From Actinomycetaceae bacterium (lineage in GTDB: Bacteria; Actinomycetota; Actinomycetes; Actinomycetales; Actinomycetaceae), in NCBI GenBank assembly GCA_030532405.1, contig JAUNLF010000001.1:62001-126000 (forward strand): a DNA stretch of 64,000 bases. The letters are read 5' to 3'. Position numbers and translations under genes: made by a program. Positions 1 to 64,000 of this stretch are shown piece by piece (the stretch's first letter is position 1; every line of letters begins with the position of its first letter). Below the pieces are notes generated by a model. It saw nothing but the letters and a program-made list of their open reading frames with translations. It did not search any database and was not told the DNA's origin.

Positions 1-1
1 C

Positions 2-601
2 GCAGCTTGGCGCGGAGCGTTCCTCGCCCGCGGATCGCTCATGGAACCCGGACGCTCCTCCGCAATGGAAATCACCGCACCCGGCCCCGAGGCCGCCCTC
101 GCAATGGTCGGATGCGCACGCCGCATGGGCGCAAACGCCCGCGTGCGCGAAGTCCGCGGAGCACACCGAGTAATCGTGCGAGACGCCGAAGCCATCGGAG
201 CAATCCTGCACGCCCTCCAAACGCCCGAAACAATGGAAATTTGGAAGCAAAGACGCGAACGACGCGAAGCGCGCGGAAGCGCCAACCGCCTCGCAAACTT
301 CGACGACGCAAACCTACGCCGGTCCGCCCGCGCAGCCGTCGTTGCAAGCGCGCGCGTAAAACGAGCATTCGAAATCCTCGGCGACGACATTCCCGACCAC
401 CTGCGCGAAGCCGGCACCCTGCGCATCGAACACGGTGAAGCATCGCTAGAAGAACTCGGAAAACTCGCCAACCCACCGCTAACCAAGGACGCGATCGCCG
501 GACGAATCCGCCGCCTACTTGCAATGGCCGACAAAAAGGCCCACGAGGACGGACAACCCGACACCGAGTCCGGACTCACCGCAGACATGCTCGAAAGTTG
601 A
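2..601 (+). CDS. whiA: WhiA, sporulation/cell-division regulator (C-terminal part)
   Basis: The window opens inside this gene; the reading frame is open from the first bases, so the N-terminus lies outside. About 199 residues remain. The segment [16 protein letters not shown] at the start and the C-terminal helix-turn-helix ending around [20 protein letters not shown] are typical of WhiA, a DNA-binding protein with a LAGLIDADG-like N-terminal domain. WhiA is conserved in Gram-positive bacteria: in Streptomyces it works with WhiB at division genes, and in non-sporulating actinobacteria it is kept as a general growth and division regulator. Its position just before gap-pgk-tpiA is the standard actinobacterial order. 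The end is certain; the missing part cannot be judged. Confidence 0.95.
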
Positions 602-718
602 GCGCGCAACACTCAGGTTTCTAGGCAGCTTTTTTGCTACTACTTCAAAGAAATCTTGTATTCACCTTTGAGAAAAGTAAGAACTTCTTCACTTTTACGC
701 AATAAAGGGCTTCTGAAC

Positions 719-747
719 CTGATATTTGTCGCTAGACAGTGTAAATT
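719..747 (+). promoter_or_regulatory. Candidate sigma-70-type promoter of gap
   Basis: CTGATA at 719-724 and TAAATT at 742-747 are separated by 17 bases, in an AT-rich 250-base region between whiA and gap. Each hexamer matches the consensus in four of six positions. The predicted start would leave a leader of about 100 nucleotides holding two hairpins. This is inference from spacing only. Confidence 0.4.
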
Positions 748-761
748 TAGAACTGCTGGAA

Positions 762-1856
<1,095 letters not shown>

Positions 1857-1879
1857 TCGCAACAGAGCGTAAATGAATG

Positions 1880-1915
1880 ACGCCCGCGCATGCTCACCGC
1901 GTGCGCGGGCGTTTT
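1880..1915 (+). terminator. Intrinsic terminator after gap
   Basis: The 11-bp perfect stem ACGCCCGCGCA / TGCGCGGGCGT (1880-1890 and 1902-1912) is followed by TTTT. It lies 23 bases after the gap stop and 46 before pgk, so it should end or attenuate gap transcription before pgk. Confidence 0.85.
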
Positions 1916-1961
1916 CAATAATGGCCATCAGCATCCATTTCATAGCTCAGGAGAAACATTA

Positions 1962-3152
1962 ATGAGAACTATTGAAAGCCTCGGCGACCTAAAAGGTAAG
2001 CGCGTACTCGTCCGCTCAGACTTCAACGTCCCGCTAGACGGCGACAAGATCACCGACGACGGCCGCATCCGCGCCGCCCTCCCAACCCTTCAAAAGCTTC
2101 TAGACGAAGGCGCAAAAGTCATCGTCATGGCCCACCTGGGTCGACCCAAGGGCGAAGTAAAGCCAGAGTTCAGCCTAGCCCCGGTAGCAAAGCGCCTGGG
2201 CGAACTGGTTGACGCACCCGTCAAGCTCGCAAAGGACATCACCGGCGAATCCGCAAAGGAAGAAGCCGCCAATCTTGAAGACGGCGAAATCCTACTCCTG
2301 GAAAACGTCCGCTTCGACCCGCGCGAAACCTCGAAGGATGACGCTGAGCGCGAAGAGTTCGCATCTGAGCTAGCCGAGCTCGCCGACCTATTCGTCTCCG
2401 ACGGCTTCGGCGTTGTACACCGCAAGCAGACCTCCGTTTACGACATCGCGCAAAAGTTGCCGTCCGCATCGGGTCTGCTCGTCCTCAAAGAAATCGAATC
2501 CCTTTCCAAGGCAACCGACAACCCGGAGCGCCCCTACGCCGTAGTACTCGGCGGCTCCAAGGTATCTGACAAGCTCGGCGTCATCGCCAACCTCCTCAAG
2601 AAGGCAGACATGCTCCTCATCGGTGGCGGCATGGCCTTCACGTTCCTAAAGGCCCAGGGCCTAGAGGTCGGCAAGTCCCTGCTTGAAGAGGACCAGCTCG
2701 ACACCGTAAAGGGCTACATCGAAGAGGCTAAGGAACGCGGCGTTGACCTCGTCCTGCCCGTCGACGTTGTAGTCGCACCCGAGTTCGCCAAGGACGCCAC
2801 TCCGACCGTCGTCGCCGCGGACGAAATCCCGGCAGACCAAATGGGCCTCGACATCGGTCCGAAGTCGCAAGAGCTCTACGTATCCAAGATTGCCGCAGCA
2901 AAGACTGTTGCGTGGAACGGCCCGATGGGCGTATTCGAGTTCCCCGCATTCGCAGGCGGCACGAAGGCCGTTGCAGGCGCACTATCTGAGGGCGACGCGT
3001 TCTCTGTAGTAGGCGGTGGCGACTCCGCCGCAGCCGTACGTCTGCTTGACTTCGACGAATCCACTTTCTCTCACATTTCCACCGGCGGCGGTGCTTCCCT
3101 CGAACTTCTAGAGGGCAAGACGCTACCGGGCATCGCAGTATTGGAGGACTAA
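1962..3152 (+). CDS. pgk: Phosphoglycerate kinase
   Basis: A 396-residue enzyme that transfers phosphate from 1,3-bisphosphoglycerate to ADP. Family motifs are [11 protein letters not shown] near the N-terminus, the substrate-binding [13 protein letters not shown], the GGSKVSDK hinge region and the nucleotide-binding GGGDSAAAV near the C-terminus. The ATG at 1962 is preceded by AGGAG seven bases upstream; longer in-frame starts would run into the gap terminator. tpiA follows after 4 bases, so the two are cotranscribed. CTA leucine and GTA valine codons are frequent here, which is unusual for a highly expressed gene in a GC-rich actinobacterium. Confidence 0.98.
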
Positions 3153-3156
3153 TTTA

Positions 3157-3933
3157 ATGGCACGCACACCGCTTATGGCAGGCAACTGGAAGATGAACAT
3201 GGATCACCTAGAGGCGATCCACCTAGTCCAGGGCCTCCACCAGGAACTAACCGACGCTAACTTCGACTACTCGAAGACCGAGGTAGCGGTTATTCCTCCG
3301 TTCACCGACATTCGCTCCGTCCAGACCGTAGTCGAGGGCGACGACATGAAGATCAAGTACGGTGCGCAGGACGTCTCCACCAAGGAATCCGGCGCATACA
3401 CCGGCGAAATCTCCGCAACCATGCTCTCCAAGCTCGGCTGCTCCTTCGTAGTCGTCGGCCACTCCGAACGCCGCGAATACCACGGTGAGTCCGACGCCCT
3501 CGTAGGCGAAAAGGCACGCGTAGCACTCGCAGCCGGCATGACCCCGATCATCTGCTGCGGTGAAGGCCTCGAGGTCCGCAAGGCTGGCGAGCAGGTCAGC
3601 CACGTCCTCGCACAGATTGACGGCGCACTAGACGGAATGTCCGCAGACGACGTCAAGAAGTCCGTAATCGCCTACGAGCCCATTTGGGCCATCGGCACCG
3701 GCGAAGTCGCAACCCCGGAAGACGCTCAGGAAGTTTGCGGTGCAATCCGCGTTCGCGTATCCGAACTGTACGACGCTGAGACCGCTGAAGCTGTCCGCGT
3801 CCTGTACGGCGGCTCCGTCAAGTCCGGCAACGTCCGCGACATCATGGCGCAGGCAGACGTCGACGGCGCACTGGTCGGCGGCGCATCGCTGAAGGCTGAC
3901 GAGTTCGCAAAGATCGCACGCTTCGACGCCTAG
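3157..3933 (+). CDS. tpiA: Triosephosphate isomerase
   Basis: A 258-residue TIM-barrel enzyme that interconverts dihydroxyacetone phosphate and glyceraldehyde-3-phosphate. The N-terminus AGNWKMN carries the substrate lysine. [11 protein letters not shown] contains the catalytic histidine, [11 protein letters not shown] the catalytic glutamate, and YGGSVKSGN the phosphate-binding loop. It starts 4 bases after the pgk stop, with the Shine-Dalgarno (GGAGG) inside the end of pgk, so translation is probably coupled. A strong terminator follows. Confidence 0.98.
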
Positions 3934-3963
3934 TTAAACCAGCCAAACACCACGTTTGGTACG

Positions 3964-4004
3964 CTACCCCCGCCAGTTACTAACAAGTAGCCTGGCGGGG
4001 GTAG
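3964..4004 (+). terminator. Terminator after pgk-tpiA
   Basis: A 12-bp perfect stem, CTACCCCCGCCA (3964-3975) with TGGCGGGGGTAG (3993-4004), and a 17-base loop. A smaller CCAAAC/GTTTGG hairpin (3943-3959) precedes it. There is no strong U-tract. It separates tpiA from secG. Confidence 0.7.
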
Positions 4005-4137
4005 ACTAATGTCACATCGAGGCCGGATAAACCACCGATGCCAAACTGTGAAAATCCAGCCGGTTTCGCTAAAGTTATACAGGTTGGAAAATTTCGCCAC
4101 ATAGATCGACGCAACCGCGTCAAGGAAGAGGAACATC

Positions 4138-4380
4138 GTGACCGCTGTGATGATCATCTTGAAGGTGCTACTCGTCATCTCCAGTCTCTTCCTAATCCTC
4201 ACAATCCTCATGCACAAGGGCCGCGGCGGCGGCCTGTCCGACATGTTCGGTGGTGGCTTTTCCTCCACTGCAGGTTCATCCGGCGTTGCGGAACGCAACC
4301 TGAACCGCATCACGATCGGCACCCTAGCCGTATGGGTAGTCGTAATCGTCGCGCTTGGCATCCTGCAGAAGTTCGTCTAA
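4138..4380 (+). CDS. secG: SecG, preprotein translocase subunit
   Basis: An 80-residue membrane protein that helps SecYEG move proteins across the cytoplasmic membrane. It has two hydrophobic segments (about residues 2-23 and 58-77) joined by a glycine-rich cytoplasmic loop containing HKGRGGGLSDMFGGG, the SecG signature. GTG at 4138 has the good Shine-Dalgarno GGAAGAGG. secG after tpiA is a standard actinobacterial arrangement. A short RbpA-like gene follows 48 bases later. Confidence 0.95.
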   Translation: MTAVMIILKVLLVISSLFLILTILMHKGRGGGLSDMFGGGFSSTAGSSGVAERNLNRITIGTLAVWVVVIVALGILQKFV

Positions 4381-4428
4381 ACCCCGGCGACTCTACCGCG
4401 GGTTTCCGAACTGTTCAAATGCATAACA

Positions 4429-4725
4429 ATGCAGGGTAACTCGGTATCGACAGCTGAAATTGAATACTTTTGCGCGCGTGGCCACGTCACGCGCGTTTCA
4501 TTTTCCGCAGCCGCCCTATTCGACGTGCCGAGCAAATGGGAATGCGAAGTCTGCCACGAAGTAGCAACCCGCACGCCTCCCGGCGTTAAACCAGTCGACG
4601 GTCGCGAATCAGACGCGCCAACCGACCGTAGAGCTATGGGGGAGGCGCAGGCTCGGCGTACAGAAGAACAGCGCGAGCAGATACTCCAAGAAGCCCTCGA
4701 AAAGCTTCGCGAGAAATCCGATTAG
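4429..4725 (+). CDS. Short RbpA-like RNA polymerase-binding protein (paralogue)
   Basis: A 98-residue protein. It shows the RbpA core: Cys at FCARGH, then WECEVCHE, giving the Cys/His set that binds zinc. After an acidic linker comes a charged helix, RRTEEQREQILQEALEKLR, which lines up with the sigma-interaction helix of RbpA. It lacks the N-terminal tail that contacts RNA polymerase in canonical RbpA. A full-length RbpA is encoded at 38271-38630, so this is a diverged second copy. In related Micrococcales the gene after secG is normally the only rbpA. Function by analogy: contacts RNA polymerase and the principal sigma factor; whether it activates or modulates is unknown. No clear Shine-Dalgarno precedes the chosen ATG, so the start is less certain. 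Confidence 0.8.
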   Translation: MQGNSVSTAEIEYFCARGHVTRVSFSAAALFDVPSKWECEVCHEVATRTPPGVKPVDGRESDAPTDRRAMGEAQARRTEEQREQILQEALEKLREKSD

Positions 4726-4764
4726 GCTAGGCGCCCAAGCAAGCGGGCAAAGGTGGCCGCAGCG

Positions 4765-5526
4765 TTAGATCAGGCGGTCGATCTGGCTGGCTGCTTCCTC
4801 ATCACTCCACCACGTCGTGCCAACCTGGTTCATGGTTGCGGCGGGAACTTCCCGGAAGTCCGCGCCCTGCAACGCGTGGGCAAATACGGAAGCCTTGTCG
4901 CCACCGGAGATAATAAACCACGACAAACGCGAACGTCGCAACAGCGGAACAGTCATTGAAATGCGCTCCGGCGGCGGCTTCGGAGAGTCCTTCTCGTAAG
5001 TAATCAACCCCGTGTGTCGTAGCGTTTCGTGAGAGGGAAACAGGGACGCGAAATGCCCGTCAGGCCCCATCCCAAGAATCGCGACGTCTAACGCAACAGA
5101 CCGCGGGTCGATAGGCCGCACAGTCGAGTACGTATCGACCATTTCTTGACCGTACTCTTCGGCTGCTTTTTCAACGGATTTTGTCGACGAGGGCGTGCCC
5201 GGCCGGTGCAGATTAAAAATGGGGAACTTGGAGGTGAGTTCGCGTTCGATGATCGAGTCTGACCGGTCGGGAGAGTCAAACTCCACGTACCGCTCGTCAA
5301 CCATCCAAACGTTTACCGGTGACCAGTTTTGCCAGGCCTCCGGGTGACTATCCATAACGTCAGCTACCTTCGGTAGCATCTTCGTTGCAACGGATCCGCC
5401 GGATAGGCCAAGTTGGACCTGCGCGCGGTACTCGGAGATCTCACCGAGCTTACGCACAAGAGCGAGAGCCGCCTTCGCGTACAACTCGTCGGGAGACTTA
5501 AAAACCTTCAGATCGAGATCCATCAT
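4765..5526 (-). CDS. pgl: 6-phosphogluconolactonase
   Basis: A 253-residue enzyme that hydrolyses 6-phosphogluconolactone, the zwf product, in the oxidative pentose phosphate pathway. The segment LGLSGGSVATKML (family GGxxP/T loop), the VNVWMVDERYV motif and the LGMGPDGHFASLFP motif identify the NagB/Pgl fold. The start overlaps the opcA stop by 4 bases (ATGA), giving translational coupling. It is the last gene of tkt-zwf-opcA-pgl and converges on the RbpA-like gene 39 bases away. Confidence 0.95.
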   Translation of the reverse strand: MMDLDLKVFKSPDELYAKAALALVRKLGEISEYRAQVQLGLSGGSVATKMLPKVADVMDSHPEAWQNWSPVNVWMVDERYVEFDSPDRSDSIIERELTSKFPIFNLHRPGTPSSTKSVEKAAEEYGQEMVDTYSTVRPIDPRSVALDVAILGMGPDGHFASLFPSHETLRHTGLITYEKDSPKPPPERISMTVPLLRRSRLSWFIISGGDKASVFAHALQGADFREVPAATMNQVGTTWWSDEEAASQIDRLI

Positions 5527-6494
5527 GCCCCCGCGTGGCTAGTTTCACCCTGCGCAGGCGCGCCGGCAAGCTCGCCCTCGCACGCTCTAATCGGCTTGCG
5601 GTCAATTAGCCCGCTCGTCATGATTTCGCCGTAGAGCTCGTCGGAGTCGAGTTGGCGCAGGTCCTCCATGAGGCAGTCCTGCGTTGACCTGCGCTGCAGG
5701 TTCACCAGGGTCTTTGGCAGGTCGGGGCGGATCAGCTCGGCAACGGATTGCGCGTTTTCGCGGTAAAGCGTGAGCGTAGTGTCGTCCGACGCGATGAACT
5801 GGACCGACTGGATGGTCGCAACATCGGTGTCTTTAATGTCGACAGGCACGTCCAGCGTGTGCTGAAGCCACTCGGCGATCAGGTAGTTTGACGGGTGACT
5901 ACAGTTGCCTTTCACGAGGATGCGAGCCAATGGGAAGTTCGGGTATTCCGCGATAATCGCGGCAAGCAGGCCCCTCCACAGGGTGATGCCGGACCAAGAC
6001 AAGTCGGTGTCACCCGGAACGTAGTTAGACGCCAGCACCCGCAAAGTTTCGATCGGGTGTTCGGTCTCGCGCGAATCAGTAATGCGACGAATCGCGAGCT
6101 TACCAAGTGGATGCTCGCTCGGATCCTTCGGCGGAGTGTTCGGCCAGTACGTCACGATCGGCGTATCCGCGAGCAACAGCGGCATAACAAGGGTGTCCAG
6201 CTGGCGTGCCGTGTCGCCGGTGGGGTAGAGGACGACAACTTCGGAAGGGCTTTCGCCCGTGTGAATATCCGCGCGAAGGTCGGCCTGCGACTCGTCCTCA
6301 TTTTCAACAACAATTACAACGCGGCAGGGGTGTTCGCGCGACGCGGCGCCCGTGATTTCAATTGCCTGGTCAACGTCGTCGCCGTCTTCAATCACGCAGA
6401 CAAGATTCAGCACGCGGCCAGTGCCGCCGGGCTCGATTTTGCGAAGCGCGGCCGCAATGTCAGTGGTACTGGTGTGTTCAAGAGTTTGAATCAC
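5523..6494 (-). CDS. opcA: OpcA, glucose-6-phosphate dehydrogenase assembly protein
   Basis: A 323-residue protein. OpcA is an allosteric partner needed for full glucose-6-phosphate dehydrogenase activity in cyanobacteria and actinobacteria. GTG at 6494 is chosen because it overlaps the zwf stop by 4 bases (GTGA), is preceded by GGAGG, and gives the usual N-terminus of the form TTDIAAALRKI. A longer in-frame start would add about 20 residues from inside zwf. Sits between zwf and pgl, as usual. Full length, no anomaly. Confidence 0.93.
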   Translation of the reverse strand: MIQTLEHTSTTDIAAALRKIEPGGTGRVLNLVCVIEDGDDVDQAIEITGAASREHPCRVVIVVENEDESQADLRADIHTGESPSEVVVLYPTGDTARQLDTLVMPLLLADTPIVTYWPNTPPKDPSEHPLGKLAIRRITDSRETEHPIETLRVLASNYVPGDTDLSWSGITLWRGLLAAIIAEYPNFPLARILVKGNCSHPSNYLIAEWLQHTLDVPVDIKDTDVATIQSVQFIASDDTTLTLYRENAQSVAELIRPDLPKTLVNLQRRSTQDCLMEDLRQLDSDELYGEIMTSGLIDRKPIRACEGELAGAPAQGETSHAGA

Positions 6495-8023
6495 GGGATC
6501 CTCCAGGTGCGTCCAGACTTCGTAAGCATGTCGTCCGCGGACTTGGGCCCCCACGTGCCGGGGCGGTACGGCTCGGGGCTACCCTGTTCCTCCCAGTACC
6601 GCAGTACTGGGTCCAAGATCTGCCAGGATAGTTCAACCTCGCGTTGCGCGGGGAACAGGGGAGACTGACCAGAAATCGCGTCCAGTAGCAGGCGCTCGTA
6701 GGCCTGCGGTGAATCCTCCGTAAAGGCGTGTCCGTACGCAAAATCCATGGTCACGTCACGCACCCGCATTTCGGTGCCCGGCACCTTTGAACCAAACCGG
6801 ATCGTCATGCCTTCGTCCGGTTGTACCCGGATTACGAGGGCGTTGTTGCCAAGCTCCTGGGTGGATTCATGATCGAACGGCGTGTGCGCGGCGCGTTTGA
6901 ACACGACCGCGATCTCGGTGACTCGTTTGCCAAGGCGCTTACCGGTACGCAGGTAGAACGGGACGCCCGCCCACCTGCGCGTATCCACGTACAGGGTCAT
7001 CGCGGCAAACGTTTCCGTCTTGGAATCAGGATCGATGTTGTCTTCTTCCAGGAACGAGCGCACGTACTCGCCGCCCTGCCAGCCCGCGCTGTACTGACCC
7101 GTTGCCGTGGTAGTCGACAAGTCTTCGGGAAGGCGAACCGCGGACAGCACCTTTTCTTTCTCCACCCGAACATCGTCGGGGTTGAACGTGACGGGCTCTT
7201 CCATCGCCGTAAGCGCCATCAACTGCAGCAAGTGGTTTTGAATCACATCGCGGGCAGCGCCGACACCGTCGTAGTAGCCGGCACGCGACCCGATGCCCAC
7301 GTCCTCAGCCATCGTAATTTGAACGTGGTCAACGTACCTGGAGTTCCAAAGCGGCTCGAACATGATGTTTGCAAACCGCATTGCCAAAATATTCTGGACG
7401 GTTTCCTTGCCCAGGTAATGATCGATTCGGAACGTGTCCTCTTCGGCGAAAACCTCCTGCAAAGTCTTTGCAAGATCCTGCGCGGATTCGAGGTCGTGTC
7501 CGAACGGCTTTTCAATAATGATCCGACGGAACTGCGCGTTCCCCCGATCATCATTCAGACCCGAGCGAGCCAGCTGACCCACAACCGTGGAAAAAGAATT
7601 CGGCGGGATCGACAGGTAGAAAGCGTGGTTTCCACCCGTTCCGCGATTCTCGTCAAGTTCCTTAACCGTCTGGGCCAGCTGGTCGAACGCGTCCTCATCA
7701 TCGAAGGATCCGGCGACGAAACGGAGCCCGGAACTAAACTGCTTCCAGGTACTCTCGTTCCATTCGGTACGCGCGTTTTCCTTAACAGACTTTTCAATAA
7801 AGTCCTCAAAATCGCCCGTATCCCAATCGCGCCGCGCAAAACCTGTCAGCGCGAACGCCGGATGTAGCAGGCCCCGGTTCGCCAAATCGTAGAGCGCGGG
7901 AACCAGCTTCTTCCTGGCTAGATCACCCGTGATTCCAAAGATCACCAACCCGCAAGGCGGGGAAATCAACGGCAACCTTCGGTCACGAGAGTCCCGCAGA
8001 CTCAACTGTTTTGTAGATTCCAA
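6491..8023 (-). CDS. zwf: Glucose-6-phosphate 1-dehydrogenase
   Basis: A 510-residue NADP-dependent enzyme that opens the oxidative pentose phosphate pathway. It has the nucleotide-binding GITGDLARKK (residues 30-39), EKPFG (171-175) and the catalytic RIDHYLGK (199-206). The start is a TTG at 8023, supported by AAGGAG seven bases upstream; TTG is a weak start and may limit expression. It follows tkt by 27 bases. Many relatives carry transaldolase (tal) between tkt and zwf; here it is missing. Confidence 0.97.
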   Translation of the reverse strand: MESTKQLSLRDSRDRRLPLISPPCGLVIFGITGDLARKKLVPALYDLANRGLLHPAFALTGFARRDWDTGDFEDFIEKSVKENARTEWNESTWKQFSSGLRFVAGSFDDEDAFDQLAQTVKELDENRGTGGNHAFYLSIPPNSFSTVVGQLARSGLNDDRGNAQFRRIIIEKPFGHDLESAQDLAKTLQEVFAEEDTFRIDHYLGKETVQNILAMRFANIMFEPLWNSRYVDHVQITMAEDVGIGSRAGYYDGVGAARDVIQNHLLQLMALTAMEEPVTFNPDDVRVEKEKVLSAVRLPEDLSTTTATGQYSAGWQGGEYVRSFLEEDNIDPDSKTETFAAMTLYVDTRRWAGVPFYLRTGKRLGKRVTEIAVVFKRAAHTPFDHESTQELGNNALVIRVQPDEGMTIRFGSKVPGTEMRVRDVTMDFAYGHAFTEDSPQAYERLLLDAISGQSPLFPAQREVELSWQILDPVLRYWEEQGSPEPYRPGTWGPKSADDMLTKSGRTWRIP

Positions 8024-8050
8024 GACCGCTCCTTCGAATGAGTATGCCGC

Positions 8051-10120
8051 TTAGGCGTTTAGGACCTCGCGGGCTACCTTCACAACGTTCTCAGCCGTGA
8101 AGCCAAAGTGTTCGAACAGTTCACCGGCAGCGCCGACCTCACCGAACGAATCCATCGCGATAGCGCGGCCCTTCGAGCCGAGGTACTTAAACCACGGCAT
8201 CGCAATACCGGCCTCAATGGAAACACGGGCGGTCACGGCGGAGGGGAGGACCGACTCGCGGTACTCTTCATCCTGCGCGTCGAACCACTCCATGCTCGGC
8301 ATCGATACGACGCGAGCCTTCACACCCTCACCGGCAAGCTGTTCAGCGGCCCCGAGGGCGTGCTGTACTTCGGAGCCCGACGCCATCAAAATGATGTCCG
8401 GCGTTCCCTCGGTGTCACGCAGCACGTAGCCACCGCGCGTGAGGCCCTCGGCGGAAGCGAGCTTACCCTCACCGCGTTCGGGGTTGGGTAGCGCCTGGCG
8501 GGTTAGGACCAGTGCGGCCGGGCCGTCCTGCTCCAGCACGGCCTTCCAAGCCTGCGCGGTCTCCGCGGCGTCCGCCGGGCGGACGATCGCCAGGTTAGGA
8601 ATCGCGCGGTACGCGGCCAGGTGCTCAACCGGCTGGTGGGTCGGACCGTCCTCGCCAACGCCAATCGAGTCGTGCGTCCACACGTGCGTGACCGGCAGGT
8701 TCATCAAGGCCCCCAGGCGCACCGAGCCGCGCATGTAGTCGGAGAACACGAAGAACGTGCCACCGTACACGCGGGTTAGGCCCTCAAGTGCAATACCGTT
8801 CATGATCGCGCCCATCGCGTGCTCGCGAACACCGAAGTGCAGGTTGCGACCGTACTTGTTACCCGAGAACATTTCCGTCGAGCGATCCTCGGGTAGGAAT
8901 GAAGGCTCACCCTTCAACAGCGTGTTGTTTGATCCAGCGAGGTCGGCCGAACCGCCCCACAGTTCCGGTAGCACGTCAGCCAGCGCGTTTAGTACCTGGC
9001 CCGAAGCTGCGCGGGTGGCCAGAGCCTTACCCTCTTCGAACGTCGGTAGCGCATCCGCCCAGCCCTGCGGAAGTTCACGCTTTTGCAAGCGGTCAAACAG
9101 CTGTGCCTTCTCCGGGTTCTCTTCGCGCCACTTCGCGAACTTCGGATCCCACTCGGCGCGTGCCTTTTCGCCGCGCTCCTTCATGTTCTGCTGGGCGTGC
9201 GCGACGGCCTCTTCATCAACTTCGAACATCGCGTCGGGGTTAACACCAAGCGCTTCCTTCAAGCCGCGCAATGCTTCCTCACCGAGGGCAGAACCGTGAA
9301 TACCACCCGTATTCGCCTTACCCGGCGTCGGCCAGCCAATAATCGTGCGCAGGCCAATGATGGACGGGCGGTCAGTTTCAGCAAGCGCGTTTTGGATAGC
9401 CTCTTCAACCGAAACGAGGTCTTCGTTGTACTCGCCGCCCTCGGTCCAATCAACGCGCTGCGTGTGCCAGCCGTAGGACTCGTAGCGCTTCAGGACATCC
9501 TCGGTGAACGCAATGTTGGTGTCATCCTCGATGGAAATATGGTTGTCATCCCAGAAGACGATCAGGTTGCCAAGCTTTTGCGTGCCCGCCAGGGAGGACG
9601 CTTCGGAGGCGATACCTTCCATCATGTCGCCGTCACCAGCAATCACGAAAATGTTGTGGTCAAACGGGGATTCACCCGGCGCGGCCTCGGGGTCGAACAT
9701 GCCGCGAATGCGGCGCTGCGCCATCGCCATGCCGACCGAGGACGCGAGGCCGGAGCCCAGCGGACCGGTCGTGATTTCAACGAAGTCGGTGTGGCCGTAC
9801 TCGGGGTGGCCCGGAGTCTTGGACTTAAACGTGCGGAACGTCTTGAGGTCGTCCAGGTCGAGGCCGGCGCCCGACAGGTACAGCGAAATGTACTGGGTTA
9901 GGGAGGAGTGGCCGGCGGACATGACGAACCGGTCGCGCCCTAGCCACAGGTGGTCGGTCGGGTCTAGCTTCAGGTGACGTTGAAAGATCAAGTATGCCAG
10001 TGGTGCAAGTGAAATCGCGGTGCCGGGGTGTCCCGAACCAGCGTTTTCAACGGCGTCAGCAGCGAGCGTCTTTGCCGTCGTTACTGCCCGACTATCAAGT
10101 TCGTCCCATGCAAGCGTCAT
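8051..10120 (-). CDS. tkt: Transketolase
   Basis: A 689-residue thiamine-diphosphate enzyme of the non-oxidative pentose phosphate pathway. GDGDMMEGIASEASSLAG is the cofactor-binding motif, HPEYGHTDFVEITTGPLG an active-site segment, and GVREHAMGAIMNG the pyrimidine-domain motif. ATG at 10120 has GGAAGAGAGG before it; a start nine codons upstream lacks a ribosome site. First gene of tkt-zwf-opcA-pgl, transcribed away from xerD across an AT-rich 158-base divergent region. Confidence 0.97.
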   Translation of the reverse strand: MTLAWDELDSRAVTTAKTLAADAVENAGSGHPGTAISLAPLAYLIFQRHLKLDPTDHLWLGRDRFVMSAGHSSLTQYISLYLSGAGLDLDDLKTFRTFKSKTPGHPEYGHTDFVEITTGPLGSGLASSVGMAMAQRRIRGMFDPEAAPGESPFDHNIFVIAGDGDMMEGIASEASSLAGTQKLGNLIVFWDDNHISIEDDTNIAFTEDVLKRYESYGWHTQRVDWTEGGEYNEDLVSVEEAIQNALAETDRPSIIGLRTIIGWPTPGKANTGGIHGSALGEEALRGLKEALGVNPDAMFEVDEEAVAHAQQNMKERGEKARAEWDPKFAKWREENPEKAQLFDRLQKRELPQGWADALPTFEEGKALATRAASGQVLNALADVLPELWGGSADLAGSNNTLLKGEPSFLPEDRSTEMFSGNKYGRNLHFGVREHAMGAIMNGIALEGLTRVYGGTFFVFSDYMRGSVRLGALMNLPVTHVWTHDSIGVGEDGPTHQPVEHLAAYRAIPNLAIVRPADAAETAQAWKAVLEQDGPAALVLTRQALPNPERGEGKLASAEGLTRGGYVLRDTEGTPDIILMASGSEVQHALGAAEQLAGEGVKARVVSMPSMEWFDAQDEEYRESVLPSAVTARVSIEAGIAMPWFKYLGSKGRAIAMDSFGEVGAAGELFEHFGFTAENVVKVAREVLNA

Positions 10121-10266
10121 GAAGGGCCTCTCTTCCTTTAGGTTCACAGCTTGTTAATTTTGATGTTGAACATAACTTTTAATGTGTTAAAACCTATGTT
10201 ACCGGCTTAATAGGGGAGTAGACCATCTTGCTGTGTTTTGTCATCCACCAAGTGGGCTCCTCCCTC

Positions 10267-10278
10267 TAGGATAGAGCC
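10267..10278 (+). promoter_or_regulatory. Leaderless -10 element of xerD
   Basis: TAGGAT at 10267-10272 ends six bases before the xerD ATG and there is no Shine-Dalgarno, so transcription should start at the ATG. The element sits inside the perfect inverted repeat CTCTA-GGA-TAGAG, which could also bind a regulator. Confidence 0.6.
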
Positions 10279-11244
10279 ATGTCCGCCCCTTCTACAGTCC
10301 CACTATCCGATGCTATCCGCGATTTCCTTGATTATCTCAGTGTAGACCGCGGCTCATCGCCCAATACGGTCGCGGGATATCGCCGAGACCTGCAGCGCTT
10401 CGTGAATGACACCGGTGCCGACACGATGGCGGTGGGGGAGCTCAGCCCCGCCCTCATAAATGGACATTTGACGCGACTGTCTTCCGGGGAAGCAACGGGA
10501 CGCGCGCTCGCCAAGTCTTCGATTGCCCGCGCGCGATCTTCGATTGTTGCGTTTTGCAAGTTCGCGATAGAACAGGACCTTCTCGATCGCGATCCGACAA
10601 GCGAGGTCGATTCGGCAATTGCTCCGCAACCACTTCCAAAGGCGCTGACAATCAGTGAGGTCGGCGCTTTACTGGACGCGGCCGCAACAACGCCGGGGCC
10701 CGTGGGGTTGCGGGACCGGGCGCTCCTGGAGTTGCTTTACGGCACCGGCGCCCGCGTGTCGGAGTTGATGGCACTGTCGGCCGACGACCTCGAACTATCC
10801 GGCAACTTCCCGCACGTGCGCCTTCTCGGCAAGGGCCGCAAGGAACGCCTGGTGCCACTGGGTGGCTACGCCATCGAAGCGGTGGACGACTACGTGCGAA
10901 ATGGGCGCCCCGAACTCGCCGCAAAAGGCGCGGGGGATCACCACTTATTTTTAAACAAACGAGGGCGTGCTTTGTCGCGCCAAAGCGCATGGGAAGTCAT
11001 AAAGACAGCCGCTCAGCGGGCCGGCATCGAAGCGGACGTATCACCCCACACCCTGCGGCACTCTTTCGCAACGCACCTCCTAGAGGGCGGGGCCTCGATC
11101 CGCGACGTGCAAGAACTGCTCGGGCACGCATCCGTCGTCACCACGCAGATCTACACTAAAGTATCAATCTCGACACTTCGCGAGATCCACGCGACCACAC
11201 ATCCGCGGGCCCGCCGGACTGTCGATACACAACATCTCGATTAA
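10279..11244 (+). CDS. xerD: XerD site-specific tyrosine recombinase
   Basis: A 321-residue recombinase that, with XerC, resolves chromosome dimers at dif. All catalytic residues are visible: Arg159 (GTGARVSEL), Lys185 (GKGRKERL), His257 and Arg260 (HTLRHSFATH), His283 (LLGHASVVTT) and Tyr292. The N-terminal SAM-like domain covers about residues 10-100. It is the first gene of a segregation cluster (parA, scpA, scpB), which argues for the housekeeping recombinase rather than a phage integrase. The stop overlaps the parA start by one base. Confidence 0.95.
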   Translation: MSAPSTVPLSDAIRDFLDYLSVDRGSSPNTVAGYRRDLQRFVNDTGADTMAVGELSPALINGHLTRLSSGEATGRALAKSSIARARSSIVAFCKFAIEQDLLDRDPTSEVDSAIAPQPLPKALTISEVGALLDAAATTPGPVGLRDRALLELLYGTGARVSELMALSADDLELSGNFPHVRLLGKGRKERLVPLGGYAIEAVDDYVRNGRPELAAKGAGDHHLFLNKRGRALSRQSAWEVIKTAAQRAGIEADVSPHTLRHSFATHLLEGGASIRDVQELLGHASVVTTQIYTKVSISTLREIHATTHPRARRTVDTQHLD

Positions 11245-12128
11245 TGACATATTCTTATGGGGTGAGTGACGTTCAACCAGGTTTAGTTCCCGTACCGCCA
11301 GAGGGTGGCCGAGACGACGATTTTCCCGTTCCGCAGCCACTCTCGTCGCATGGCCCTGCCCGCGTTATCGCCATGTGCAACCAAAAGGGTGGGGTAGGTA
11401 AGACAACCACGACGATTAACCTGGCGGCAGCGCTGGCCGAGTATGGCCGCCGCGTCCTCATCATCGATTTTGATCCGCAGGGTGCTGCATCGGCGGGCTT
11501 GGGTATTAACTCCCAAGAGTTGGACCTCACGATCTACAACCTGTTGCTTTCCTCGCGCACGAATATTAAAGATGCGATCCAGCAAACCAAGATCGACAAC
11601 CTGGACCTTGTACCCGCCAACATTGACCTGTCGGCCGCGGAAGTTCAGCTTGTCAACGAGGTTGCGCGCGAGCAGGCCCTAACCCGCGCTTTGCGCCCGG
11701 TAATGGACGATTACGACGTCATCTTGATTGACTGCCAGCCCTCCCTTGGTCTGCTGACAGTAAACGCGCTGACCGCGGCTCACGGCGTCATGATCCCCCT
11801 GGAGGCCGAGTTCTTCGCCCTGCGCGGCGTCGCCCTCCTGGTCGACACAATCGACATGGTTCACGACCGCTTGAACCCCAGGCTGAAGATCGACGGAATC
11901 CTCGCCACCATGGTCGACACGCGCACGCTACACGCCCGCGAAGTTCTCGAGCGCCTCGAAGACGCGTTCAAAGACAAGGTTTACGACACGAAGATCGCGC
12001 GGACCGTGAAGTTCCCCGACGCTTCCGTCGCCACCGAGCCGATCACGTCTTACGCGCCGACGCACAAGGGAGCGCACTCCTACCGCCGCCTCGCCCGCGA
12101 GGTCATTGCGCGCGGTGACGCCGCCTAA
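11244..12128 (+). CDS. ParA/Soj-family chromosome-partitioning ATPase
   Basis: A 294-residue P-loop ATPase. The deviant Walker A motif KGGVGKTT is at residues 48-55, followed by LIIDFDPQG and the Walker B-like DVILIDCQPSLG. About 40 non-conserved residues precede it. ParA proteins move or position chromosomes on the nucleoid. No parB is nearby; this is the second, scpAB-linked ParA common in actinobacteria, not the copy near the origin. Starts on the last base of the xerD stop (TAATG). Confidence 0.9.
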   Translation: MTYSYGVSDVQPGLVPVPPEGGRDDDFPVPQPLSSHGPARVIAMCNQKGGVGKTTTTINLAAALAEYGRRVLIIDFDPQGAASAGLGINSQELDLTIYNLLLSSRTNIKDAIQQTKIDNLDLVPANIDLSAAEVQLVNEVAREQALTRALRPVMDDYDVILIDCQPSLGLLTVNALTAAHGVMIPLEAEFFALRGVALLVDTIDMVHDRLNPRLKIDGILATMVDTRTLHAREVLERLEDAFKDKVYDTKIARTVKFPDASVATEPITSYAPTHKGAHSYRRLAREVIARGDAA

Positions 12129-12138
12129 GCGTTAGAAA

Positions 12139-12996
12139 ATGGCGCCAAAAGTCAAGCCTTCCGTATCCGAAGTGCCGATTTTCGAGGACGGGCCCGGTGC
12201 GACACCGGGATCCGCGCCGGCGGGTTTCACGGTCAACTTGGAGAACTTTGAGGGCCCATTCGACCTACTTTTAGGCCTGATCTCAAAGCGAGAACTTGAT
12301 ATTACCGAGGTCGCGCTTGCCCAGGTCACCGACGAATTCATCGCCTACATGCGGATCGAACCCGACCTGTCGCGCACCTCCGAGTTCCTAGTGGTCGCGG
12401 CAACCCTGCTGGACATGAAGGCGCGCTCCCTGCTTCCGCACGACGATGAGCAACTCGAAGAAGACCTGGAATACTTAGAGGCCCGCGACCTGCTGTTCTC
12501 AAGGTTGCTGCAATACCGCGCCTTCAAACAAGTGGCTACCGTCTTTGGCGGACTGTGGGAAGCCAACGCGTCCGCGCACCCGCGCGACGCCGCCCTCGAA
12601 CCACGCTTTTCCTCGCTTCTACCCAAACTGCGCTGGTCAATCACACCACCGGAGCTGGCTAAACTCGCTGCCGACGCTCTATACCGCACGCCACCAACCG
12701 TCGTCACAACGCACCTGCACGACCCCCTCGTACCCGTGCGCGAGCAAGCCGAATACATCCTAAAAACCCTGCGCACAACCCGGCGCGCCACCTTCGAACA
12801 ACTTTGCGAGGGCGCCCCCGACGTCAACACCGTGGTGTCCCGCTTCCTCGCCGTCCTCGACCTTTACCGCGAAGGCGCACTACGCTTCAACCAAGAAAAG
12901 CCCCTCGGCACCCTCGAAATCGAATGGACAGGGCAAGACACCGATGTGACGAAGATGGCAATCGAAGATGAAGACGATGCGATTGCCCAGATCTAG
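12139..12996 (+). CDS. scpA: ScpA, segregation and condensation protein A
   Basis: A 285-residue kleisin that joins SMC heads and ScpB in the bacterial condensin complex. The N-terminal signature FTVNLENFEGPFDLLLGLI binds the SMC neck, followed by the DITEVALAQVTDEF helix; the C-terminal winged helix that contacts SMC is at about 200-285. Lies 10 bases after parA. scpB follows 50 bases on, behind its own possible promoter. Confidence 0.96.
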   Translation: MAPKVKPSVSEVPIFEDGPGATPGSAPAGFTVNLENFEGPFDLLLGLISKRELDITEVALAQVTDEFIAYMRIEPDLSRTSEFLVVAATLLDMKARSLLPHDDEQLEEDLEYLEARDLLFSRLLQYRAFKQVATVFGGLWEANASAHPRDAALEPRFSSLLPKLRWSITPPELAKLAADALYRTPPTVVTTHLHDPLVPVREQAEYILKTLRTTRRATFEQLCEGAPDVNTVVSRFLAVLDLYREGALRFNQEKPLGTLEIEWTGQDTDVTKMAIEDEDDAIAQI

Positions 12997-13007
12997 CCGC
13001 AAACCGC

Positions 13008-13013
13008 TACAAT
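13008..13013 (+). promoter_or_regulatory. Possible -10 element before scpB
   Basis: TACAAT lies in the 50-base gap between scpA and scpB, 33 bases before the scpB ATG. It suggests an internal promoter, but no convincing -35 was found. Confidence 0.3.
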
Positions 13014-13046
13014 AGGCGCGAAAGCTAGTATTGACGGGAGGTCAAA

Positions 13047-13625
13047 ATGCAACAGGCAATACCCCACGTAGACGACGAGGGTTTAGCCGGAGCTCTAGAA
13101 GCCATCCTCATGGTTGTCGACTCACCCGCCTCCGTACAGGACCTATCCGAGGCGCTAGCCGTATCAACCGATCAAATCAGCGACGTCCTCACAAATCTTC
13201 GAAACGAGTACGAACGCGACAATCGCGGCTTCGAACTACGCGAAGTCGGCGGCGGATGGCGATTCTATTCGCGCCCCATCTACGACCCGTTCGTATCGCG
13301 GTTCATCGTTGGCAACCACACGCAAAAACTTACGCAAGCCGCGCTAGAAACCCTGGCCGTAATCGCGTACCGCCAGCCCGTAACACGCCAAAAAGTAAGC
13401 GCAATCCGCGGCGTCAACGTCGATTCAGTCATCCGAAGCCTAACCGCCAGGGGACTCATCGAGGACGCCGGCGAAACACCCACCGGCGCGACACTATTTG
13501 CAACCACACCCGAATTCTTAGAGCGCATGGGACTGCGATCCCTGGACGAACTCAGCCCCCTCGCGCCATACCTGCCCGACCGCGAAGAACTTGAAGAAAT
13601 CGCAGAAACCTGGGAGAACCAATGA
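13047..13625 (+). CDS. scpB: ScpB, segregation and condensation protein B
   Basis: A 192-residue ScpA partner made of two winged-helix domains. Diagnostic segments are the N-terminal EAILMVVDSPASVQDL and the LTQAALETLAVIAYRQPVTR helix, with VIRSLTARGLIEDAG in the second winged helix. A strong Shine-Dalgarno GGGAGG lies just upstream. Its stop overlaps the rluB start (ATGA). ScpB dimers stabilise the SMC-ScpA ring during segregation. Confidence 0.95.
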   Translation: MQQAIPHVDDEGLAGALEAILMVVDSPASVQDLSEALAVSTDQISDVLTNLRNEYERDNRGFELREVGGGWRFYSRPIYDPFVSRFIVGNHTQKLTQAALETLAVIAYRQPVTRQKVSAIRGVNVDSVIRSLTARGLIEDAGETPTGATLFATTPEFLERMGLRSLDELSPLAPYLPDREELEEIAETWENQ

Positions 13626-14368
13626 AAAACGATCCGCACGTACCAAGTGGCACGAGGCTACAAAAAGTCATATCCCAAGCGGGGATTGCATCTCGCAGGC
13701 ACGCGGAAGTACTCATCACGTCCGGACGCGTCAAAGTTGATGGCAAAGTCGTCCGCAAGCTCGGCACCCGCGTCGACACGAAAACGCAGGTCATTCACGT
13801 TGACGGCGAACGCCTGATGCTAGATGAAGACACGCTCACCATTGCGCTAAACAAGCCTCAGGGCGTCGTCTCCACTATGGAAGATCCAGAAGGGCGCCCC
13901 TGCCTGGCCGACTACGTGTCCGACTATCCCCAGCGCCTGTTCCACGTGGGACGCCTGGACACCGACACGGCCGGGCTTTTGCTACTCACGAACGACGGCG
14001 AACTAGCCCACCGCCTGATGCACCCGTCCTGGGAAATCCCCAAAACCTACGTGGCGACCGTACCCGGCGAAGTGCCGCGCGGCCTGCGAAAGAAAATGCT
14101 TCGCGGAATCGAACTTGAGGACGGGCCCGTTCAGATCCACGACTTCCAGATCAAGGATCACTACGGCGACCTAACGCTAGTTGAGATCACGCTTCACGAA
14201 GGCCGCAACCACATTGTTCGCCGCCTAATGGAGCAGGTCGGATTCCCCGTTGTAGAACTCGTTCGCACCAAGTTCGGCCCCGTCCACATCGGCCGCCTGC
14301 ACCCGGGCGTAACCCGCAAGATTGAGGGCGACGTCTTGACCGAGCTATACCGATCGGTAGGCCTGTAA
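13622..14368 (+). CDS. rluB: RluB-type 23S rRNA pseudouridine synthase
   Basis: A 248-residue RsuA/RluB-family enzyme. An N-terminal S4 RNA-binding domain (RLQKVISQAGIASRRHAEVL, residues about 11-30) precedes the catalytic domain, whose catalytic aspartate is in VGRLDTDTAGLLLLTNDGEL. RluB modifies U2605 of 23S rRNA; the exact target here is inferred from context. Overlaps scpB by 4 bases; tyrA follows after 5. The scpAB-rluB order is conserved in Gram-positive bacteria. Confidence 0.93.
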   Translation: MKNDPHVPSGTRLQKVISQAGIASRRHAEVLITSGRVKVDGKVVRKLGTRVDTKTQVIHVDGERLMLDEDTLTIALNKPQGVVSTMEDPEGRPCLADYVSDYPQRLFHVGRLDTDTAGLLLLTNDGELAHRLMHPSWEIPKTYVATVPGEVPRGLRKKMLRGIELEDGPVQIHDFQIKDHYGDLTLVEITLHEGRNHIVRRLMEQVGFPVVELVRTKFGPVHIGRLHPGVTRKIEGDVLTELYRSVGL

Positions 14369-14373
14369 ACACC

Positions 14374-15507
14374 ATGAGCAAAGTAGCAACTAACCCCGAC
14401 GGCCGGCCCATCCAAACCACGGGGCCGGTACTGATAGTCGGATCGGGCCTGCTGGGAGCATCCGCAGCCCTCGCGCTACGCGCCGCCAACGTGCAGGTGT
14501 ACCTGCAGGATGTCTCGCCAACGTCGCTCGCACTAGCGCGCGACCTGGGCGCAGGCGAAGTGTATGGCCCAGACTCGCCCGAGCCCTCCCTGGTGATTGT
14601 CGCCGTCCCGCCGGACGTAACCGCCGAGTGCGTCGTAGCCGCCCTCAAGGATCATCCAAATGCCGTCGTCACCGACGTTGCATCCGTTAAGTCGATCATT
14701 GTCGACGAAGTCCTAGAATCCGGGGTCGACGCGTCAAAGTACGTGCCCTCGCACCCCATGGCTGGCCGCGAGCGTAGCGGTGCCGCGGCCGCTGACCGCG
14801 ACCTGTTTATTGGCCGCCCGTGGGTCGTTGTGAACCGGCCTGGTTTGGATGCTTCCGCGCAGGTCGCGGTTCGCAACTTGGCCGTGGACTTAGGGTCGAC
14901 AGTTATCGAGTTAGACGCGGACGCGCACGACGCGGCCGTCGCCACGGTTTCGCACGTTCCCCAACTGGTGGCATCGCTACTTGCGGCTCGGCTTCGCGAA
15001 GCGTCAGAAGACGCGCTTGCCCTGGCCGGACAAGGCCTGCGCGACACCACTCGCATCGCGGCATCCGACCCAAGACTGTGGACGTCAATCGTGTCGGGAA
15101 ACTGCGGCCCCGTAGTCGACGTTTTGCACGCGTTCCGCTCCGACCTCGACAATCTAATAGAAGGCCTAGAATCAGGAGCCCGCGACGGCTTCGGTGCAGA
15201 CGGTTCCGTAGGCGCGATTAACGCGGCCGTTTCCGCCGGCAATGAGGGCGTGGCTCGCATACCCGGCAAACACGGCGGAGTGCCGCGGCGCTGGGCAATT
15301 ATTGAAGTTCTGGTTCCGGATAAGCCCGGCGAGCTCGCCCGTTTGTTTAGCGAACTGGGAGCCATCGGGATCAACATTGAGGACCTTTCGATGGACCACT
15401 CGGCGCATCAGCGCGTTGGTGCGGCCCGCATTTCCGTTGACCCGACCAAGGCGCGCTTTGCTGAAACCGAGCTAGAAGCGCGCGGCTGGCGCATCGTCAC
15501 CCAATAG
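14374..15507 (+). CDS. tyrA: Prephenate dehydrogenase with C-terminal ACT domain
   Basis: A 377-residue NAD-dependent enzyme of tyrosine synthesis. The Rossmann motif GSGLLG is at residues 23-28, SHPMAGRERSG is the substrate-binding motif and VSHVPQLVASLL belongs to the helical domain. Residues about 305-377 (PDKPGELARLFSELGAIGIN) form an ACT domain, which typically binds tyrosine for feedback control. Between rluB and cmk-der, as in other actinobacteria. Confidence 0.93.
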   Translation: MSKVATNPDGRPIQTTGPVLIVGSGLLGASAALALRAANVQVYLQDVSPTSLALARDLGAGEVYGPDSPEPSLVIVAVPPDVTAECVVAALKDHPNAVVTDVASVKSIIVDEVLESGVDASKYVPSHPMAGRERSGAAAADRDLFIGRPWVVVNRPGLDASAQVAVRNLAVDLGSTVIELDADAHDAAVATVSHVPQLVASLLAARLREASEDALALAGQGLRDTTRIAASDPRLWTSIVSGNCGPVVDVLHAFRSDLDNLIEGLESGARDGFGADGSVGAINAAVSAGNEGVARIPGKHGGVPRRWAIIEVLVPDKPGELARLFSELGAIGINIEDLSMDHSAHQRVGAARISVDPTKARFAETELEARGWRIVTQ

Positions 15508-15543
15508 ACTTCCTACTGCGCAAGATTCCCTCAAGGAGGAACC

Positions 15544-17739
15544 GTGAAGACATACGCAAACTTGACCATCGAGCAGATGAAACAGCTCATCAGTGAGCTC
15601 GGCCTGTCGATCGCAATCGACGGCCCGTCCGGCTCGGGTAAGTCGACCGTGTCGCGCGAGATCGCGCGGATCCTCGACATCGGATACCTGGATACCGGCG
15701 CAATGTATCGCGCCCTCACGTGGTACTGCCTGGACGCGGGACTGCCTCTGGAGGACCACGACGCGGCGGCCGGCGCTGCCGATTCGTTCCCGCTGACCCT
15801 TACGACGTCACCGGATGATTTCCGCGTGCACGTGGGGGATGAGGACGTGACCGAAGCTATTCGCGAGTCGCGCATTTCCAACGAGGTTTCGAAGGTAGCT
15901 ACCAATCTGGATGTGCGCGAATCCCTGGTGCGCCAGCAGCGCGAAATCATCTTGCGCGAGCGTCAAAACGGGCGCGGCATGGTTGCTGAGGGCCGCGATA
16001 TCACCACGGTTGTCGCACCCGACGCGGACGTGCGCCTACTCCTCACAGCCTCGGAGGAAGCCCGCATGCGCCGGCGCTCCATTCAACTATTCGGGGACGA
16101 CGCGGATGAAGAGACCATTGAGTCGACCCGCGGCGAAGTCGTTGGCCGCGACGCGAAAGACTCCACGGTCATCAACTTCACCGACGCCGCCGACGGGGTA
16201 GTGCTTATCGATTCCTCCGCGCAATCAGTGGAGCAAACCCTGGATGAAGTCCTGGAACTCATCGCGTCCGACCTTTCGGCCCGCGCGGAGATTCAAGACG
16301 AAAACGACAAGCGCGCCGAAGCCATGCGTCGCCAGCTCGACTCCTACGACCTCACGGACGAAGACCAAGAGTTCCTATCCGGCGAAGAATTTTACGAAGA
16401 CGAGGACGAGTCGGCCGCTGGCAACCCAGTGCTCGCGATCATTGGCCGGCCGAACGTTGGAAAGTCAACGCTCGTGAACCGCGTGTTGCAGCAGCGCGCC
16501 GCGGTTGTACAAGATACTCCGGGCGTGACGCGCGACCGCGTTTCGTACCCGGCCAACTGGGCGGGCAAAGACTTCACCCTGGTCGACACCGGCGGTTGGG
16601 AAGTCGACGTGAAAGGCTTGGACCGCTCGGTTGCAGAGCAAGCTGAAATCGCAATCGAAATGTCCGACGCCGTCCTATTCGTAGTAGACGCAACCGTCGG
16701 CATCACCGACACGGATGAGCGGATCGTGAAGCTACTTCGCCGCTCCGGCAAACCCATCGTCTTGGCCGCCAATAAAGTGGACTCCGCCGCTCAAGAAGCC
16801 GACGCTTACGCACTTTGGAACCTCGGCCTGGGCGAACCCTACCCGATCTCCGCACTCCACGGCCGCGGAGCCGGCGACCTGCTGGACGCCGCCATCGCCG
16901 TCCTGCCCGAAGAATCCCAGGTAGCGCTTAAACTTCCCGAAGGCGGCCCCCGCCGCGTCGCCCTCATCGGCCGTCCAAACGTCGGAAAATCATCACTCTT
17001 AAACAAACTTGCCGGCCACGAACGCGTCGTCGTAGACGACACCGCGGGAACCACCCGCGACCCCGTAGACGAACTCGTCGAAATCGACGGACGCCAATGG
17101 TGGTTCGTAGACACCGCCGGCATCAGGCGCAAAATGCACCGCACCACCGGCGCGGACTACTACGCATCCATCCGCACCCAAGCGGCCCTCGAAAAAGCCG
17201 AAGTCGCCATGGTGCTACTGGACGCCGCAATGCCACTATCCGAGCAAGACGTGCGCATCATTCAGCAAGCAGTCGACGCCGGACGCGCCCTCGTAATCAT
17301 CAACAACAAGTGGGACCTAGTAGACGAAGAACGCCGCGAAGAAATCCAGTTCGAATACGAACGCGACCTGCAACACGTCGCGTGGGCGCCGCGAATCAAC
17401 CTGTCCGCAAGGACGGGATGGCACACCAACCGCATTGTGCGCGGACTCGATGAGGCGCTGGAAAGCTGGGAGACGCGCATCTCGACGGGCAAGCTGAACT
17501 CGTTCCTCGGCGAACTCGTTGCGGCCAACCCGCACCCCGTGCGCGGAGGTAAACAGCCGCGCATCCTATTCGCCACGCAAGTGTCGACGCGCCCGCCTCG
17601 CTTCGTCATCTTCACCACCGGCTTCCTGGACCCGGGCTACCGCCGCTTCATCGAACGTCGCCTGCGCGAAACGTTCAGCTTCCGCGGCACACCCATCCAA
17701 ATCAGCATTCGCGTACGCGAAAAGAAGAAGCGCCGCTAA
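15544..17739 (+). CDS. Fused cytidylate kinase - GTPase Der
   Basis: A 731-residue bifunctional protein. Residues about 20-245 are cytidylate kinase (P-loop GPSGSGKS, 27-34; [12 protein letters not shown]). An acidic linker rich in Asp and Glu (about 246-297) leads to Der (EngA), with two GTPase domains (GRPNVGKST at 301-309, GRPNVGKSS at 476-484) and a C-terminal KH-like domain ending in a lysine/arginine run. Cmk phosphorylates CMP and dCMP; Der acts in 50S assembly. The fusion is known in several actinobacteria. GTG at 15544 follows GGAGG; about 20 residues precede the kinase, so an ATG further in is possible. Confidence 0.95.
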
Positions 17740-17751
17740 CCTACACGCCTA

Positions 17752-17818
17752 CGCGCCGGCCTGCGGCCTTCCCGATAGTGCGGGCAGACGCCCCGGGCCG
17801 GCGCGGCCTGTGAGGCCG
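17752..17818. terminator. Inverted repeats between der and the RarD-like gene
   Basis: CGCGCCGGCC (17752-17761) and GGCCGGCGCG (17796-17805) are perfect 10-base inverted arms, followed by CGGCC-TGTGA-GGCCG (17804-17818). They lie between convergent genes, where a bidirectional terminator is expected. No T-tract is present. Confidence 0.5.
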
Positions 17819-17844
17819 GGCTCCGATGCGAGACTCGTTGCTCG

Positions 17845-18852
17845 CTACTCAGCAGGGGCGCCGGGATCGATCAGCTTGTCCTTCTTCGTCAGCTTCAACC
17901 GGCGCCAAGAGTGAGCCTCATTCTTCGTCTTACGAGGACGACGCCTACGCCAAGGCCGGGCAGCCGGCACAGACCAGCGGCGATTTGCAACGAACGCCTT
18001 CACGCCCTCCAACGCCAAAATTAGGATGGCAAGCCAAATACCAATGTAGGTAATCCACTCGGCACCCACGATCCGCTCGCCAAGAACCACGGCAACACCC
18101 GTGACCAAGATTGGCTCAACGTAAGACAGCAGGCCAAATACCGCGTACGGCAACAGTTTTGCAGCCATCACGTAAGTAACCAGGCCAACGATCGACAGCA
18201 TTCCCACGACAAGTAGCATCAGGACCGCGGGAAGGCTCCTCGTCGCGGTTTGCAAGCCTCCGGACGACAGTGCAAAGTACGACGCCAAAGGCAGTGCCAA
18301 AGTCATCTCCCACGTCAGCGCCCCAACGCCATCAGTTTCAAAAATGCGGCGCACCACGAAATAAAATGGGTAACCAAACGCCACGTAAGCCGTTACCCAG
18401 CCGAGGCCGCCCGCCCTCACAACCTCAAAAACAACCGCGGCCGCAGCAACCGACGTTGCAACAACGGTAAGGGTACTAATCTTCTCCTTGAACAACACGC
18501 GGCCGATAACAACCATCACGATCGGCATCAAAAAATAGCCCATCGACAACGCCAACGTGTTACCGGTTTGCGGCGCCCATCCAAACAACCACATCTGCGA
18601 CGCCAACATCGGAACCGTAAACAGGTACGCCAGAAGCTTCTTAGGCTTTTGGATAGCCCGCTTTAACTCACCGGAAAACCAAAACCACCTACCCGTCATG
18701 GCAAGCAGAATCAGGATTCCGGGAACTGTCAGAAGAATGCGCCAACCCCAGACTTGAACTCCGGACAGGGGAGCAGCCAGGGCCGCAAGAAACGAAAAAG
18801 CTGCAAAGGCCACCGAAGAAAGCAGTGACACCACAACGCCGCGACCGGTCAT
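17845..18852 (-). CDS. RarD/EamA-family permease
   Basis: A 335-residue membrane protein with about ten hydrophobic segments in two repeated EamA halves. The early segment VQVWGWRILLTVPGILIL and the spacing of helices fit the RarD subgroup of the drug/metabolite transporter superfamily, whose substrates are mostly unknown. The C-terminal tail is strongly basic. I chose the ATG at 18852 because AGG lies six bases before it; a TTG two codons upstream is possible. Convergent with cmk-der; tRNA-Pro lies upstream on the same strand. Confidence 0.85.
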   Translation of the reverse strand: MTGRGVVVSLLSSVAFAAFSFLAALAAPLSGVQVWGWRILLTVPGILILLAMTGRWFWFSGELKRAIQKPKKLLAYLFTVPMLASQMWLFGWAPQTGNTLALSMGYFLMPIVMVVIGRVLFKEKISTLTVVATSVAAAAVVFEVVRAGGLGWVTAYVAFGYPFYFVVRRIFETDGVGALTWEMTLALPLASYFALSSGGLQTATRSLPAVLMLLVVGMLSIVGLVTYVMAAKLLPYAVFGLLSYVEPILVTGVAVVLGERIVGAEWITYIGIWLAILILALEGVKAFVANRRWSVPAARPWRRRRPRKTKNEAHSWRRLKLTKKDKLIDPGAPAE

Positions 18853-18917
18853 AGGCAACCTATCTAAACGTTAGAGAAGCCCCGACAGTAACAGTTACTA
18901 TCGAGGCTAATTTTTCG

Positions 18918-18991
<74 letters not shown>

Positions 18992-19012
18992 TGTGCTTTC
19001 GCAACAGGATCG

Positions 19013-19043
19013 ATTCTAACTTACAGCGTTCGGCTTATGCCAA
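19013..19043 (-). promoter_or_regulatory. Candidate tRNA-Pro promoter
   Basis: On the minus strand TTGGCA (19043-19038) and TAGAAT (19018-19013) are 19 bases apart, and the -10 ends 21 bases before the tRNA 5' end. It lies just after the TRAP operon terminator. Confidence 0.5.
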
Positions 19044-19052
19044 TCGACAAGT

Positions 19053-19106
19053 GAGCGGGTGGTCACACCCGCAACGCTCGCGCGCTTTAGGTGAGCCCAC
19101 CCGCTC
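19053..19106 (-). terminator. Terminator region of the TRAP operon
   Basis: The 10-bp arms GAGCGGGTGG (19053-19062) and CCACCCGCTC (19097-19106) pair perfectly over a 34-base loop. A competing perfect hairpin, GCGGGTG-GTCA-CACCCGC (19055-19072), uses one arm. It lies 43 bases past the TRAP stop. Confidence 0.6.
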
Positions 19107-19148
19107 GCCCTCAAAAATGAGGAATACACCGAACCAGACGATACGGCG

Positions 19149-21095
19149 TTAAATGGCCCTCAAAGAAAGATTGTCGGCCTTCTTCGCCTTTCCAGCCATG
19201 AACACAATGCCAACCGCAGCCAATACGACGCCAATGAGGTCGGTCAGCGTATTGGGTGACATCATCGTAATGCCGGCTGCGAAGAACAAGATTCGCACGA
19301 ACCACGGCACTTCAACCATGAGGTGACCCTCAACCGCGACGGCGAGCATCAGCACACCAAAGATGGCGGTGAGGGTAACGCTAATCGCACCAGACCAAGT
19401 GGTGTCCTGCAACAGCAGCGCCGGGTTGAACACGAACATGAACGGAATGATGTAGCCGGCAAGCGCGAGGCGCATCGATTGGAAGCCGGTCTTCATCGGA
19501 TCATCACCGGACAGGCCGGCCGCCGCGAACGAAGCGAGCGCCACCGGAGGCGTAATGTTTGCAAACAGTCCGAAGTAGAACACGAACATGTGAGCAACCA
19601 GCGGAGCAACACCGAGCTCGCCCAGCGCGGGCGCAGCCATCGTCGACGTGATGATGTACGTCGGAATCGAGGGCAGGCCCATACCCAAAATGATGGACGC
19701 AATCATGGTCAAAATCAGCGACAGCAGGAGGTTTCCACCACCGAACGCAACAATCGCGTGAGCAAGCTTCACACCGAAGCCCGTCAGCGTTACTACACCA
19801 ACGATGATGCCAACCGAAGCGCAGGCAACCGCAACCGAAATCGCGGTCTTTGCACCCATCTCTAGCGACTCAATGATCTCCCTGGGGGACATGCGGGTAG
19901 CGGGACGCAACTCAGCAATAATCACGGTCAAAATGATCGTGAGTAACGCGGAGTACAAGATCGTACGCCCCGAGAAGAACAGCATGTAAATCAAGAACAC
20001 CAGCGGAATCACCAGGTGACCGCGTTCCTTCATTACCTCTTTAACAAGGGGAAGGCTATCCTTCGAGATGCCCTTCAAACCGCGACGCGTCGCACGCAAG
20101 TGGACCTGCGCAATGATGCCCAGGTAGTACAAAAGTGCCGGAATGATCGCGGCAATAGCGATCTGCGTGTACGGAATACCCAGGGTCTCCGCCATGATGA
20201 ACGCGGACGCACCCATAATCGGAGGCAAAATCTGACCGCCAACGGATGCGGTAGCCTCAACAGCCCCCGCGAAGCGAGGCTTGTAACCAACCTTCTTCAT
20301 CAGCGGAATCGTGAACGCACCAGTAGTAACAACGTTTGCCACTGCCGCACCGTTAATCGAACCCAAGAATCCGGAAGCCAGCACCGCTACCTTCGCCGGG
20401 CCACCGCGCGTTTGCCCCGCGACAGCCAGCGCAAAATCGTTAAAGAACTGGCCCATACCGGACTTTTGCAGTACCGCGCCAAACAGCACAAACAAGAAAA
20501 TGTAGGAAGCTGAAACACCAATCGCCGTGCCGTAAACGCCCTCGGTAGTCAAATAAAGGAAGTTAACGACATGCTCAAAGTCGTACCCGCGGTGGCGGAA
20601 AATGCCCGGCATACTGCGGCCGAACAATCCGTAAAGGATGAAAATAATCGCCAGTGCCGGAAGCGCCCAGCCGGTAAGGCGACGCGCCGCCTCGATCACC
20701 AGCAGGATCAAAATCGAACCGAACACAATATCCATCGTGGTCGGGTTACCGGCGCGATAAACGATCTCGGTGTAGTTCAAAACCACGTACACGGCCGTCG
20801 CAATCGACAAGCCAATCAAAATCAAATCGTAAAAAGGAACCTTCGACCGCGTGCCCTTCTTAAAAGGCGGATAGAGGGCGAAAGCGAGCGTCAAGATCGC
20901 CGCAACGTGAATCGCGCGGTGCTGCAAAATCGGGGGAGTACCAAAGTACGACGTCCACATGTGGTACAGCGAAAGCGCAATCGCGACGATACTGATTGTG
21001 AACGCGGCGGGACGCCAACTGATCTCGCGAGTGCGCGACTCGCGGTCGTACTGCTCTAGGATCTCCTTTTGCGACTGGGTTGAAGGGGTAGTCAT
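19149..21095 (-). CDS. TAXI-type TRAP transporter, fused DctQ-DctM permease
   Basis: A 648-residue integral membrane protein with many hydrophobic segments. The first part (about residues 25-150) corresponds to the small DctQ subunit and the rest to the large DctM subunit; the fusion is characteristic of TAXI TRAP systems. Family segments include LGMGLPSIPTYIITSTMAAPAL (18-residue core GMGLPSIPTYIITSTMAA) and FGLFANITPPVALASFAAAG. TRAP permeases use an ion gradient with a periplasmic-type binding protein, here the downstream-numbered lipoprotein at 21571-22560. Shine-Dalgarno AAAGGAG precedes the ATG. The substrate cannot be read from sequence; glutamate-like or dicarboxylate substrates are known for some TAXI systems. 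Confidence 0.92.
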   Translation of the reverse strand: MTTPSTQSQKEILEQYDRESRTREISWRPAAFTISIVAIALSLYHMWTSYFGTPPILQHRAIHVAAILTLAFALYPPFKKGTRSKVPFYDLILIGLSIATAVYVVLNYTEIVYRAGNPTTMDIVFGSILILLVIEAARRLTGWALPALAIIFILYGLFGRSMPGIFRHRGYDFEHVVNFLYLTTEGVYGTAIGVSASYIFLFVLFGAVLQKSGMGQFFNDFALAVAGQTRGGPAKVAVLASGFLGSINGAAVANVVTTGAFTIPLMKKVGYKPRFAGAVEATASVGGQILPPIMGASAFIMAETLGIPYTQIAIAAIIPALLYYLGIIAQVHLRATRRGLKGISKDSLPLVKEVMKERGHLVIPLVFLIYMLFFSGRTILYSALLTIILTVIIAELRPATRMSPREIIESLEMGAKTAISVAVACASVGIIVGVVTLTGFGVKLAHAIVAFGGGNLLLSLILTMIASIILGMGLPSIPTYIITSTMAAPALGELGVAPLVAHMFVFYFGLFANITPPVALASFAAAGLSGDDPMKTGFQSMRLALAGYIIPFMFVFNPALLLQDTTWSGAISVTLTAIFGVLMLAVAVEGHLMVEVPWFVRILFFAAGITMMSPNTLTDLIGVVLAAVGIVFMAGKAKKADNLSLRAI

Positions 21096-21097
21096 CG

Positions 21098-21541
21098 TTA
21101 CTCCTTTACCTTCAATAAAACGAATGCCCTATGTTCGATTGAATCGGTGTCTATAAAGTGGTCGCCAACGCGTAGCGTGTGCTGAGTGTCGTGGGAGTGA
21201 ACCCACCGCAAGTCATCAAAACGCTTGTTAATGCCGCGCGTGTAGATCACGCCATTTTCGATCGTGGTTTCGCCGCCGGGGTCGGCGTCAACACCGGCCC
21301 CGTAGGACTTGATCGCAACCTCGGTAAGTATCAGGTGGTCACCTTCAACAACGTAGGTTTCTTGCCACGGCTCATGCTCAATGGAGTGGATCCACCGAAG
21401 CGTAATCTCTAAACCGTCGGTGGCGTCCGTTTCGTAATAGACCCGGCCCGTCTCTTGGTTTTCAACCACGAGCGTCGGGCCTCGTTTGCCGATTAGTGAC
21501 ATCGTGATTGTGGCCGCGACTGCAAGAACAGTAGCGGCCAC
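21098..21541 (-). CDS. DUF1850 protein of the TRAP cluster
   Basis: A 147-residue DUF1850 protein with one N-terminal hydrophobic segment and an extracytoplasmic domain containing LRWIHSIEHEPWQETY. DUF1850 genes almost always sit between TAXI receptor and permease genes, as here, so it is an accessory of the transporter; its role is not known. The start is doubtful: the only normal start, GTG at 21541, has no ribosome site and cuts into the hydrophobic helix, while upstream in-frame codons (ATA, then Gly-Asn-Arg-Lys) would supply the expected positive charges. Confidence 0.8.
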   Translation of the reverse strand: MAATVLAVAATITMSLIGKRGPTLVVENQETGRVYYETDATDGLEITLRWIHSIEHEPWQETYVVEGDHLILTEVAIKSYGAGVDADPGGETTIENGVIYTRGINKRFDDLRWVHSHDTQHTLRVGDHFIDTDSIEHRAFVLLKVKE

Positions 21542-21570
21542 AACGACGACGAGAGTCTTTCGGTTACCTA

Positions 21571-22560
21571 TTACAGTGCGCCTTGTTCTTCGAAGTAGCG
21601 CTTAGCACCGGGGTGAAGCTCAACCGCGAGGCCGTCCTCAACGGAGTCCAACGTGATGTTGGTGGCCGCGTTGTGAGCCTGGTGGACCTTGTCAAGGTTT
21701 TCGAACATCGCCTTGGTCAGCGCGTACACTTCGTCATCCGACAGTGACGGCGAAACCAGTAGCTGGTTCATGATCGAAGCGGTAGAAACGTCCTCTTCTT
21801 CGTCGTAAGTGCCGCCGGGGATTACGTCCTCATTAAAGAACGGGTATAGCTCGATGAGCTTCTTCATGCCTTCACCCTCGATCGGAACGATCTTCACATC
21901 GTGGGACGTTACGAGGTCGAGTACCGAGGCGTTCGGCAGGCCCGACGTTACGAACGCGGCGTCAACCTGACCGTTCTTCATCTGATCGATGGCGTCGGAG
22001 TACGACAGGTAATCTTCCGTGATGTCGTCGTACGTCATGCCGTGCGCTTCGAAGATCATGCGGGCATTCAGTTCAACACCGGAGTTCTGGTCTCCCACGC
22101 CAATGCGCTTGCCCTTCATGTCCTCAACGGAGTTAATACCGGAGTCCGCGGTGGTGACGATCTGTACAAAGTTCGGGTAGAGCGCGGTCAGAGCCTTCAG
22201 GTCCTTCAGCTCATCCTTACCTTCGAACGGACCCGTGCCTTCAACGGCCTGGCGGGTGGCATCGCCCATCGCGAATGCGAGTTCCGCGCGGTCAGAGGTA
22301 ATCAGTTCAATGTTCTCAACAGATGCGCCGGTAGCCTGCGGTGACGCGTCCGCGCCGAGCTCATCGGCGAAGATCTGCGCCATCGTCGCAGAGATTTGGT
22401 AGTAGGGGCCGGACGTGCCGCCAGCCGCAATGGTTACAAAGTCTACGGTGCCTTCGCCGCCGGTGCCGCCCTCGGCGTCTCCGCCTTCGCCACCGCCGGA
22501 GCATGCCGCGAGGGTTAGTGCAGCCGCCGCAGTCATAGCCAGCATCATTTGCTTGCGCAT
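21571..22560 (-). CDS. TAXI-family TRAP solute receptor, lipoprotein
   Basis: A 329-residue extracytoplasmic binding protein. The N-terminus MRKQMMLAMTAAAALTLAAC is a lipoprotein signal with the lipid-modified cysteine at position 20, followed by a Gly/Glu-rich linker. The TAXI signature is seen in FVTIAAGGTSGPYYQISATM. It captures the substrate and delivers it to the fused permease downstream. Shine-Dalgarno GAGAGG precedes the ATG. First gene of receptor-DUF1850-permease; its stop lies inside the upstream end of the DUF1850 frame. Confidence 0.94.
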   Translation of the reverse strand: MRKQMMLAMTAAAALTLAACSGGGEGGDAEGGTGGEGTVDFVTIAAGGTSGPYYQISATMAQIFADELGADASPQATGASVENIELITSDRAELAFAMGDATRQAVEGTGPFEGKDELKDLKALTALYPNFVQIVTTADSGINSVEDMKGKRIGVGDQNSGVELNARMIFEAHGMTYDDITEDYLSYSDAIDQMKNGQVDAAFVTSGLPNASVLDLVTSHDVKIVPIEGEGMKKLIELYPFFNEDVIPGGTYDEEEDVSTASIMNQLLVSPSLSDDEVYALTKAMFENLDKVHQAHNAATNITLDSVEDGLAVELHPGAKRYFEEQGAL

Positions 22561-22906
22561 AGTTTTGTCCTCTCAGGTCGCCAGATTTCAGTAGGGGTCC
22601 TTTTCCCCCTAGTCGGCCTGTTTTAAGCACGCCAACGTGCGTGAGGTCTCATTCAACAGGTGGTGAAAAGGTAGCAACCAGGTGCTTAAGCGTCAACAGG
22701 AAAATCGAAATATGAATAAATTGCTCACTGTGACGCGCGTTAAGTGGCTTGAATCACGCACTTTGTGCAACGTTTGTGATCAAAGTGTTACAGAACTGAT
22801 TGTGAAAAACTGCGCAAAAGTGGGGAACCGCGGGTGCGGTAGCGTAGGTTATTCCACGTGACATTACGGCTAATAGGCACGAGTTGCCCATTGAGCAGGA
22901 GATGCC
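22561..22906. promoter_or_regulatory. Divergent control region: TRAP operon / antiporter
   Basis: A 346-base intergenic stretch with no supportable gene. It should hold the promoters of the TRAP operon (minus) and of the antiporter (plus). GTG-N8-CAC at 22744-22757 (AGTGGCTTGAATCACG) resembles a Crp/GlxR-type operator, and TGTGATCAAAG lies near 22780. These are weak matches. No clear -35/-10 pair was found. Confidence 0.35.
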
Positions 22907-24331
22907 ATGACTGACTTCATTTCGCTTTTCGTAATCGTTTCGGTTGCACTAATAGCACCGTTCATTTCGCACCTAGTACCCAAGAGTTACCTACCCGAAG
23001 TTGTCGTCCTCGTAGCGGGCGGCATGATCATCGGCCCGAACGTCCTCGGTCTAATCGAAATAACAGACGCAATCACTTTGCTTTCAGAACTTGGTGTCGC
23101 GTTCCTATTTTTGCTGGCCGGATACGAGATCGAAATCAAAGAGATCAAGGGCAGGAAGGGCGCGGTCGCGCTGGGCGCGTGGCTGCTGACCATAACGCTC
23201 GCGTTCTTGGTTGTGGCATTCACCAGCCTTTCACCCTGGTCTTACGAAGGATCCGCATTCGCGATCGCCCTGTCCGCAACCGCGCTAGGTACGCTGATGC
23301 CGATCTTGAAAGAGCGCGGGCTCATGAATACGCGCGTTGGAAAAGCCGTACTTGCCCACGGAACTATGGGCGAAGTTGGCCCCATCATCGCGATGGCGGT
23401 CCTGCTGTCCGTTCGATCCACACTCGAAACGATCCTGCTACTACTAGCCTTCTTTGGCGTATCCATCGCAATGGCGCTGGTTCCCGGCCCCGTTCGCAGG
23501 TTCGGTAGCCGAACCGTGGAACTGTTGCACTGGAAGGCCGAAACCACAGCCCAAACCACGATGCGACTGACCGTCGTCGTATTGGTCGGACTCGTCACTT
23601 TGGCATCCGTATTCAACCTGGACGTAGTCCTCGGCGCATTTGCCGCGGGATTCATCATTCGCCGAGCCGTCCCCGAAGGCCGCGAAGAGCTAGAAAAGAA
23701 GCTCGAGGGCATCAGTTACGGATTCTTTATCCCGCTGTTCTTCGTGGTATCCGGCGCAGGTATCGACCCGATGGCGGTCTCGCAGGCGCCCTGGCTACTG
23801 GTCGGAGTGCTTCTGCTACTGCTGGCCGTACGCGCAACGTCAGTGTGGATTTCCACGTTCTTCTCGCCCCAAAACGCCGAGTACACTCGCCGCGAGCGCG
23901 CGACCATCGCGTTCTACGCGACCACGTCACTTCCAATCATCGTGGCGGTCACCCACGTTGCGATAAGTGTGGGCGCAATGAGTCAAGACACCGCGTCGGT
24001 GCTGATAGCGGCCGGTGCAATGTCGGTGCTACTCATGCCCCTGCTTGCCGCAATTTCGGGAGCCGCTGCCGAATCCGCACCCGTTGACTTCGCAATCGTT
24101 CAGCTTCGCCGCCGACACCGCGCATCGCGGCCCAGCCCGCAGGGCAAATCGCGCGCCAAAAAAGTTCGCAAAGTTGGGCGCACGCGTGACGATGAAGACC
24201 CGCAGTCGCGGGGGAACCGCAAGAAACCAAGCGTGAACACGTCCTCGCTGACGCACACGACGAGCACGCAAAAAGTCAAGAAGGCTTCCAGGGGCGGTGG
24301 CGAGGTGGGACAGTCCCGCCGGCTTCGCTAG
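22907..24331 (+). CDS. CPA2-type cation:proton antiporter with basic tail
   Basis: A 474-residue protein with about 12 hydrophobic segments (to about residue 380) typical of Na+/H+ exchanger-fold antiporters: LPEVVVLVAGGMIIGPNVLG in helix 1-2 and LSELGVAFLFLLAGYEIE in the Kef/NapA style. It probably exchanges K+ or Na+ for H+. No TrkA-N domain is present. Instead, the last ~90 residues are hydrophilic and rich in Lys, Arg and Ser, an unusual cytoplasmic tail. The Shine-Dalgarno AGGAG is seven bases before the ATG. The pepN promoter overlaps its stop codon. Confidence 0.88.
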   Translation: MTDFISLFVIVSVALIAPFISHLVPKSYLPEVVVLVAGGMIIGPNVLGLIEITDAITLLSELGVAFLFLLAGYEIEIKEIKGRKGAVALGAWLLTITLAFLVVAFTSLSPWSYEGSAFAIALSATALGTLMPILKERGLMNTRVGKAVLAHGTMGEVGPIIAMAVLLSVRSTLETILLLLAFFGVSIAMALVPGPVRRFGSRTVELLHWKAETTAQTTMRLTVVVLVGLVTLASVFNLDVVLGAFAAGFIIRRAVPEGREELEKKLEGISYGFFIPLFFVVSGAGIDPMAVSQAPWLLVGVLLLLLAVRATSVWISTFFSPQNAEYTRRERATIAFYATTSLPIIVAVTHVAISVGAMSQDTASVLIAAGAMSVLLMPLLAAISGAAAESAPVDFAIVQLRRRHRASRPSPQGKSRAKKVRKVGRTRDDEDPQSRGNRKKPSVNTSSLTHTTSTQKVKKASRGGGEVGQSRRLR

Positions 24332-24341
24332 ACTCGGGGCT
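24329..24341 (+). promoter_or_regulatory. Leaderless -10 element of pepN
   Basis: TAGACT at 24329-24334 includes the antiporter stop codon and ends seven bases before the pepN ATG. GGGACA at 24307-24312, 16 bases upstream, may be the -35. Confidence 0.5.
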
Positions 24342-26927
24342 ATGCAGACCCTGACAAAGAAGGACGCGCAGGCACGCGATGCCAGCGTAACTCTAAACGA
24401 AATCGACGTATTTCTAGACCTGTCCAACGCGAAAACAGACGCGGATACGTTCCAATCCAAATCCGTAATGCGCCTGCGGACCGACCGGTCAGAAGTTTTC
24501 GTCGACCTCATTGCCGATGCCGTAGAAAAGGTTGAAGTGAACGGCGAGCCGGCTCGTTTTGAAGCCAGCGAAACACGCGTCACGATCTTCGACCTGCCCA
24601 CAAACGCTGACATTGAGCTAAGCGTTGAAGCGGCGTGCAAATACTCAACCACCGGCGAGGGACTGCACCGCTACACCGACCCCGAAGACGGCGAAACCTA
24701 CCTTTACACCCAGTACGAACCCACCGACGCGCGCCGCGTTTACGCGTGTTTCGACCAGCCCGGCATGAAGGCGCGCTGGCAGTTCCAAATCACCGCGCCC
24801 GCCGACTGGACCGTCCTATCGAACCAGTCGCATTCCTCCCGCATTTTAATCAACAGGGATGAGGGCGTAGCCCGCTGGACCTTTGAACGCACAATGCCGC
24901 TGTCTTCCTACATCACGGCCGTGGTTGCCGGGCCCTACGCGCACGTAGACGGAGGCGTTTGGAGCGGGGGAGCATCCGACGGAAAACAGGTAGACGTGCC
25001 GCTTGGAATCTACTGCAGGCGCGCACTACAGCCCTACCTGGACGCCGAAGACATCCTAAAGGTCACGCGCGCGGGCCTGGACTTTTACCACTCCCACTAC
25101 GGGTTCACGTACCCGTGGGGCAAGTACGACCAAATCTTTGTACCCGAATACAACCTGGGCGCAATGGAAAACCCAGGTTGCGTCACGTTTAACGAAAAGA
25201 TGATCTCGCGCGACACGCCCACCAAGGCGGCACGCCAATCGCGCGCCAACGTGATCTTCCACGAAATGTGCCACATGTGGTTCGGCGACCTCGTCACCCC
25301 GAAGTGGTGGGACGACCTGTGGCTGAAAGAATCCTTCGCCGACAACCAAGGCTCGTTCGGCCTCGCGGAAAACACCGAGTTCACCGACGAGTGGGCAACC
25401 TTTGCATCCGGCCGCAAGGAATGGGCGTACAAGCAAGACCAGCTCCCGACCTCGCACCCGATCGCAGCGGAAATCGAAGACGTCGAAGCCGCGAAGAACA
25501 ACTTTGATGGCATTACCTACGCGAAGGGCGCGGCAGTTTTGAAACAGCTCGTCGCCTACGTTGGTGCCGACTCCTTCTTTGCCGGCGCGCGCCGCTACTT
25601 CCAAGACCACGCGTTCGGCGCCACCAAGATGGCAGACTTCCTGCGCGCCCTCGAAGAATCCTCTGACCGCGACGACCTGGACGCCTGGCAAAAAGCGTGG
25701 CTACACACCGTCGGCCCGTCCAAACTTCACGCGAAGCGACACGGCGACCACGCCGACATCATCCAAGAATCCATCGACCCCACCACGGGTGAAACCCAGC
25801 TTCGCCCTCATAGAATCAATATCGGCTTCTATAAAACACAAGACGACAAACTTGTCCGAGTCGCGAAACAAGAAATCACACTATCTGGGCAACGCCGCAA
25901 AGTTGATTACCCCAAGGGCGAAGACGACTTCGACCTCATTTTGCCCAACGAGGACGACCTAACCTACGCGATCGTTGTTTTAGACGAGGACGAACTGAAA
26001 GTCGCACTAAAACTCGTCGGCACTATCGCGGAAGCAACCTCGCGCGCAGTCGTGTGGTCCGCCCTGTGGGCCGCGGTCCGGGACGCACGCGTAAACCCGC
26101 GCGACTACGTCAAAGCCGTTACAACCCACGTCGTGGGGGAGGGCGACGACGCCGTCGCATCGGACCTGATCGCAAACGCGCTGCACGCGATCACCTACTT
26201 CATGCCCACCAACGTGCGGCGAACCGCGGCGGCAACCTTTGCAAACCTAGCGATCGACGCCATCGGCAAGTCCACAAGCAAAGACAGGAAACGACAGTGG
26301 GCACAGGCGGCCGTGCGCGGCCTGATACTAGCCGGATCGCCAAACGACGACCAAGTCGCATACCTGCAAGACCTCGCCGCAGAACACTCCCACCTGCTAG
26401 AAGTAGGACCAAGCCTCGCGTGGCAAGCACGCGTCGCACTGTCCGCCATCGGCAAACTCGAGGACTCCAAGATCGAGGAATACCTACAAGTCGACCGGTC
26501 CGGCGAAGCCGAAGTATTCGCCCTGCGAGCACGCGCCGCCCGCCCCGATCGACTCAGCCGCCACCGGTACTGGGATAGCGTCCTCGAAACCGAAATGGCA
26601 AACGACAAAATGACCGCCATATTGAACGGACTATCCGACGGGGCACTCGCAAACGACGTACTCGGATTCGCCGGAGACTTCTTCGACCTCGTACTGCCAT
26701 TTTGGAATGATCACACGATCGGAATGGGCACTCGATTTGTACGGGGCGCGTACCCTGGAGTAATAGATGCCACGCGCGGACCCGACGCGGAAGCACTGCG
26801 GTTCATGGCATCGCACTGGCTATCTCAATACGACGAAGCTCCAGACGCCTTGCGCAGGCTCATGCTTGAAGAACAAGACGAACTGGAACGCAGGCTTAGG
26901 ATCCAAACGAAGTGGCTGACCGTTTAA
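24342..26927 (+). CDS. pepN: Aminopeptidase N (M1 zinc metallopeptidase)
   Basis: An 861-residue cytoplasmic aminopeptidase that removes N-terminal residues from peptides. The exopeptidase motif GAMEN is at residues 273-277; the zinc site is HEMCH (307-311) with the third ligand Glu330, giving HExxH-x18-E. A long helical ERAP1-like C-terminal domain fills the rest. Length and order match actinobacterial PepN. ATG 24342 is preferred over an upstream start at 24297 because a leaderless -10 lies just before it and the upstream residues are inside the antiporter gene. Confidence 0.96.
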   Translation: MQTLTKKDAQARDASVTLNEIDVFLDLSNAKTDADTFQSKSVMRLRTDRSEVFVDLIADAVEKVEVNGEPARFEASETRVTIFDLPTNADIELSVEAACKYSTTGEGLHRYTDPEDGETYLYTQYEPTDARRVYACFDQPGMKARWQFQITAPADWTVLSNQSHSSRILINRDEGVARWTFERTMPLSSYITAVVAGPYAHVDGGVWSGGASDGKQVDVPLGIYCRRALQPYLDAEDILKVTRAGLDFYHSHYGFTYPWGKYDQIFVPEYNLGAMENPGCVTFNEKMISRDTPTKAARQSRANVIFHEMCHMWFGDLVTPKWWDDLWLKESFADNQGSFGLAENTEFTDEWATFASGRKEWAYKQDQLPTSHPIAAEIEDVEAAKNNFDGITYAKGAAVLKQLVAYVGADSFFAGARRYFQDHAFGATKMADFLRALEESSDRDDLDAWQKAWLHTVGPSKLHAKRHGDHADIIQESIDPTTGETQLRPHRINIGFYKTQDDKLVRVAKQEITLSGQRRKVDYPKGEDDFDLILPNEDDLTYAIVVLDEDELKVALKLVGTIAEATSRAVVWSALWAAVRDARVNPRDYVKAVTTHVVGEGDDAVASDLIANALHAITYFMPTNVRRTAAATFANLAIDAIGKSTSKDRKRQWAQAAVRGLILAGSPNDDQVAYLQDLAAEHSHLLEVGPSLAWQARVALSAIGKLEDSKIEEYLQVDRSGEAEVFALRARAARPDRLSRHRYWDSVLETEMANDKMTAILNGLSDGALANDVLGFAGDFFDLVLPFWNDHTIGMGTRFVRGAYPGVIDATRGPDAEALRFMASHWLSQYDEAPDALRRLMLEEQDELERRLRIQTKWLTV

Positions 26928-27760
26928 GGCCTAAACAGGAAACAAACGAGCAACCGCGGGCAACACGCGCTAAGAAGCGTGACCCCGCGGCCTCAATGTC
27001 GCTGTTGCAGGCACTGCTGTACGACCCGTTAAACTACGGTTTTTCAGCCGTGGAAAAGCCCGGGGACGGGCCGCGCAAACCCGGAGACGTCATCATCACC
27101 ATCGTGGTGGCAGCCGTACTGGCATTCGGAGCGACAGTCGCGGCGGAACATCTCATCGCGCGCGAAACCCAACACGAGCAGACGCTTAGCAACCTGCGCG
27201 ACCAGATTTCCCGCCAGCAAGAAGTGGTCCGCAGCCTGCAGGTCGACAACGACGAGCTTTCCGCATCGATCGCCCTACTGGCCTCCAGTGAACGCAGGCA
27301 ACTACCCGAAGGATCAGCCGCCGCCAGCCTTTCAGAACGCGACTACATTCACGGCCCCGGCATCAGCGCAACAATGACCGAACAGTCCGTTAACGACCCG
27401 CAGGCCCGCGTGCTAGACACCGACCTGCGCGTAGTCGTAAACGCGCTGTGGAGCGGGGGAGCCGAAGGCATCGAGATCAACGGCCAACGCCTCGGCCCCA
27501 CCACGGCGATCCGAACCGCCGGCGGAACCGTTTTAATCAACTTCGCGCCAGTCGCCCCGCCCTACGAAATCCGCGCAATCGGCAGCCCCGAAAAACTAGA
27601 GCGCACCCTAAAGACGGGCACCGTTGGCGACTACCTGTCGACCCTTTACTCAAAGTACGGCATCGGCATGGCTGTAAAGCCGCAAGAGGACGTGCTCCTC
27701 GAGCCCGCAAACATTCGTAACGCAACCATCGCAACAACCTTGGACCAGGAGCAATCATGA
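26912..27760 (+). CDS. DUF881 membrane-anchored protein (first copy)
   Basis: A 282-residue protein: basic cytoplasmic N-terminus (about 60 residues), one membrane segment (about 59-79), a coiled coil (about 85-125, rich in Gln, Arg and Glu), then the DUF881 domain containing YIHGPGISATMTE and LRVVVNALWSGGAEGIEING. Function unknown; DUF881-Sbp-DUF881 clusters are conserved in actinobacteria beside gcvH-garA-ftsR. The GTG at 26912 overlaps pepN by 16 bases and has no clear ribosome site; ATG 26996 is an alternative. Its stop overlaps the next gene (ATGA). Confidence 0.85.
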   Translation: MADRLRPKQETNEQPRATRAKKRDPAASMSLLQALLYDPLNYGFSAVEKPGDGPRKPGDVIITIVVAAVLAFGATVAAEHLIARETQHEQTLSNLRDQISRQQEVVRSLQVDNDELSASIALLASSERRQLPEGSAAASLSERDYIHGPGISATMTEQSVNDPQARVLDTDLRVVVNALWSGGAEGIEINGQRLGPTTAIRTAGGTVLINFAPVAPPYEIRAIGSPEKLERTLKTGTVGDYLSTLYSKYGIGMAVKPQEDVLLEPANIRNATIATTLDQEQS

Positions 27761-28089
27761 TCGCGATCATCGGACTCGTAATAGGTGTCGTGCTAGGAAT
27801 CGTGCTTGAACCGACAATTCCTTACGCCTTCCAGCCGTACCTGCCGATCGCAGTTGTCGCCGCGATCGACGCCCTTTTCGGTGCGGCGCGGGCGTGGCTT
27901 GAAGGCTCGTTCTCCGACAAGGTCTTCATCATGTCGTTCTTCTGGAACGTCGTCGTCGCAGCGCTACTCGTGCTGCTTGGCGCGCAACTGGGCGTGGGTG
28001 CAGCCATGACCACGGCAATCGTCGTCGTCCTCGGTATCCGAATCTTCTCCAACGCTGCCGCGATCCGCCGCAGCATCTTCGGAGCCTGA
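27757..28089 (+). CDS. sbp: Small basic membrane protein (DUF1290, Sbp)
   Basis: A 110-residue, almost wholly hydrophobic protein with three membrane segments. MIAIIGLVIGVVLGIVLEP at the start, PYLPIAVVAAIDALFGAARA in the middle and a last segment ending in IRIFSNAAAIRRSIFG match the DUF1290 small basic protein family. It lies between two DUF881 genes with ATGA overlap upstream and 1 base downstream. Role unknown; the three products may form one envelope complex. Confidence 0.92.
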   Translation: MIAIIGLVIGVVLGIVLEPTIPYAFQPYLPIAVVAAIDALFGAARAWLEGSFSDKVFIMSFFWNVVVAALLVLLGAQLGVGAAMTTAIVVVLGIRIFSNAAAIRRSIFGA

Positions 28090-28090
28090 C

Positions 28091-28816
28091 ATGACAGAGC
28101 CCAAACCTGCAAACCAAAGGCGCCTTCGCGACATCCTCACGGTGCGTTTCCGGCCGATCCACCTGGTAATCGCGCTGATGATGTTAGCGCTTGGGTTCGC
28201 CCTCGTATCGCAAATAAAAATCCAAAGTTCAGATCCTCTCGATGGCGTTCAAGAGGACGAGCTGGTGCTACTTTTGGACCAGCTAACGCAAGCTGAAGAG
28301 CAGATGCGAGACGAGCGCTCCGTCCTGTCAGACCAGTTGGAAAAACTGCAGTCGGAACAGTCGCAAGAACAAGCCGCGCGCGAATCAGCGCTGCGAGAAT
28401 TGCGGCAGGCCCAAATCTTAGGTGGAACTGTTCCCGTTGAGGGCCCCGGCCTCATCATGACGGTGACCGAAGGTGGCACACCCATTTCGGAAGGCAAGTT
28501 CGTAACCGTCCTTGGTGAACTTCGAAACGCGGGCGCCGAGGCCATCGAGCTGAACGGCAACAGGGTCGTGGCGTCCTCGTATATCACGCGTGACGAAAGT
28601 GGGATGAAAGTCTCAGGCAACCCAATCTCATCGCCCTACGTGTGGAAAATAATCGGTGACGCCGACACTATTCAACCCGCGCTCGAGATTGCGAAAGGCG
28701 CGACCTCACAGCTGCGCGCAAGCGAGGCAACCATCGACATTACAAGGGCCGATTTAGTTACGATTGACTCGGTTGCGCCAACGCAAAATTACACGTGGGC
28801 CGAGCCAGTCGAGTAA
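28091..28816 (+). CDS. DUF881 membrane-anchored protein (second copy)
   Basis: A 241-residue paralogue of the first DUF881 protein. It has a short basic N-terminus, one membrane segment (about 18-35), a coiled coil rich in Glu and Gln (about 45-105) and the DUF881 domain with VEGPGLIMTVTEGG and LGELRNAGAEAIELNGNRVV. It starts 2 bases after the sbp stop, so the three genes form one operon. It corresponds in position to the Rv1825-type gene of mycobacteria. The gcvH gene that usually follows is absent. Confidence 0.87.
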   Translation: MTEPKPANQRRLRDILTVRFRPIHLVIALMMLALGFALVSQIKIQSSDPLDGVQEDELVLLLDQLTQAEEQMRDERSVLSDQLEKLQSEQSQEQAARESALRELRQAQILGGTVPVEGPGLIMTVTEGGTPISEGKFVTVLGELRNAGAEAIELNGNRVVASSYITRDESGMKVSGNPISSPYVWKIIGDADTIQPALEIAKGATSQLRASEATIDITRADLVTIDSVAPTQNYTWAEPVE

Positions 28817-28852
28817 CATTTCAAAATCTGGATAAGTTGGTCGTTTAGACCT

Positions 28853-28867
28853 AAGCTTGAAGGTTAG
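28853..28867 (+). promoter_or_regulatory. MerR-cluster motif, copy 1
   Basis: AAGCTTGAAGGTTAG lies 36 bases before the FHA gene. It matches copy 2 (30116-30130) in 13 of 15 positions and copy 3 (30781-30791) in its TTGAAGGTTAG core. TTAGATAGCAAAAT overlaps its end; a near-identical TTAGATAACAAAAT lies near copy 2. Likely an operator of one of the MerR proteins. Confidence 0.5.
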
Positions 28868-28903
28868 ATAGCAAAATTTTGAACGTAGGAAAAGGAGCTG
28901 GCG

Positions 28904-29344
28904 ATGTCCAATCAAAACGCGCCTGACCCGAATGAAACAGCCGTATTCGGCTCGTTTGGGGCGCCTAGCGAACCAGAGGAATCGTTTGTCAACCAGCCCC
29001 TGTCCGCCCGTGACCAAAGCGCCGTTGACGCGCTACCCGCCGGGTCGGCTCTGCTGATTGTCCAGCGCGGCCCGAACTCCGGTGCCCGTTTCCTACTGGA
29101 TGCCGAAGTCACCACCGCGGGACGCAGCCCGAAGGCCGATATTTTCCTTGACGACGTCACCGTTTCGCGTCGTCACTGCGAATTTCGTGCGTCGGAGGGC
29201 GGCTTTGTTGTCCGCGACTCCGGCTCGCTGAACGGCACGTACGTGAACCGCGAACGCACTGAAAGTGCCCGCCTAAACGCCGGTGATGAAGTTCAAATTG
29301 GTAAGTACCGCCTGACCTACCATCCTTCACCGCGTAATTCATGA
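28904..29344 (+). CDS. GarA/OdhI-like FHA-domain protein
   Basis: A 146-residue protein. The FHA domain (about 50-140) shows GRSPKADIFLDDVTVSRRHC and DSGSLNGTYVN, which bind phosphothreonine. The N-terminal NETAVF resembles the ETTSVF phosphorylation motif of mycobacterial GarA and corynebacterial OdhI, which control 2-oxoglutarate metabolism, but has only one threonine (Thr12) where those have two. The stop overlaps the next start (ATGA). Shine-Dalgarno AAGGAG is present. Its place before the FtsR-like gene matches GarA. Confidence 0.88.
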   Translation: MSNQNAPDPNETAVFGSFGAPSEPEESFVNQPLSARDQSAVDALPAGSALLIVQRGPNSGARFLLDAEVTTAGRSPKADIFLDDVTVSRRHCEFRASEGGFVVRDSGSLNGTYVNRERTESARLNAGDEVQIGKYRLTYHPSPRNS

Positions 29345-30087
29345 ACGCGCGCAAACTACGCGCGGAACAGACACCACAGACAAGCTGGCCCAGGGATGTG
29401 TCCCATGAGCCGCGCATGACTATCGGGCAGGTAACGGAACAGGTGAAAACCGAGTTTCCGGCTATTACGGTATCCAAAATCCGCTTCTTGGAAACCGAGG
29501 GTTTGCTTTCCCCGTATCGCAGCACGACGGGCTACCGAAAGTATTCGACCGCGGATGTGGAGCGCCTGCGCTATATTTTGACCGAGCAACGCGACTCGTA
29601 CCGGCCGCTTCGCGTGATTCGCGACCAGCTTCGCGCCCTCGATGCCGGCCATGAAGTTGAACGCGTCCCGACTGCGCGCGTCGTTTCGGATAAGGGGCAG
29701 ACGCGCCTGCCCAGCACCGATCATATTTCGGTGCGGCAACTGTGCGACCTGACCGGCACGTCCAAGGATGACGTCGAAGAGTTCACCAAGCTCGGCCTCC
29801 TTTCACCCGATTTGGGCGGATATTTTCCGACCCGTTCGATTCGGATTGTCCAGCATATTTTGACGCTTCGTTCCGAAGGCATCGACCCTAGGAACTTGCG
29901 CGGCGTTCGTCAGGCCGCGGAGCGTCACGCGGACATCATCGACCATTCCGTATCGTCAATTCGTGCACGAGGGCGATCTGGGGACGTCGAACGGGCGAGG
30001 GCTCGCAGCCAGGAATTAGCTGAAGTGACGGGTGAGCTACACCGCGAATTTTTGCGGCTATCAATTGATAGGCTGGCAGAAGGCTAA
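29341..30087 (+). CDS. ftsR: FtsR-like MerR-family regulator
   Basis: A 248-residue protein with an N-terminal MerR winged helix (TIGQVTEQVKTEFPAITVSK, then LLSPYRSTTGYRKYSTADVE) and a second helical part. It corresponds to mycobacterial Rv1828 and to FtsR of Corynebacterium, which activates ftsZ. It overlaps the FHA gene by 4 bases, so both are made together. In mycobacteria a bifunctional-nuclease gene separates it from the next MerR gene; here that gene is missing. Confidence 0.87.
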   Translation: MNARKLRAEQTPQTSWPRDVSHEPRMTIGQVTEQVKTEFPAITVSKIRFLETEGLLSPYRSTTGYRKYSTADVERLRYILTEQRDSYRPLRVIRDQLRALDAGHEVERVPTARVVSDKGQTRLPSTDHISVRQLCDLTGTSKDDVEEFTKLGLLSPDLGGYFPTRSIRIVQHILTLRSEGIDPRNLRGVRQAAERHADIIDHSVSSIRARGRSGDVERARARSQELAEVTGELHREFLRLSIDRLAEG

Positions 30088-30115
30088 AGCTTAGATAACA
30101 AAATAGTCTCAAGTT

Positions 30116-30130
30116 AAGGTTGAAGGTGAG
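30116..30130 (+). promoter_or_regulatory. MerR-cluster motif, copy 2
   Basis: AAGGTTGAAGGTGAG lies in the 136-base gap before the second MerR gene. TTAGATAACAAAAT (30091-30104) just upstream matches the sequence beside copy 1 in 13 of 14 bases. Candidate operator and promoter of the downstream gene. Confidence 0.5.
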
Positions 30131-30223
30131 GCACGCCGGAGCGATCATTGACGACGCATTCCATCCGGCATAGCGTGTTTACCAGTTCAACCCAGCAACA
30201 CGGATCATTCGAGGAGTACACAG

Positions 30224-30784
30224 GTGGCACAAGAACTGCAAGACGCCGAACAGTCCCGGCAGGGAATGTTGTTTGGCGATCTCCTCGCTGACATTGGCCC
30301 CGACACCGGCTACCGCGGACGCGTAGCATGTCAGGCGGCCGGTATCACGTACCGCCAGCTCGATTACTGGGCGCGCACCGGTTTGGTGGAGCCCTCGATT
30401 CGCGGAGCGCACGGCTCCGGCAGTCAGCGCCTGTACTCTTTCCGCGACATTCTGGTGCTAAAGGTAGTTAAGCGCCTGCTGGACACGGGCGTGTCACTGC
30501 AGCAGATCCGCACCGCGGTGTCACACCTTAAGGACAGGGGAGTAGAAGACCTGTCCACAATCACACTTATGAGCGACGGCGCATCAGTTTACGAGTGCCG
30601 CTCACGCGACGAGATGATCGACCTCATCGAAGGTGGTCAAGGCGTATTTGGCATCGCTGTTGGTCGCGTGTGGCGCGAGATTGAAGGGTCGTTGGCGGAG
30701 CTTCCCAGTGAAGAGGCCGAGCCGATGCCACCCATGGTTGACGAGCTTGCGGAGCGTCGCCGCCAGCGTCGAAGCGCTTCCTAA
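30224..30784 (+). CDS. Rv1830-like MerR-family regulator
   Basis: A 186-residue regulator with the MerR DNA-binding segment GYRGRVACQAAGITYRQLDY followed by ARTGLVEPS and LYSFRDILVLKVVKRLLDTG. It corresponds in position and pattern to mycobacterial Rv1830 (McdR/ResR), which affects cell growth and division. GTG at 30224 has GAGGAG upstream. The stop codon overlaps copy 3 of the repeated motif, and a strong terminator follows, so this ends the cluster. Confidence 0.87.
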   Translation: MAQELQDAEQSRQGMLFGDLLADIGPDTGYRGRVACQAAGITYRQLDYWARTGLVEPSIRGAHGSGSQRLYSFRDILVLKVVKRLLDTGVSLQQIRTAVSHLKDRGVEDLSTITLMSDGASVYECRSRDEMIDLIEGGQGVFGIAVGRVWREIEGSLAELPSEEAEPMPPMVDELAERRRQRRSAS

Positions 30785-30791
30785 CCTTCAA
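30781..30791 (-). promoter_or_regulatory. MerR-cluster motif, copy 3 (inverted)
   Basis: On the minus strand TTGAAGGTTAG is identical to the core of copy 1. It overlaps the stop codon of the Rv1830-like gene. Its position past the gene is unusual for an operator and may be chance, or may affect antisense or read-through transcription. Confidence 0.35.
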
Positions 30792-30807
30792 CTAAAGGTT
30801 TAAACAA

Positions 30808-30839
30808 AAGGCCTTCCCAGGATTTCCCGGGAAGGCCTT
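30808..30839. terminator. Bidirectional terminator
   Basis: An 11-bp perfect stem, AAGGCCTTCCC (30808-30818) and GGGAAGGCCTT (30829-30839), between the convergent MerR and Pip genes. Confidence 0.85.
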
Positions 30840-30853
30840 AACTGTTGGTTACG

Positions 30854-33370
30854 CTACGCCGCGTGACGCAGGCGAATCTGCTGCAGATCCATCTGCCTTG
30901 CCTTTGACGCTGCGATCAGTGTGAATCCAAACGCCACCAGGCCCCAAATCAGAAGCGGGATAGCGCTTCCAAAGAAGCTGGTCAGATTACCGCCAACAAC
31001 GGTGTACATCAGACCTTCAGTCACGTAAGAAAGCGGGAGGAATCCGCTTAGCGACTGGAATGCTCCCGGTGCGGTTTGGATGGGGATAATCCCGTCTAGC
31101 GAAACCACTTGGACCACCAGGAACAGCAGGGCGAGTACGCGTCCAATGCGCGCACCAGCAACCGCGAGCAACGCCTGGTTGATCGCCGCAAAGGATAGCG
31201 CGGCTAGGATCATCAAAGTGGTTGTCGTGATTAGGTTGTTCGGACGCACTCCAAGCGCGGTTGCCACGATTCCCACACCGATCGCCTGAGCCAGGCCGAT
31301 CAGGGCCGCCCACTTGTAGGAGTTCCACGCAATTGACGCGGGTTTTGCGCTACTTGCTAGTTCCCGTTTACGAAGACCTGGCATCGCCAGGTACGTGCCG
31401 AAAGCTCCGAGCCACAAGACGATACCCGCGGCCCACGGGAACGTGGAATTAGCCCTGGACTTGGCCTCGTTCATCGCCGCGGACTGTGACAGCACAGGTA
31501 GCGCACCCATTTCCACGATGCGGGTGCGTTCGGCATCCGTATAGCTAGGTACCTGGTCCGCACCCGACTTCAACTCGGTTGCAAACCTGGTCGTACCATT
31601 AATCAGTTCTTGAACGCCGGCGTACAACTGGTCTATACCGCCCGAAAGTTCGTAAGCCCCTCCGGACAGTTCACCGGCCCCGGCCGCAAGCTGGTTTGTA
31701 CCCGAGGACAGTTCGTCGACACCGTCAACTAGCTGCGCGATTCCAGGCATCGCCTGGTTGATTCCATCAGCCAGCTGGCGAGCTCCGCTTACCAGGCCGG
31801 GCTGGCCCGCAGTCCCATCCAGACCCGCCTGCATTAGCGCGGCACCGTCCGATAGTTGTTGCAGGCCCTGCGCTAGTCCAATATTTCCAGGCGTTCCGTT
31901 CACCCCGTCGGCGAGTTGCTGTGCACCGTCGCTCAGCTGAGCTACGCCCTCACGCAATGTTTCAAGTTCGCCACTAATACCTTCAAACCCGCCGGCTTCC
32001 TCGAGCATCGCAATCATACTCTCAACTTCAGCTTGGAAAGCCAGAACGCGGTCAACAAAATCGTTGATACCCAGGTCTGCGATGAGCTGATTCAACTCAT
32101 CGAGCGCGACCTGCACCTGCGGATCCGAATCGGGAATCTGCGCCACTGCGGCCTCAAGGTCAACTACCGCCTGGGCTAGGCCGGCACAAAACTCGGGCGT
32201 TTCATCGGCCGGACACTGCGCCACCGAATCTTGCAGGCGGGGGAGTACGCCCACGTACTGGTCATTTCCGTACAGGAGCGCCTTCACCGATGCGAGCAAC
32301 GCCTCCGACGTGGCCAGCGTTTCACGAATCCGCTCAACCTCCGCAGTCAGCTGCGCAGAACTTGGAATTTCATCCAAGAGGTCGTCCGGCACCTGGGCTT
32401 CGATCTCGGCAAGCGGAACCAACACGCGTTGGAGGCCGTCAACCAGCTGGTTAATACCGTCCTCAAGTTGAGCCGTGCCGTCAGCTAGCTGCGCTGTTCC
32501 TTCGGCAAGCCCACCCGGGCCGTTCACGCCCTCATTCATTTGATCGATACCCTGCTTCAGACCCTGCTGACTTTCGGTCCCAACGAAGCCGTCGCGGAAC
32601 TGCTCGAGCCCGCCGGCCAGGGAATCTGCGCCCGAGCCCATCTGGCCAAGGCCCCCGTAAAGTTGTTTCACGCCGGAGTTGAGCTCTCCCGTGCCCGCCG
32701 CCAGCTGGTAGAGTCCGTCGGCAAGCTGCCCCGAACCGTCCGCAAGCTGGCTGGCACCATCGTTCAGCAGTCCGACGCCATCACCCATTTCTTTGGCACC
32801 GTCGTCCAGTTGCTGCGCGCCGTCAGCAGCCTGCCCCAGCTGGTCTTTCATGTCGTTGAAGCCCAGGAAGATACCGTCAAGCATTTGCTCGGTGAGCATG
32901 GTTCCCATCGCGTTTGCCGCGGCCGTCGCGATCTGCGTCGAGATCACGCCCATGAGCTCCGAGGACGCGTCATTAGACGTAACCGTGATCAAAGCCGGTG
33001 TGGCGTCGACGGTGCCCATGGATGCGACATTCTTGGAAAACTCCTTCGGAATCGTCAAGATCGCTTCAAAATCACCATTATTCAGGCCTTCACGCGCAGT
33101 TTCCTCGGTAACCAACGTCCAGTCGAGGTTGATATCAAACGGCTCCTCGGGATACATCAACCCGCCAACCAGTTCGCGACCGAGCGGCACCGTTTGCTCT
33201 TTGCCGTCAATCACCATGGTCGTGCCCTCGTCGTTATTCACGATCGCCGCGGGCACGTTGTCAAAGTTTTGCGTGCGCTCCACCATCGACCACAGTGTCA
33301 ATGCGGTTGCCAACACGGGAAGAAGCAGGACTGCAACTATTGCGCGCCAGTCACGTAGCGTCATTTTCAT
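30854..33370 (-). CDS. YhgE/Pip-family membrane protein
   Basis: An 838-residue protein. One N-terminal membrane segment (about 8-28) is followed by the Pip domain (VPAAIVNNDEGTT), a long extracytoplasmic stretch (about 180-620) dominated by seven-residue repeats of the type QLADGxx/LxxG, and five to six C-terminal membrane segments. YhgE/Pip proteins resemble phage-infection protein and EsaA, and are thought to form envelope channels or exporters. ATG at 33370 overlaps the stop of the MMPL gene (ATGA), so both proteins probably act together. The repeats are at protein level; the DNA has diverged. Confidence 0.9.
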   Translation of the reverse strand: MKMTLRDWRAIVAVLLLPVLATALTLWSMVERTQNFDNVPAAIVNNDEGTTMVIDGKEQTVPLGRELVGGLMYPEEPFDINLDWTLVTEETAREGLNNGDFEAILTIPKEFSKNVASMGTVDATPALITVTSNDASSELMGVISTQIATAAANAMGTMLTEQMLDGIFLGFNDMKDQLGQAADGAQQLDDGAKEMGDGVGLLNDGASQLADGSGQLADGLYQLAAGTGELNSGVKQLYGGLGQMGSGADSLAGGLEQFRDGFVGTESQQGLKQGIDQMNEGVNGPGGLAEGTAQLADGTAQLEDGINQLVDGLQRVLVPLAEIEAQVPDDLLDEIPSSAQLTAEVERIRETLATSEALLASVKALLYGNDQYVGVLPRLQDSVAQCPADETPEFCAGLAQAVVDLEAAVAQIPDSDPQVQVALDELNQLIADLGINDFVDRVLAFQAEVESMIAMLEEAGGFEGISGELETLREGVAQLSDGAQQLADGVNGTPGNIGLAQGLQQLSDGAALMQAGLDGTAGQPGLVSGARQLADGINQAMPGIAQLVDGVDELSSGTNQLAAGAGELSGGAYELSGGIDQLYAGVQELINGTTRFATELKSGADQVPSYTDAERTRIVEMGALPVLSQSAAMNEAKSRANSTFPWAAGIVLWLGAFGTYLAMPGLRKRELASSAKPASIAWNSYKWAALIGLAQAIGVGIVATALGVRPNNLITTTTLMILAALSFAAINQALLAVAGARIGRVLALLFLVVQVVSLDGIIPIQTAPGAFQSLSGFLPLSYVTEGLMYTVVGGNLTSFFGSAIPLLIWGLVAFGFTLIAASKARQMDLQQIRLRHAA

Positions 33371-36051
33371 TTTGCGCTCACCTTTTCTTCCACTCGCGTC
33401 GGCACTTCGTAAGTTTTCTCGCCTTCAAATAAATCGTGGTTATCAGGCCCAAGTACGAGGGCGCCGCCGGCCTGCACATTTTCCATAATCTTGATCTTCT
33501 CGTCGTCGCGCAGCCGTCGGTTCACTAAGAAAAGCATCGGCTTGTCGGTGCTTTCGATCCTGGTGAATCGATCATCCAGGTAGGCGGTTCGGCGGATAAC
33601 CCGGGCGGACTCATCCAGCGCCGATATATCGAATACAAAGACGGATCCTGCCTGGGGGCGAATGCGAGCACCCAGCGCGCCCAGCATGGCTTCCGCGGAT
33701 GCAGGCTCGCCCTCCAACCGGATTACATCGCGAGGGCGAACTGCCAGGTCGGCTTCAAACACGAGGTCTCCGGAGCTGTCGCCAATGGTGACGTCGTTCG
33801 CACGGGCGACAACCTCGCCGTATTTGCGCTGCCAGTCCAGGTGCTTGAAGTGCAGGTCCATGCCGGCGCCTTCAACGTCGAACACGGGCAGGATGCGGTC
33901 CAACCACTTCGGGATGTACCACGCGCGTTCACCAAGGATCTGCATGACGGCGGGCACCAGCGTCATGCGCACCAAGAATGCGTCAACGCCGACGCCGACC
34001 AGCAGGCCGAACGCGATCGGCTGCACATAGAACGACCCGTCGGGAATGAAACCGGAGAACACCGACATCATGATCAGCGCGGCCGCAACTACGACGGGGG
34101 CGGATGCTTGGAAGCCAGTGCGTATGGACTCGCGGGCGCGGCCCGTGTGAACGTAGTCCTCCGCCATACGCGACACGAGGAACAGTTCGTAGTCCATCGC
34201 CAGGCCGAACAGCACACCCATCAAAATGATCGGCATAAACGAAATGACGGGGCCGACCTGACCGATCATTAGTAAGTCGTTTGCAAACCCGTTGATGAAC
34301 ACGAGCGTCGTCATACCAAACGCGGCACCCACCGAGAACAGGTAGCCAAGCGTCGCTTTGATTGGAATCCAAATCGAGCGGAACACGATGAGCAGTAGCA
34401 CGAGCGACAAGCCCACAACCACAATGCCAAACGGCAAGAGGGCGGTGAACAACCGCTGAGACACGTCGATCGCAACGGCCGCCGATCCGGTTACCTTGAT
34501 GTCGTTGATGTCGTATTCGGCCTCCCACTGGGGAGCCATGCCGCGCAACGTGTGAACCAGGTTTTCAGTCTCAATGGACTCCGGGCTATCTTCGGGCAGT
34601 ACAACCACGACCCCGAGGTCCGCACTGCGGTTAGGCGTTGCGATCTGCACGCTATCAACGCCGTCTAATGCTTCAACTTCCGCCTTAAGATCGGCCATGA
34701 GGCCGAGCGGATCCTGCGACGTTACGATGTCACCGATGATCACCAGCGGCCCGTTTGCGCCCTCACCAAACTGCTCTGCAACCAGGTCGTAGGTTTGGCG
34801 CGCCATCGTGTCTTCGTCCTCAACACCGTTATCTGGCAGCGCAATGCGAAGATTCACAGCCGGAACGGTCATGAGGGCGACCAGCGCCGTGACCACCAGT
34901 ATCGTCAGCCACGGGTGGTTGGTAACCGTGCGCGCCCACCAAGCAGATGCCTTGTGCGAGCTCTCTTTTTTCTGTTCTACTAGCTCCTGGGCGGCCTCGG
35001 CCTGCTCCTTGCGGTCTTTACCTTCGCGGCGCTTGCGTTTCTTGGGGCGCAGTCGCTCGCCCATGAGCGCCAAAATTGCGGGCAGTCCCGTCACCGCCAT
35101 GATCGCGGCGATAGCGACCGCGAGGGCCGCGGACATACCCATGATCGTGAGGAACGGGATGTTTGCGACAAATAGTGCCATGAGGGCGATCACGACCGTT
35201 GTGCCGGCAAACAAAACAGCAGCGCCGGAAGTCGCAATGGCGCGGGGGATAGACTCTTCGACCGTGTAACCTTCCGCGAGTTGGTCGCGGTGGCGCGACA
35301 CGATGAACAGCGCGTAGTCGATGCCAACCGCGAGGCCAAGCATGATTGCAAGCGTTGGGGTAGTGGTCGAAATCGGGATAAACGCGGCCACCACGAGTAC
35401 GAGTGCCATCGCGATTCCAACCCCCAAAAGGGCGGAGATGATGGGAATACTTGCGGTTCGGATAGACCGGAATGCAACTGCAAGCACTATCAGAGCGAGC
35501 ACGACGCCAACGGCTTCCAGCGGGGACAGCGGGACTTCCGTAAGCGACATGATCTGGCCACCAACGTGGACCGATAGGCCGTATTGTTCAGCTTGTTTAG
35601 AGACTTCGACAAGCTGGTCGATCGAGTCTTGGTTTAGCGAGTCTAGCGAGAAGCTGAACTGCACCTGCGACATCGCGTACTGCTCGTTATCAGAGATAAC
35701 GGGGTCCATAAATGAGTCATCGAACGGGTTTCCAACCGTCGTCGCGTAGGGGATTGACTCGGCTTCCTTTAAGATCTGGGTGATCTCGGATTCGTAATCC
35801 CAGATACTCTCACCCTCGGGCGCTCCGAATACGACCTGGCCGGCGGCGCCGGACATTTCCGGAAAACGCTCGGCCATAACATCAAGGCCGTCCTGGCCTT
35901 CGGTGCCCGGAATCGTGAAGTCGTTAGTGAGCTGTCCGCCCAGCGCAAACATCGCAACAACGGTTGCGACCAAAACAGCAATCCAGGCGGCAAGTACCTT
36001 CTTCGCGTTGCGTACTGTCGCCGTTGCCAATCTAAATAGAACTGATGACAC
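33367..36051 (-). CDS. MMPL/RND transporter with C-terminal ABC-ATPase-like domain
   Basis: An 894-residue protein. Residues about 1-720 are an MMPL transporter: two groups of membrane segments and motifs such as GLAVGIDYALFIVSRHRDQL and GLAMDYELFLVSRMAEDY. From about 748 to 893 there is a soluble domain whose start reads like an ABC ATPase (DLVFEADLAVRPRDVIRLEG, then ALGARIRPQAGSVFVFD) but with a broken P-loop: G-E-P-A-S-A-E-A at 781-788, with Glu787 in place of lysine. No ABC signature or Walker B was found. GTG start at 36051 follows GGGGA. Coupled to the Pip gene; divergent from a TetR regulator. Probably exports a lipid or hydrophobic compound. Confidence 0.88.
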   Translation of the reverse strand: MSSVLFRLATATVRNAKKVLAAWIAVLVATVVAMFALGGQLTNDFTIPGTEGQDGLDVMAERFPEMSGAAGQVVFGAPEGESIWDYESEITQILKEAESIPYATTVGNPFDDSFMDPVISDNEQYAMSQVQFSFSLDSLNQDSIDQLVEVSKQAEQYGLSVHVGGQIMSLTEVPLSPLEAVGVVLALIVLAVAFRSIRTASIPIISALLGVGIAMALVLVVAAFIPISTTTPTLAIMLGLAVGIDYALFIVSRHRDQLAEGYTVEESIPRAIATSGAAVLFAGTTVVIALMALFVANIPFLTIMGMSAALAVAIAAIMAVTGLPAILALMGERLRPKKRKRREGKDRKEQAEAAQELVEQKKESSHKASAWWARTVTNHPWLTILVVTALVALMTVPAVNLRIALPDNGVEDEDTMARQTYDLVAEQFGEGANGPLVIIGDIVTSQDPLGLMADLKAEVEALDGVDSVQIATPNRSADLGVVVVLPEDSPESIETENLVHTLRGMAPQWEAEYDINDIKVTGSAAVAIDVSQRLFTALLPFGIVVVGLSLVLLLIVFRSIWIPIKATLGYLFSVGAAFGMTTLVFINGFANDLLMIGQVGPVISFMPIILMGVLFGLAMDYELFLVSRMAEDYVHTGRARESIRTGFQASAPVVVAAALIMMSVFSGFIPDGSFYVQPIAFGLLVGVGVDAFLVRMTLVPAVMQILGERAWYIPKWLDRILPVFDVEGAGMDLHFKHLDWQRKYGEVVARANDVTIGDSSGDLVFEADLAVRPRDVIRLEGEPASAEAMLGALGARIRPQAGSVFVFDISALDESARVIRRTAYLDDRFTRIESTDKPMLFLVNRRLRDDEKIKIMENVQAGGALVLGPDNHDLFEGEKTYEVPTRVEEKVSAK

Positions 36052-36064
36052 TTATGTCCCCGTT

Positions 36065-36079
36065 AATGTACGATACATT
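36065..36079. promoter_or_regulatory. Candidate TetR operator
   Basis: AATGTA-CGA-TACATT is a perfect inverted repeat in the 82-base divergent region, 14 bases before the MMPL start. A wider imperfect repeat extends to 36093. TetR repressors usually bind such sites beside their own gene. A TACTAT at 36091-36096 may be the tetR -10. Confidence 0.6.
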
Positions 36080-36133
36080 TTTGTATTCAATACTATTATG
36101 AATCCAGCGGGACGCAACAGCGAAAAGGTAGCA

Positions 36134-36751
36134 ATGGAACCAAAAAGCGCGAAAAGAAAGCGCAGTCACACGCGCACGAAACTCGTGTCGGCTGCAGCGC
36201 AGGTGTTTGCCGCCAAAGGCGTTGCCGGTGCCACCGTTGACGACCTTGTGCAGGCCGCCGGATTCACCAGGGGAGCGTTCTACTCCAACTTTTCAAACAA
36301 AGAAGAAGTCTTTGCCGCGGCTCTCAGCGAGTTCACCGAAGACCTGGTCGACGCCATGCAGTTGGGCATCGACGAGCGCGGTCCATCAAACTCCCCAAAC
36401 GACGCTATCCGTGCAATATTGTCTTCAATCCGGCCGCTAGGACGCGTGTGGGTGCTTTTGGAGGCCGAGGGCGTGCGTCAGGCGCTAATTAACGAGGACG
36501 TGCGACGCGTTTACCTGGAATCGCGCGATTATCTTCAGCGCGCACTCTTAGATGCCATGACCCAAAGCGGTTACGCCGTCACTGAAAAACTGGCGCAATA
36601 CCCCCAGCCACTGCTTCGAACACTAGCGGAACTACTGCTAAACGCTTATTCCGAATCGATTATCCGCGAACTGCTAGAAGGTACGGATTCCACGGGCCGC
36701 CTAGTCGAGCTCCTCATACAGGTCCTGGGTATCAACGACGAAACCGCCTAA
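36134..36751 (+). CDS. TetR/AcrR-family transcriptional regulator
   Basis: A 205-residue regulator. The DNA-binding domain is at about residues 13-60: TRTKLVSAAAQVFAAKG, then VDDLVQAAGFTRGAFYSNF, the classic TetR helix-turn-helix. The C-terminal part binds an unknown ligand. ATG 36134 has AAAAGG upstream; ATG 36098 is also in frame but lies at or before the predicted transcription start. Divergent from MMPL-Pip with one palindrome between, so it most likely represses that exporter and itself. A strong terminator lies 108 bases downstream. Confidence 0.88.
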   Translation: MEPKSAKRKRSHTRTKLVSAAAQVFAAKGVAGATVDDLVQAAGFTRGAFYSNFSNKEEVFAAALSEFTEDLVDAMQLGIDERGPSNSPNDAIRAILSSIRPLGRVWVLLEAEGVRQALINEDVRRVYLESRDYLQRALLDAMTQSGYAVTEKLAQYPQPLLRTLAELLLNAYSESIIRELLEGTDSTGRLVELLIQVLGINDETA

Positions 36752-36858
36752 CGCCGAGGCAAAGCAGGTGGTGCCACCACGACCGCCAGGGGAGTGGCGC
36801 CGGTGCGCCGGTGCGGAGAATGTTGACGCAACACCGTAACCGGTTTGCAGGTGGAAAT

Positions 36859-36891
36859 AATCGATGCCCCTCGAGTGGAGGGGCATCGATT
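36859..36891. terminator. Strong bidirectional terminator
   Basis: A 14-bp perfect stem: AATCGATGCCCCTC (36859-36872), loop GAGTG, GAGGGGCATCGATT (36878-36891). It lies between convergent tetR and the symporter gene. A small GTGGT-GCC-ACCAC palindrome occurs at 36768-36780. Confidence 0.9.
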
Positions 36892-36909
36892 CTAAGAGGC
36901 GTCAGGTGG

Positions 36910-37917
36910 CTAGGCCTGCTTGCGTTCGCGGCGCGTGTCCAGGCGAAGCAAGAGGGAGGCGTACAGGCCGCCCGAAATGTTGTGCCACACCGAGAAGACA
37001 GCTGCGGGTAGCGCGGCCTCCGGAGTCAGGTGAAGCGCGGCCAGGCCGGCTGCGAGCCCGGAGTTTTGCATTCCGACCTCAACGGACGTGGTGCGCGCAG
37101 CGGCACTGTCTGAACCCGTGAAGTGAGCGACTGCGTAACCCAGTGCGTAGCCGAGCCCGTTGTGGAGGATGACAACCAGCAGGATGATCGCACCGGCCTC
37201 GACGATCTTATCCGCAGAGCCGGACACGACCGCCATAACAACGTAGGCGATGCCAAGCACGGAGATCCAGGGGAGTGCGGGCAGCACCTTTTCCACAATC
37301 TTTCCAGCAAGCGTGCGTACCAGCAGGCCGCCAACAACCGGAATGATCACGATCTTGACGATCGACATGGCCATCGCGGATGCGGATACGTCCATCCAGG
37401 AACCCGCCAGCCACAAAGTTAAAAGGGGAGTAAAGATCGGGGCAAGCAGTGTGGAGATCGTTGTCATCGTCACCGACAGCGCAACGTCGCCCTTGGCAAG
37501 ATATGAAATCACGTTGGAGGACGTGCCGCCGGGTGCGGATCCCACCAGCACAACGCCGGCTGCCAGCGCCGGGGGCAGATTGAACGCCCACGCTAGCGCA
37601 ACGCCTAGCAGCGGCATAATGACGAACTGTGCTACAACGCCAATAAGGATGGGCAGAGGGCGCTTAGCAACCATCTTGAAGTCAGGTGCGGTGAGGGTCA
37701 GGCCCATACCGAACATGATGATTCCAAGCGCCGGGGTTACGTAGCCCGCGAAGGGCTGAACCGACTGGGGCATCAGGAACGCGATTAGGAACGCCGCGAT
37801 AATGATGAGCGGGAAGATCGTGACCGCAATTTTTGCGGAGCGATCTTCAGCGGCGGTCGTCGTAGTCCTGTTTACCGTCGCGCTTTGGGTAGCGCGTTTA
37901 GTGTTGATGGCTTTCAT
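36910..37917 (-). CDS. Bile acid:sodium symporter-family (BASS) transporter
   Basis: A 335-residue membrane protein with about nine to ten hydrophobic segments. Family signatures are LGIIMFGMGLTLTAPDF and VLVGSAPGGTSSNVISYLAKGD, the latter including the sodium-site crossover. BASS proteins import organic anions (bile acids, pantothenate, pyruvate or keto acids) with Na+; the substrate here is unknown. ATG 37917 is preceded by a leaderless -10, which fixes the start. About 30 Thr- and Arg-rich residues come before the first helix. Confidence 0.9.
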   Translation of the reverse strand: MKAINTKRATQSATVNRTTTTAAEDRSAKIAVTIFPLIIIAAFLIAFLMPQSVQPFAGYVTPALGIIMFGMGLTLTAPDFKMVAKRPLPILIGVVAQFVIMPLLGVALAWAFNLPPALAAGVVLVGSAPGGTSSNVISYLAKGDVALSVTMTTISTLLAPIFTPLLTLWLAGSWMDVSASAMAMSIVKIVIIPVVGGLLVRTLAGKIVEKVLPALPWISVLGIAYVVMAVVSGSADKIVEAGAIILLVVILHNGLGYALGYAVAHFTGSDSAAARTTSVEVGMQNSGLAAGLAALHLTPEAALPAAVFSVWHNISGGLYASLLLRLDTRRERKQA

Positions 37918-37923
37918 GAGGGA

Positions 37924-37929
37924 AGCTTA
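37924..37929 (-). promoter_or_regulatory. Leaderless -10 element of the symporter gene
   Basis: On the minus strand TAAGCT ends six bases before the ATG, with no Shine-Dalgarno. It lies inside the palindrome AAGCTT-AAA-AAGCTT (37923-37937), which could be an operator. Confidence 0.55.
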
Positions 37930-37980
37930 AAAAGCTTACAGACCGTCTCGTAAAATCGTCCGGTGCTTGAGATGAGGCGG

Positions 37981-38007
37981 GGGAATAAAGTTGGAGACTT
38001 ACGTGTT
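37981..38007 (+). promoter_or_regulatory. SigR/SigH-type promoter upstream of rbpA
   Basis: GGGAAT (37981-37986), 18 bases, then GTT (38005-38007): an exact fit to the GGGAAT-N18-GTT pattern of thiol-oxidative-stress sigma factors SigR (Streptomyces) and SigH (mycobacteria). rbpA is a known SigR target in Streptomyces. It is about 264 bases before the rbpA ATG, so a long leader or a second promoter is implied. Confidence 0.55.
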
Positions 38008-38029
38008 CTAACCCTTATATGAATCTGAC

Positions 38030-38043
38030 ATAATGTACATTAT
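38030..38043. promoter_or_regulatory. 14-base perfect palindrome before rbpA
   Basis: ATAATGTACATTAT. Its half-sites AATGTA/TACATT are the same as those of the candidate TetR operator at 36065-36079, but with overlapping instead of 3-base spacing. May be an operator overlapping a CATAAT -10-like element. Confidence 0.4.
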
Positions 38044-38270
38044 CGGCACAGTATCGAAAAGTATGCGAGGGCGGACAGCTTCCGGTAACAACCACTTTTG
38101 CCCGCAAACACGCGCACTTGCATTGCAGGCGGCGCTACGCGGTGAGCGTTGCCAACCAAACGCGCGCAGGCGCCCTCGTACAATAAATCACGATTCGAAA
38201 AGAACACTACGCGCAAAACGCTGGTGAACTTTCCAACGCTTATTAAAACCACTGATGGAAGGATTTGATT

Positions 38271-38630
38271 ATGGCTGATCGCGCTCTACGCGGTATGCAG
38301 ATTGGTGCAAAGTCTTTAGAGACCGAGGACGGCATTGTATTTGCCGAGCGCGTCCAAAGGCGCTTCCAGTGCGCTAACGGACACGTGTTCACGGTGGCAA
38401 TGTCAGTGGACTCCGAACCGCCGGCAACGTGGGAATGCAAATGCGGTGCGCAGGCCGAGTTCCTAGGCCATGCGGAACCCGAAGAAACCAAGCCGCCCAA
38501 GCCGCAGCGTACCCACTGGGACATGTTGCTAGAGCGCCGCTCGGAGGAAGAACTCGAAGTCTTGCTACAGGAACAACTCGAAGTTCTTCGCCGCGGCGAG
38601 CTTCGTGACGGCGTAGCCTACAGGCGGTAA
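38271..38630 (+). CDS. rbpA: RbpA, RNA polymerase-binding protein
   Basis: A 119-residue protein with the full RbpA layout: an N-terminal tail (MADRALRGMQIGAKSLE), a zinc-binding core with Cys and His ligands (FQCANGHVF, WECKCGA), a basic/proline linker (EETKPPKPQRT) and the sigma-interaction helix (HWDMLLERRSEEELEVLLQ). RbpA stabilises promoter complexes of the principal sigma factor in actinobacteria and underlies basal rifampicin tolerance. The ATG at 38271 follows GGAAGGA. It is the canonical copy; a shorter paralogue lies at 4429-4725. Confidence 0.96.
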   Translation: MADRALRGMQIGAKSLETEDGIVFAERVQRRFQCANGHVFTVAMSVDSEPPATWECKCGAQAEFLGHAEPEETKPPKPQRTHWDMLLERRSEEELEVLLQEQLEVLRRGELRDGVAYRR

Positions 38631-38667
38631 ATTAGGCTGGTCCAGTCATCAATTAGAAAGAACGCGC

Positions 38668-39465
38668 ATGACGGCCGAAACCTCTTCGAACGCAGAAAAA
38701 ACTCCGCGCGAACGTCGAGCATACTCGATCGCCCCCAAAGCCATTGCCCCGCTTCCTTTGCGCGTGCGAGCATGGCTAGTTCACATATTTACGATGACTG
38801 GCATGGCCTTCGCGGCGCTTGCCACACTAGCCCTCATCGAGGGCGCCATTACGCGCATGTGGATGTGGCTAGGCGCCGCGCTTATCGTTGACAGCATCGA
38901 CGGGTTCTTCGCCCGGCGCTACCGCGTCAAAGAAGTTTTGCCGTGGTTTGACGGCGGAATCCTAGACATCACGATCGACTACATAACGTGGACGTTCATC
39001 CCGGCAATGTTCATGTACACGAACCTGGACATGGGCCCAAAGCCACTGGCCGGGATCCTGATGGTCCTGGTGCTAACCACGTCGATGCTTTGCTACGCCA
39101 ACGAAAACTGGAAGTCTGTTGACTACTACTTCTACGGCTTCCCCGCCGCGTGGAACATTGTTGCCGTCATCCTGTACGTCCTACAACCCGGTAAATACGT
39201 CAATATCATCACGGTCGCCGTCTTTATTGTCCTAACAATTGTGCCGTTCTACTGGACGCACCCGTTCCGCGTTAAGCGATTCATGGCACTGAACCTTACC
39301 GCCACAGTCGTGTGGATCACCGCAACCGCGTGGCTAGTACTCATCTTCCCCGCCCAGCCGGCCTGGCTCATGGTTGCGTTCGCGGCCTCCGGCGCCTGGT
39401 TCCTGATTACCGGCCTAGTTCGAACCATTACCGGGCCCGACCGCCCGAGCCGCCGCACCGCGTAG
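38668..39465 (+). CDS. pcs: Phosphatidylcholine synthase (CDP-alcohol phosphatidyltransferase)
   Basis: A 265-residue membrane enzyme with about eight hydrophobic segments. The catalytic motif is D78-G79-x2-A82-R83-x12-G96-x3-D100-x3-D104. The 12-residue spacing distinguishes phosphatidylcholine synthase from ordinary CDP-alcohol transferases, which have eight. Pcs condenses CDP-diacylglycerol with free choline. Few actinobacteria carry it, and it needs choline from outside; no choline transporter is in this window. Starts 37 bases after rbpA, with AGAAAG as a weak ribosome site. Its last 51 bases overlap the end of the convergent unknown gene. Confidence 0.85.
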   Translation: MTAETSSNAEKTPRERRAYSIAPKAIAPLPLRVRAWLVHIFTMTGMAFAALATLALIEGAITRMWMWLGAALIVDSIDGFFARRYRVKEVLPWFDGGILDITIDYITWTFIPAMFMYTNLDMGPKPLAGILMVLVLTTSMLCYANENWKSVDYYFYGFPAAWNIVAVILYVLQPGKYVNIITVAVFIVLTIVPFYWTHPFRVKRFMALNLTATVVWITATAWLVLIFPAQPAWLMVAFAASGAWFLITGLVRTITGPDRPSRRTA

Positions 39466-40506
39466 CCCCTTCGCAATCGCGCGGTCACGCAGGTAGTTCA
39501 CGCCCTCGTACAATATTGCGCCAACTATCATGCACCCAACGACCAAGTTGACCCACCACGAGTAGCCGCGCCCGTGCGACCAAAAATAAATGTAGGGCGC
39601 AATAAACGTAATAATCGTGACCGACAATCCCGTTAGGCGCAGCCACATTCGCCGGCCCGTGAAGAAGGCGACCAGGCCCCACGTGTACGGGATGGCCGTT
39701 ACGATATCCATGCCCCAAAGGAATGCGACGCTACCGTGGAAGCCTTTAACAAATGCGACCGGTAGGGCGCGCAGGGACGAGTAGACGAACACCACCACGT
39801 AGGCCCACACTTTCGGACTAAAGAACGCGCGGTACGCCAATGATGACGGGATGATTTTGGCGTCCAGTTCGGTTAGGGCGCGGTAGTTTCGCAGGCTGAT
39901 ACGCGACGAATCCACGCCCAGGAAGGCGCGCGAGATGAACGCTTTTTGATGCTCACTCCCCTTTGCCCACGTGCGTAGCCACGCGGACGGGTTAACGCCG
40001 ACGATCACGTGCGGTTTCGACCCGTCTATCGAGCTGGAGTGCCCCGCGTAGTCGGCCTGTCGTCCCTTAAAGATGCTGAGGTCACGCGGCAGGAATGACT
40101 CGCTGAGGGGTTGTAGGACCCACTCCCCTGTCTCCAACCCGACGTTGCACGCCGTGTTTTTTCCAAAAAATTGTTGGAGGGCGGCCACGCTTTGCGCTGG
40201 GACCAACGCGATTGCCAGGTGCTGGCGCGTAGTGATGAAGCGGCGCAAATCTGACCCCAGAGCGTCAATCGTCGCCTGCGACAGCGTACCCAGGCTTATG
40301 TTGCTTGCGCTTTCAACGGCAAAACGGATGATCTCCATGCTGACCGACACGGTGCGCGAACTAAGGTTACCCAGCCTGTCGATGCCCGAGACCCGCTTCA
40401 CCAAATCCGGATCAACACAAACTTCAGACAGCACCGGATACGCCAGGATCGAGTGACGCGTAAGCAGGTCGGTATTTGCGTTTGCGTGAGCGAGCGCGTG
40501 CGGCAT
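39415..40506 (-). CDS. Unrecognised protein with four C-terminal membrane segments
   Basis: A 363-residue protein of no family I recognise. Residues 1-230 look soluble with mixed helices and strands (for example RQHLAIALVPAQSVAALQ and KPHVIVGVNPSAWLRTW). Membrane segments are at about 233-254, 260-283, 288-309 and 317-338, followed by a short basic tail. A leaderless -10 fixes the ATG at 40506. It lies 27 bases after lnt on the same strand, and its last 51 bases overlap the 3' end of pcs, so the two convergent mRNAs share antisense sequence. A role near lipid or envelope metabolism is only a guess from position. Confidence 0.75.
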   Translation of the reverse strand: MPHALAHANANTDLLTRHSILAYPVLSEVCVDPDLVKRVSGIDRLGNLSSRTVSVSMEIIRFAVESASNISLGTLSQATIDALGSDLRRFITTRQHLAIALVPAQSVAALQQFFGKNTACNVGLETGEWVLQPLSESFLPRDLSIFKGRQADYAGHSSSIDGSKPHVIVGVNPSAWLRTWAKGSEHQKAFISRAFLGVDSSRISLRNYRALTELDAKIIPSSLAYRAFFSPKVWAYVVVFVYSSLRALPVAFVKGFHGSVAFLWGMDIVTAIPYTWGLVAFFTGRRMWLRLTGLSVTIITFIAPYIYFWSHGRGYSWWVNLVVGCMIVGAILYEGVNYLRDRAIAKGLRGAAARAVGPGNGSN

Positions 40507-40512
40507 CGGGCG

Positions 40513-40518
40513 ATCCTA
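40513..40518 (-). promoter_or_regulatory. Leaderless -10 element of the unknown membrane-protein gene
   Basis: On the minus strand TAGGAT ends six bases (CGCCCG) before the ATG; no Shine-Dalgarno is present. Confidence 0.55.
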
Positions 40519-40533
40519 GAAGTGAGGCAATAT

Positions 40534-42099
40534 CTACCTTGAAATGATATCGCCGCGCCTAGCCACGGTTCGAGCCGCCCCGGCGAGGAACAGCAAACCA
40601 GCGCCGAAAATCACGCCGTATCGCAAGTATTCACCGTACTTTGCCGAGAACGTCAGCGACGATCGCAGCGGAATGTCCTCCACGCGCCAAGCGGACTCAT
40701 ACAGCCCGGTCACCGACCGCATACTGCCGTTCGGCCGAACGATCGCGGACACGCCGTTAGTCGACACCTGCATAGAGCTACGCGAAAGCGACATCGCCCT
40801 CAAACGCACCATTTGTAGCTGCTGCGTTGCCTCCGCAGTGTAGCCAAACGACGAATTATTCGTCGGAACCATCAAGAACTTGCCGCCCAGGCGCGTAGCT
40901 TCAGCGAACACGTCCTCGTACGCGGCTTCAAAACAGATTCCAATGCCGGCAGTGAGATTTCCATCCTGGAGGGCGAGGCTCATAATGCCGGGCTGGGTGC
41001 CCGGGAGCATGTCGACGCTAACCTTGGCGGTCTCTTTGGACAGGATGGACAGGTACTCGCGAAACGGTATGTACTCGCCAAACGGGACGGGAAGCTGCTT
41101 CGTGTAAACATCGCCGACGGAGCCGTCCGGGTACCAGACGATCGACTCGTTGTAGCGCGCACCGTCCTCGTAGCGAATCACGCCAACCACAAGCGGAACT
41201 CCCGCCTGCTTTGCCACGCCCGTTAGGATTCGGGCGGCTTTTGGATCTGTGCGCGGATCGCGATCAAGAGAGTTTTCACCCCACACAATGAGGTCGGCTT
41301 CCATCCCCTGGTCGAGCGCTTCCAAGGTCGTGGCCGCGTGGTTTCCGGTGACCTTCAAATACTGCGCAAAGGTCTCGTTTGCGGGAAGTTCGATGTTGCC
41401 CTGAATGATTCCGACGCGGAGCGTGCCGTTCTCGGCGTTGGCGGGAAGCTCCAGCGCCATCGGAGCCAGCACAATACCGCCCGCGATGATCGCGGCGATT
41501 GGGCGGCGAATCCAACCGGTTGCGTGCGCGGGAACCAAGCTGAACACGCGGCGAATCAACACACTGATGGTAACGACGGCGAAACCGATCGTCACTTCAG
41601 ACCCCCACGGGGCCAGCGTGCGAAGCGGTGAATCCACCTGCGTGTAAGCCACGTACGCCCACGGGAACCCGGAGAACGGAACCCGCCCTCGCAACTGTTC
41701 CACGCCCACCCACAGCAGGGCGATAGCCATCGCGTAAAGCAGAGACGACCTGCGGACCGCGTCAATCTGGCGTACCAACGCCACCGCGGCTCCAAACAGG
41801 GCAAAGAAAACTGCCTGCGCCATCGCGAGAGCAAACCACGGCAAGTACGAGCCCACCGAAACGGTAGCCCACCAAATGTGCGCCAAGAAAAAGCCGAGCC
41901 CAAACAACAGGCCGTACCAGGCGGCGCGCCCCGCCCTCGATCTGTCTAACACCGAGACAAACAGTGTGATCGCGGGGAATATTAAGAACCACACGTCTTG
42001 ATCCGGGAACGACGCCCACATTAACCCGCCGGCCAGCACGAGCTCGCTGTAGTCCATCCACCGGCGCCGCTGCGGCAATACGATCGATGCTTTAGCCAC
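40534..42099 (-). CDS. lnt: Apolipoprotein N-acyltransferase
   Basis: A 521-residue membrane enzyme that adds the third acyl chain to lipoproteins. Several N-terminal membrane segments (to about residue 215) precede a nitrilase-type domain (about 225-470) with the catalytic triad Glu275 (VWGENSLD), Lys334 (YTKQLPVPFGEY) and Cys389 (GIGICFE). A last membrane segment lies near the C-terminus. It overlaps the helY stop by one base (TAATG-like). Lipoprotein substrates in this window include the TAXI receptor and RibY. Confidence 0.95.
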   Translation of the reverse strand: MAKASIVLPQRRRWMDYSELVLAGGLMWASFPDQDVWFLIFPAITLFVSVLDRSRAGRAAWYGLLFGLGFFLAHIWWATVSVGSYLPWFALAMAQAVFFALFGAAVALVRQIDAVRRSSLLYAMAIALLWVGVEQLRGRVPFSGFPWAYVAYTQVDSPLRTLAPWGSEVTIGFAVVTISVLIRRVFSLVPAHATGWIRRPIAAIIAGGIVLAPMALELPANAENGTLRVGIIQGNIELPANETFAQYLKVTGNHAATTLEALDQGMEADLIVWGENSLDRDPRTDPKAARILTGVAKQAGVPLVVGVIRYEDGARYNESIVWYPDGSVGDVYTKQLPVPFGEYIPFREYLSILSKETAKVSVDMLPGTQPGIMSLALQDGNLTAGIGICFEAAYEDVFAEATRLGGKFLMVPTNNSSFGYTAEATQQLQMVRLRAMSLSRSSMQVSTNGVSAIVRPNGSMRSVTGLYESAWRVEDIPLRSSLTFSAKYGEYLRYGVIFGAGLLFLAGAARTVARRGDIISR

Positions 42100-44903
42100 T
42101 AGGACGCCTCCGCGAGTGCAACCACCGAACGGCGGATCGCGTCTTGCGCCATGCGCGCCGTCTTGTTGAGCGGTGCGGGCGCCGCCGACGCAACCTGGCC
42201 GAGCGCATCAATCACCTGCCGGCACCAACGCACCCAGTCGCCGGCCTCCAAGTCCGAAGCCTGCACCGCGGTCGCCAGCGAATCGCCAAGTACCCACCAG
42301 TAAATTGCGGATAAAATCCCGTATTCAAGCGGCTCCGTTGAGGGAGCGTGGGCATCGTTTTCAGCCCTGTTTATATCCTTGAGGACGAGTTCGGTGTCGC
42401 GCAGGGCCCGCGCTAACTCACCGTTCTCGCCCCCCGGAATCTCGGTGTCCGGGTCGTGGTCCTTCCGGGGCTCGAACACGCACGTTGAGACAATCGCCGC
42501 CAGTTGCGCCGCATTCAAGTCGTTCCAAATGCCAGCGCGGATCGAGAGCGCAATCACCAGGTCTTTTTCACCGTAAATGCCGCGTAGCACCTCGCCGGCC
42601 TCGGTAATTTCACCGCCGTGTAGTGCTCCAACGTTTTCAAGTACCTGCGCGATCTTGTCGAAGCGGACCGCGACCGAGGACGTTTGCGCATCCACCTGGT
42701 CGGTCAGGCGCAAGTAGTCGCGGCGCGCGTTTAGCCACGGGCGGGCCGCGCGGGCGTGCTCATCGCGGTCGGGACACTTGTGAACCGGGTGGTTCCTAAC
42801 CTCGTTTTCTAGCCTGTCGAGCTGAGACTGAATATGCCTTGGAATCCGTAGCTTCTTGCGCTTAGGCGCGCCCAGTCGGCCCGAGCGTCGCATATTTCGA
42901 AGGTCGGACGATATCGCGGCCTTAAAACGTCCCGGCCTGCGCAGGTGGTTCTTCTTAATCCGCATGTTTCCAACGATTGACACGCCCTGCGGCATGGAGT
43001 CAGCCGTTACCTGTTCGATACGTCCATCCGCACCAATCGCCTGCACGGACGGGCCCCGACGCCCCTGCCGCGGTCCCCTGGTCACCACCGCGTCGGTCGG
43101 CCTCTTGCCACCCGCAAGTGAAATCACGTCACCTACGTTCAGCTTCAAGATGTCCCTCTCGACCTCGTGAACGCGGGCAATATTGCGCTGTTTCGCGGTC
43201 TCCTTTTGCAGGCGGGTCAAGTCGTCGCGGGCGACGAAGTACTCTTTGGCGTCGCCGAACTCGCAGTTGAAGTAGCCGTCAAGTTCCTTCATCCGCTCCT
43301 TGGCTTGGCGGGCGTCGCGGGCCAAGCCCACGACTTTGCGGTCGGCTTGGAACTGCGCAAAAGATTCTTCCATGACTTCGCGCGCTTGGGTGAGCGTACC
43401 GGTCGCCGCGAGGTTTGCAACCATGTTGTAAGTAGGACGGAAAGCCGACACCAGCGGGTAGGTGCGCTTGGAAGCGAGCGCCGCGACCTCTTCGGGCTCA
43501 ATATCGTAGCCGTGAACAACCACGGCGTGGCCTTCCACGTCAATGCCGCGGCGACCCGCGCGGCCCGTCAGCTGGGTGTACTCCCCCGGCGAAAGCGACA
43601 CGTGCGTGACGCCGTTGAACTTGCGCAGTGAATCCAGCACCACCGTGCGCGCGGGCATGTTGATACCAAGCGCGAGGGTCTCTGTTGCAAATACAACCTT
43701 GATGAGTCCCGCGGCAAACAGGGTCTCGATGGTCTCTTTCAACACGGGCAGGAGCCCGGCGTGGTGGGCCGCCACCCCTGCTTCGAGCGCGGCGGACCAT
43801 TTCGCGATGCCGAGCACCGACATGTCCTCGGCGGAAAGTGTTGAAACGGCCTCGTCCACAACGGCCGCGATCTGCTGCTGTTCTTCCCGAGTGGTCAAAG
43901 TGACGCCCGCGCCGACAACTGCGTCTACGGCGTCGTCGCACGCGGCTCGCGAAAAGATGAAGAAAATTGCGGGCAGCAAGTGAGCGCGATCCAACGATAT
44001 GACGACCTCGGGTTTAGACACGCGCCGGGCACGCGTCCGGCTTCCGCGGATGCGCCGCCCTCCTGCGAGCCCCCTATCGGAGTCATATTTTGACCGTGAC
44101 TCGATTCCGCGCCAATCGGAGATTGCGGAATATAGCTGGGGATTTATTTTGCCTTGGAGGACGTGCCTGCCGTCGCGGTCGGGCGTGTATAAATCGTAGA
44201 GGTGCCGGCCAACCATCATGTGCTGGTACAGGGGTACGGGCCGGGTTTCGGATACGACAATGGAGCATCCCCCGCGCACCTGGTCGATCCAGTCGCCGAA
44301 CTCTTCCGCGTTTGAGACAGTCGCGGAAAGCGCAACCAGCTGCACGTGCGACGGCATGTGGATGATGACTTCTTCCCACACGGGCCCGCGGAAACGGTCG
44401 GCCAGGTAGTGGACTTCGTCCAGTACGATTGCGCCCAGGTCCGACAAGTCTTTGCCGGAGTAGATCATGTTGCGCGCAACCTCGGTCGTCATGACAACGA
44501 CGGGCGCGTCACCGTTTATTGACGTATCGCCGGTTAGTAGTCCAACGTTTTCGTCACCAAACTGGTCTCGCAGTTCCCGATACTTTTGATTCGAAAGCGC
44601 TTTGATCGGAGTCGTGTAGAACGCTCTCGTCTGCCTGGTGAGTGCCATGTGCAGCGCGAACTCGCCGACAATAGTCTTACCCGCACCCGTTGGGGCGGCA
44701 ACCAAAACGTTCTCGCCCTCCTCAACTTTTTCAAGTGCGGAAAGTTGAAAATCGTCGAAATTAAAGTCATATCCGAGGGCGAACTGGGCGCGCTCAGTTT
44801 TTTCAAAACGATTGCGCTCCATTGCTAAGCGGTAGCGTTCTGCGGCACTTAATTGCTCGGGTTCATCGGATTGCTGGGTTCTTCGCCGTTTGCGGGAAGT
44901 CAC
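42099..44903 (-). CDS. helY: HelY, Ski2/Mtr4-like DExH RNA helicase
   Basis: A 934-residue superfamily 2 helicase. Walker A is PTGAGKT (71-77), motif II DEVH (162-165), motif III SATVSN, and motif VI is in QLTGRAGRRGID. The C-terminal half has an SH3/KOW-like region and DSHCT-type helical domain. It probably acts in RNA processing or decay. It overlaps tatC by 4 bases (ATGA). tatA-tatC-helY is a conserved actinobacterial block. Confidence 0.95.
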   Translation of the reverse strand: MTSRKRRRTQQSDEPEQLSAAERYRLAMERNRFEKTERAQFALGYDFNFDDFQLSALEKVEEGENVLVAAPTGAGKTIVGEFALHMALTRQTRAFYTTPIKALSNQKYRELRDQFGDENVGLLTGDTSINGDAPVVVMTTEVARNMIYSGKDLSDLGAIVLDEVHYLADRFRGPVWEEVIIHMPSHVQLVALSATVSNAEEFGDWIDQVRGGCSIVVSETRPVPLYQHMMVGRHLYDLYTPDRDGRHVLQGKINPQLYSAISDWRGIESRSKYDSDRGLAGGRRIRGSRTRARRVSKPEVVISLDRAHLLPAIFFIFSRAACDDAVDAVVGAGVTLTTREEQQQIAAVVDEAVSTLSAEDMSVLGIAKWSAALEAGVAAHHAGLLPVLKETIETLFAAGLIKVVFATETLALGINMPARTVVLDSLRKFNGVTHVSLSPGEYTQLTGRAGRRGIDVEGHAVVVHGYDIEPEEVAALASKRTYPLVSAFRPTYNMVANLAATGTLTQAREVMEESFAQFQADRKVVGLARDARQAKERMKELDGYFNCEFGDAKEYFVARDDLTRLQKETAKQRNIARVHEVERDILKLNVGDVISLAGGKRPTDAVVTRGPRQGRRGPSVQAIGADGRIEQVTADSMPQGVSIVGNMRIKKNHLRRPGRFKAAISSDLRNMRRSGRLGAPKRKKLRIPRHIQSQLDRLENEVRNHPVHKCPDRDEHARAARPWLNARRDYLRLTDQVDAQTSSVAVRFDKIAQVLENVGALHGGEITEAGEVLRGIYGEKDLVIALSIRAGIWNDLNAAQLAAIVSTCVFEPRKDHDPDTEIPGGENGELARALRDTELVLKDINRAENDAHAPSTEPLEYGILSAIYWWVLGDSLATAVQASDLEAGDWVRWCRQVIDALGQVASAAPAPLNKTARMAQDAIRRSVVALAEAS

Positions 44904-45727
44904 GATTCAGCCTCTTTATCTTTAGCGTCTAGACGAGCCAAGGCGGCGTCCAGTTCGGCCTCTTCTTTGGCTTTCTTACGGTCGTAGCGGCGGTCGTGCA
45001 GGAATGAAATCCCCACTGCAAGCAGGTATAGCGCGATCATGGCGAGCGCTTGGAACGTCATGTTCCACGGGTCGGGCAACGGGTTCGCGACCGCGGCGAA
45101 CACGAATGCGGATACGACGGCCCACCGCCAGCCCTTAAGCATCGTGCTTGCGCGCAGAATATTCAGCTGGTTAAGCCCGACCATTGCAAGTGGTATCAGG
45201 AAGGAAACGCCAAACACTAAAACCAGTCGCATGTAGAAACTAAAGTACATGCCTGACTTCATCAGCATTACAGCGGAATCTGGCGCGAAGGATGTAAGAA
45301 TTTCCACCGCGTGAGGCATGATCCAAACACCGACCGCCGCGCCCGCACTAAACAGGACGGCACCCGCGACCGTGAAGATAATCGCGTACGCTTTTTCGCG
45401 CCGCTTCAGCGCGGGAGCAACGAACGCCCACACCTGGTACACCCACCACGGGGTCGTCAAAATGAACCCGGCAAACATTGACAGCCGCAGTTTCAAGTCG
45501 AAAGCTGCCGACACTGTTTCAAAGTTGAGTTCTGCAACTTGGCCGCGCTCACGCAAATCAATGAGCGGCTGGGCCATGTAGTTGAAGATGTAAGGGTATA
45601 GGAACCAGCCGACAATCGTGCCGACTAGGATTCCAAGAAGGATGAAAATAAGTCGGCGTCGAGCTTCCTTTAAATGATCAACGAGGGGCATACGCCCCTC
45701 GGGATCACGCTTCGTTAGCTTCGCCAT
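44900..45727 (-). CDS. tatC: TatC, twin-arginine translocase receptor subunit
   Basis: A 275-residue protein with six membrane segments. The N-terminal DHLKEARRRLIFILLG and the conserved FETVSAAFDLKLRLSMFAGF with its periplasmic loop, then ALKRREKAYA, are typical. TatC binds the twin-arginine signal of folded exported proteins. The C-terminal tail (about 245-275) is charged, rich in Lys and Glu. It starts 9 bases after tatA and overlaps helY by 4. Confidence 0.96.
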   Translation of the reverse strand: MAKLTKRDPEGRMPLVDHLKEARRRLIFILLGILVGTIVGWFLYPYIFNYMAQPLIDLRERGQVAELNFETVSAAFDLKLRLSMFAGFILTTPWWVYQVWAFVAPALKRREKAYAIIFTVAGAVLFSAGAAVGVWIMPHAVEILTSFAPDSAVMLMKSGMYFSFYMRLVLVFGVSFLIPLAMVGLNQLNILRASTMLKGWRWAVVSAFVFAAVANPLPDPWNMTFQALAMIALYLLAVGISFLHDRRYDRKKAKEEAELDAALARLDAKDKEAES

Positions 45728-45736
45728 TTGGAATCG

Positions 45737-46012
45737 TTAAGACCGTCCCTCCGGCGGTTGCGTTCCATTTTGTGACTGGCCCGCATCGGGTTGAGGAGCG
45801 TTTTGCGGCTGGCTCACCTGATCGGTTCCGGCCTGATCAATCTGCGGATTCTTAGGCTGATCGTCCTCGGTCAGCTCCCGCATCTCCTTTTTCATGACCT
45901 TTGCAGACTGCCCGATGTTCTTTGCGATTTCAGGCAACTTCGAAGCTCCGAAAACCAAAATGAGTACAATCAACAGCACGATTAAGTGCCACGGTCGTAA
46001 TGCGCCGCCCAT
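45737..46012 (-). CDS. tatA: TatA, twin-arginine translocase pore subunit
   Basis: A 91-residue protein: one membrane segment (HLIVLLIVLILVFGASKLPE), the FG hinge, an amphipathic helix (AKNIGQSAKVMKKEMRELT) and a disordered Gln/Pro/Asn-rich tail. Oligomers form the Tat pore. AGGAGG precedes the ATG. It lies 38 bases after pafC. Confidence 0.96.
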   Translation of the reverse strand: MGGALRPWHLIVLLIVLILVFGASKLPEIAKNIGQSAKVMKKEMRELTEDDQPKNPQIDQAGTDQVSQPQNAPQPDAGQSQNGTQPPEGRS

Positions 46013-46050
46013 TGGTGCCTCCTAATCTTTTACCTGGCATCCATCCTACG

Positions 46051-46989
46051 TTACGTATGCCAGATCGCGCGCACCGCATCCCTGTTCTCCACCGCCTGTC
46101 GGGCGCGTTCACGGGCTCCTAAAAGCGCAGTTTTGTCGCTACTTTCCACGATTCCAGAGCCCAGCAAAAGTAGCTGATTTTCCATCCACCTTGAGTCCAA
46201 CACGTTGTAGATTGCAGTGGTTCGCGAACCGTACTCTTTAACGGATGCGCGGCCCTCTACCGCCCACTTGGAGGTCGGGTCTATGATCACGCGAACCTCT
46301 TCTCCCCTACCTTCCGGCTCAGCCGCGGGTATGTCAATATCAACCACCCCTTCGACCTCGACGTTACTCATCCGATCAAGGCGAAAGTTCCTGGAACTAT
46401 CAGCATCCAGGTCGTGGCCCTCCACAATCCAATGTCCCCCAACTTGGCTCAGGTCTACCGGTTTGAAGTTGCGTGAAGACATATCACCCGAACCGCTAAC
46501 ATAGTCGAATCGGAGCGAGGCACCCTGACTGATTGCCCTCATAACCTGTTCGCGCAACGCAGCCACGTCCTCGTGATCAAAAATGACGAACTTGGATAAG
46601 TCGATCGTCAGATTGCGCGCACTGCGCAACTTAAACGCGGCGTTCGTTGCAGTTTCCTTTAAATCCTCCGGTAGGAGCTCTGACAGGAAACTCAGCCCCA
46701 GTATGAATGCGATAGTTTCGTCATCTGACAGATCGATGCGGTCGCCAATACTCTGATAATCAACGATGTACACGCGGTCGTACGCGTAAAAGTCGTCCCA
46801 GTTGAACTGGACCATTTGATCCGGGCTACCCATGCCGAAACTGGCTCCACCGAAAGTTTCTATAGTCTCCCGCACGGCCTGCTCGTCAACCATGAAATGT
46901 TTGGCAATCTCGGCGACGTCCGCCCCTTTTCGTTCAAGTACCCACGCGATTATCGCGAACCGCGTGGAGTCACTTAGGGTCTTAGCCAC
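46051..46989 (-). CDS. pafC: PafC, WYL-domain transcription activator subunit
   Basis: A 312-residue regulator: N-terminal winged helix-turn-helix (about 5-60), a WYL domain (about 150-215, IEGHDLDADSSRNFRLDR) and a C-terminal extension. PafB and PafC act as a heterodimer that activates DNA-damage genes with RecA-NDp promoters in mycobacteria. GTG at 46989 is chosen because AAGGAGG precedes it and it overlaps the pafB stop by 8 bases; a start 26 codons upstream would lie inside pafB without a ribosome site. Confidence 0.93.
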   Translation of the reverse strand: MAKTLSDSTRFAIIAWVLERKGADVAEIAKHFMVDEQAVRETIETFGGASFGMGSPDQMVQFNWDDFYAYDRVYIVDYQSIGDRIDLSDDETIAFILGLSFLSELLPEDLKETATNAAFKLRSARNLTIDLSKFVIFDHEDVAALREQVMRAISQGASLRFDYVSGSGDMSSRNFKPVDLSQVGGHWIVEGHDLDADSSRNFRLDRMSNVEVEGVVDIDIPAAEPEGRGEEVRVIIDPTSKWAVEGRASVKEYGSRTTAIYNVLDSRWMENQLLLLGSGIVESSDKTALLGARERARQAVENRDAVRAIWHT

Positions 46990-47923
46990 GGTGATCCTCC
47001 TTCGCCAAAGCGTCGATACGGTCGTCAATGAAACCTCGCAGGTCGGCGGGCTCCAAAACGACGACATTCTCGATCTGGCTCAAAATACGGTCGATCCATT
47101 CGCTAAAAGATGCGTCGGCACCTTCAATCAAATCCCAACCGGCGGGAAGCTCCCCACTTCGATTCTCGAGCACGTGGCCGTGCTGTCGGATGAGCTGCGC
47201 GGTATTCGACTTGACGGCAAGTAGTGGCTTGATCTGGTCAAGCCCGGTGAAAGCACCCTGCGGCGTAGGATGCGTGAAACTATCTTCAAGCATCTTTAGC
47301 GGTGACTTGCCACTGATTCGCGAAATTCGAAAAACACGATCGTCCTTACGCGCGCGGTCAAAACCTCGCACATAGAGGTTGCCGCTTTCCAAGAATAAGT
47401 ACCACGGTTCCACTGTTCGCTTTTCTGCTTTCGCAGAATCTGTTTTTACATACGAAAAAACGATTGGTTTGGCCGCCGAGATTGCTCGAGAAATAGTAGC
47501 TATCGCCTTAGCTCCTGACAGCTGAGAACTGGCCGGATGTATCGAGGATTCACCGTCCGCACTGCCAAAAATAGCGAGGATACGCGCGTGAAAGTCAGAC
47601 TCGTCGGTATCTGACCAAAGATTCGCAGCCGCTTCGGCGAGCACGCGTTCTTGCGGCGTCAAAGTGGCGGACAGTTTCTTGGCATGCTTGGTTATGACGT
47701 AGCAGTCCTCACCCATGTGGTTCAGTTTTACTTCTATATTGAACCCCAATGCAGACAGGTCGTTTTTGTCTCGCGTGAAACGCTTCTCGATCGACTCACT
47801 TGTACCGTCTTGGTAACCGCGAACTGTGGCAAGAATCTTCTCTTTCGTCAGTCCCCTCTCCGTGTCGGAAAGGGCAAGTACCAGACTCATGAGCCTTTGC
47901 GCGCGGGGGATGTTTTCGCTCAT
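46982..47923 (-). CDS. pafB: PafB, WYL-domain transcription activator subunit
   Basis: A 313-residue protein with an N-terminal helix-turn-helix (SLVLALSDTERGLTKEKILA) and a WYL domain (KRTVEPWYLFLESGNLYVRG contains the core). Partner of PafC. In mycobacteria pafBC follow the proteasome ligase gene pafA; here pafB is the first gene, behind its own leaderless promoter, and no proteasome gene is seen. It is divergent from a DUF3866 gene with only 30 bases between the start codons. Confidence 0.92.
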   Translation of the reverse strand: MSENIPRAQRLMSLVLALSDTERGLTKEKILATVRGYQDGTSESIEKRFTRDKNDLSALGFNIEVKLNHMGEDCYVITKHAKKLSATLTPQERVLAEAAANLWSDTDESDFHARILAIFGSADGESSIHPASSQLSGAKAIATISRAISAAKPIVFSYVKTDSAKAEKRTVEPWYLFLESGNLYVRGFDRARKDDRVFRISRISGKSPLKMLEDSFTHPTPQGAFTGLDQIKPLLAVKSNTAQLIRQHGHVLENRSGELPAGWDLIEGADASFSEWIDRILSQIENVVVLEPADLRGFIDDRIDALAKEDHRG

Positions 47924-47924
47924 A

Positions 47925-47947
47925 GTGTCAGCCTAGCGGGGTATGCT
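47925..47947 (+). promoter_or_regulatory. Leaderless promoter of the DUF3866 gene, RecA-NDp-like
   Basis: GTGTCAGCC (47925-47933), 8 bases, TATGCT (47942-47947), then six bases to the GTG start. The PafBC-dependent RecA-NDp consensus is TTGTCRGTG-N8-TAnnnT: the upstream part matches in six of nine positions and the spacing is exact. Confidence 0.5.
47930..47935 (-). promoter_or_regulatory. Leaderless -10 element of pafB
   Basis: On the minus strand TAGGCT ends six bases before the pafB ATG. It overlaps the promoter of the divergent DUF3866 gene. Confidence 0.6.
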
Positions 47948-47953
47948 TCACGT

Positions 47954-49072
47954 GTGTTGCAAAGAAACGCTCGAGTCTTAGCGATCCGCCGCGAATGGGG
48001 TCGCGCCCAGGAAGTGACCCTGGAAGTCACGGCCGCCCCGGCGGGGGCCTCCTCGTTTTTGCCGCCGATGAGTGTGCGCGGGCTCGTCCTCGTCGACCTT
48101 GTTGGAAAAGTGCATGAGGGCGATGAGGTTCGCATTGATTGCTCCGCGCTCGATAAGCGGCTTGGTACGGGCGGTTACGCAACTGTTTTAGCCACCGCGC
48201 ATTTGCCCGCCGACGATATCGTGGCCGACGGGCATATCGTGAAGGCGCGGTATATGCCCCACCAGCACATTGTGCAAAGCGTGGAAGAGCCCGATTCTCC
48301 TCACCACGAGGTCATGGCGAACGCGCGCGGCTTGGACGGCGTGCCCGTCATTGTGGCGGACCTGCATTCGGCTGTTCCCGCAATCGTCGCCGGCATTCGA
48401 AGCGTGCGTGAAGATGCGCGAATCGTGTACGTGTGGGACGACACCGCCGCGCTGCCGCTCGCCTTTTCAATGGCTGTTTCAAAAATGAAAGAGGGCGGGG
48501 AGGTCGCGGCGACCATAACGTCTGGGCAAAGCTTTGGCGGTGATATTGAGGCCGCCTCGATGCCATCAGCCCTGCTGGCCGCCCGCCACGTTGCCCACGC
48601 CGACTACATCGTGGTTGCGCAAGGCCCGGGGAACTTGGGCACTGCAACCAGGTGGGGATTCTCCGGCACGGCTGTCGCCCAAACCCTGCACGTGGCTCAC
48701 GCTCTGGGGGGCACTCCCCTGCCGGTCGTGCGCGCATCGCAAGCTGATCAGCGTCCCGAACACCGGGGTATCTCGCACCACTCGCTGTCCGTATTGAACG
48801 AGCTAGCCCTAATACCACTCGACATCGCGGTACCCTCTGCCGTCCCCGGACTTCCCGAGGACGTGGCTGCCGCGCTAGAGCTAGGCATCAGCCAACTGGC
48901 AAGCCGCCACCGCATTCACAGCGTTGACGCCACCGAATGCCTGGACGCCCTACAGCACACCGGCGTTGCCTTGCGAACCATGGGGCGCGGAGTATCCGAG
49001 GACGCCCTCGCATTCGCGGCTGCCTCCGCCGTCGGAATCTACGCGGCCAAACTGGCCGCGCGACTCCTATAG
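47954..49072 (+). CDS. DUF3866-family protein
   Basis: A 372-residue protein of the actinobacterial DUF3866 family, biochemically uncharacterised. Features: an N-terminal beta-rich part (about 1-100), KARYMPHQHIVQSVEEPDSP in the middle, and segments QSFGGDIEAAS and VVAQGPGNLGTATRWGFSG that look like a nucleotide- or phosphate-binding fold. There is no signal peptide or membrane helix. GTG 47954 is chosen because a -10 lies exactly six bases before it; a start 101 codons upstream would overlap pafB. It faces hisG tail to tail, with 8 bases between. Confidence 0.85.
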   Translation: MLQRNARVLAIRREWGRAQEVTLEVTAAPAGASSFLPPMSVRGLVLVDLVGKVHEGDEVRIDCSALDKRLGTGGYATVLATAHLPADDIVADGHIVKARYMPHQHIVQSVEEPDSPHHEVMANARGLDGVPVIVADLHSAVPAIVAGIRSVREDARIVYVWDDTAALPLAFSMAVSKMKEGGEVAATITSGQSFGGDIEAASMPSALLAARHVAHADYIVVAQGPGNLGTATRWGFSGTAVAQTLHVAHALGGTPLPVVRASQADQRPEHRGISHHSLSVLNELALIPLDIAVPSAVPGLPEDVAAALELGISQLASRHRIHSVDATECLDALQHTGVALRTMGRGVSEDALAFAAASAVGIYAAKLAARLL

Positions 49073-49080
49073 GCGAAAAC

Positions 49081-49926
49081 TTACAGGCGTGAGGCCGTCA
49101 GCTGGGTGACCAGAATGCCGCGGGCACCCTCGTCGTGCAGGCGGTCCATCACCTGGTTAATTTCCTTCTTCGGAACCATTGCGCGCACCGCCATCCAAGA
49201 CGGGTCCGCAAGCGGCGAAATCGTCGGTGAATCAAAACCGGGCGTGATCGACACGGCGGCATTTAGGTCGCGCTCGTGAACGTTATAGTCAACCAGCACG
49301 TACGAGTGCGCGCGCATCACACCGTCCAGGCGGCGCTTCAAAACCTTAATCTGAGGGTCATCCTGCACGTCCTCACGCGCGATCAGGATGGCTTCGGATT
49401 CGAGCAGGACCGGTCCGAAAACCTCCAGCCCGGCGGCGCGCAGCGTTGAACCAGTTTCGACGACGTCAGCAATCACGTCGGCAACGCCAAGTTGAATCGA
49501 AGACTCCACGGCGCCATCAAGGTGGACGACCTTCGCGTCAATATTTTCCTTCTCCAGGAAATTTCGTACCAGGAGGTCGTACGAGGTTGCGACTCGCTTG
49601 CCCTCAATCTGCGAAAGCTCCGACATCTGCCCCGCGGGCGCCGCGAAACGGAACTTAGAACGGGCAAAACCCAGCTGTTGAATCTCGACTGCGGGAGCCC
49701 CCGAATCCAGGAGCAGATCGCGACCTGTAATACCGGCATGAATCGTGCCCTGCCCCACGTAGACCGCGATATCGCGCGGGCGTAGCAAGAACAACTCCAC
49801 GTCGTTAGCCGTGTCGATCAGCACGAGTTCACGCCCTCGACGACGAGCCTTATAACCCGCTTCAAGGAGCATGTTTACGGCAGATTCGTGCAGGGATCCC
49901 TTGTTCGGAACAGCGATTCTTAGCAT
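49081..49926 (-). CDS. hisG: ATP phosphoribosyltransferase, long form
   Basis: A 281-residue enzyme for the first step of histidine synthesis. The N-terminus [17 protein letters not shown] and the catalytic-domain segment [20 protein letters not shown] are diagnostic. The final ~70 residues form the regulatory domain of the long form, which allows histidine feedback. AGGAAG precedes the ATG, 2 bases after the hisE stop. Confidence 0.96.
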
Positions 49927-49928
49927 TA

Positions 49929-50192
49929 TTACAGCTTCCTGTAGATGTCTTCTAGGGTGAGGCCCTTCTTAATCATCATCACCTGCGTGTGGTAAAGCAG
50001 CTGCGAGATTTCCAAAGCCGCATCGTCTAAAGTTTCGTATTCGCACGCCATCCAAACTTCGGAGGCTTCCTCAACGATTTTCTTACCGATCGCGTGAACG
50101 CCGGCATCTAGTTCTTTGACGGTACCCGATCCTTCGGGGCGCGACTGAGCTTTTTCGGACAGTTCTTCAAAGAGTTCTTCAAAAGTCTTCAC
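49929..50192 (-). CDS. hisE: Phosphoribosyl-ATP pyrophosphatase
   Basis: An 87-residue enzyme for the second step of histidine synthesis. The all-alpha MazG-like fold shows [17 protein letters not shown] and [20 protein letters not shown] 50192 is preferred to a start 10 codons upstream because TACAAT lies exactly six bases before it, indicating a leaderless mRNA. hisE-hisG form one operon, as in most actinobacteria. Confidence 0.95.
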
Positions 50193-50198
50193 GCCCCG

Positions 50199-50204
50199 AT
50201 TGTA
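50199..50204 (-). promoter_or_regulatory. Leaderless -10 element of hisE
   Basis: On the minus strand TACAAT (five of six consensus bases) ends six bases before the hisE GTG. Confidence 0.65.
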
Positions 50205-50249
50205 ACGAAAGGCGGCCGCCACCTGTCGGCAGCGACCACCTTTGGGACA

Positions 50250-51284
50250 CTATTTGACGTACTCGTTCGTCACAGCTTCGTCAACGTTGACCGTGGCGGC
50301 CATGAGTCCTTCCACGGTTTGCAAGAACTCGTTCATCGCATTCCACGTGTCCAGGTCTTGCACCATGGTGACCTTGCCGTCTTCAGCAAAGAGGTCGTTC
50401 GTGGCTACAAGCGTTGCACGCGCGGCGTCGATTGTTTCGGGCGTGGTGAGGTTCGGATCGTAGTTCTGGGTGATTTCTACCGCGTGGTCGGGGTCGTCAA
50501 CACTGGTTTGCTTGCCGTCTTGCAGGCCCGCGAGGACGGCCTTAACGGCGTCCGGGTTTTCGTTTGCAAACTGGGAGGTCGTGACGATGTTCGCGCCAAC
50601 CAGGGGCGTGTTTCCATCCGGTACTAGTGGAATTTCGCGCACAGCCACGTCTGCCAAGTCGAACTGGACGGAGTCGTTGTTCGTGAATCCAACGACCGCA
50701 TCCACCTGGTCGGTTTGGAGGGCGGACAGCTGGGTGAAGCCAATCGGCGTGACCTCAATGTCGTCGCGCGTCATGTCGGCCTCGGACAGCGCGGCAAGCA
50801 GGCCGTACCAGTTGGAACCGAACTCGCCGGGCAGGCCAACGCTCTTGCCGGCCAGATCCTGAACTGTCTCGATTCCCGAATCTTCCTTGACGATAATCAC
50901 GACCGGATACTTCGCGTAGTACTGCCCTACCGAAATGAGGTCCATGCCCTGGCTGCGAGCCTGAAACATCTCGTCGCCCGTTGCGATCACCATGTCTTCC
51001 TGGCCGGCCAGCAGCGAGGTGAATAGCCCCTCATCCGCGCCGTGGTGTCGAATCTCGACATCCACACCTTGCTCGGCGAAGTTTCCGTCGTCCTTTGCCA
51101 CGTACGCCGGGGCAAACTGGACGTTTGGAATGTAGGTGAGGCCGAGCGTGACCGACATTGATGCTGCCGGTTCCGCATCGGTTTGGGTTTCCTCTCCGGC
51201 CTTTGGAGAGGAGGGCGTGCATCCTGCGGCTAGCAGTGCACCTGCGGCAACGAGGGCTGTTAGGCCCCAGCGTTTGGAGAACAT
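50250..51284 (-). CDS. ribY: RibY, riboflavin/precursor ABC binding lipoprotein
   Basis: A 344-residue NMT1/THI5-like binding protein. The lipoprotein signal ends in LLAAGC with Cys22. The binding domain shows LGLTYIPNVQFAPAYVAKDD and GLFTSLLAGQEDMVIATGDE. Such proteins usually bind thiamine-pyrimidine precursors, but this gene lies downstream of an FMN riboswitch, which identifies the RibXY type that takes up riboflavin. Shine-Dalgarno AAAGGA precedes the ATG. It follows ribX by 18 bases. Confidence 0.87.
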   Translation of the reverse strand: MFSKRWGLTALVAAGALLAAGCTPSSPKAGEETQTDAEPAASMSVTLGLTYIPNVQFAPAYVAKDDGNFAEQGVDVEIRHHGADEGLFTSLLAGQEDMVIATGDEMFQARSQGMDLISVGQYYAKYPVVIIVKEDSGIETVQDLAGKSVGLPGEFGSNWYGLLAALSEADMTRDDIEVTPIGFTQLSALQTDQVDAVVGFTNNDSVQFDLADVAVREIPLVPDGNTPLVGANIVTTSQFANENPDAVKAVLAGLQDGKQTSVDDPDHAVEITQNYDPNLTTPETIDAARATLVATNDLFAEDGKVTMVQDLDTWNAMNEFLQTVEGLMAATVNVDEAVTNEYVK

Positions 51285-51302
51285 CTTCGTGTCCTTTCGT
51301 GA

Positions 51303-52094
51303 CTATCGACGAGCGGAGTTCACCAGTCGAGATTTGCGTTCCACGGTGTAGATAAGCATGTACACCGTCATCGCCATCACGCACAGCAAAGTGATCGTCA
51401 CGAACATTCCTGTCGTGTCGACGCTGTTTCGTTGGATTGTGAGGACGGTGCCGAGCCCGGCGCCTCCCATCACCATCTCGCCAACCACCGCACCGGTTAC
51501 GGATAGTGTGAAACCGTTGCGGACGCCCGCGAGGATGGAGGGCAGTGCCAGGGGTGCTTCCATGTAGAACAAGAGGGATAAACCAGAGGCTCCGTCAAGG
51601 CGCGCTGCATCTAGAACGTCTTCGTCTAGGTGGCGCAATCCCGTTGTTGAAGTCACGAGGATGGGGAAGAAAACCATTAGCGTACAAAGCGCGACGATTG
51701 CGCTTGTTCCGTAGCCGATCCACAGGACGAGTAGGGGCGCTACCGCGATTGCTGGGATCGCTTGCGTGGCGCCTAGGAACGGTTCAACTGCGGCGGCGAA
51801 AATCCGTGACTTGTAGATTAAGTACGACAGCGGCAATGCGATTAGGGCGCCGAAGAGGCATCCCAGTAAGGCTTCTTGCGCGGTCGTCCATAAACTTGCC
51901 CACAGGGCTTCGTTGGAAAGTTCGATACCGAATCTGGATGCGTAATCAGTTGGGCTTGGCAATACCCAGGCTTCCACACCGGACCACGTGGTGGTGATCC
52001 ACCAGCCGGCTACCAGGAAGAGGGCGAGGACCAAGGGAGCACCAATGGCTATTACAGCCGGTGTTTGCTTCTTGTACACCTGCCGAACTGACAC
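51303..52094 (-). CDS. ribX: RibX, riboflavin ABC transporter permease
   Basis: A 263-residue permease with six membrane segments. The cytoplasmic EAA-type loop contains LDEDVLDAARLDGASGLSLL (DAARLDGAS), the site that contacts the ATPase. It resembles ThiX/SsuC permeases; the FMN riboswitch upstream argues for riboflavin. GTG start at 52094 has GAAGGAAC before it. No ATPase gene is adjacent, so a shared ATPase elsewhere must serve it. Confidence 0.88.
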   Translation of the reverse strand: MSVRQVYKKQTPAVIAIGAPLVLALFLVAGWWITTTWSGVEAWVLPSPTDYASRFGIELSNEALWASLWTTAQEALLGCLFGALIALPLSYLIYKSRIFAAAVEPFLGATQAIPAIAVAPLLVLWIGYGTSAIVALCTLMVFFPILVTSTTGLRHLDEDVLDAARLDGASGLSLLFYMEAPLALPSILAGVRNGFTLSVTGAVVGEMVMGGAGLGTVLTIQRNSVDTTGMFVTITLLCVMAMTVYMLIYTVERKSRLVNSARR

Positions 52095-52096
52095 GT

Positions 52097-52131
52097 TGTT
52101 CCTTCGTTAAACCACTACTCGTCCGGGAACA
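52097..52131 (-). promoter_or_regulatory. Possible Shine-Dalgarno-sequestering stem of the FMN riboswitch
   Basis: In the transcript, TGTTCC (52131-52126) can pair with GGAACA (52102-52097), which carries the ribX ribosome site. The loop is 23 bases. A translational off-switch is the likely expression platform; no terminator with a U-tract was found. Confidence 0.4.
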
Positions 52132-52159
52132 CGGCAGGCACGCACCCATGCATCATGGA

Positions 52160-52280
52160 CGCGTTAGCTCCTCCCATCCGGACTTTAACCGTCGGTACTG
52201 GAATCTCACCAGATCAACCGCTTTCGCGGGTCGCGGACTTTAACCGCCGGCTCGGAATTACACCGACCCCGGAGCACGCC
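52160..52280 (-). ncRNA. FMN riboswitch (RFN element)
   Basis: On the minus strand all conserved blocks are present in order: CGGGGTCGGTGTAATTCCGA, CCGGCGGTTAAAGTCCGCGA, GGTGAGATTCCAGTACCGAC, GGTTAAAGTCCGGATGGGAG. It lies 65 bases before ribX. Bound FMN normally turns the downstream gene off, so riboflavin uptake is made when flavin is short. Confidence 0.97.
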
Positions 52281-52284
52281 CTCA

Positions 52285-52290
52285 ATAATA
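52285..52290 (-). promoter_or_regulatory. -10 element of the riboswitch-ribXY operon
   Basis: TATTAT on the minus strand would place the transcription start at the first base of the FMN aptamer. The -35 would fall inside the rpe terminator and was not clear. Confidence 0.5.
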
Positions 52291-52295
52291 CACGC

Positions 52296-52343
52296 AAAAC
52301 CACACGGTCGCGTTACAAGTAGGACACAGCGCCGTGTGGTTTT
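52296..52343. terminator. Terminator after the carB...rpe cluster
   Basis: A 12-bp perfect stem, AAAACCACACGG (52296-52307) with CCGTGTGGTTTT (52332-52343), 34 bases past the rpe stop. The A/T ends give a U-tract on either strand. Confidence 0.85.
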
Positions 52344-52377
52344 ACAGGAAAATATGCGTGCTGGAGGGCGGGCTTAG

Positions 52378-53046
52378 CTAGTGCGCGTGCATGGTTTGCG
52401 CCGCGATACGGCGAAGTTCTTCGACTTCGGCGTAGGCGTCCTCGGCCTTGAATACGGCGGACCCGGCTACGAACACGTCGGCACCTGCTTCCGCTGCCAG
52501 CGTAATTGTCTTGCGGTTTACGCCGCCGTCAACCTGGATCGCAATGTCGAGGTCGCGGCTTTGGGCGGCTTCGCGCACTCGGCGGATCTTCGGCATTTGT
52601 GACTCAAGGAATGATTGACCGCCGAAGCCGGGCTCTACGGTCATCACGAGGATCATGTCGAAGGATTCCAGCAGATCAACGTAATTGTGGATGTCCGTGT
52701 CGGGGCGCAATCCCAGGCCGACCTTTGCGCCCTGGCTTCGAATTTCGCGCGCAAGACGAAGGGGCGCGGACGCTGCTTCGGCGTGGAAGGTCACGGAAGC
52801 GGCACCGGCTTCGGCGTATCCGGGCGCCCAGCGGTCGGGGTCTTCGATCATCAGGTGGCAGTCGACCGGCAAAATGTTTCGCTGCACGACGGCCTCAACG
52901 ACGGGAAGTCCCCACGTCAGGTTTGGCACGAAGTGGTTGTCCATAATGTCCACGTGCGCGAAGTCAGCGTTTCGAATCTTGTCTAGTTCGCCCGCGAGGT
53001 TCGAAATGTCGCAGTTCAGGATCGAAGGGCTAATCGTCGGTTCCAT
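52378..53046 (-). CDS. rpe: Ribulose-phosphate 3-epimerase
   Basis: A 222-residue TIM-barrel enzyme interconverting ribulose-5-phosphate and xylulose-5-phosphate. Metal and catalytic motifs: SILNCDISNL, FAHVDIMDNHFVPN, VDCHLMIEDP, MTVEPGFGGQ and IQVDGGVN. GGAGG precedes the ATG. It is the last gene of the block and complements tkt-zwf-opcA-pgl at 4.7-10 kb. Confidence 0.97.
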   Translation of the reverse strand: MEPTISPSILNCDISNLAGELDKIRNADFAHVDIMDNHFVPNLTWGLPVVEAVVQRNILPVDCHLMIEDPDRWAPGYAEAGAASVTFHAEAASAPLRLAREIRSQGAKVGLGLRPDTDIHNYVDLLESFDMILVMTVEPGFGGQSFLESQMPKIRRVREAAQSRDLDIAIQVDGGVNRKTITLAAEAGADVFVAGSAVFKAEDAYAEVEELRRIAAQTMHAH

Positions 53047-53066
53047 GATTCCTCCAGGTTTTACGC

Positions 53067-54503
53067 TTACTTCACTTTACGCACGAGCGCTAGGAACATT
53101 GCGTCCGTTTGGTGCACGTGCGGCCACAGTTGGATGACGTCTCCCCCACCCATTTTTACCGGCGTTAGTTCGATCGGACTCATTGACACCTGATCCACGG
53201 CCTGCGCGGCGGATAGGATTTCGATGTCGTCGCGGTCTTTGATGCGCTCAATCTGGTCGATTGTTTCGCGCTTGTGCGGTGAACACGTAATGTAGGCCAT
53301 CACTCCACCGGGTTTGAGGGCGTCCAGGCCCGAGTCGATCAGCTCTTCTTGGAGTTTAACCAAGTGCGTGAGGTCGGATACCGTCCTGCGCCACCTGGAT
53401 TCCGCGCGCCTGCGCAACGCACCCAGACCGGTACACGGAGCGTCGAGGATGATGCGGTCGTACTTCACGCCCTCTTCTAGATTGCGGCCATCGCCAACTT
53501 GGACGGTCACGTTGTCGAGCTGGCGGACAGTGTTTTCAACCAGGCGGGCGCGGTGTTCAGAGACTTCGTTTGCAAGCAGGTGCGCGCCGCGCTGGGCTCC
53601 GATTGCGGCAACGAGGCCGGCTTTGCCGCCCGGCCCCGCAGACATGTCGAGCCAATCGGTGTCTTCTGTTTCGATCTCTAGCTCCGCAAACGCGGTAGCC
53701 ACCAGCTGAGACCCTTCGTCTTGAACCGCGGCTCTGCCATCGCGGATGGCGTGCAGTCGGCCGGGATCGCCGCCACCGATCATTACCGCCCACTCCGAGT
53801 AGTCACCCGGACGCGCCGAGGTTTTCAGGAAATACTCCGCGTCGTCGGCCAGGTCCACGGGCAGTATCAGTCCGGGCCTTGCACACAGCGAGACGTCCGG
53901 GTTCGAGTTGTTAACCGCCAGCAGGTCTTCAAGTTCGCGCGGGTCGCGCCCGTGCGCTTGGAGCGCGGTTGCTAGGGCGCGCACGATCCACTGCGGGTGC
54001 GAGTACATGACCGTGATGCGCTCAGCGTCATCCTGGATGCGGGCCATGCGTTTTTCCCACTGGGTGCCGGTGTGATCCGAAACTGCGCGGGCAACACCGT
54101 TTACAAACTTTTCCACGCCGCGGCCGGCAACCTGTTTGGTTAGCTCAACGGCTTCGGCCACGGACGCGTGGTCGGGAATGCGCATGTGCAGAATCTGGTG
54201 CGCGGTCATGCGAAGGATTGCGCGTACTTCGGGATCGATCTTGTCGATAGGGCGGTTCATGCACTGGCCGAGTACCCAGTCGATTCGACCGCGGTAACGC
54301 AGCGTGCCGTAAACGAGCTCCGTGGCTAGGCTGGCGTCGCGGTGCGATAGGCGTGCGCGGGTGATCATCGGGGGAAGCACGAGGTTTGCGTAAGCGCCGT
54401 CTTGATCAACGGCGAGCAGGGCCTCGTAGGCGACGCGGCGCGGCTCTTCCACTCCGCGCATCCTCTGGTTTGAGCGCGCGGGTTTGCGTTTGTAGTCGGC
54501 CAT
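53067..54503 (-). CDS. rsmB: RsmB, 16S rRNA (cytosine-967) methyltransferase
   Basis: A 478-residue SAM-dependent enzyme. An N-terminal NusB-like RNA-binding domain (about 15-165) precedes the methyltransferase domain: LDMSAGPGGKAGLVAAI binds SAM, DAPCTGLGALRRR is motif IV, and YITCSPHKRET contains the catalytic cysteine. It overlaps the fmt stop (TAATGG) by one base; fmt-rsmB-rpe is a common order. Confidence 0.95.
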   Translation of the reverse strand: MADYKRKPARSNQRMRGVEEPRRVAYEALLAVDQDGAYANLVLPPMITRARLSHRDASLATELVYGTLRYRGRIDWVLGQCMNRPIDKIDPEVRAILRMTAHQILHMRIPDHASVAEAVELTKQVAGRGVEKFVNGVARAVSDHTGTQWEKRMARIQDDAERITVMYSHPQWIVRALATALQAHGRDPRELEDLLAVNNSNPDVSLCARPGLILPVDLADDAEYFLKTSARPGDYSEWAVMIGGGDPGRLHAIRDGRAAVQDEGSQLVATAFAELEIETEDTDWLDMSAGPGGKAGLVAAIGAQRGAHLLANEVSEHRARLVENTVRQLDNVTVQVGDGRNLEEGVKYDRIILDAPCTGLGALRRRAESRWRRTVSDLTHLVKLQEELIDSGLDALKPGGVMAYITCSPHKRETIDQIERIKDRDDIEILSAAQAVDQVSMSPIELTPVKMGGGDVIQLWPHVHQTDAMFLALVRKVK

Positions 54504-55441
54504 TAGGCTTCTTCCCCTCCAAGTTTGTCACCGGTTTCAAGGCGCGCCCCGCGCGCCCAGTCGGCTGCGAGCATGTGTGCTTTGCCCGCGGGAGCAACAG
54601 TTACTAGTTCCAACACCTTGTCCGCGGCGTCCACAAAGACGGCCTTTTTCTGAATCTCCAGGCGGCCCGGCTCGGTCGCATCCCGGTCGGTGACCCGAGT
54701 TTCCAAGATTTTTATGCGCTTGCCATCGGGCAGGATCGTGAACGCTCCCGGCGCGGGTGCGCACGCGCGCACCTGGTTGTGGATTTGGCTCGCAGGGTTT
54801 GCAAAATCGATCTTGAGGTCGTCGCGCGTGATCCGGTGAGCGTAGGTCGCCCCTTCTGCAGGCTGCGGGTGCGCGTTCGCCACTCCGGCCTCGATAGTGT
54901 CAACAACGTCGACGACGTCACCTGCACCCAGTACTGCGAGTTCATCCAACAGGTCGCCGGAGTTGATATTGGGGTCGATTTGCACGGGCCGCGAACTGTA
55001 GACGGGCCCGGTGTCCAGGCCTTCTTCGAGTTGGAACACGTCCACCGCGGTTACCGTGTCACCGGCTTCGATTGCGCGTTGTACGGGCGCGGCTCCCCTC
55101 CACCTTGGCAGTGCCGAGAAGTGAAGGTTAATCCACCCGTATTCGAGCGATTCCAAAACATCCTTCGGAATGATTGCACCGTATGCGACAACCACGCCGA
55201 TTTGAGCCCCCGTCGCCTTTATCTGCTGCGCTACCTCAGCGTTGCGAAGCGAGTCAGCTTCAATCAGCGCAATGTTGTGGCTCGCTGCCCAAACCGCAAC
55301 GTCGGACGGGTACAGCGTTCGGCCTCTGCCGCGGCGCGCAGGCGTGCGCGTAAGGACAGCTACGACCTCGTGGTCGGATTCGACGAGCGCTGCGAGCGTT
55401 GGGACTGCGATATCTGGCGTTCCGGCAAATAAAATCTTCAC
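54503..55441 (-). CDS. fmt: Methionyl-tRNA formyltransferase
   Basis: A 312-residue enzyme that formylates initiator Met-tRNA. MKILFAGTPDIAVPTLAALV at the start and INLHFSALPRWRGAAPVQRA (SLLPKYRGAAP-type loop) are diagnostic; the C-terminal OB-like domain begins at about 205. GTG 55441 has a -10 exactly six bases before it and no Shine-Dalgarno, so fmt-rsmB-rpe can be transcribed separately from the HAD gene upstream. Confidence 0.96.
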   Translation of the reverse strand: MKILFAGTPDIAVPTLAALVESDHEVVAVLTRTPARRGRGRTLYPSDVAVWAASHNIALIEADSLRNAEVAQQIKATGAQIGVVVAYGAIIPKDVLESLEYGWINLHFSALPRWRGAAPVQRAIEAGDTVTAVDVFQLEEGLDTGPVYSSRPVQIDPNINSGDLLDELAVLGAGDVVDVVDTIEAGVANAHPQPAEGATYAHRITRDDLKIDFANPASQIHNQVRACAPAPGAFTILPDGKRIKILETRVTDRDATEPGRLEIQKKAVFVDAADKVLELVTVAPAGKAHMLAADWARGARLETGDKLGGEEA

Positions 55442-55447
55442 CCGGCT

Positions 55448-55453
55448 AGTCTA
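55448..55453 (-). promoter_or_regulatory. Leaderless -10 element of fmt
   Basis: On the minus strand TAGACT ends six bases (AGCCGG) before the fmt GTG, in the 18-base gap after the HAD gene. Confidence 0.6.
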
Positions 55454-55459
55454 GCGTGC

Positions 55460-56083
55460 CTAGGAATGGTGTAGTCCCATCGTGGGCGCTAGGCGTCGCT
55501 GCACGAGTTCTGTGCGCAGCTGATCGGCGTCAGTAAACAAGATTGCATCGATTCCGAGGGCGGACGCGGCTTCCACGTTGTCCACATTGTCGTCGATGAA
55601 CACGACTTCCTTCGGTGACTTGTCTATCAGCTGGAGGAGGCGTTCAAAGATGCGCCGGTCCGGCTTCGCTAAGCCCACTTCGCCGGACACGATGCGCGGC
55701 CCGAGCTTGTCGATTACCGGCAGGTGGGCCAGTGCGTGTCCAAACAGTTGGTGCGGCCAGTTAGAGAGTACCGCGGTGGGGACCGACATTGCGTGCAGGT
55801 CTTCGATTAGCTCCAGCATGCCCGGCACGGGGCCGCGCAGTGTGGCGGGAAAGCGCGCCACGTATCGGTCAAAGATTTCTAGGTCAGCCGGATAGTGCGA
55901 CTGGAACCACTTGCGTGCAACGGCAAGGTCAACTCCCGCATCGAGGGAGCGGTTGAAGCTCCAAAAGTCGGTTCTGACCAGGAAGTCGTCCCATTCTTGG
56001 GACGTCAAGAAACCCTCTTGAGAGCCAAATGGGTCCCACTTGATTACTACCTGTCCCAGGTCGAAAACTACTGTCTTCAACAT
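55460..56083 (-). CDS. HAD-IA family phosphatase (YihX-like)
   Basis: A 207-residue HAD-superfamily hydrolase with an alpha-helical cap. Motif I is VFDLGQVVIKWD; the nucleophile is Asp8, but the usual second aspartate two positions on is glycine, as in YihX-type sugar phosphatases. Motif II is at VLSNWP, motif III the lysine of LAKPDRRIF, motif IV FIDDNVDNVEAA. Substrate unknown. It sits 5 bases after priA and may be cotranscribed with it. Confidence 0.88.
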   Translation of the reverse strand: MLKTVVFDLGQVVIKWDPFGSQEGFLTSQEWDDFLVRTDFWSFNRSLDAGVDLAVARKWFQSHYPADLEIFDRYVARFPATLRGPVPGMLELIEDLHAMSVPTAVLSNWPHQLFGHALAHLPVIDKLGPRIVSGEVGLAKPDRRIFERLLQLIDKSPKEVVFIDDNVDNVEAASALGIDAILFTDADQLRTELVQRRLAPTMGLHHS

Positions 56084-56088
56084 TCCCC

Positions 56089-58077
56089 CTACAGCAATTG
56101 CTCAGGGTTGACTCTAACACTGACCAATCCTTCTCGCTTTAGACTCCGCTCTATCTGGGTGGCTTTAACCGAGTCGATCAGGCTTGGTGCCGCGTCCCAC
56201 GGGCATCTGTAGATTGCGCGCACGGGGTTTTTACCCATCGACTTTTGAACGTCGCGTCCGACCCTTGGTGCCATGCCTAAAAACTCGCAGCGGCTGGGCA
56301 CCTGCATTTGCGCGGTGAACGCCTCCACGTCGGCCCGGTCACCGTCGATTGCAACAATGCTTTTGGCGGGGAAGAATCCGAGGACTTCGCGCTCATCAAG
56401 CAGGCGGCTGGCGTAATCCCACGGGTCGCGGCGAACCAGTGCCTGCCCAACACTGGAATCGCGTACGCCAACCACGATCATTTGACCATCGGGGCGTACC
56501 AGGCCGAGGACGTTCATCCACCTGCGCATTGCTTCTTCTGGCGCCCAAAGTTCGGGCCGGCCCAGAATCGCGGATGCGTCCAACACGACGGCCGCGGCGT
56601 AGCCGCTAGGGCTTATAGGCTCGGCCCCCGGAGTAGCAATAACTAGCCCCGTGTCGCGCTTTAGCTCATCGATCACCTGGTGCTCCGCATCGGAGGTTTC
56701 AATCAGCACGCGCGGTAGCGCCCGGCCGAACTCTTCGGCGGTGCGCGCAGACCCAACGCGAGTCGACCTCCAAACCGTTGAAGCACAGTTGTGGCATCGC
56801 CAGTTCACCTGCGGGCGCGAACACCACGAGCACGTGAGTTGCCCACGCGCCGATGCGCGAAGGGGCCCGTGACAGTGGTGGCACCGGCCCAGTTCCCCGC
56901 ACCGGTCGCACACGATAACCGAAACCCATCCGCGACTGGGCACGTGTACCAGGACGGGACCGCGCTGCAATGAGTCGCGAATGAATGATTGTACCGAGGG
57001 CGGAATCCGCGAATGGCCGGCCGCGCCCTCCCGGTCGCGGTCAAACTCGTCGGGGACGCGCACCACCGCGGTTTGGGCGCGCATCACCTCGTGGTCGGGA
57101 AGCAGGGCCGCGGCCCATCCCGTGCGCACCAGTTGCGCCTGCGCGATTGACACCGACATGCCCGCAGCAATTAGGGAACAGCGTTCCAGGTGCGCCCTCC
57201 GAACCGAAATTTCCAGGGCGGACAGGTACGGTGCCTGCGGGTCATCCAGCCGATCATCGGCCGGATCAAACACGACAATCGCACCGAGATTTGGAAGCGG
57301 AGCGTAAGCGGCGGACCTCGTGCCAATCACAACGTCAGCCATTCCAGCTTGAATCTCGAGGAATGACTTAAACCGGCGATACTTCGTGTCCGTCGCCTTT
57401 TGGGTGATTACCCGCCACGGCGAATCTTGAAAAATAGCTTCAACGCGGTCGACGTCCATCGCCGTTGGAACGATTACGAGGACGCGTCTGGTGGACTCTA
57501 AAACCGCCTGCACTATGTCGAGGAGCGGGTGATCCGCCATTCGCGGCGGATACACCTTCGGCAATAGCTGCCAAACGGCCCTCGGCGACTGGCCTTTCGA
57601 CAAACGCTCCAGTAGCGCCGGCCCGCCGGCGTAGTAGCGCCACCAGTCGTTACGCTGCTCGACTTCGGTTGGTGTTGGGACCTGCTGGACTCCGTCCCAC
57701 TGTTCTAAAAACTTCTTTTCCGCCCCCGCGTGCCGGTCGGGAATCATCGCGTCCACGACCTTGGCAAGCGCCACCGCGTTGCGTTTTGCAATGTCACGAG
57801 CAAGCGTGAGCATCGCTTCGTTCACGAGTGGAATCGGAGAAACCAAGCGTTCAATTTCGGCTAGTTTTCCACCGAATTCAGATTCCGACACGACCTCGAC
57901 GACGATACCGTTATACCGCCGGCCAGCCATCTTCACGCGGACTAACGATCCGGTTTGGACGGCCATGCCGGCGGGTATGCGGTAGTCGAACAGCCTATCG
58001 AGGTGGGGCAGGTTCGTATCCACGAGCACGCGTGCAACGAGCTGGTCCCCAAGCAACGATGGCTGATTCGAAGTCAT
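56089..58077 (-). CDS. priA: PriA-like primosomal protein N' without helicase motifs
   Basis: A 662-residue protein. The N-terminal 3'-DNA-binding domain (VLVDTNLPHLDRLFDYRIP, SLVRVKMAGRRYNG) and the zinc-binding segment (CDRCGELGRCHHCHG, CSWC, CHNC, about residues 390-430) match PriA. The expected P-loop and DEEH boxes are absent: the region reads RRVLVIVPTAMDV and VVFDPADDR. Actinobacterial PriA proteins are known to lack helicase residues, so this is a family trait rather than damage. It probably recruits replication-restart factors. Lies between metK and fmt, as usual. Confidence 0.93.
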   Translation of the reverse strand: MTSNQPSLLGDQLVARVLVDTNLPHLDRLFDYRIPAGMAVQTGSLVRVKMAGRRYNGIVVEVVSESEFGGKLAEIERLVSPIPLVNEAMLTLARDIAKRNAVALAKVVDAMIPDRHAGAEKKFLEQWDGVQQVPTPTEVEQRNDWWRYYAGGPALLERLSKGQSPRAVWQLLPKVYPPRMADHPLLDIVQAVLESTRRVLVIVPTAMDVDRVEAIFQDSPWRVITQKATDTKYRRFKSFLEIQAGMADVVIGTRSAAYAPLPNLGAIVVFDPADDRLDDPQAPYLSALEISVRRAHLERCSLIAAGMSVSIAQAQLVRTGWAAALLPDHEVMRAQTAVVRVPDEFDRDREGAAGHSRIPPSVQSFIRDSLQRGPVLVHVPSRGWVSVIVCDRCGELGRCHHCHGPLRASARGQLTCSWCSRPQVNWRCHNCASTVWRSTRVGSARTAEEFGRALPRVLIETSDAEHQVIDELKRDTGLVIATPGAEPISPSGYAAAVVLDASAILGRPELWAPEEAMRRWMNVLGLVRPDGQMIVVGVRDSSVGQALVRRDPWDYASRLLDEREVLGFFPAKSIVAIDGDRADVEAFTAQMQVPSRCEFLGMAPRVGRDVQKSMGKNPVRAIYRCPWDAAPSLIDSVKATQIERSLKREGLVSVRVNPEQLL

Positions 58078-58124
58078 AGTCCAATCAAACCACGAGGCGT
58101 GGACATTTAATTACGTGAGGGCGA

Positions 58125-59312
58125 CTATGCCAGTGCGGACTTCAGTTCATCAACGCGGTCGGTCTGCTCCCAGGTGAACTCGTCGCGGCCGAAGTGGCCG
58201 TAAGCGGCGGTCGGCTCAAAGATGGGTTCGGTCAGGTGCAGGTCGCGGATGATTGCGGCCGGGCGCAGGTCAAAGACTTCACCGATTACGCGCTGCAGTT
58301 CAGCGTCGGGCACAACGCCGGTGCCGAACGTATCCACGTACAGGCCAACGGGCTCGGCGCGGCCAATCGCGTACGACACCTGCACCTCGCAGTGCGTCGC
58401 AAGGCCGGCAGCCACAACGTTCTTCGCGATCCAGCGCATCGCGTAGGACGCACTGCGGTCTACCTTAGAAGCGTCCTTACCGGAGAATGCTCCCCCACCG
58501 TGGCGAGAGAAACCACCGTAAGTGTCAACAATGATCTTGCGGCCGGTCACACCGGTGTCACCCGCGGGGCCACCAACAACGAAGCGTCCGGACGGGTTAA
58601 TCAGAAGGTTGGTTGAAGAGGTGTCAAAAGATTCACCCAGGCGGTCCATAACCGGCTTGATAACGAGCTGCGATACGCCCTCACGAATTTCTTCCAACGA
58701 AATATCTTCGCTGTGCTGCGTGGAGACGAGCACGGTCTCAATGCTGACGGGGCGTTTTTGCTCAAAACGCACAGAAACCTGCGTCTTACCGTCGGGGCGA
58801 AGCTGCGGCATTTGCGTGCGGCGAACTTTTTCAAGGGAACGGGCAAGCTCGTGGGCCGCGGCGATCGGAAGCGGCATTAGTTCAGGCGTGTCCGTGCACG
58901 CGAAACCAAACATGAGGCCCTGATCGCCAGCACCCTGCGCCGACAGCTTGTCTTCGGAGGACTCCTCGCGCATTTCGAACGAGCGGTCAACAGACTGCGC
59001 AATATCGGGCGACTGCTGGTCAATCATTGGCTGGACTTGCAACGTTTCAGCATCAAACCCAACGCCGGGTTCGGTGTAGCCAATGCGTGCGACCGTGTCG
59101 CGCACGATCTGCTCGATGTCTAGGTCAGCGGTGGTGGTGGCCTCCCCCGCCACGATCACGCGATCGGTGGTGGTGAGTGTTTCAACTGCCGCGCGAGTCT
59201 TTGGATCCTGCTCCAATGCAGCATCCAAAATAGCGTCAGAGATTTGGTCACAGACCTTATCGGGGTGGCCGGAGGTTACGGATTCGGACGAGAATAAACG
59301 ACTTTGCTTCAT
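58125..59312 (-). CDS. metK: S-adenosylmethionine synthetase
   Basis: A 395-residue enzyme making S-adenosylmethionine from methionine and ATP. Motifs: [20 protein letters not shown] at the start, [19 protein letters not shown] and [17 protein letters not shown] (P-loop). A -10 element exactly six bases before the ATG indicates a leaderless mRNA. It supplies SAM for RsmB and other enzymes. Confidence 0.98.
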
Positions 59313-59318
59313 GCATAC

Positions 59319-59324
59319 ACCTTA
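59319..59324 (-). promoter_or_regulatory. Leaderless -10 element of metK
   Basis: On the minus strand TAAGGT ends six bases before the metK ATG, in the 38-base gap after coaBC. Confidence 0.55.
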
Positions 59325-59350
59325 AACGATGCGAATTTTTGGCGCGACGA

Positions 59351-60670
59351 TTACGAAAAAATTCGATTCGCTACGAGCGCGACTAGTTCACGGGCGACAT
59401 CTAGTTTAGTACCCGACGCTTCCAAGACAACTTCTCCTGAAGCGGTTACAACACTGATCGCGTTTTGCGCGGCGGCGAAGCCAAGGCCGTCTCCCACGCG
59501 GTTAATTGCGATAAGTTCGGCGCCCTTTTTGCGCGCTTTTTCGCGTCCAAAACGCATGACGGTCTCGAGGTCACCCGTTTCTGCGGCAAATCCCACAGTG
59601 TAAAGCTCGGGGTAGGCCCTCGAGGCCTGTGCCAAAATGTCCGGGTTGCGAACTAGTTCGATCGTGAGTCCGTCCGCGTTGTCGTCTGTCTTTTTGACCT
59701 TCGATTCAAAGTATTCACGAGGGCGGAAATCGGCAACCGCGGCAACAAAGAACCCGACCTGAAACTGCGCAGCCCTCTCCATTACCGCTTCGTATAGGTC
59801 CGTAGCCGAAGGCGTCTGAACAACCTCAATGCCCTGTGGGATTAGGTCTTTAGCAATGTTCGCGGCGAACAGGGTTACGCTAGCTCCGCGCTCTTTGAGG
59901 GCGGTTGCTATAGCGGTTCCCTGCATTCCGGTGGAGTGGTTGCCAAGGAAGCGGACCGGGTCGATTGGCTCGCGAGTACCACCCGCGGTCACAAACGCTT
60001 TGACTCCGGCAAGGTCTTGGGTAATGCCGCTCCGCTCGAGTGGTTCCTCAGAGCTTGAAGCGTGCGCTGTCCGCGCTGCCGCATCTCCCCCGCCTGTCAC
60101 CGCTCCCATAGCCCTGGCCAGGATGTCTTCCGCGGCGCGCGCGATTTCTTCGGGTTCGGGCATGCGTCCGCGGCCCGTGTCACCCGAAGATAGGGCGCCC
60201 TCAGCGGGAGAAAGAATATGGATTCCACGCTGTTTCAAGGTCGCAATATTGTCCGCGGTTGCGGGGTTATCCCACATCGCGGTGTGCATTGCGGGCACGA
60301 TTAAGACCGGGCACGTTGCCGCTAAAACGGTGGTGGTCAGCAGGTCGCCGGCCAGGCCCGCGCGGATCTGCGCAATCAGGTCGGCCGTTGCGGGTGCAAT
60401 AACAATCAGGTCAGCGTCACGAGCGGCTTCAACGTGGTCAACGCCGGCGTCCTCTTCAAATACGGAAGTATGCGCCGGATTGTTCGACAGCGCCTGCCAC
60501 GTGGTTTTGCCAACGAAGTGCAGGCTCGCCTCGGTTGGCATGACGCGCACGTCGTCACCGCTTTTAATGAAGTGCCGCACGACCGCGGGCACCTTATAAG
60601 CGGCAATGCCGGCCCCCACCCCAACGACTATGCGGCGGGGCGTGCGGCCGGCATCAGTTTTAGAACTCAA
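59351..60670 (-). CDS. coaBC: CoaBC, phosphopantothenoylcysteine synthetase/decarboxylase
   Basis: A 439-residue bifunctional coenzyme A enzyme. The flavin-binding CoaC half (about 14-185) shows VGVGAGIAAYKVPAVV and VPAMHTAMWDNPA; CoaB (about 220-439) shows FVTAGGTREPIDPVRFLGN and the KxKK-type ESKVKK loop. A variable Ala/Ser/Gly-rich linker (about 190-215) joins them. The start is a TTG at 60670, 29 bases after rpoZ, without a strong ribosome site, so the start is less sure. Confidence 0.95.
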   Translation of the reverse strand: MSSKTDAGRTPRRIVVGVGAGIAAYKVPAVVRHFIKSGDDVRVMPTEASLHFVGKTTWQALSNNPAHTSVFEEDAGVDHVEAARDADLIVIAPATADLIAQIRAGLAGDLLTTTVLAATCPVLIVPAMHTAMWDNPATADNIATLKQRGIHILSPAEGALSSGDTGRGRMPEPEEIARAAEDILARAMGAVTGGGDAAARTAHASSSEEPLERSGITQDLAGVKAFVTAGGTREPIDPVRFLGNHSTGMQGTAIATALKERGASVTLFAANIAKDLIPQGIEVVQTPSATDLYEAVMERAAQFQVGFFVAAVADFRPREYFESKVKKTDDNADGLTIELVRNPDILAQASRAYPELYTVGFAAETGDLETVMRFGREKARKKGAELIAINRVGDGLGFAAAQNAISVVTASGEVVLEASGTKLDVARELVALVANRIFS

Positions 60671-60699
60671 TGGTTACAAAACTTTATTGCTTTGCCGAA

Positions 60700-60969
60700 C
60701 TACTGTGCGTCCGGTGCTTCTTCCATGACCAGCATGTCCTCGTTGATCTCACGAAGCGCGGTCGAAAGCGGCTTGTCGTCTGCCTCTACGGGGACGACGG
60801 GACCTACGAACTGGACCATGTTGGACTCCAGTTGCAGGTTGTAAGAGTTGATCTGACGAGCACGGCGAGCCGCGAACACGACCAGCGCGTACTTCGAATC
60901 GACCTTGTCCATGAGGTCGTCGATCGGCGGGTATGTAATGCCTTCAGGATGGGCGACGATTCCCGACAT
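60700..60969 (-). CDS. rpoZ: RNA polymerase omega subunit
   Basis: An 89-residue subunit that helps assemble the beta' subunit. [20 protein letters not shown] and [15 protein letters not shown] are typical of actinobacterial omega. GGAAGAGG precedes the ATG. It lies between gmk and coaBC, the conserved order. Confidence 0.96.
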
Positions 60970-61008
60970 GAAACCTCTTCCTTGATTTTGTTACGTAACG
61001 GGTCAATA

Positions 61009-61677
61009 CTACGACAAGCCCATGAGACTAGCCAGCTCATCAACTGTGCGTTCCACCTCGTCGTTTATGAGGACGTGGTCGAACTCGCCCGCGGCTTTAA
61101 GTTCCACGCGCGCTGTCTCGAGGCGTCTTGCCATCTCTTCTTCAGTTTCCGAGCCTCGCCCTCGAAGGCGCGAAACTAGTTCGTCCCACGACGGGGGCTC
61201 TATGAAAATGAATCGCGCGTCGGGCATTTTTTGCTTGACCAGGCGAACGCCAGCGAGGTCGATTTCCAAAAGGGCGGGACGCCCCTCAGCTAACGCCCGC
61301 TCGATGGGTTCGCGCGGCGTGCCGTAGTTGTGTACGCCGTGCACGGTGGCCCACTCCAACAGCTGGTCTTTGTCGATCAGTTCCTGGAAGCGCTCCGGGC
61401 TCATGAAGTGGTAGTGCTGGCCATCGATCTCCCCCGGGCGCGGCGAGCGAGTTGTCGCCGACACGGACAGGTAGATCTGCGGGTAGCGCTCCAGCAGGCG
61501 GCTAACCACGGTTCCCTTCCCCACCGCGGTGGGGCCGGCAACCACGGTGAGTCGCTGACGCGCCGAGCCGGATTCCGCGCCTCGCGCGGCCGTACTCGAC
61601 CCGGGCTGACCCGGCGCGGCCGGATCGATGCCGGCGCCATTTAGATCGTTCTGGTTTGGCTCGTTCATAGGCTCCAT
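61009..61677 (-). CDS. gmk: Guanylate kinase with extended N-terminus
   Basis: A 222-residue enzyme converting GMP to GDP. The P-loop GPTAVGKG is at residues 48-55; SVSATTRSPRPGEIDGQHYH is the GMP-binding segment. About 40 residues before the P-loop are low-complexity (Asn, Gly, Ala, Ser, Pro), an extension beyond the usual start. The ATG overlaps the pyrF stop (TAATG); ATG 61668 is also possible. The mihF gene that usually separates pyrF from gmk in actinobacteria is missing. Confidence 0.95.
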   Translation of the reverse strand: MEPMNEPNQNDLNGAGIDPAAPGQPGSSTAARGAESGSARQRLTVVAGPTAVGKGTVVSRLLERYPQIYLSVSATTRSPRPGEIDGQHYHFMSPERFQELIDKDQLLEWATVHGVHNYGTPREPIERALAEGRPALLEIDLAGVRLVKQKMPDARFIFIEPPSWDELVSRLRGRGSETEEEMARRLETARVELKAAGEFDHVLINDEVERTVDELASLMGLS

Positions 61678-62519
61678 TATGAAACCTGGCCGAGCGCTCG
61701 CCTAATTTCACCGGTCGTGTCAGCAAGTGCCTTTGCGAGGTCCTGCGGATTCGGGCCGGCGTTCAAAATTCCGCGTGAGGACGAAACCAGAATGTTGAGC
61801 TCGGCGTCCTGCTTCGATACGGAGCCTCCCTGGGCGCCAAATCCCGGCATTAGGATGGGGCCGCGGTAGCCGTCCAACGCGTCGCCCACGACCTCAGTGC
61901 GATCCGGAATCGTCGCGCCGATCACCACGCCAAACGAGCCGACCTTTTCGCCGGCGTTGAACTCATCGTTCTTTTGCGTTGTCCACTCGATCACCCTCGC
62001 AGCCACTGACAAGCCGGCGCGGGTTGAGCGCTGCAAGTCAGCGCCCTCCGGATTAGACGTCAGTGCCAGAGCAAACAACCCCTTGCCGTGTTCGGCTGCA
62101 AGCCGGGCGGTCTGATCGTAAGCGCCCGGCCCCATGTACGGCGACACCGTGATCGCGTCGGCCTCAAGCGGCGCCCCCTTTGGTAAGAACGCGTCGGCGT
62201 AACCGGCCATCGTGGATCCAATATCCCCGCGCTTTACATCCAGCACGGTGAGGATTCCGCGTTCGCGCGCAGTACCCAGAACGTCCTCCAGGACAGCAAT
62301 TCCCGCCGACCCAAAACGTTCAAAAAATGCTGACTGCGGTTTGATTGCAGCCGCGTTTTCAAGGCCGTCGAGGGCGCGGCTGGCGAACTCTTTGAGTCCG
62401 TGAACCGTGTCGGGCAGACCCCAACGCTGTAGCAGTGCGGCGTGCGGGTCAATACCCGCGCACACCGGGCCGCGCTGGTCGATTGCGGCCTGTAGGCGAG
62501 CGCCGAAAGACTCAGGCAT
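61677..62519 (-). CDS. pyrF: Orotidine-5'-phosphate decarboxylase
   Basis: A 280-residue enzyme, the last step of UMP synthesis, of the long actinobacterial type. [19 protein letters not shown] binds substrate and [19 protein letters not shown] holds the catalytic DxKxxD. ATG 62519 is chosen because GGGAGG precedes it and it overlaps the carB stop by 8 bases; an upstream start at 62558 is inside carB. Confidence 0.96.
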
Positions 62520-64000
62520 TTGAGGCCTCCCGCTTGTTGTGGCGATCTTCGCGTTCACGGTCGTAATCCTGCAAAGACTTCACGTCGCAGTGTCCGCCCC
62601 GAATCACTTCGATTGCGCGAACCGCCGCGTTAAACGCCTGCATCGTGGTGACAATAGCTTTACCCGAGGAGGTCGTTGCCGCGCGGATCTTGTAGCCGTC
62701 ACGGCGCTGGGACTGACCCTGCGGGGTGTTAACCACCATGTCCACCTGGCCGTTGTAGATCAGGTCGGTGATGGTGGGCTCGCCCTCTTGACGCTCCGAT
62801 TCCTTGTGAACCACTTCAACGTCAATGCCGTTTCGGCGAAGCACCGACGCGGTTCCGGCGGTGGCTAGAACGCGGAAGCCCATCTCGACCAGTTTCACGA
62901 CGGGGAACACGGCGTTGCGCTTGTCGGCGTCCGCGATCGAAATGAACACGGTGCCCTGCGTTGGCAGTCCGCCAAAGGCAGCTACCTGGGACTTTGCGTA
63001 GGCCGCGGGGAACGACAGGTCGTGGCCCATGACTTCGCCGGTGGAGCGCATTTCGGGGCCGAGGAGCGTGTCCACGACCTCGCCCTTTTCGTCGCGGAAC
63101 CGGTCGAACGGCAACACAGCTTCCTTAACGGCGATCGGCTCGTCCAGGTCGATCACGGACTGGTCGCGCATCGGCAGCTCGCCAGCCGCGCGCAGCTGCG
63201 CGATCGTCTGCCCCATCTGAATCTTCGCGGCCGCCCTGGCAAGCGCCACACCGGAGGCCTTCGACGCAAACGGAACCGTGCGCGATGCGCGCGGATTCGC
63301 CTCAATCACGTAGAGCACATCGGATGCCAGTGCGAACTGGATGTTCAACAATCCGCGCACACCCACCCCGTCGGCAATCGCCCTCGTGGATCGAACAATG
63401 CGGTCAATCTGACGCGACGACAGGGTCATTGGCGGCATAACGCACGCGGAGTCACCGGAGTGAATGCCGGCCTCCTCGATGTGCTCCATGATGCCGCCCA
63501 TGAACAGGTCGGTGCCGTCGTACAGCGCGTCCACGTCGATCTCGACGGCGTCATCCAAGAAGCGGTCGATCAAAAGCGGGCCGTTAGCGAACGACTCATC
63601 CCCCAGGCGCTGCAGGTAGTCGCGCAGACCGTCCTCGTCATACACGATTTCCATGCCACGGCCGCCAAGAACGAACGACGGGCGAGCCAAAACCGGGTAG
63701 CCAACCTTGTCAGCAACTTCCAAAGCCGCGGTCGGCGTCGTTGCAGTGCCGTGCGCGGGCGCGGGAAGGCCAACGTTGTCGAGGACGCGGCCGAACTCCT
63801 CGCGGTCTTCAGCCAAATCGATCGACTCGGGAGTCGTACCCACAATTGGCACGCCCGCCGCCTTCAAATCGTTAGCAAGGGACAGCGGAGTTTGACCACC
63901 AAGCTGCACCAACATGCCCGCGACGGGGCCTGCGGCCTGCTCGGTTTCATAGATTTCGAGGACGTCCTCAAGCGTGAGCGGCTCAAAATACAGGCGGTCG
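62512..64000 (-). CDS. carB: Carbamoyl-phosphate synthase large subunit (C-terminal part)
   Basis: The frame is open to the window edge, so the N-terminal half is outside; about 495 residues are seen. It begins [18 protein letters not shown], in the second ATP-grasp half, then [16 protein letters not shown] and [19 protein letters not shown]. The C-terminal allosteric domain carries [20 protein letters not shown]. CarB makes carbamoyl phosphate for pyrimidines and arginine. It overlaps pyrF by 8 bases, in a pyrimidine operon. Confidence 0.97.

Follow-up and report, generated by a model that had tools for sequence, protein, structure and literature searches.

To our knowledge, YhgE/Pip proteins are mainly known as phage receptors and have no settled function in the cell. 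We know of no MmpL protein described with an ABC nucleotide-binding domain (NBD), and a literature search covering titles and the openings of abstracts, with subscription papers largely outside it, found neither an MMPL transporter with an NBD nor an MMPL-Pip pair. The locus described here lies in a window of 64,000 nucleotides, the whole stretch of DNA that was analysed, from an Actinomycetaceae bacterium. Like the MmpL3-type RND exporters (MMPL, PF03176), its transporter has a 728-residue core that matches the MMPL profile and keeps the Asp-Tyr pairs; unlike them, it adds a C-terminal NBD remnant and has a Pip partner. Like YhgE/Pip and EsaA/YueB-type proteins, the Pip of the window passes TIGR03061 and TIGR03062 (the EsaA N-terminus gives 46.3 bits, below the cut-off of 122), but it comes after an MMPL-NBD fusion. 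As for the ABC ATPases (ABC_tran, PF00005), the profiles A2 and A3 described below have their best matches in the NBDs of ABCA3 and ABCA4, and Pip matches ABC2_membrane_3, whereas the window tail itself has no Pfam match, P-loop, signature, Walker B residues or helical subdomain. We consider it fairly probable that this pseudo-NBD was captured once from the kind of NBD that belongs to Pip and that it docks the MMPL pump to Pip.

The MMPL transporter with its C-terminal pseudo-NBD is an ORF of 894 aa on the reverse strand (33367..36051), whose translation scores 276.7 bits with PF03176 against a cut-off of 20.5. The next gene on this strand encodes a YhgE/Pip protein of 838 aa (30854..33370). 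The window thus holds the whole module, an MMPL-pseudo-NBD with Pip directly downstream, and the Pip start and the MMPL stop overlap by 4 nt (33367-33370). Pip exceeds the cut-offs of TIGR03061 (111.6 bits, cut-off 96.15), TIGR03062 (110.3 bits, cut-off 102.2), TIGR03057 and PF12698 (ABC2_membrane_3, 61.7 bits); its N- and C-terminal Pip parts flank an X-X-X-L-X-X-G heptad region, and it is ABC-2-like. A divergent ORF on the forward strand (35903..36751) resembles a TetR regulator, the family being judged from its sequence and the true start probably being internal to the ORF; a similar ORF was found upstream in 74 of 107 fused loci. In an alignment of 17 fused MMPLs (A4), two Asp-Tyr pairs of the core, D245-Y246 (35314..35319) and D620-Y621 (34189..34194), both on the reverse strand, were invariant in all 17 rows. 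We take them to be the proton-relay pairs, as in MmpL3; since both are kept, the MMPL pump can be proton-driven. The core ends with RAWYIPKWLDR...DVEGAGM (residues 709-731, 33859..33927, reverse strand), where several columns of A4 are invariant or nearly so, and the extra C-terminal domain comes shortly after.

By profile comparison, residues 748-894 of the MMPL protein (33370..33810, reverse strand) are a degenerate ABC NBD without the helical subdomain. An earlier note on this DNA had proposed a degenerate ABC domain fused to MMPL, and that interpretation is largely supported; the function it suggested for the domain, as a regulator or a docking part for Pip, is a putative one. The stretches located in the tail, all on the reverse strand, are VARANDVTI (748-756), DLVFEADLAV (762-771), DVIRLEG (775-781), GEPASAEA (781-788) and AGGALVLGPDNHD (861-873). 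GEPASAEA (33688..33711) occupies the Walker A position in the fused-tail alignment, which bears out both the place and the loss of the lysine and of the Ser/Thr that had been claimed; the loop is one residue shorter in the alignment, and the pattern GxxxxGK[S/T] is not there. GARIRP (794-799, 33655..33672) carries R796, an arginine common to the fused tails and the standalone NBDs encoded beside Pip. Residues of about 820-839 (33535..33594) mark the site where complete NBDs have the helical subdomain and the signature: from the hhalign deletion and the column counts, about 6 residues of the window tail occupy the helical-subdomain columns, and neither an LSGGQ signature nor the subdomain is present. 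The strand equivalent to Walker B in the alignment, LFLVNR (840-845, 33517..33534), has Asn for the Walker B Asp, then Arg, and contains neither that Asp nor the catalytic Glu. The signature and Walker B had been reported as missing, and rightly: the signature region is deleted and the strand has lost its acidic residues. One proposal did not stand, namely that AGGALVLGPDNHD (33433..33471) sits where an H-loop would be. Aligned to ABC NBDs, this stretch is the strand after Walker B, and the conserved His is absent in both the fused and the standalone alignments, so that the H-loop identity was rejected. Judged by these alignments, the window domain has none of the residues for usual ATP binding and splitting.

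Searched alone, the window tail matched no Pfam or NCBIfam model at E values up to 10; phmmer gave three matches in the PDB, all non-ABC (best E 0.21), and PHROGs yielded nothing useful. A search of 59 genomes yielded 20 homologous tails, the window's own among them. Two profiles were compared: A3, from 17 degenerate fused tails with the linker removed and no GK[S/T] in any of them, and A2, from 16 standalone Pip-adjacent NBDs and the tail of one fused locus, L168. Against the PDB, A3 matched 228 sequences at E up to 10, and all of the best 60 of these 228 were ABC-type. The best whole-chain E, 4.6e-6, belonged to ABCA3 and combines two weak stretches (E about 0.7-0.8 for each), while the best single-stretch match was ABCA4 (E 8.1e-6). 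The profile-profile check suggested by the earlier note was run with hhalign and aligned A3 to A2 over 134 columns with a probability of 98.8% (E 5e-17); the strands and helix flanking the P-loop and the Walker B strand were aligned, and the helical subdomain appeared as a deletion. Among 5278 ORFs of the fetched loci, A3 found 31 non-MMPL matches at E up to 0.1. Of the top 20, 19 were NBDs adjacent to Pip and the remaining one was a fragment of a fused tail with a shifted frame (L105). The 11 that followed comprised two more Pip-adjacent NBDs, six ORFs that combine a Walker A lysine with an LSGG-like word, two with the lysine only and one with neither. The reversed A3 profile matched none of the same 5278 ORFs. 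In NCBIfam scans of six relatives, the matches listed were ABC models only, far below their cut-offs, and no named family for this NBD was among them. Another profile, A1, was not specific, matching in all 396 genomes, and many of its matches are probably other ABC proteins.

To compare the tails, 'fused' was defined as 150-300 residues beyond the DVEG-type motif. The 171 loci with an MMPL ORF were reduced to 144 by removing four without the linker motif (L008, L101, L221, L262) and 23 duplicates; two frame-shifted loci (L105, L223) and two at contig ends (L192, L242) were then left out, so that 124 fused and 16 tail-less MMPLs were kept. The tail-less set is limited to the MMPLs with the greatest similarity to that of the window, and their C-terminus lies 15-66 residues beyond the same motif; the named and G-series genome sets may share species. 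The long ORFs of L105 and L223 had been candidates for single-chain MMPL-NBD-Pip fusions. These were rejected, because the frame changes within the tail and the remainder reads on, out of frame, until Pip.

That Pip genes of actinobacteria adjoin a separate ABC-like gene had also been claimed, and 20 such ORFs were available for comparison (L102-L104, L151-L159, L161, L163-L166, L180-L182); L162 and L183 are two further standalone cases. All 20 lie directly upstream of Pip, and MMPL was not found in those loci. Fourteen of them had been chosen via Pip. The other six (L102-L104 and L180-L182, from one genus) had been chosen through the NBD profile, so their Pip neighbour is independent of the selection; each is a standalone NBD with the Walker A lysine beside Pip, with no MMPL found. 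The standalone NBDs share with the tail family of the window a GRM-type motif, the Walker B strand and the conserved positions R796 (119/124 fused, 20/20 standalone) and G802 (124/124 and 20/20). They differ from the window tail in being separate genes, in that the helical region is largely present (A2), and at the Walker A lysine position, which is K in 8, R in 7 and another residue in 5 of the 20. In the aligned signature columns, SGG was found in 0/124 fused and 0/20 standalone rows (this region is a gap in most fused rows), and a Walker B D-E pair in one fused tail (L230) and in 0/20 standalone NBDs. As the standalone NBDs have neither SGG nor the Walker B Glu, ATPase activity in this family may already have been poor ahead of the fusion.

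The earlier note had asked for homologues of the same architecture that keep a P-loop, and these were found. GK[S/T] is kept in 9 of the 124 distinct fused tails, those of L019, L168, L195 (Bifidobacterium panos), L196 (Amycolatopsis azurea), L202 (Kutzneria), L228 (Myceligenerans), L231 (Arenivirga), L235 (Amycolatopsis eburnea) and L265 (Diaminobutyricibacter), and gone in 115. L168 (genome G628, same class) encodes an MMPL with a full-length NBD as its tail, containing GPSGSGKT and VLVVDDAD, which passes PF00005 with 57 bits against a cut-off of 25. The tail of L019 retains GARPCGKS and also passes, at 28 bits; that of L011 stays below the ABC cut-off at 16.7 bits, and those of L018 and L083 had no ABC match. 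The helical region is present (at least 50 residues) in 21/124 fused tails and missing (26 residues or fewer) in 103/124, and only L168 has it together with the P-loop. In one fused clade, Walker A is kept in 6/7 rows despite a short tail, and in that clade nucleotide binding may therefore have kept a role. These observations bear on a different role, in which the tail would be a regulator, a degenerate NBD that gates MMPL or Pip with no energetic link and that has, or once had, the ability to sense or bind nucleotide. The nine tails with GK[S/T] could allow binding, and for the eight without the helical subdomain usual ABC hydrolysis is hardly expected, as such a role would have it. However, the domain is retained in the 115 tails that have lost GK[S/T], so P-loop nucleotide sensing cannot be its general role, and we regard a regulator as rather unlikely.

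The history of the fusion was followed on an MMPL-core tree made with FastTree with the tail left out (140 rows, 124 fused and 16 tail-less), in which some forks are unsupported. All fused rows lie on one side of a single branch with support 99, and all 16 sampled tail-less MMPLs lie outside the fused group. The NBD was probably joined to the end of MMPL once. When the tail-less rows serve as the root, the minimum for the P-loop GK[S/T] is 4 changes; an ancestral motif without any regain would need 8 losses. For the helical region the figures are 3 changes (threshold 60 residues) and, without regain, 2 losses (threshold 50). These loss counts depend on the FastTree topology. Read on this tree, the ATPase site has decayed repeatedly after fusion, and the helical subdomain has been deleted in at least two lineages, that of the window included. 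The named carriers on the tree belong to nine families, among them Microbacteriaceae, Nocardioidaceae, Propionibacteriaceae, Pseudonocardiaceae, Bifidobacteriaceae and Actinomycetaceae. In four pairs, dN/dS was 0.12-0.19 for the tail vs 0.07-0.13 for the core, with two pairs near saturation of synonymous sites; in three pairs the tail outpaces the core, and in the fourth their ratios agree within rounding. By these ratios the tail is under purifying selection. A neutral relic, that is, a formerly functional fusion in simple decay, would fit the loss of the active site in many lineages and the faster divergence of the tail in 3/4 pairs. Against it stand the low dN/dS of the tail (again with two of the four pairs near saturation), the near invariance of R796 and G802 and the position of every sampled tail-less MMPL outside the fused group, and we hold it to be improbable.

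The constancy of Pip as a neighbour was scored in two sets of loci. In the first, to which G087, G329 and G404 contribute two loci each, 46 of the 47 loci with a tail have the N-terminal domain of Pip starting 0-117 nt past the MMPL stop; the remaining one (L105) is frame-shifted, and Pip is still next. Near tail-less MMPLs, Pip was found in 0/10 loci within about 15 kb (9 kb in L113). In the second set, of 80 named loci, Pip lies within 18-96 nt in 68/68 scorable tail-bearing loci and at 0/7 tail-less MMPLs, after L192, L241 and L242 (contig ends) and L221 and L223 (broken or frame-shifted ORFs) had been set aside. On a Pip tree, the Pips of fused loci cluster. The six Pips with an intact NBD are nearest outside, a weakly supported placement, and the Pip of the standalone-NBD locus L183, on a long branch, falls inside the fused group, where branches are weak. 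Four rows labelled 'alone' on this tree are L101, L105 and L223, which are actually fused loci, and L221, a broken MMPL locus. The outgroup consists of 11 loci with tandem Pip pairs, one of them from the window's own genome; no NBD gene was found in these 11 loci between the Pips or just upstream within the same operon. Separately, ABC-type ORFs were seen near the tandem Pip pairs of L167, L169, L172 and L175.

Ordinary ABC-type genes, which were spotted with a generic ABC HMM seeded from one ORF and used solely for this, occur a few kb away in some fused loci, among them L078, L087, L091, L105 and L106; in L087, L105 and L106 the gene lies about 2 kb upstream on the opposite strand. An ATPase supplied in trans is thus possible in such loci, and the degenerate tail would then form half of a composite ATPase and would pair with an intact NBD encoded at another place. 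Heterodimeric ABC exporters, among which one degenerate site is frequent, offer the parallel. However, none of the ordinary ABC-type genes of those fused loci intervenes between the adjoining MMPL and Pip genes, and the helical subdomain, the source of the signature for the partner site, is missing in 103/124 tails; a composite ATPase is therefore improbable. That the tail is not ABC-related and resembles an NBD by chance, a thought invited by the lack of significant matches in Pfam, NCBIfam and the PDB when the window tail is searched alone, can practically be dismissed given the hhalign and PDB results of A3, its empty reversed control and L168, which has the same architecture and passes ABC_tran.

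We return to the reading of the tail as a dock between MMPL and Pip. The constant companion of this NBD is Pip, with or without MMPL, and fusion of the NBD to MMPL therefore ties MMPL to Pip. Adjacency and fusion together suggest a physical docking of the tail on Pip, and the loss of the active site with retention of other parts suggests that the domain links two membrane proteins instead of using ATP. The tail would be a remnant of the type of NBD that partners the ABC-2-like Pip. Such an NBD would have been fused to the end of an RND-type MMPL pump, giving an operon with MMPL-NBD and then Pip, and would have retained its fold and family residues while its ATPase site and helical subdomain decayed. 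The resulting pseudo-NBD probably acts as a non-catalytic cytosolic dock that binds Pip at the usual place of an NBD and holds or drives it from the cytosolic side. The dock would tie Pip to the proton-driven MMPL in a single machine exporting hydrophobic or envelope substrates, and the extracytoplasmic heptad region of Pip may form the outer part of that machine. We infer the docking, the energy transfer (proton-motive force in place of ATP), the topology and the substrate of this MMPL-Pip machine. Taken further, Pip may have changed its energy source, its NBD having been captured by MMPL to become a mechanical coupler of proton flow, which would make a hybrid RND-ABC exporter of many actinobacterial families; we put this forward tentatively, as a possibility that we rather doubt.

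With the reading of the tail as a dock, YhgE/Pip proteins gain a concrete partner and a testable role. An ABC domain here loses its active site in many lineages yet keeps the same neighbouring partner, and the family is a natural test case for the question whether an ABC-2-like transporter can run on a power source different from its own ATPase. The fused tails form a graded series, from the complete NBD of L168 through tails with only the P-loop (L019, L196, L202 and others) to the form found in the window, and this series is suited to biochemistry.

In one clade of fused proteins, in which the MMPL carries the NBD as a C-terminal tail, Walker A was kept and the helical subdomain was absent in six of seven rows (loci L019, L195, L196, L202, L228, and L235). 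Since the P-loop is retained while the helical subdomain is gone, these six tails may bind nucleotide without hydrolyzing it by the usual ABC route. Among the standalone NBDs encoded directly upstream of Pip, the Walker A lysine was replaced by arginine (GPSGSGRT type) in L152:6362-7291, L153:7555-8328, and L156:5944-7068, and the same change was found in L155, L158, and L159.

Long or broken MMPL ORFs were detected in three loci (L105:4910-9745, L223:4001-8875, and L221:4001-5380). They arise where the reading frame shifts or is interrupted within or close to the tail, either through real changes or through assembly errors.

Two further Pip genes were observed in tandem in the window's own genome (G000:C4:6308-11376, locus L171), adjoining apparent trp genes, and no gene of the Pip-NBD family was found in the 17-kb stretch around them. 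Tandem Pip pairs were also present in ten other loci (L167, L169, L170, and L172-L178).

In the window, a TetR-like regulator (35903-36751, + strand) is divergent from the MMPL-Pip operon. A similar ORF was located upstream in 74 of the 107 fused loci, divergent in 53 and on the same strand in 21, as counted on stop-to-stop ORFs. Judged by their sequence, the neighbouring genes at 26912-30784 (+ strand) appear to encode an FHA-domain protein and a small membrane protein, along with two proteins of DUF881 type and two MerR-like regulators. Finally, in three fused loci, an ordinary-looking ABC ATPase gene was found about 2 kb upstream on the strand opposite to the MMPL (L087:2005-2871, L105:1920-2819, and L106:1953-2885); these genes could provide an ATPase in trans or could be mere neighbours.
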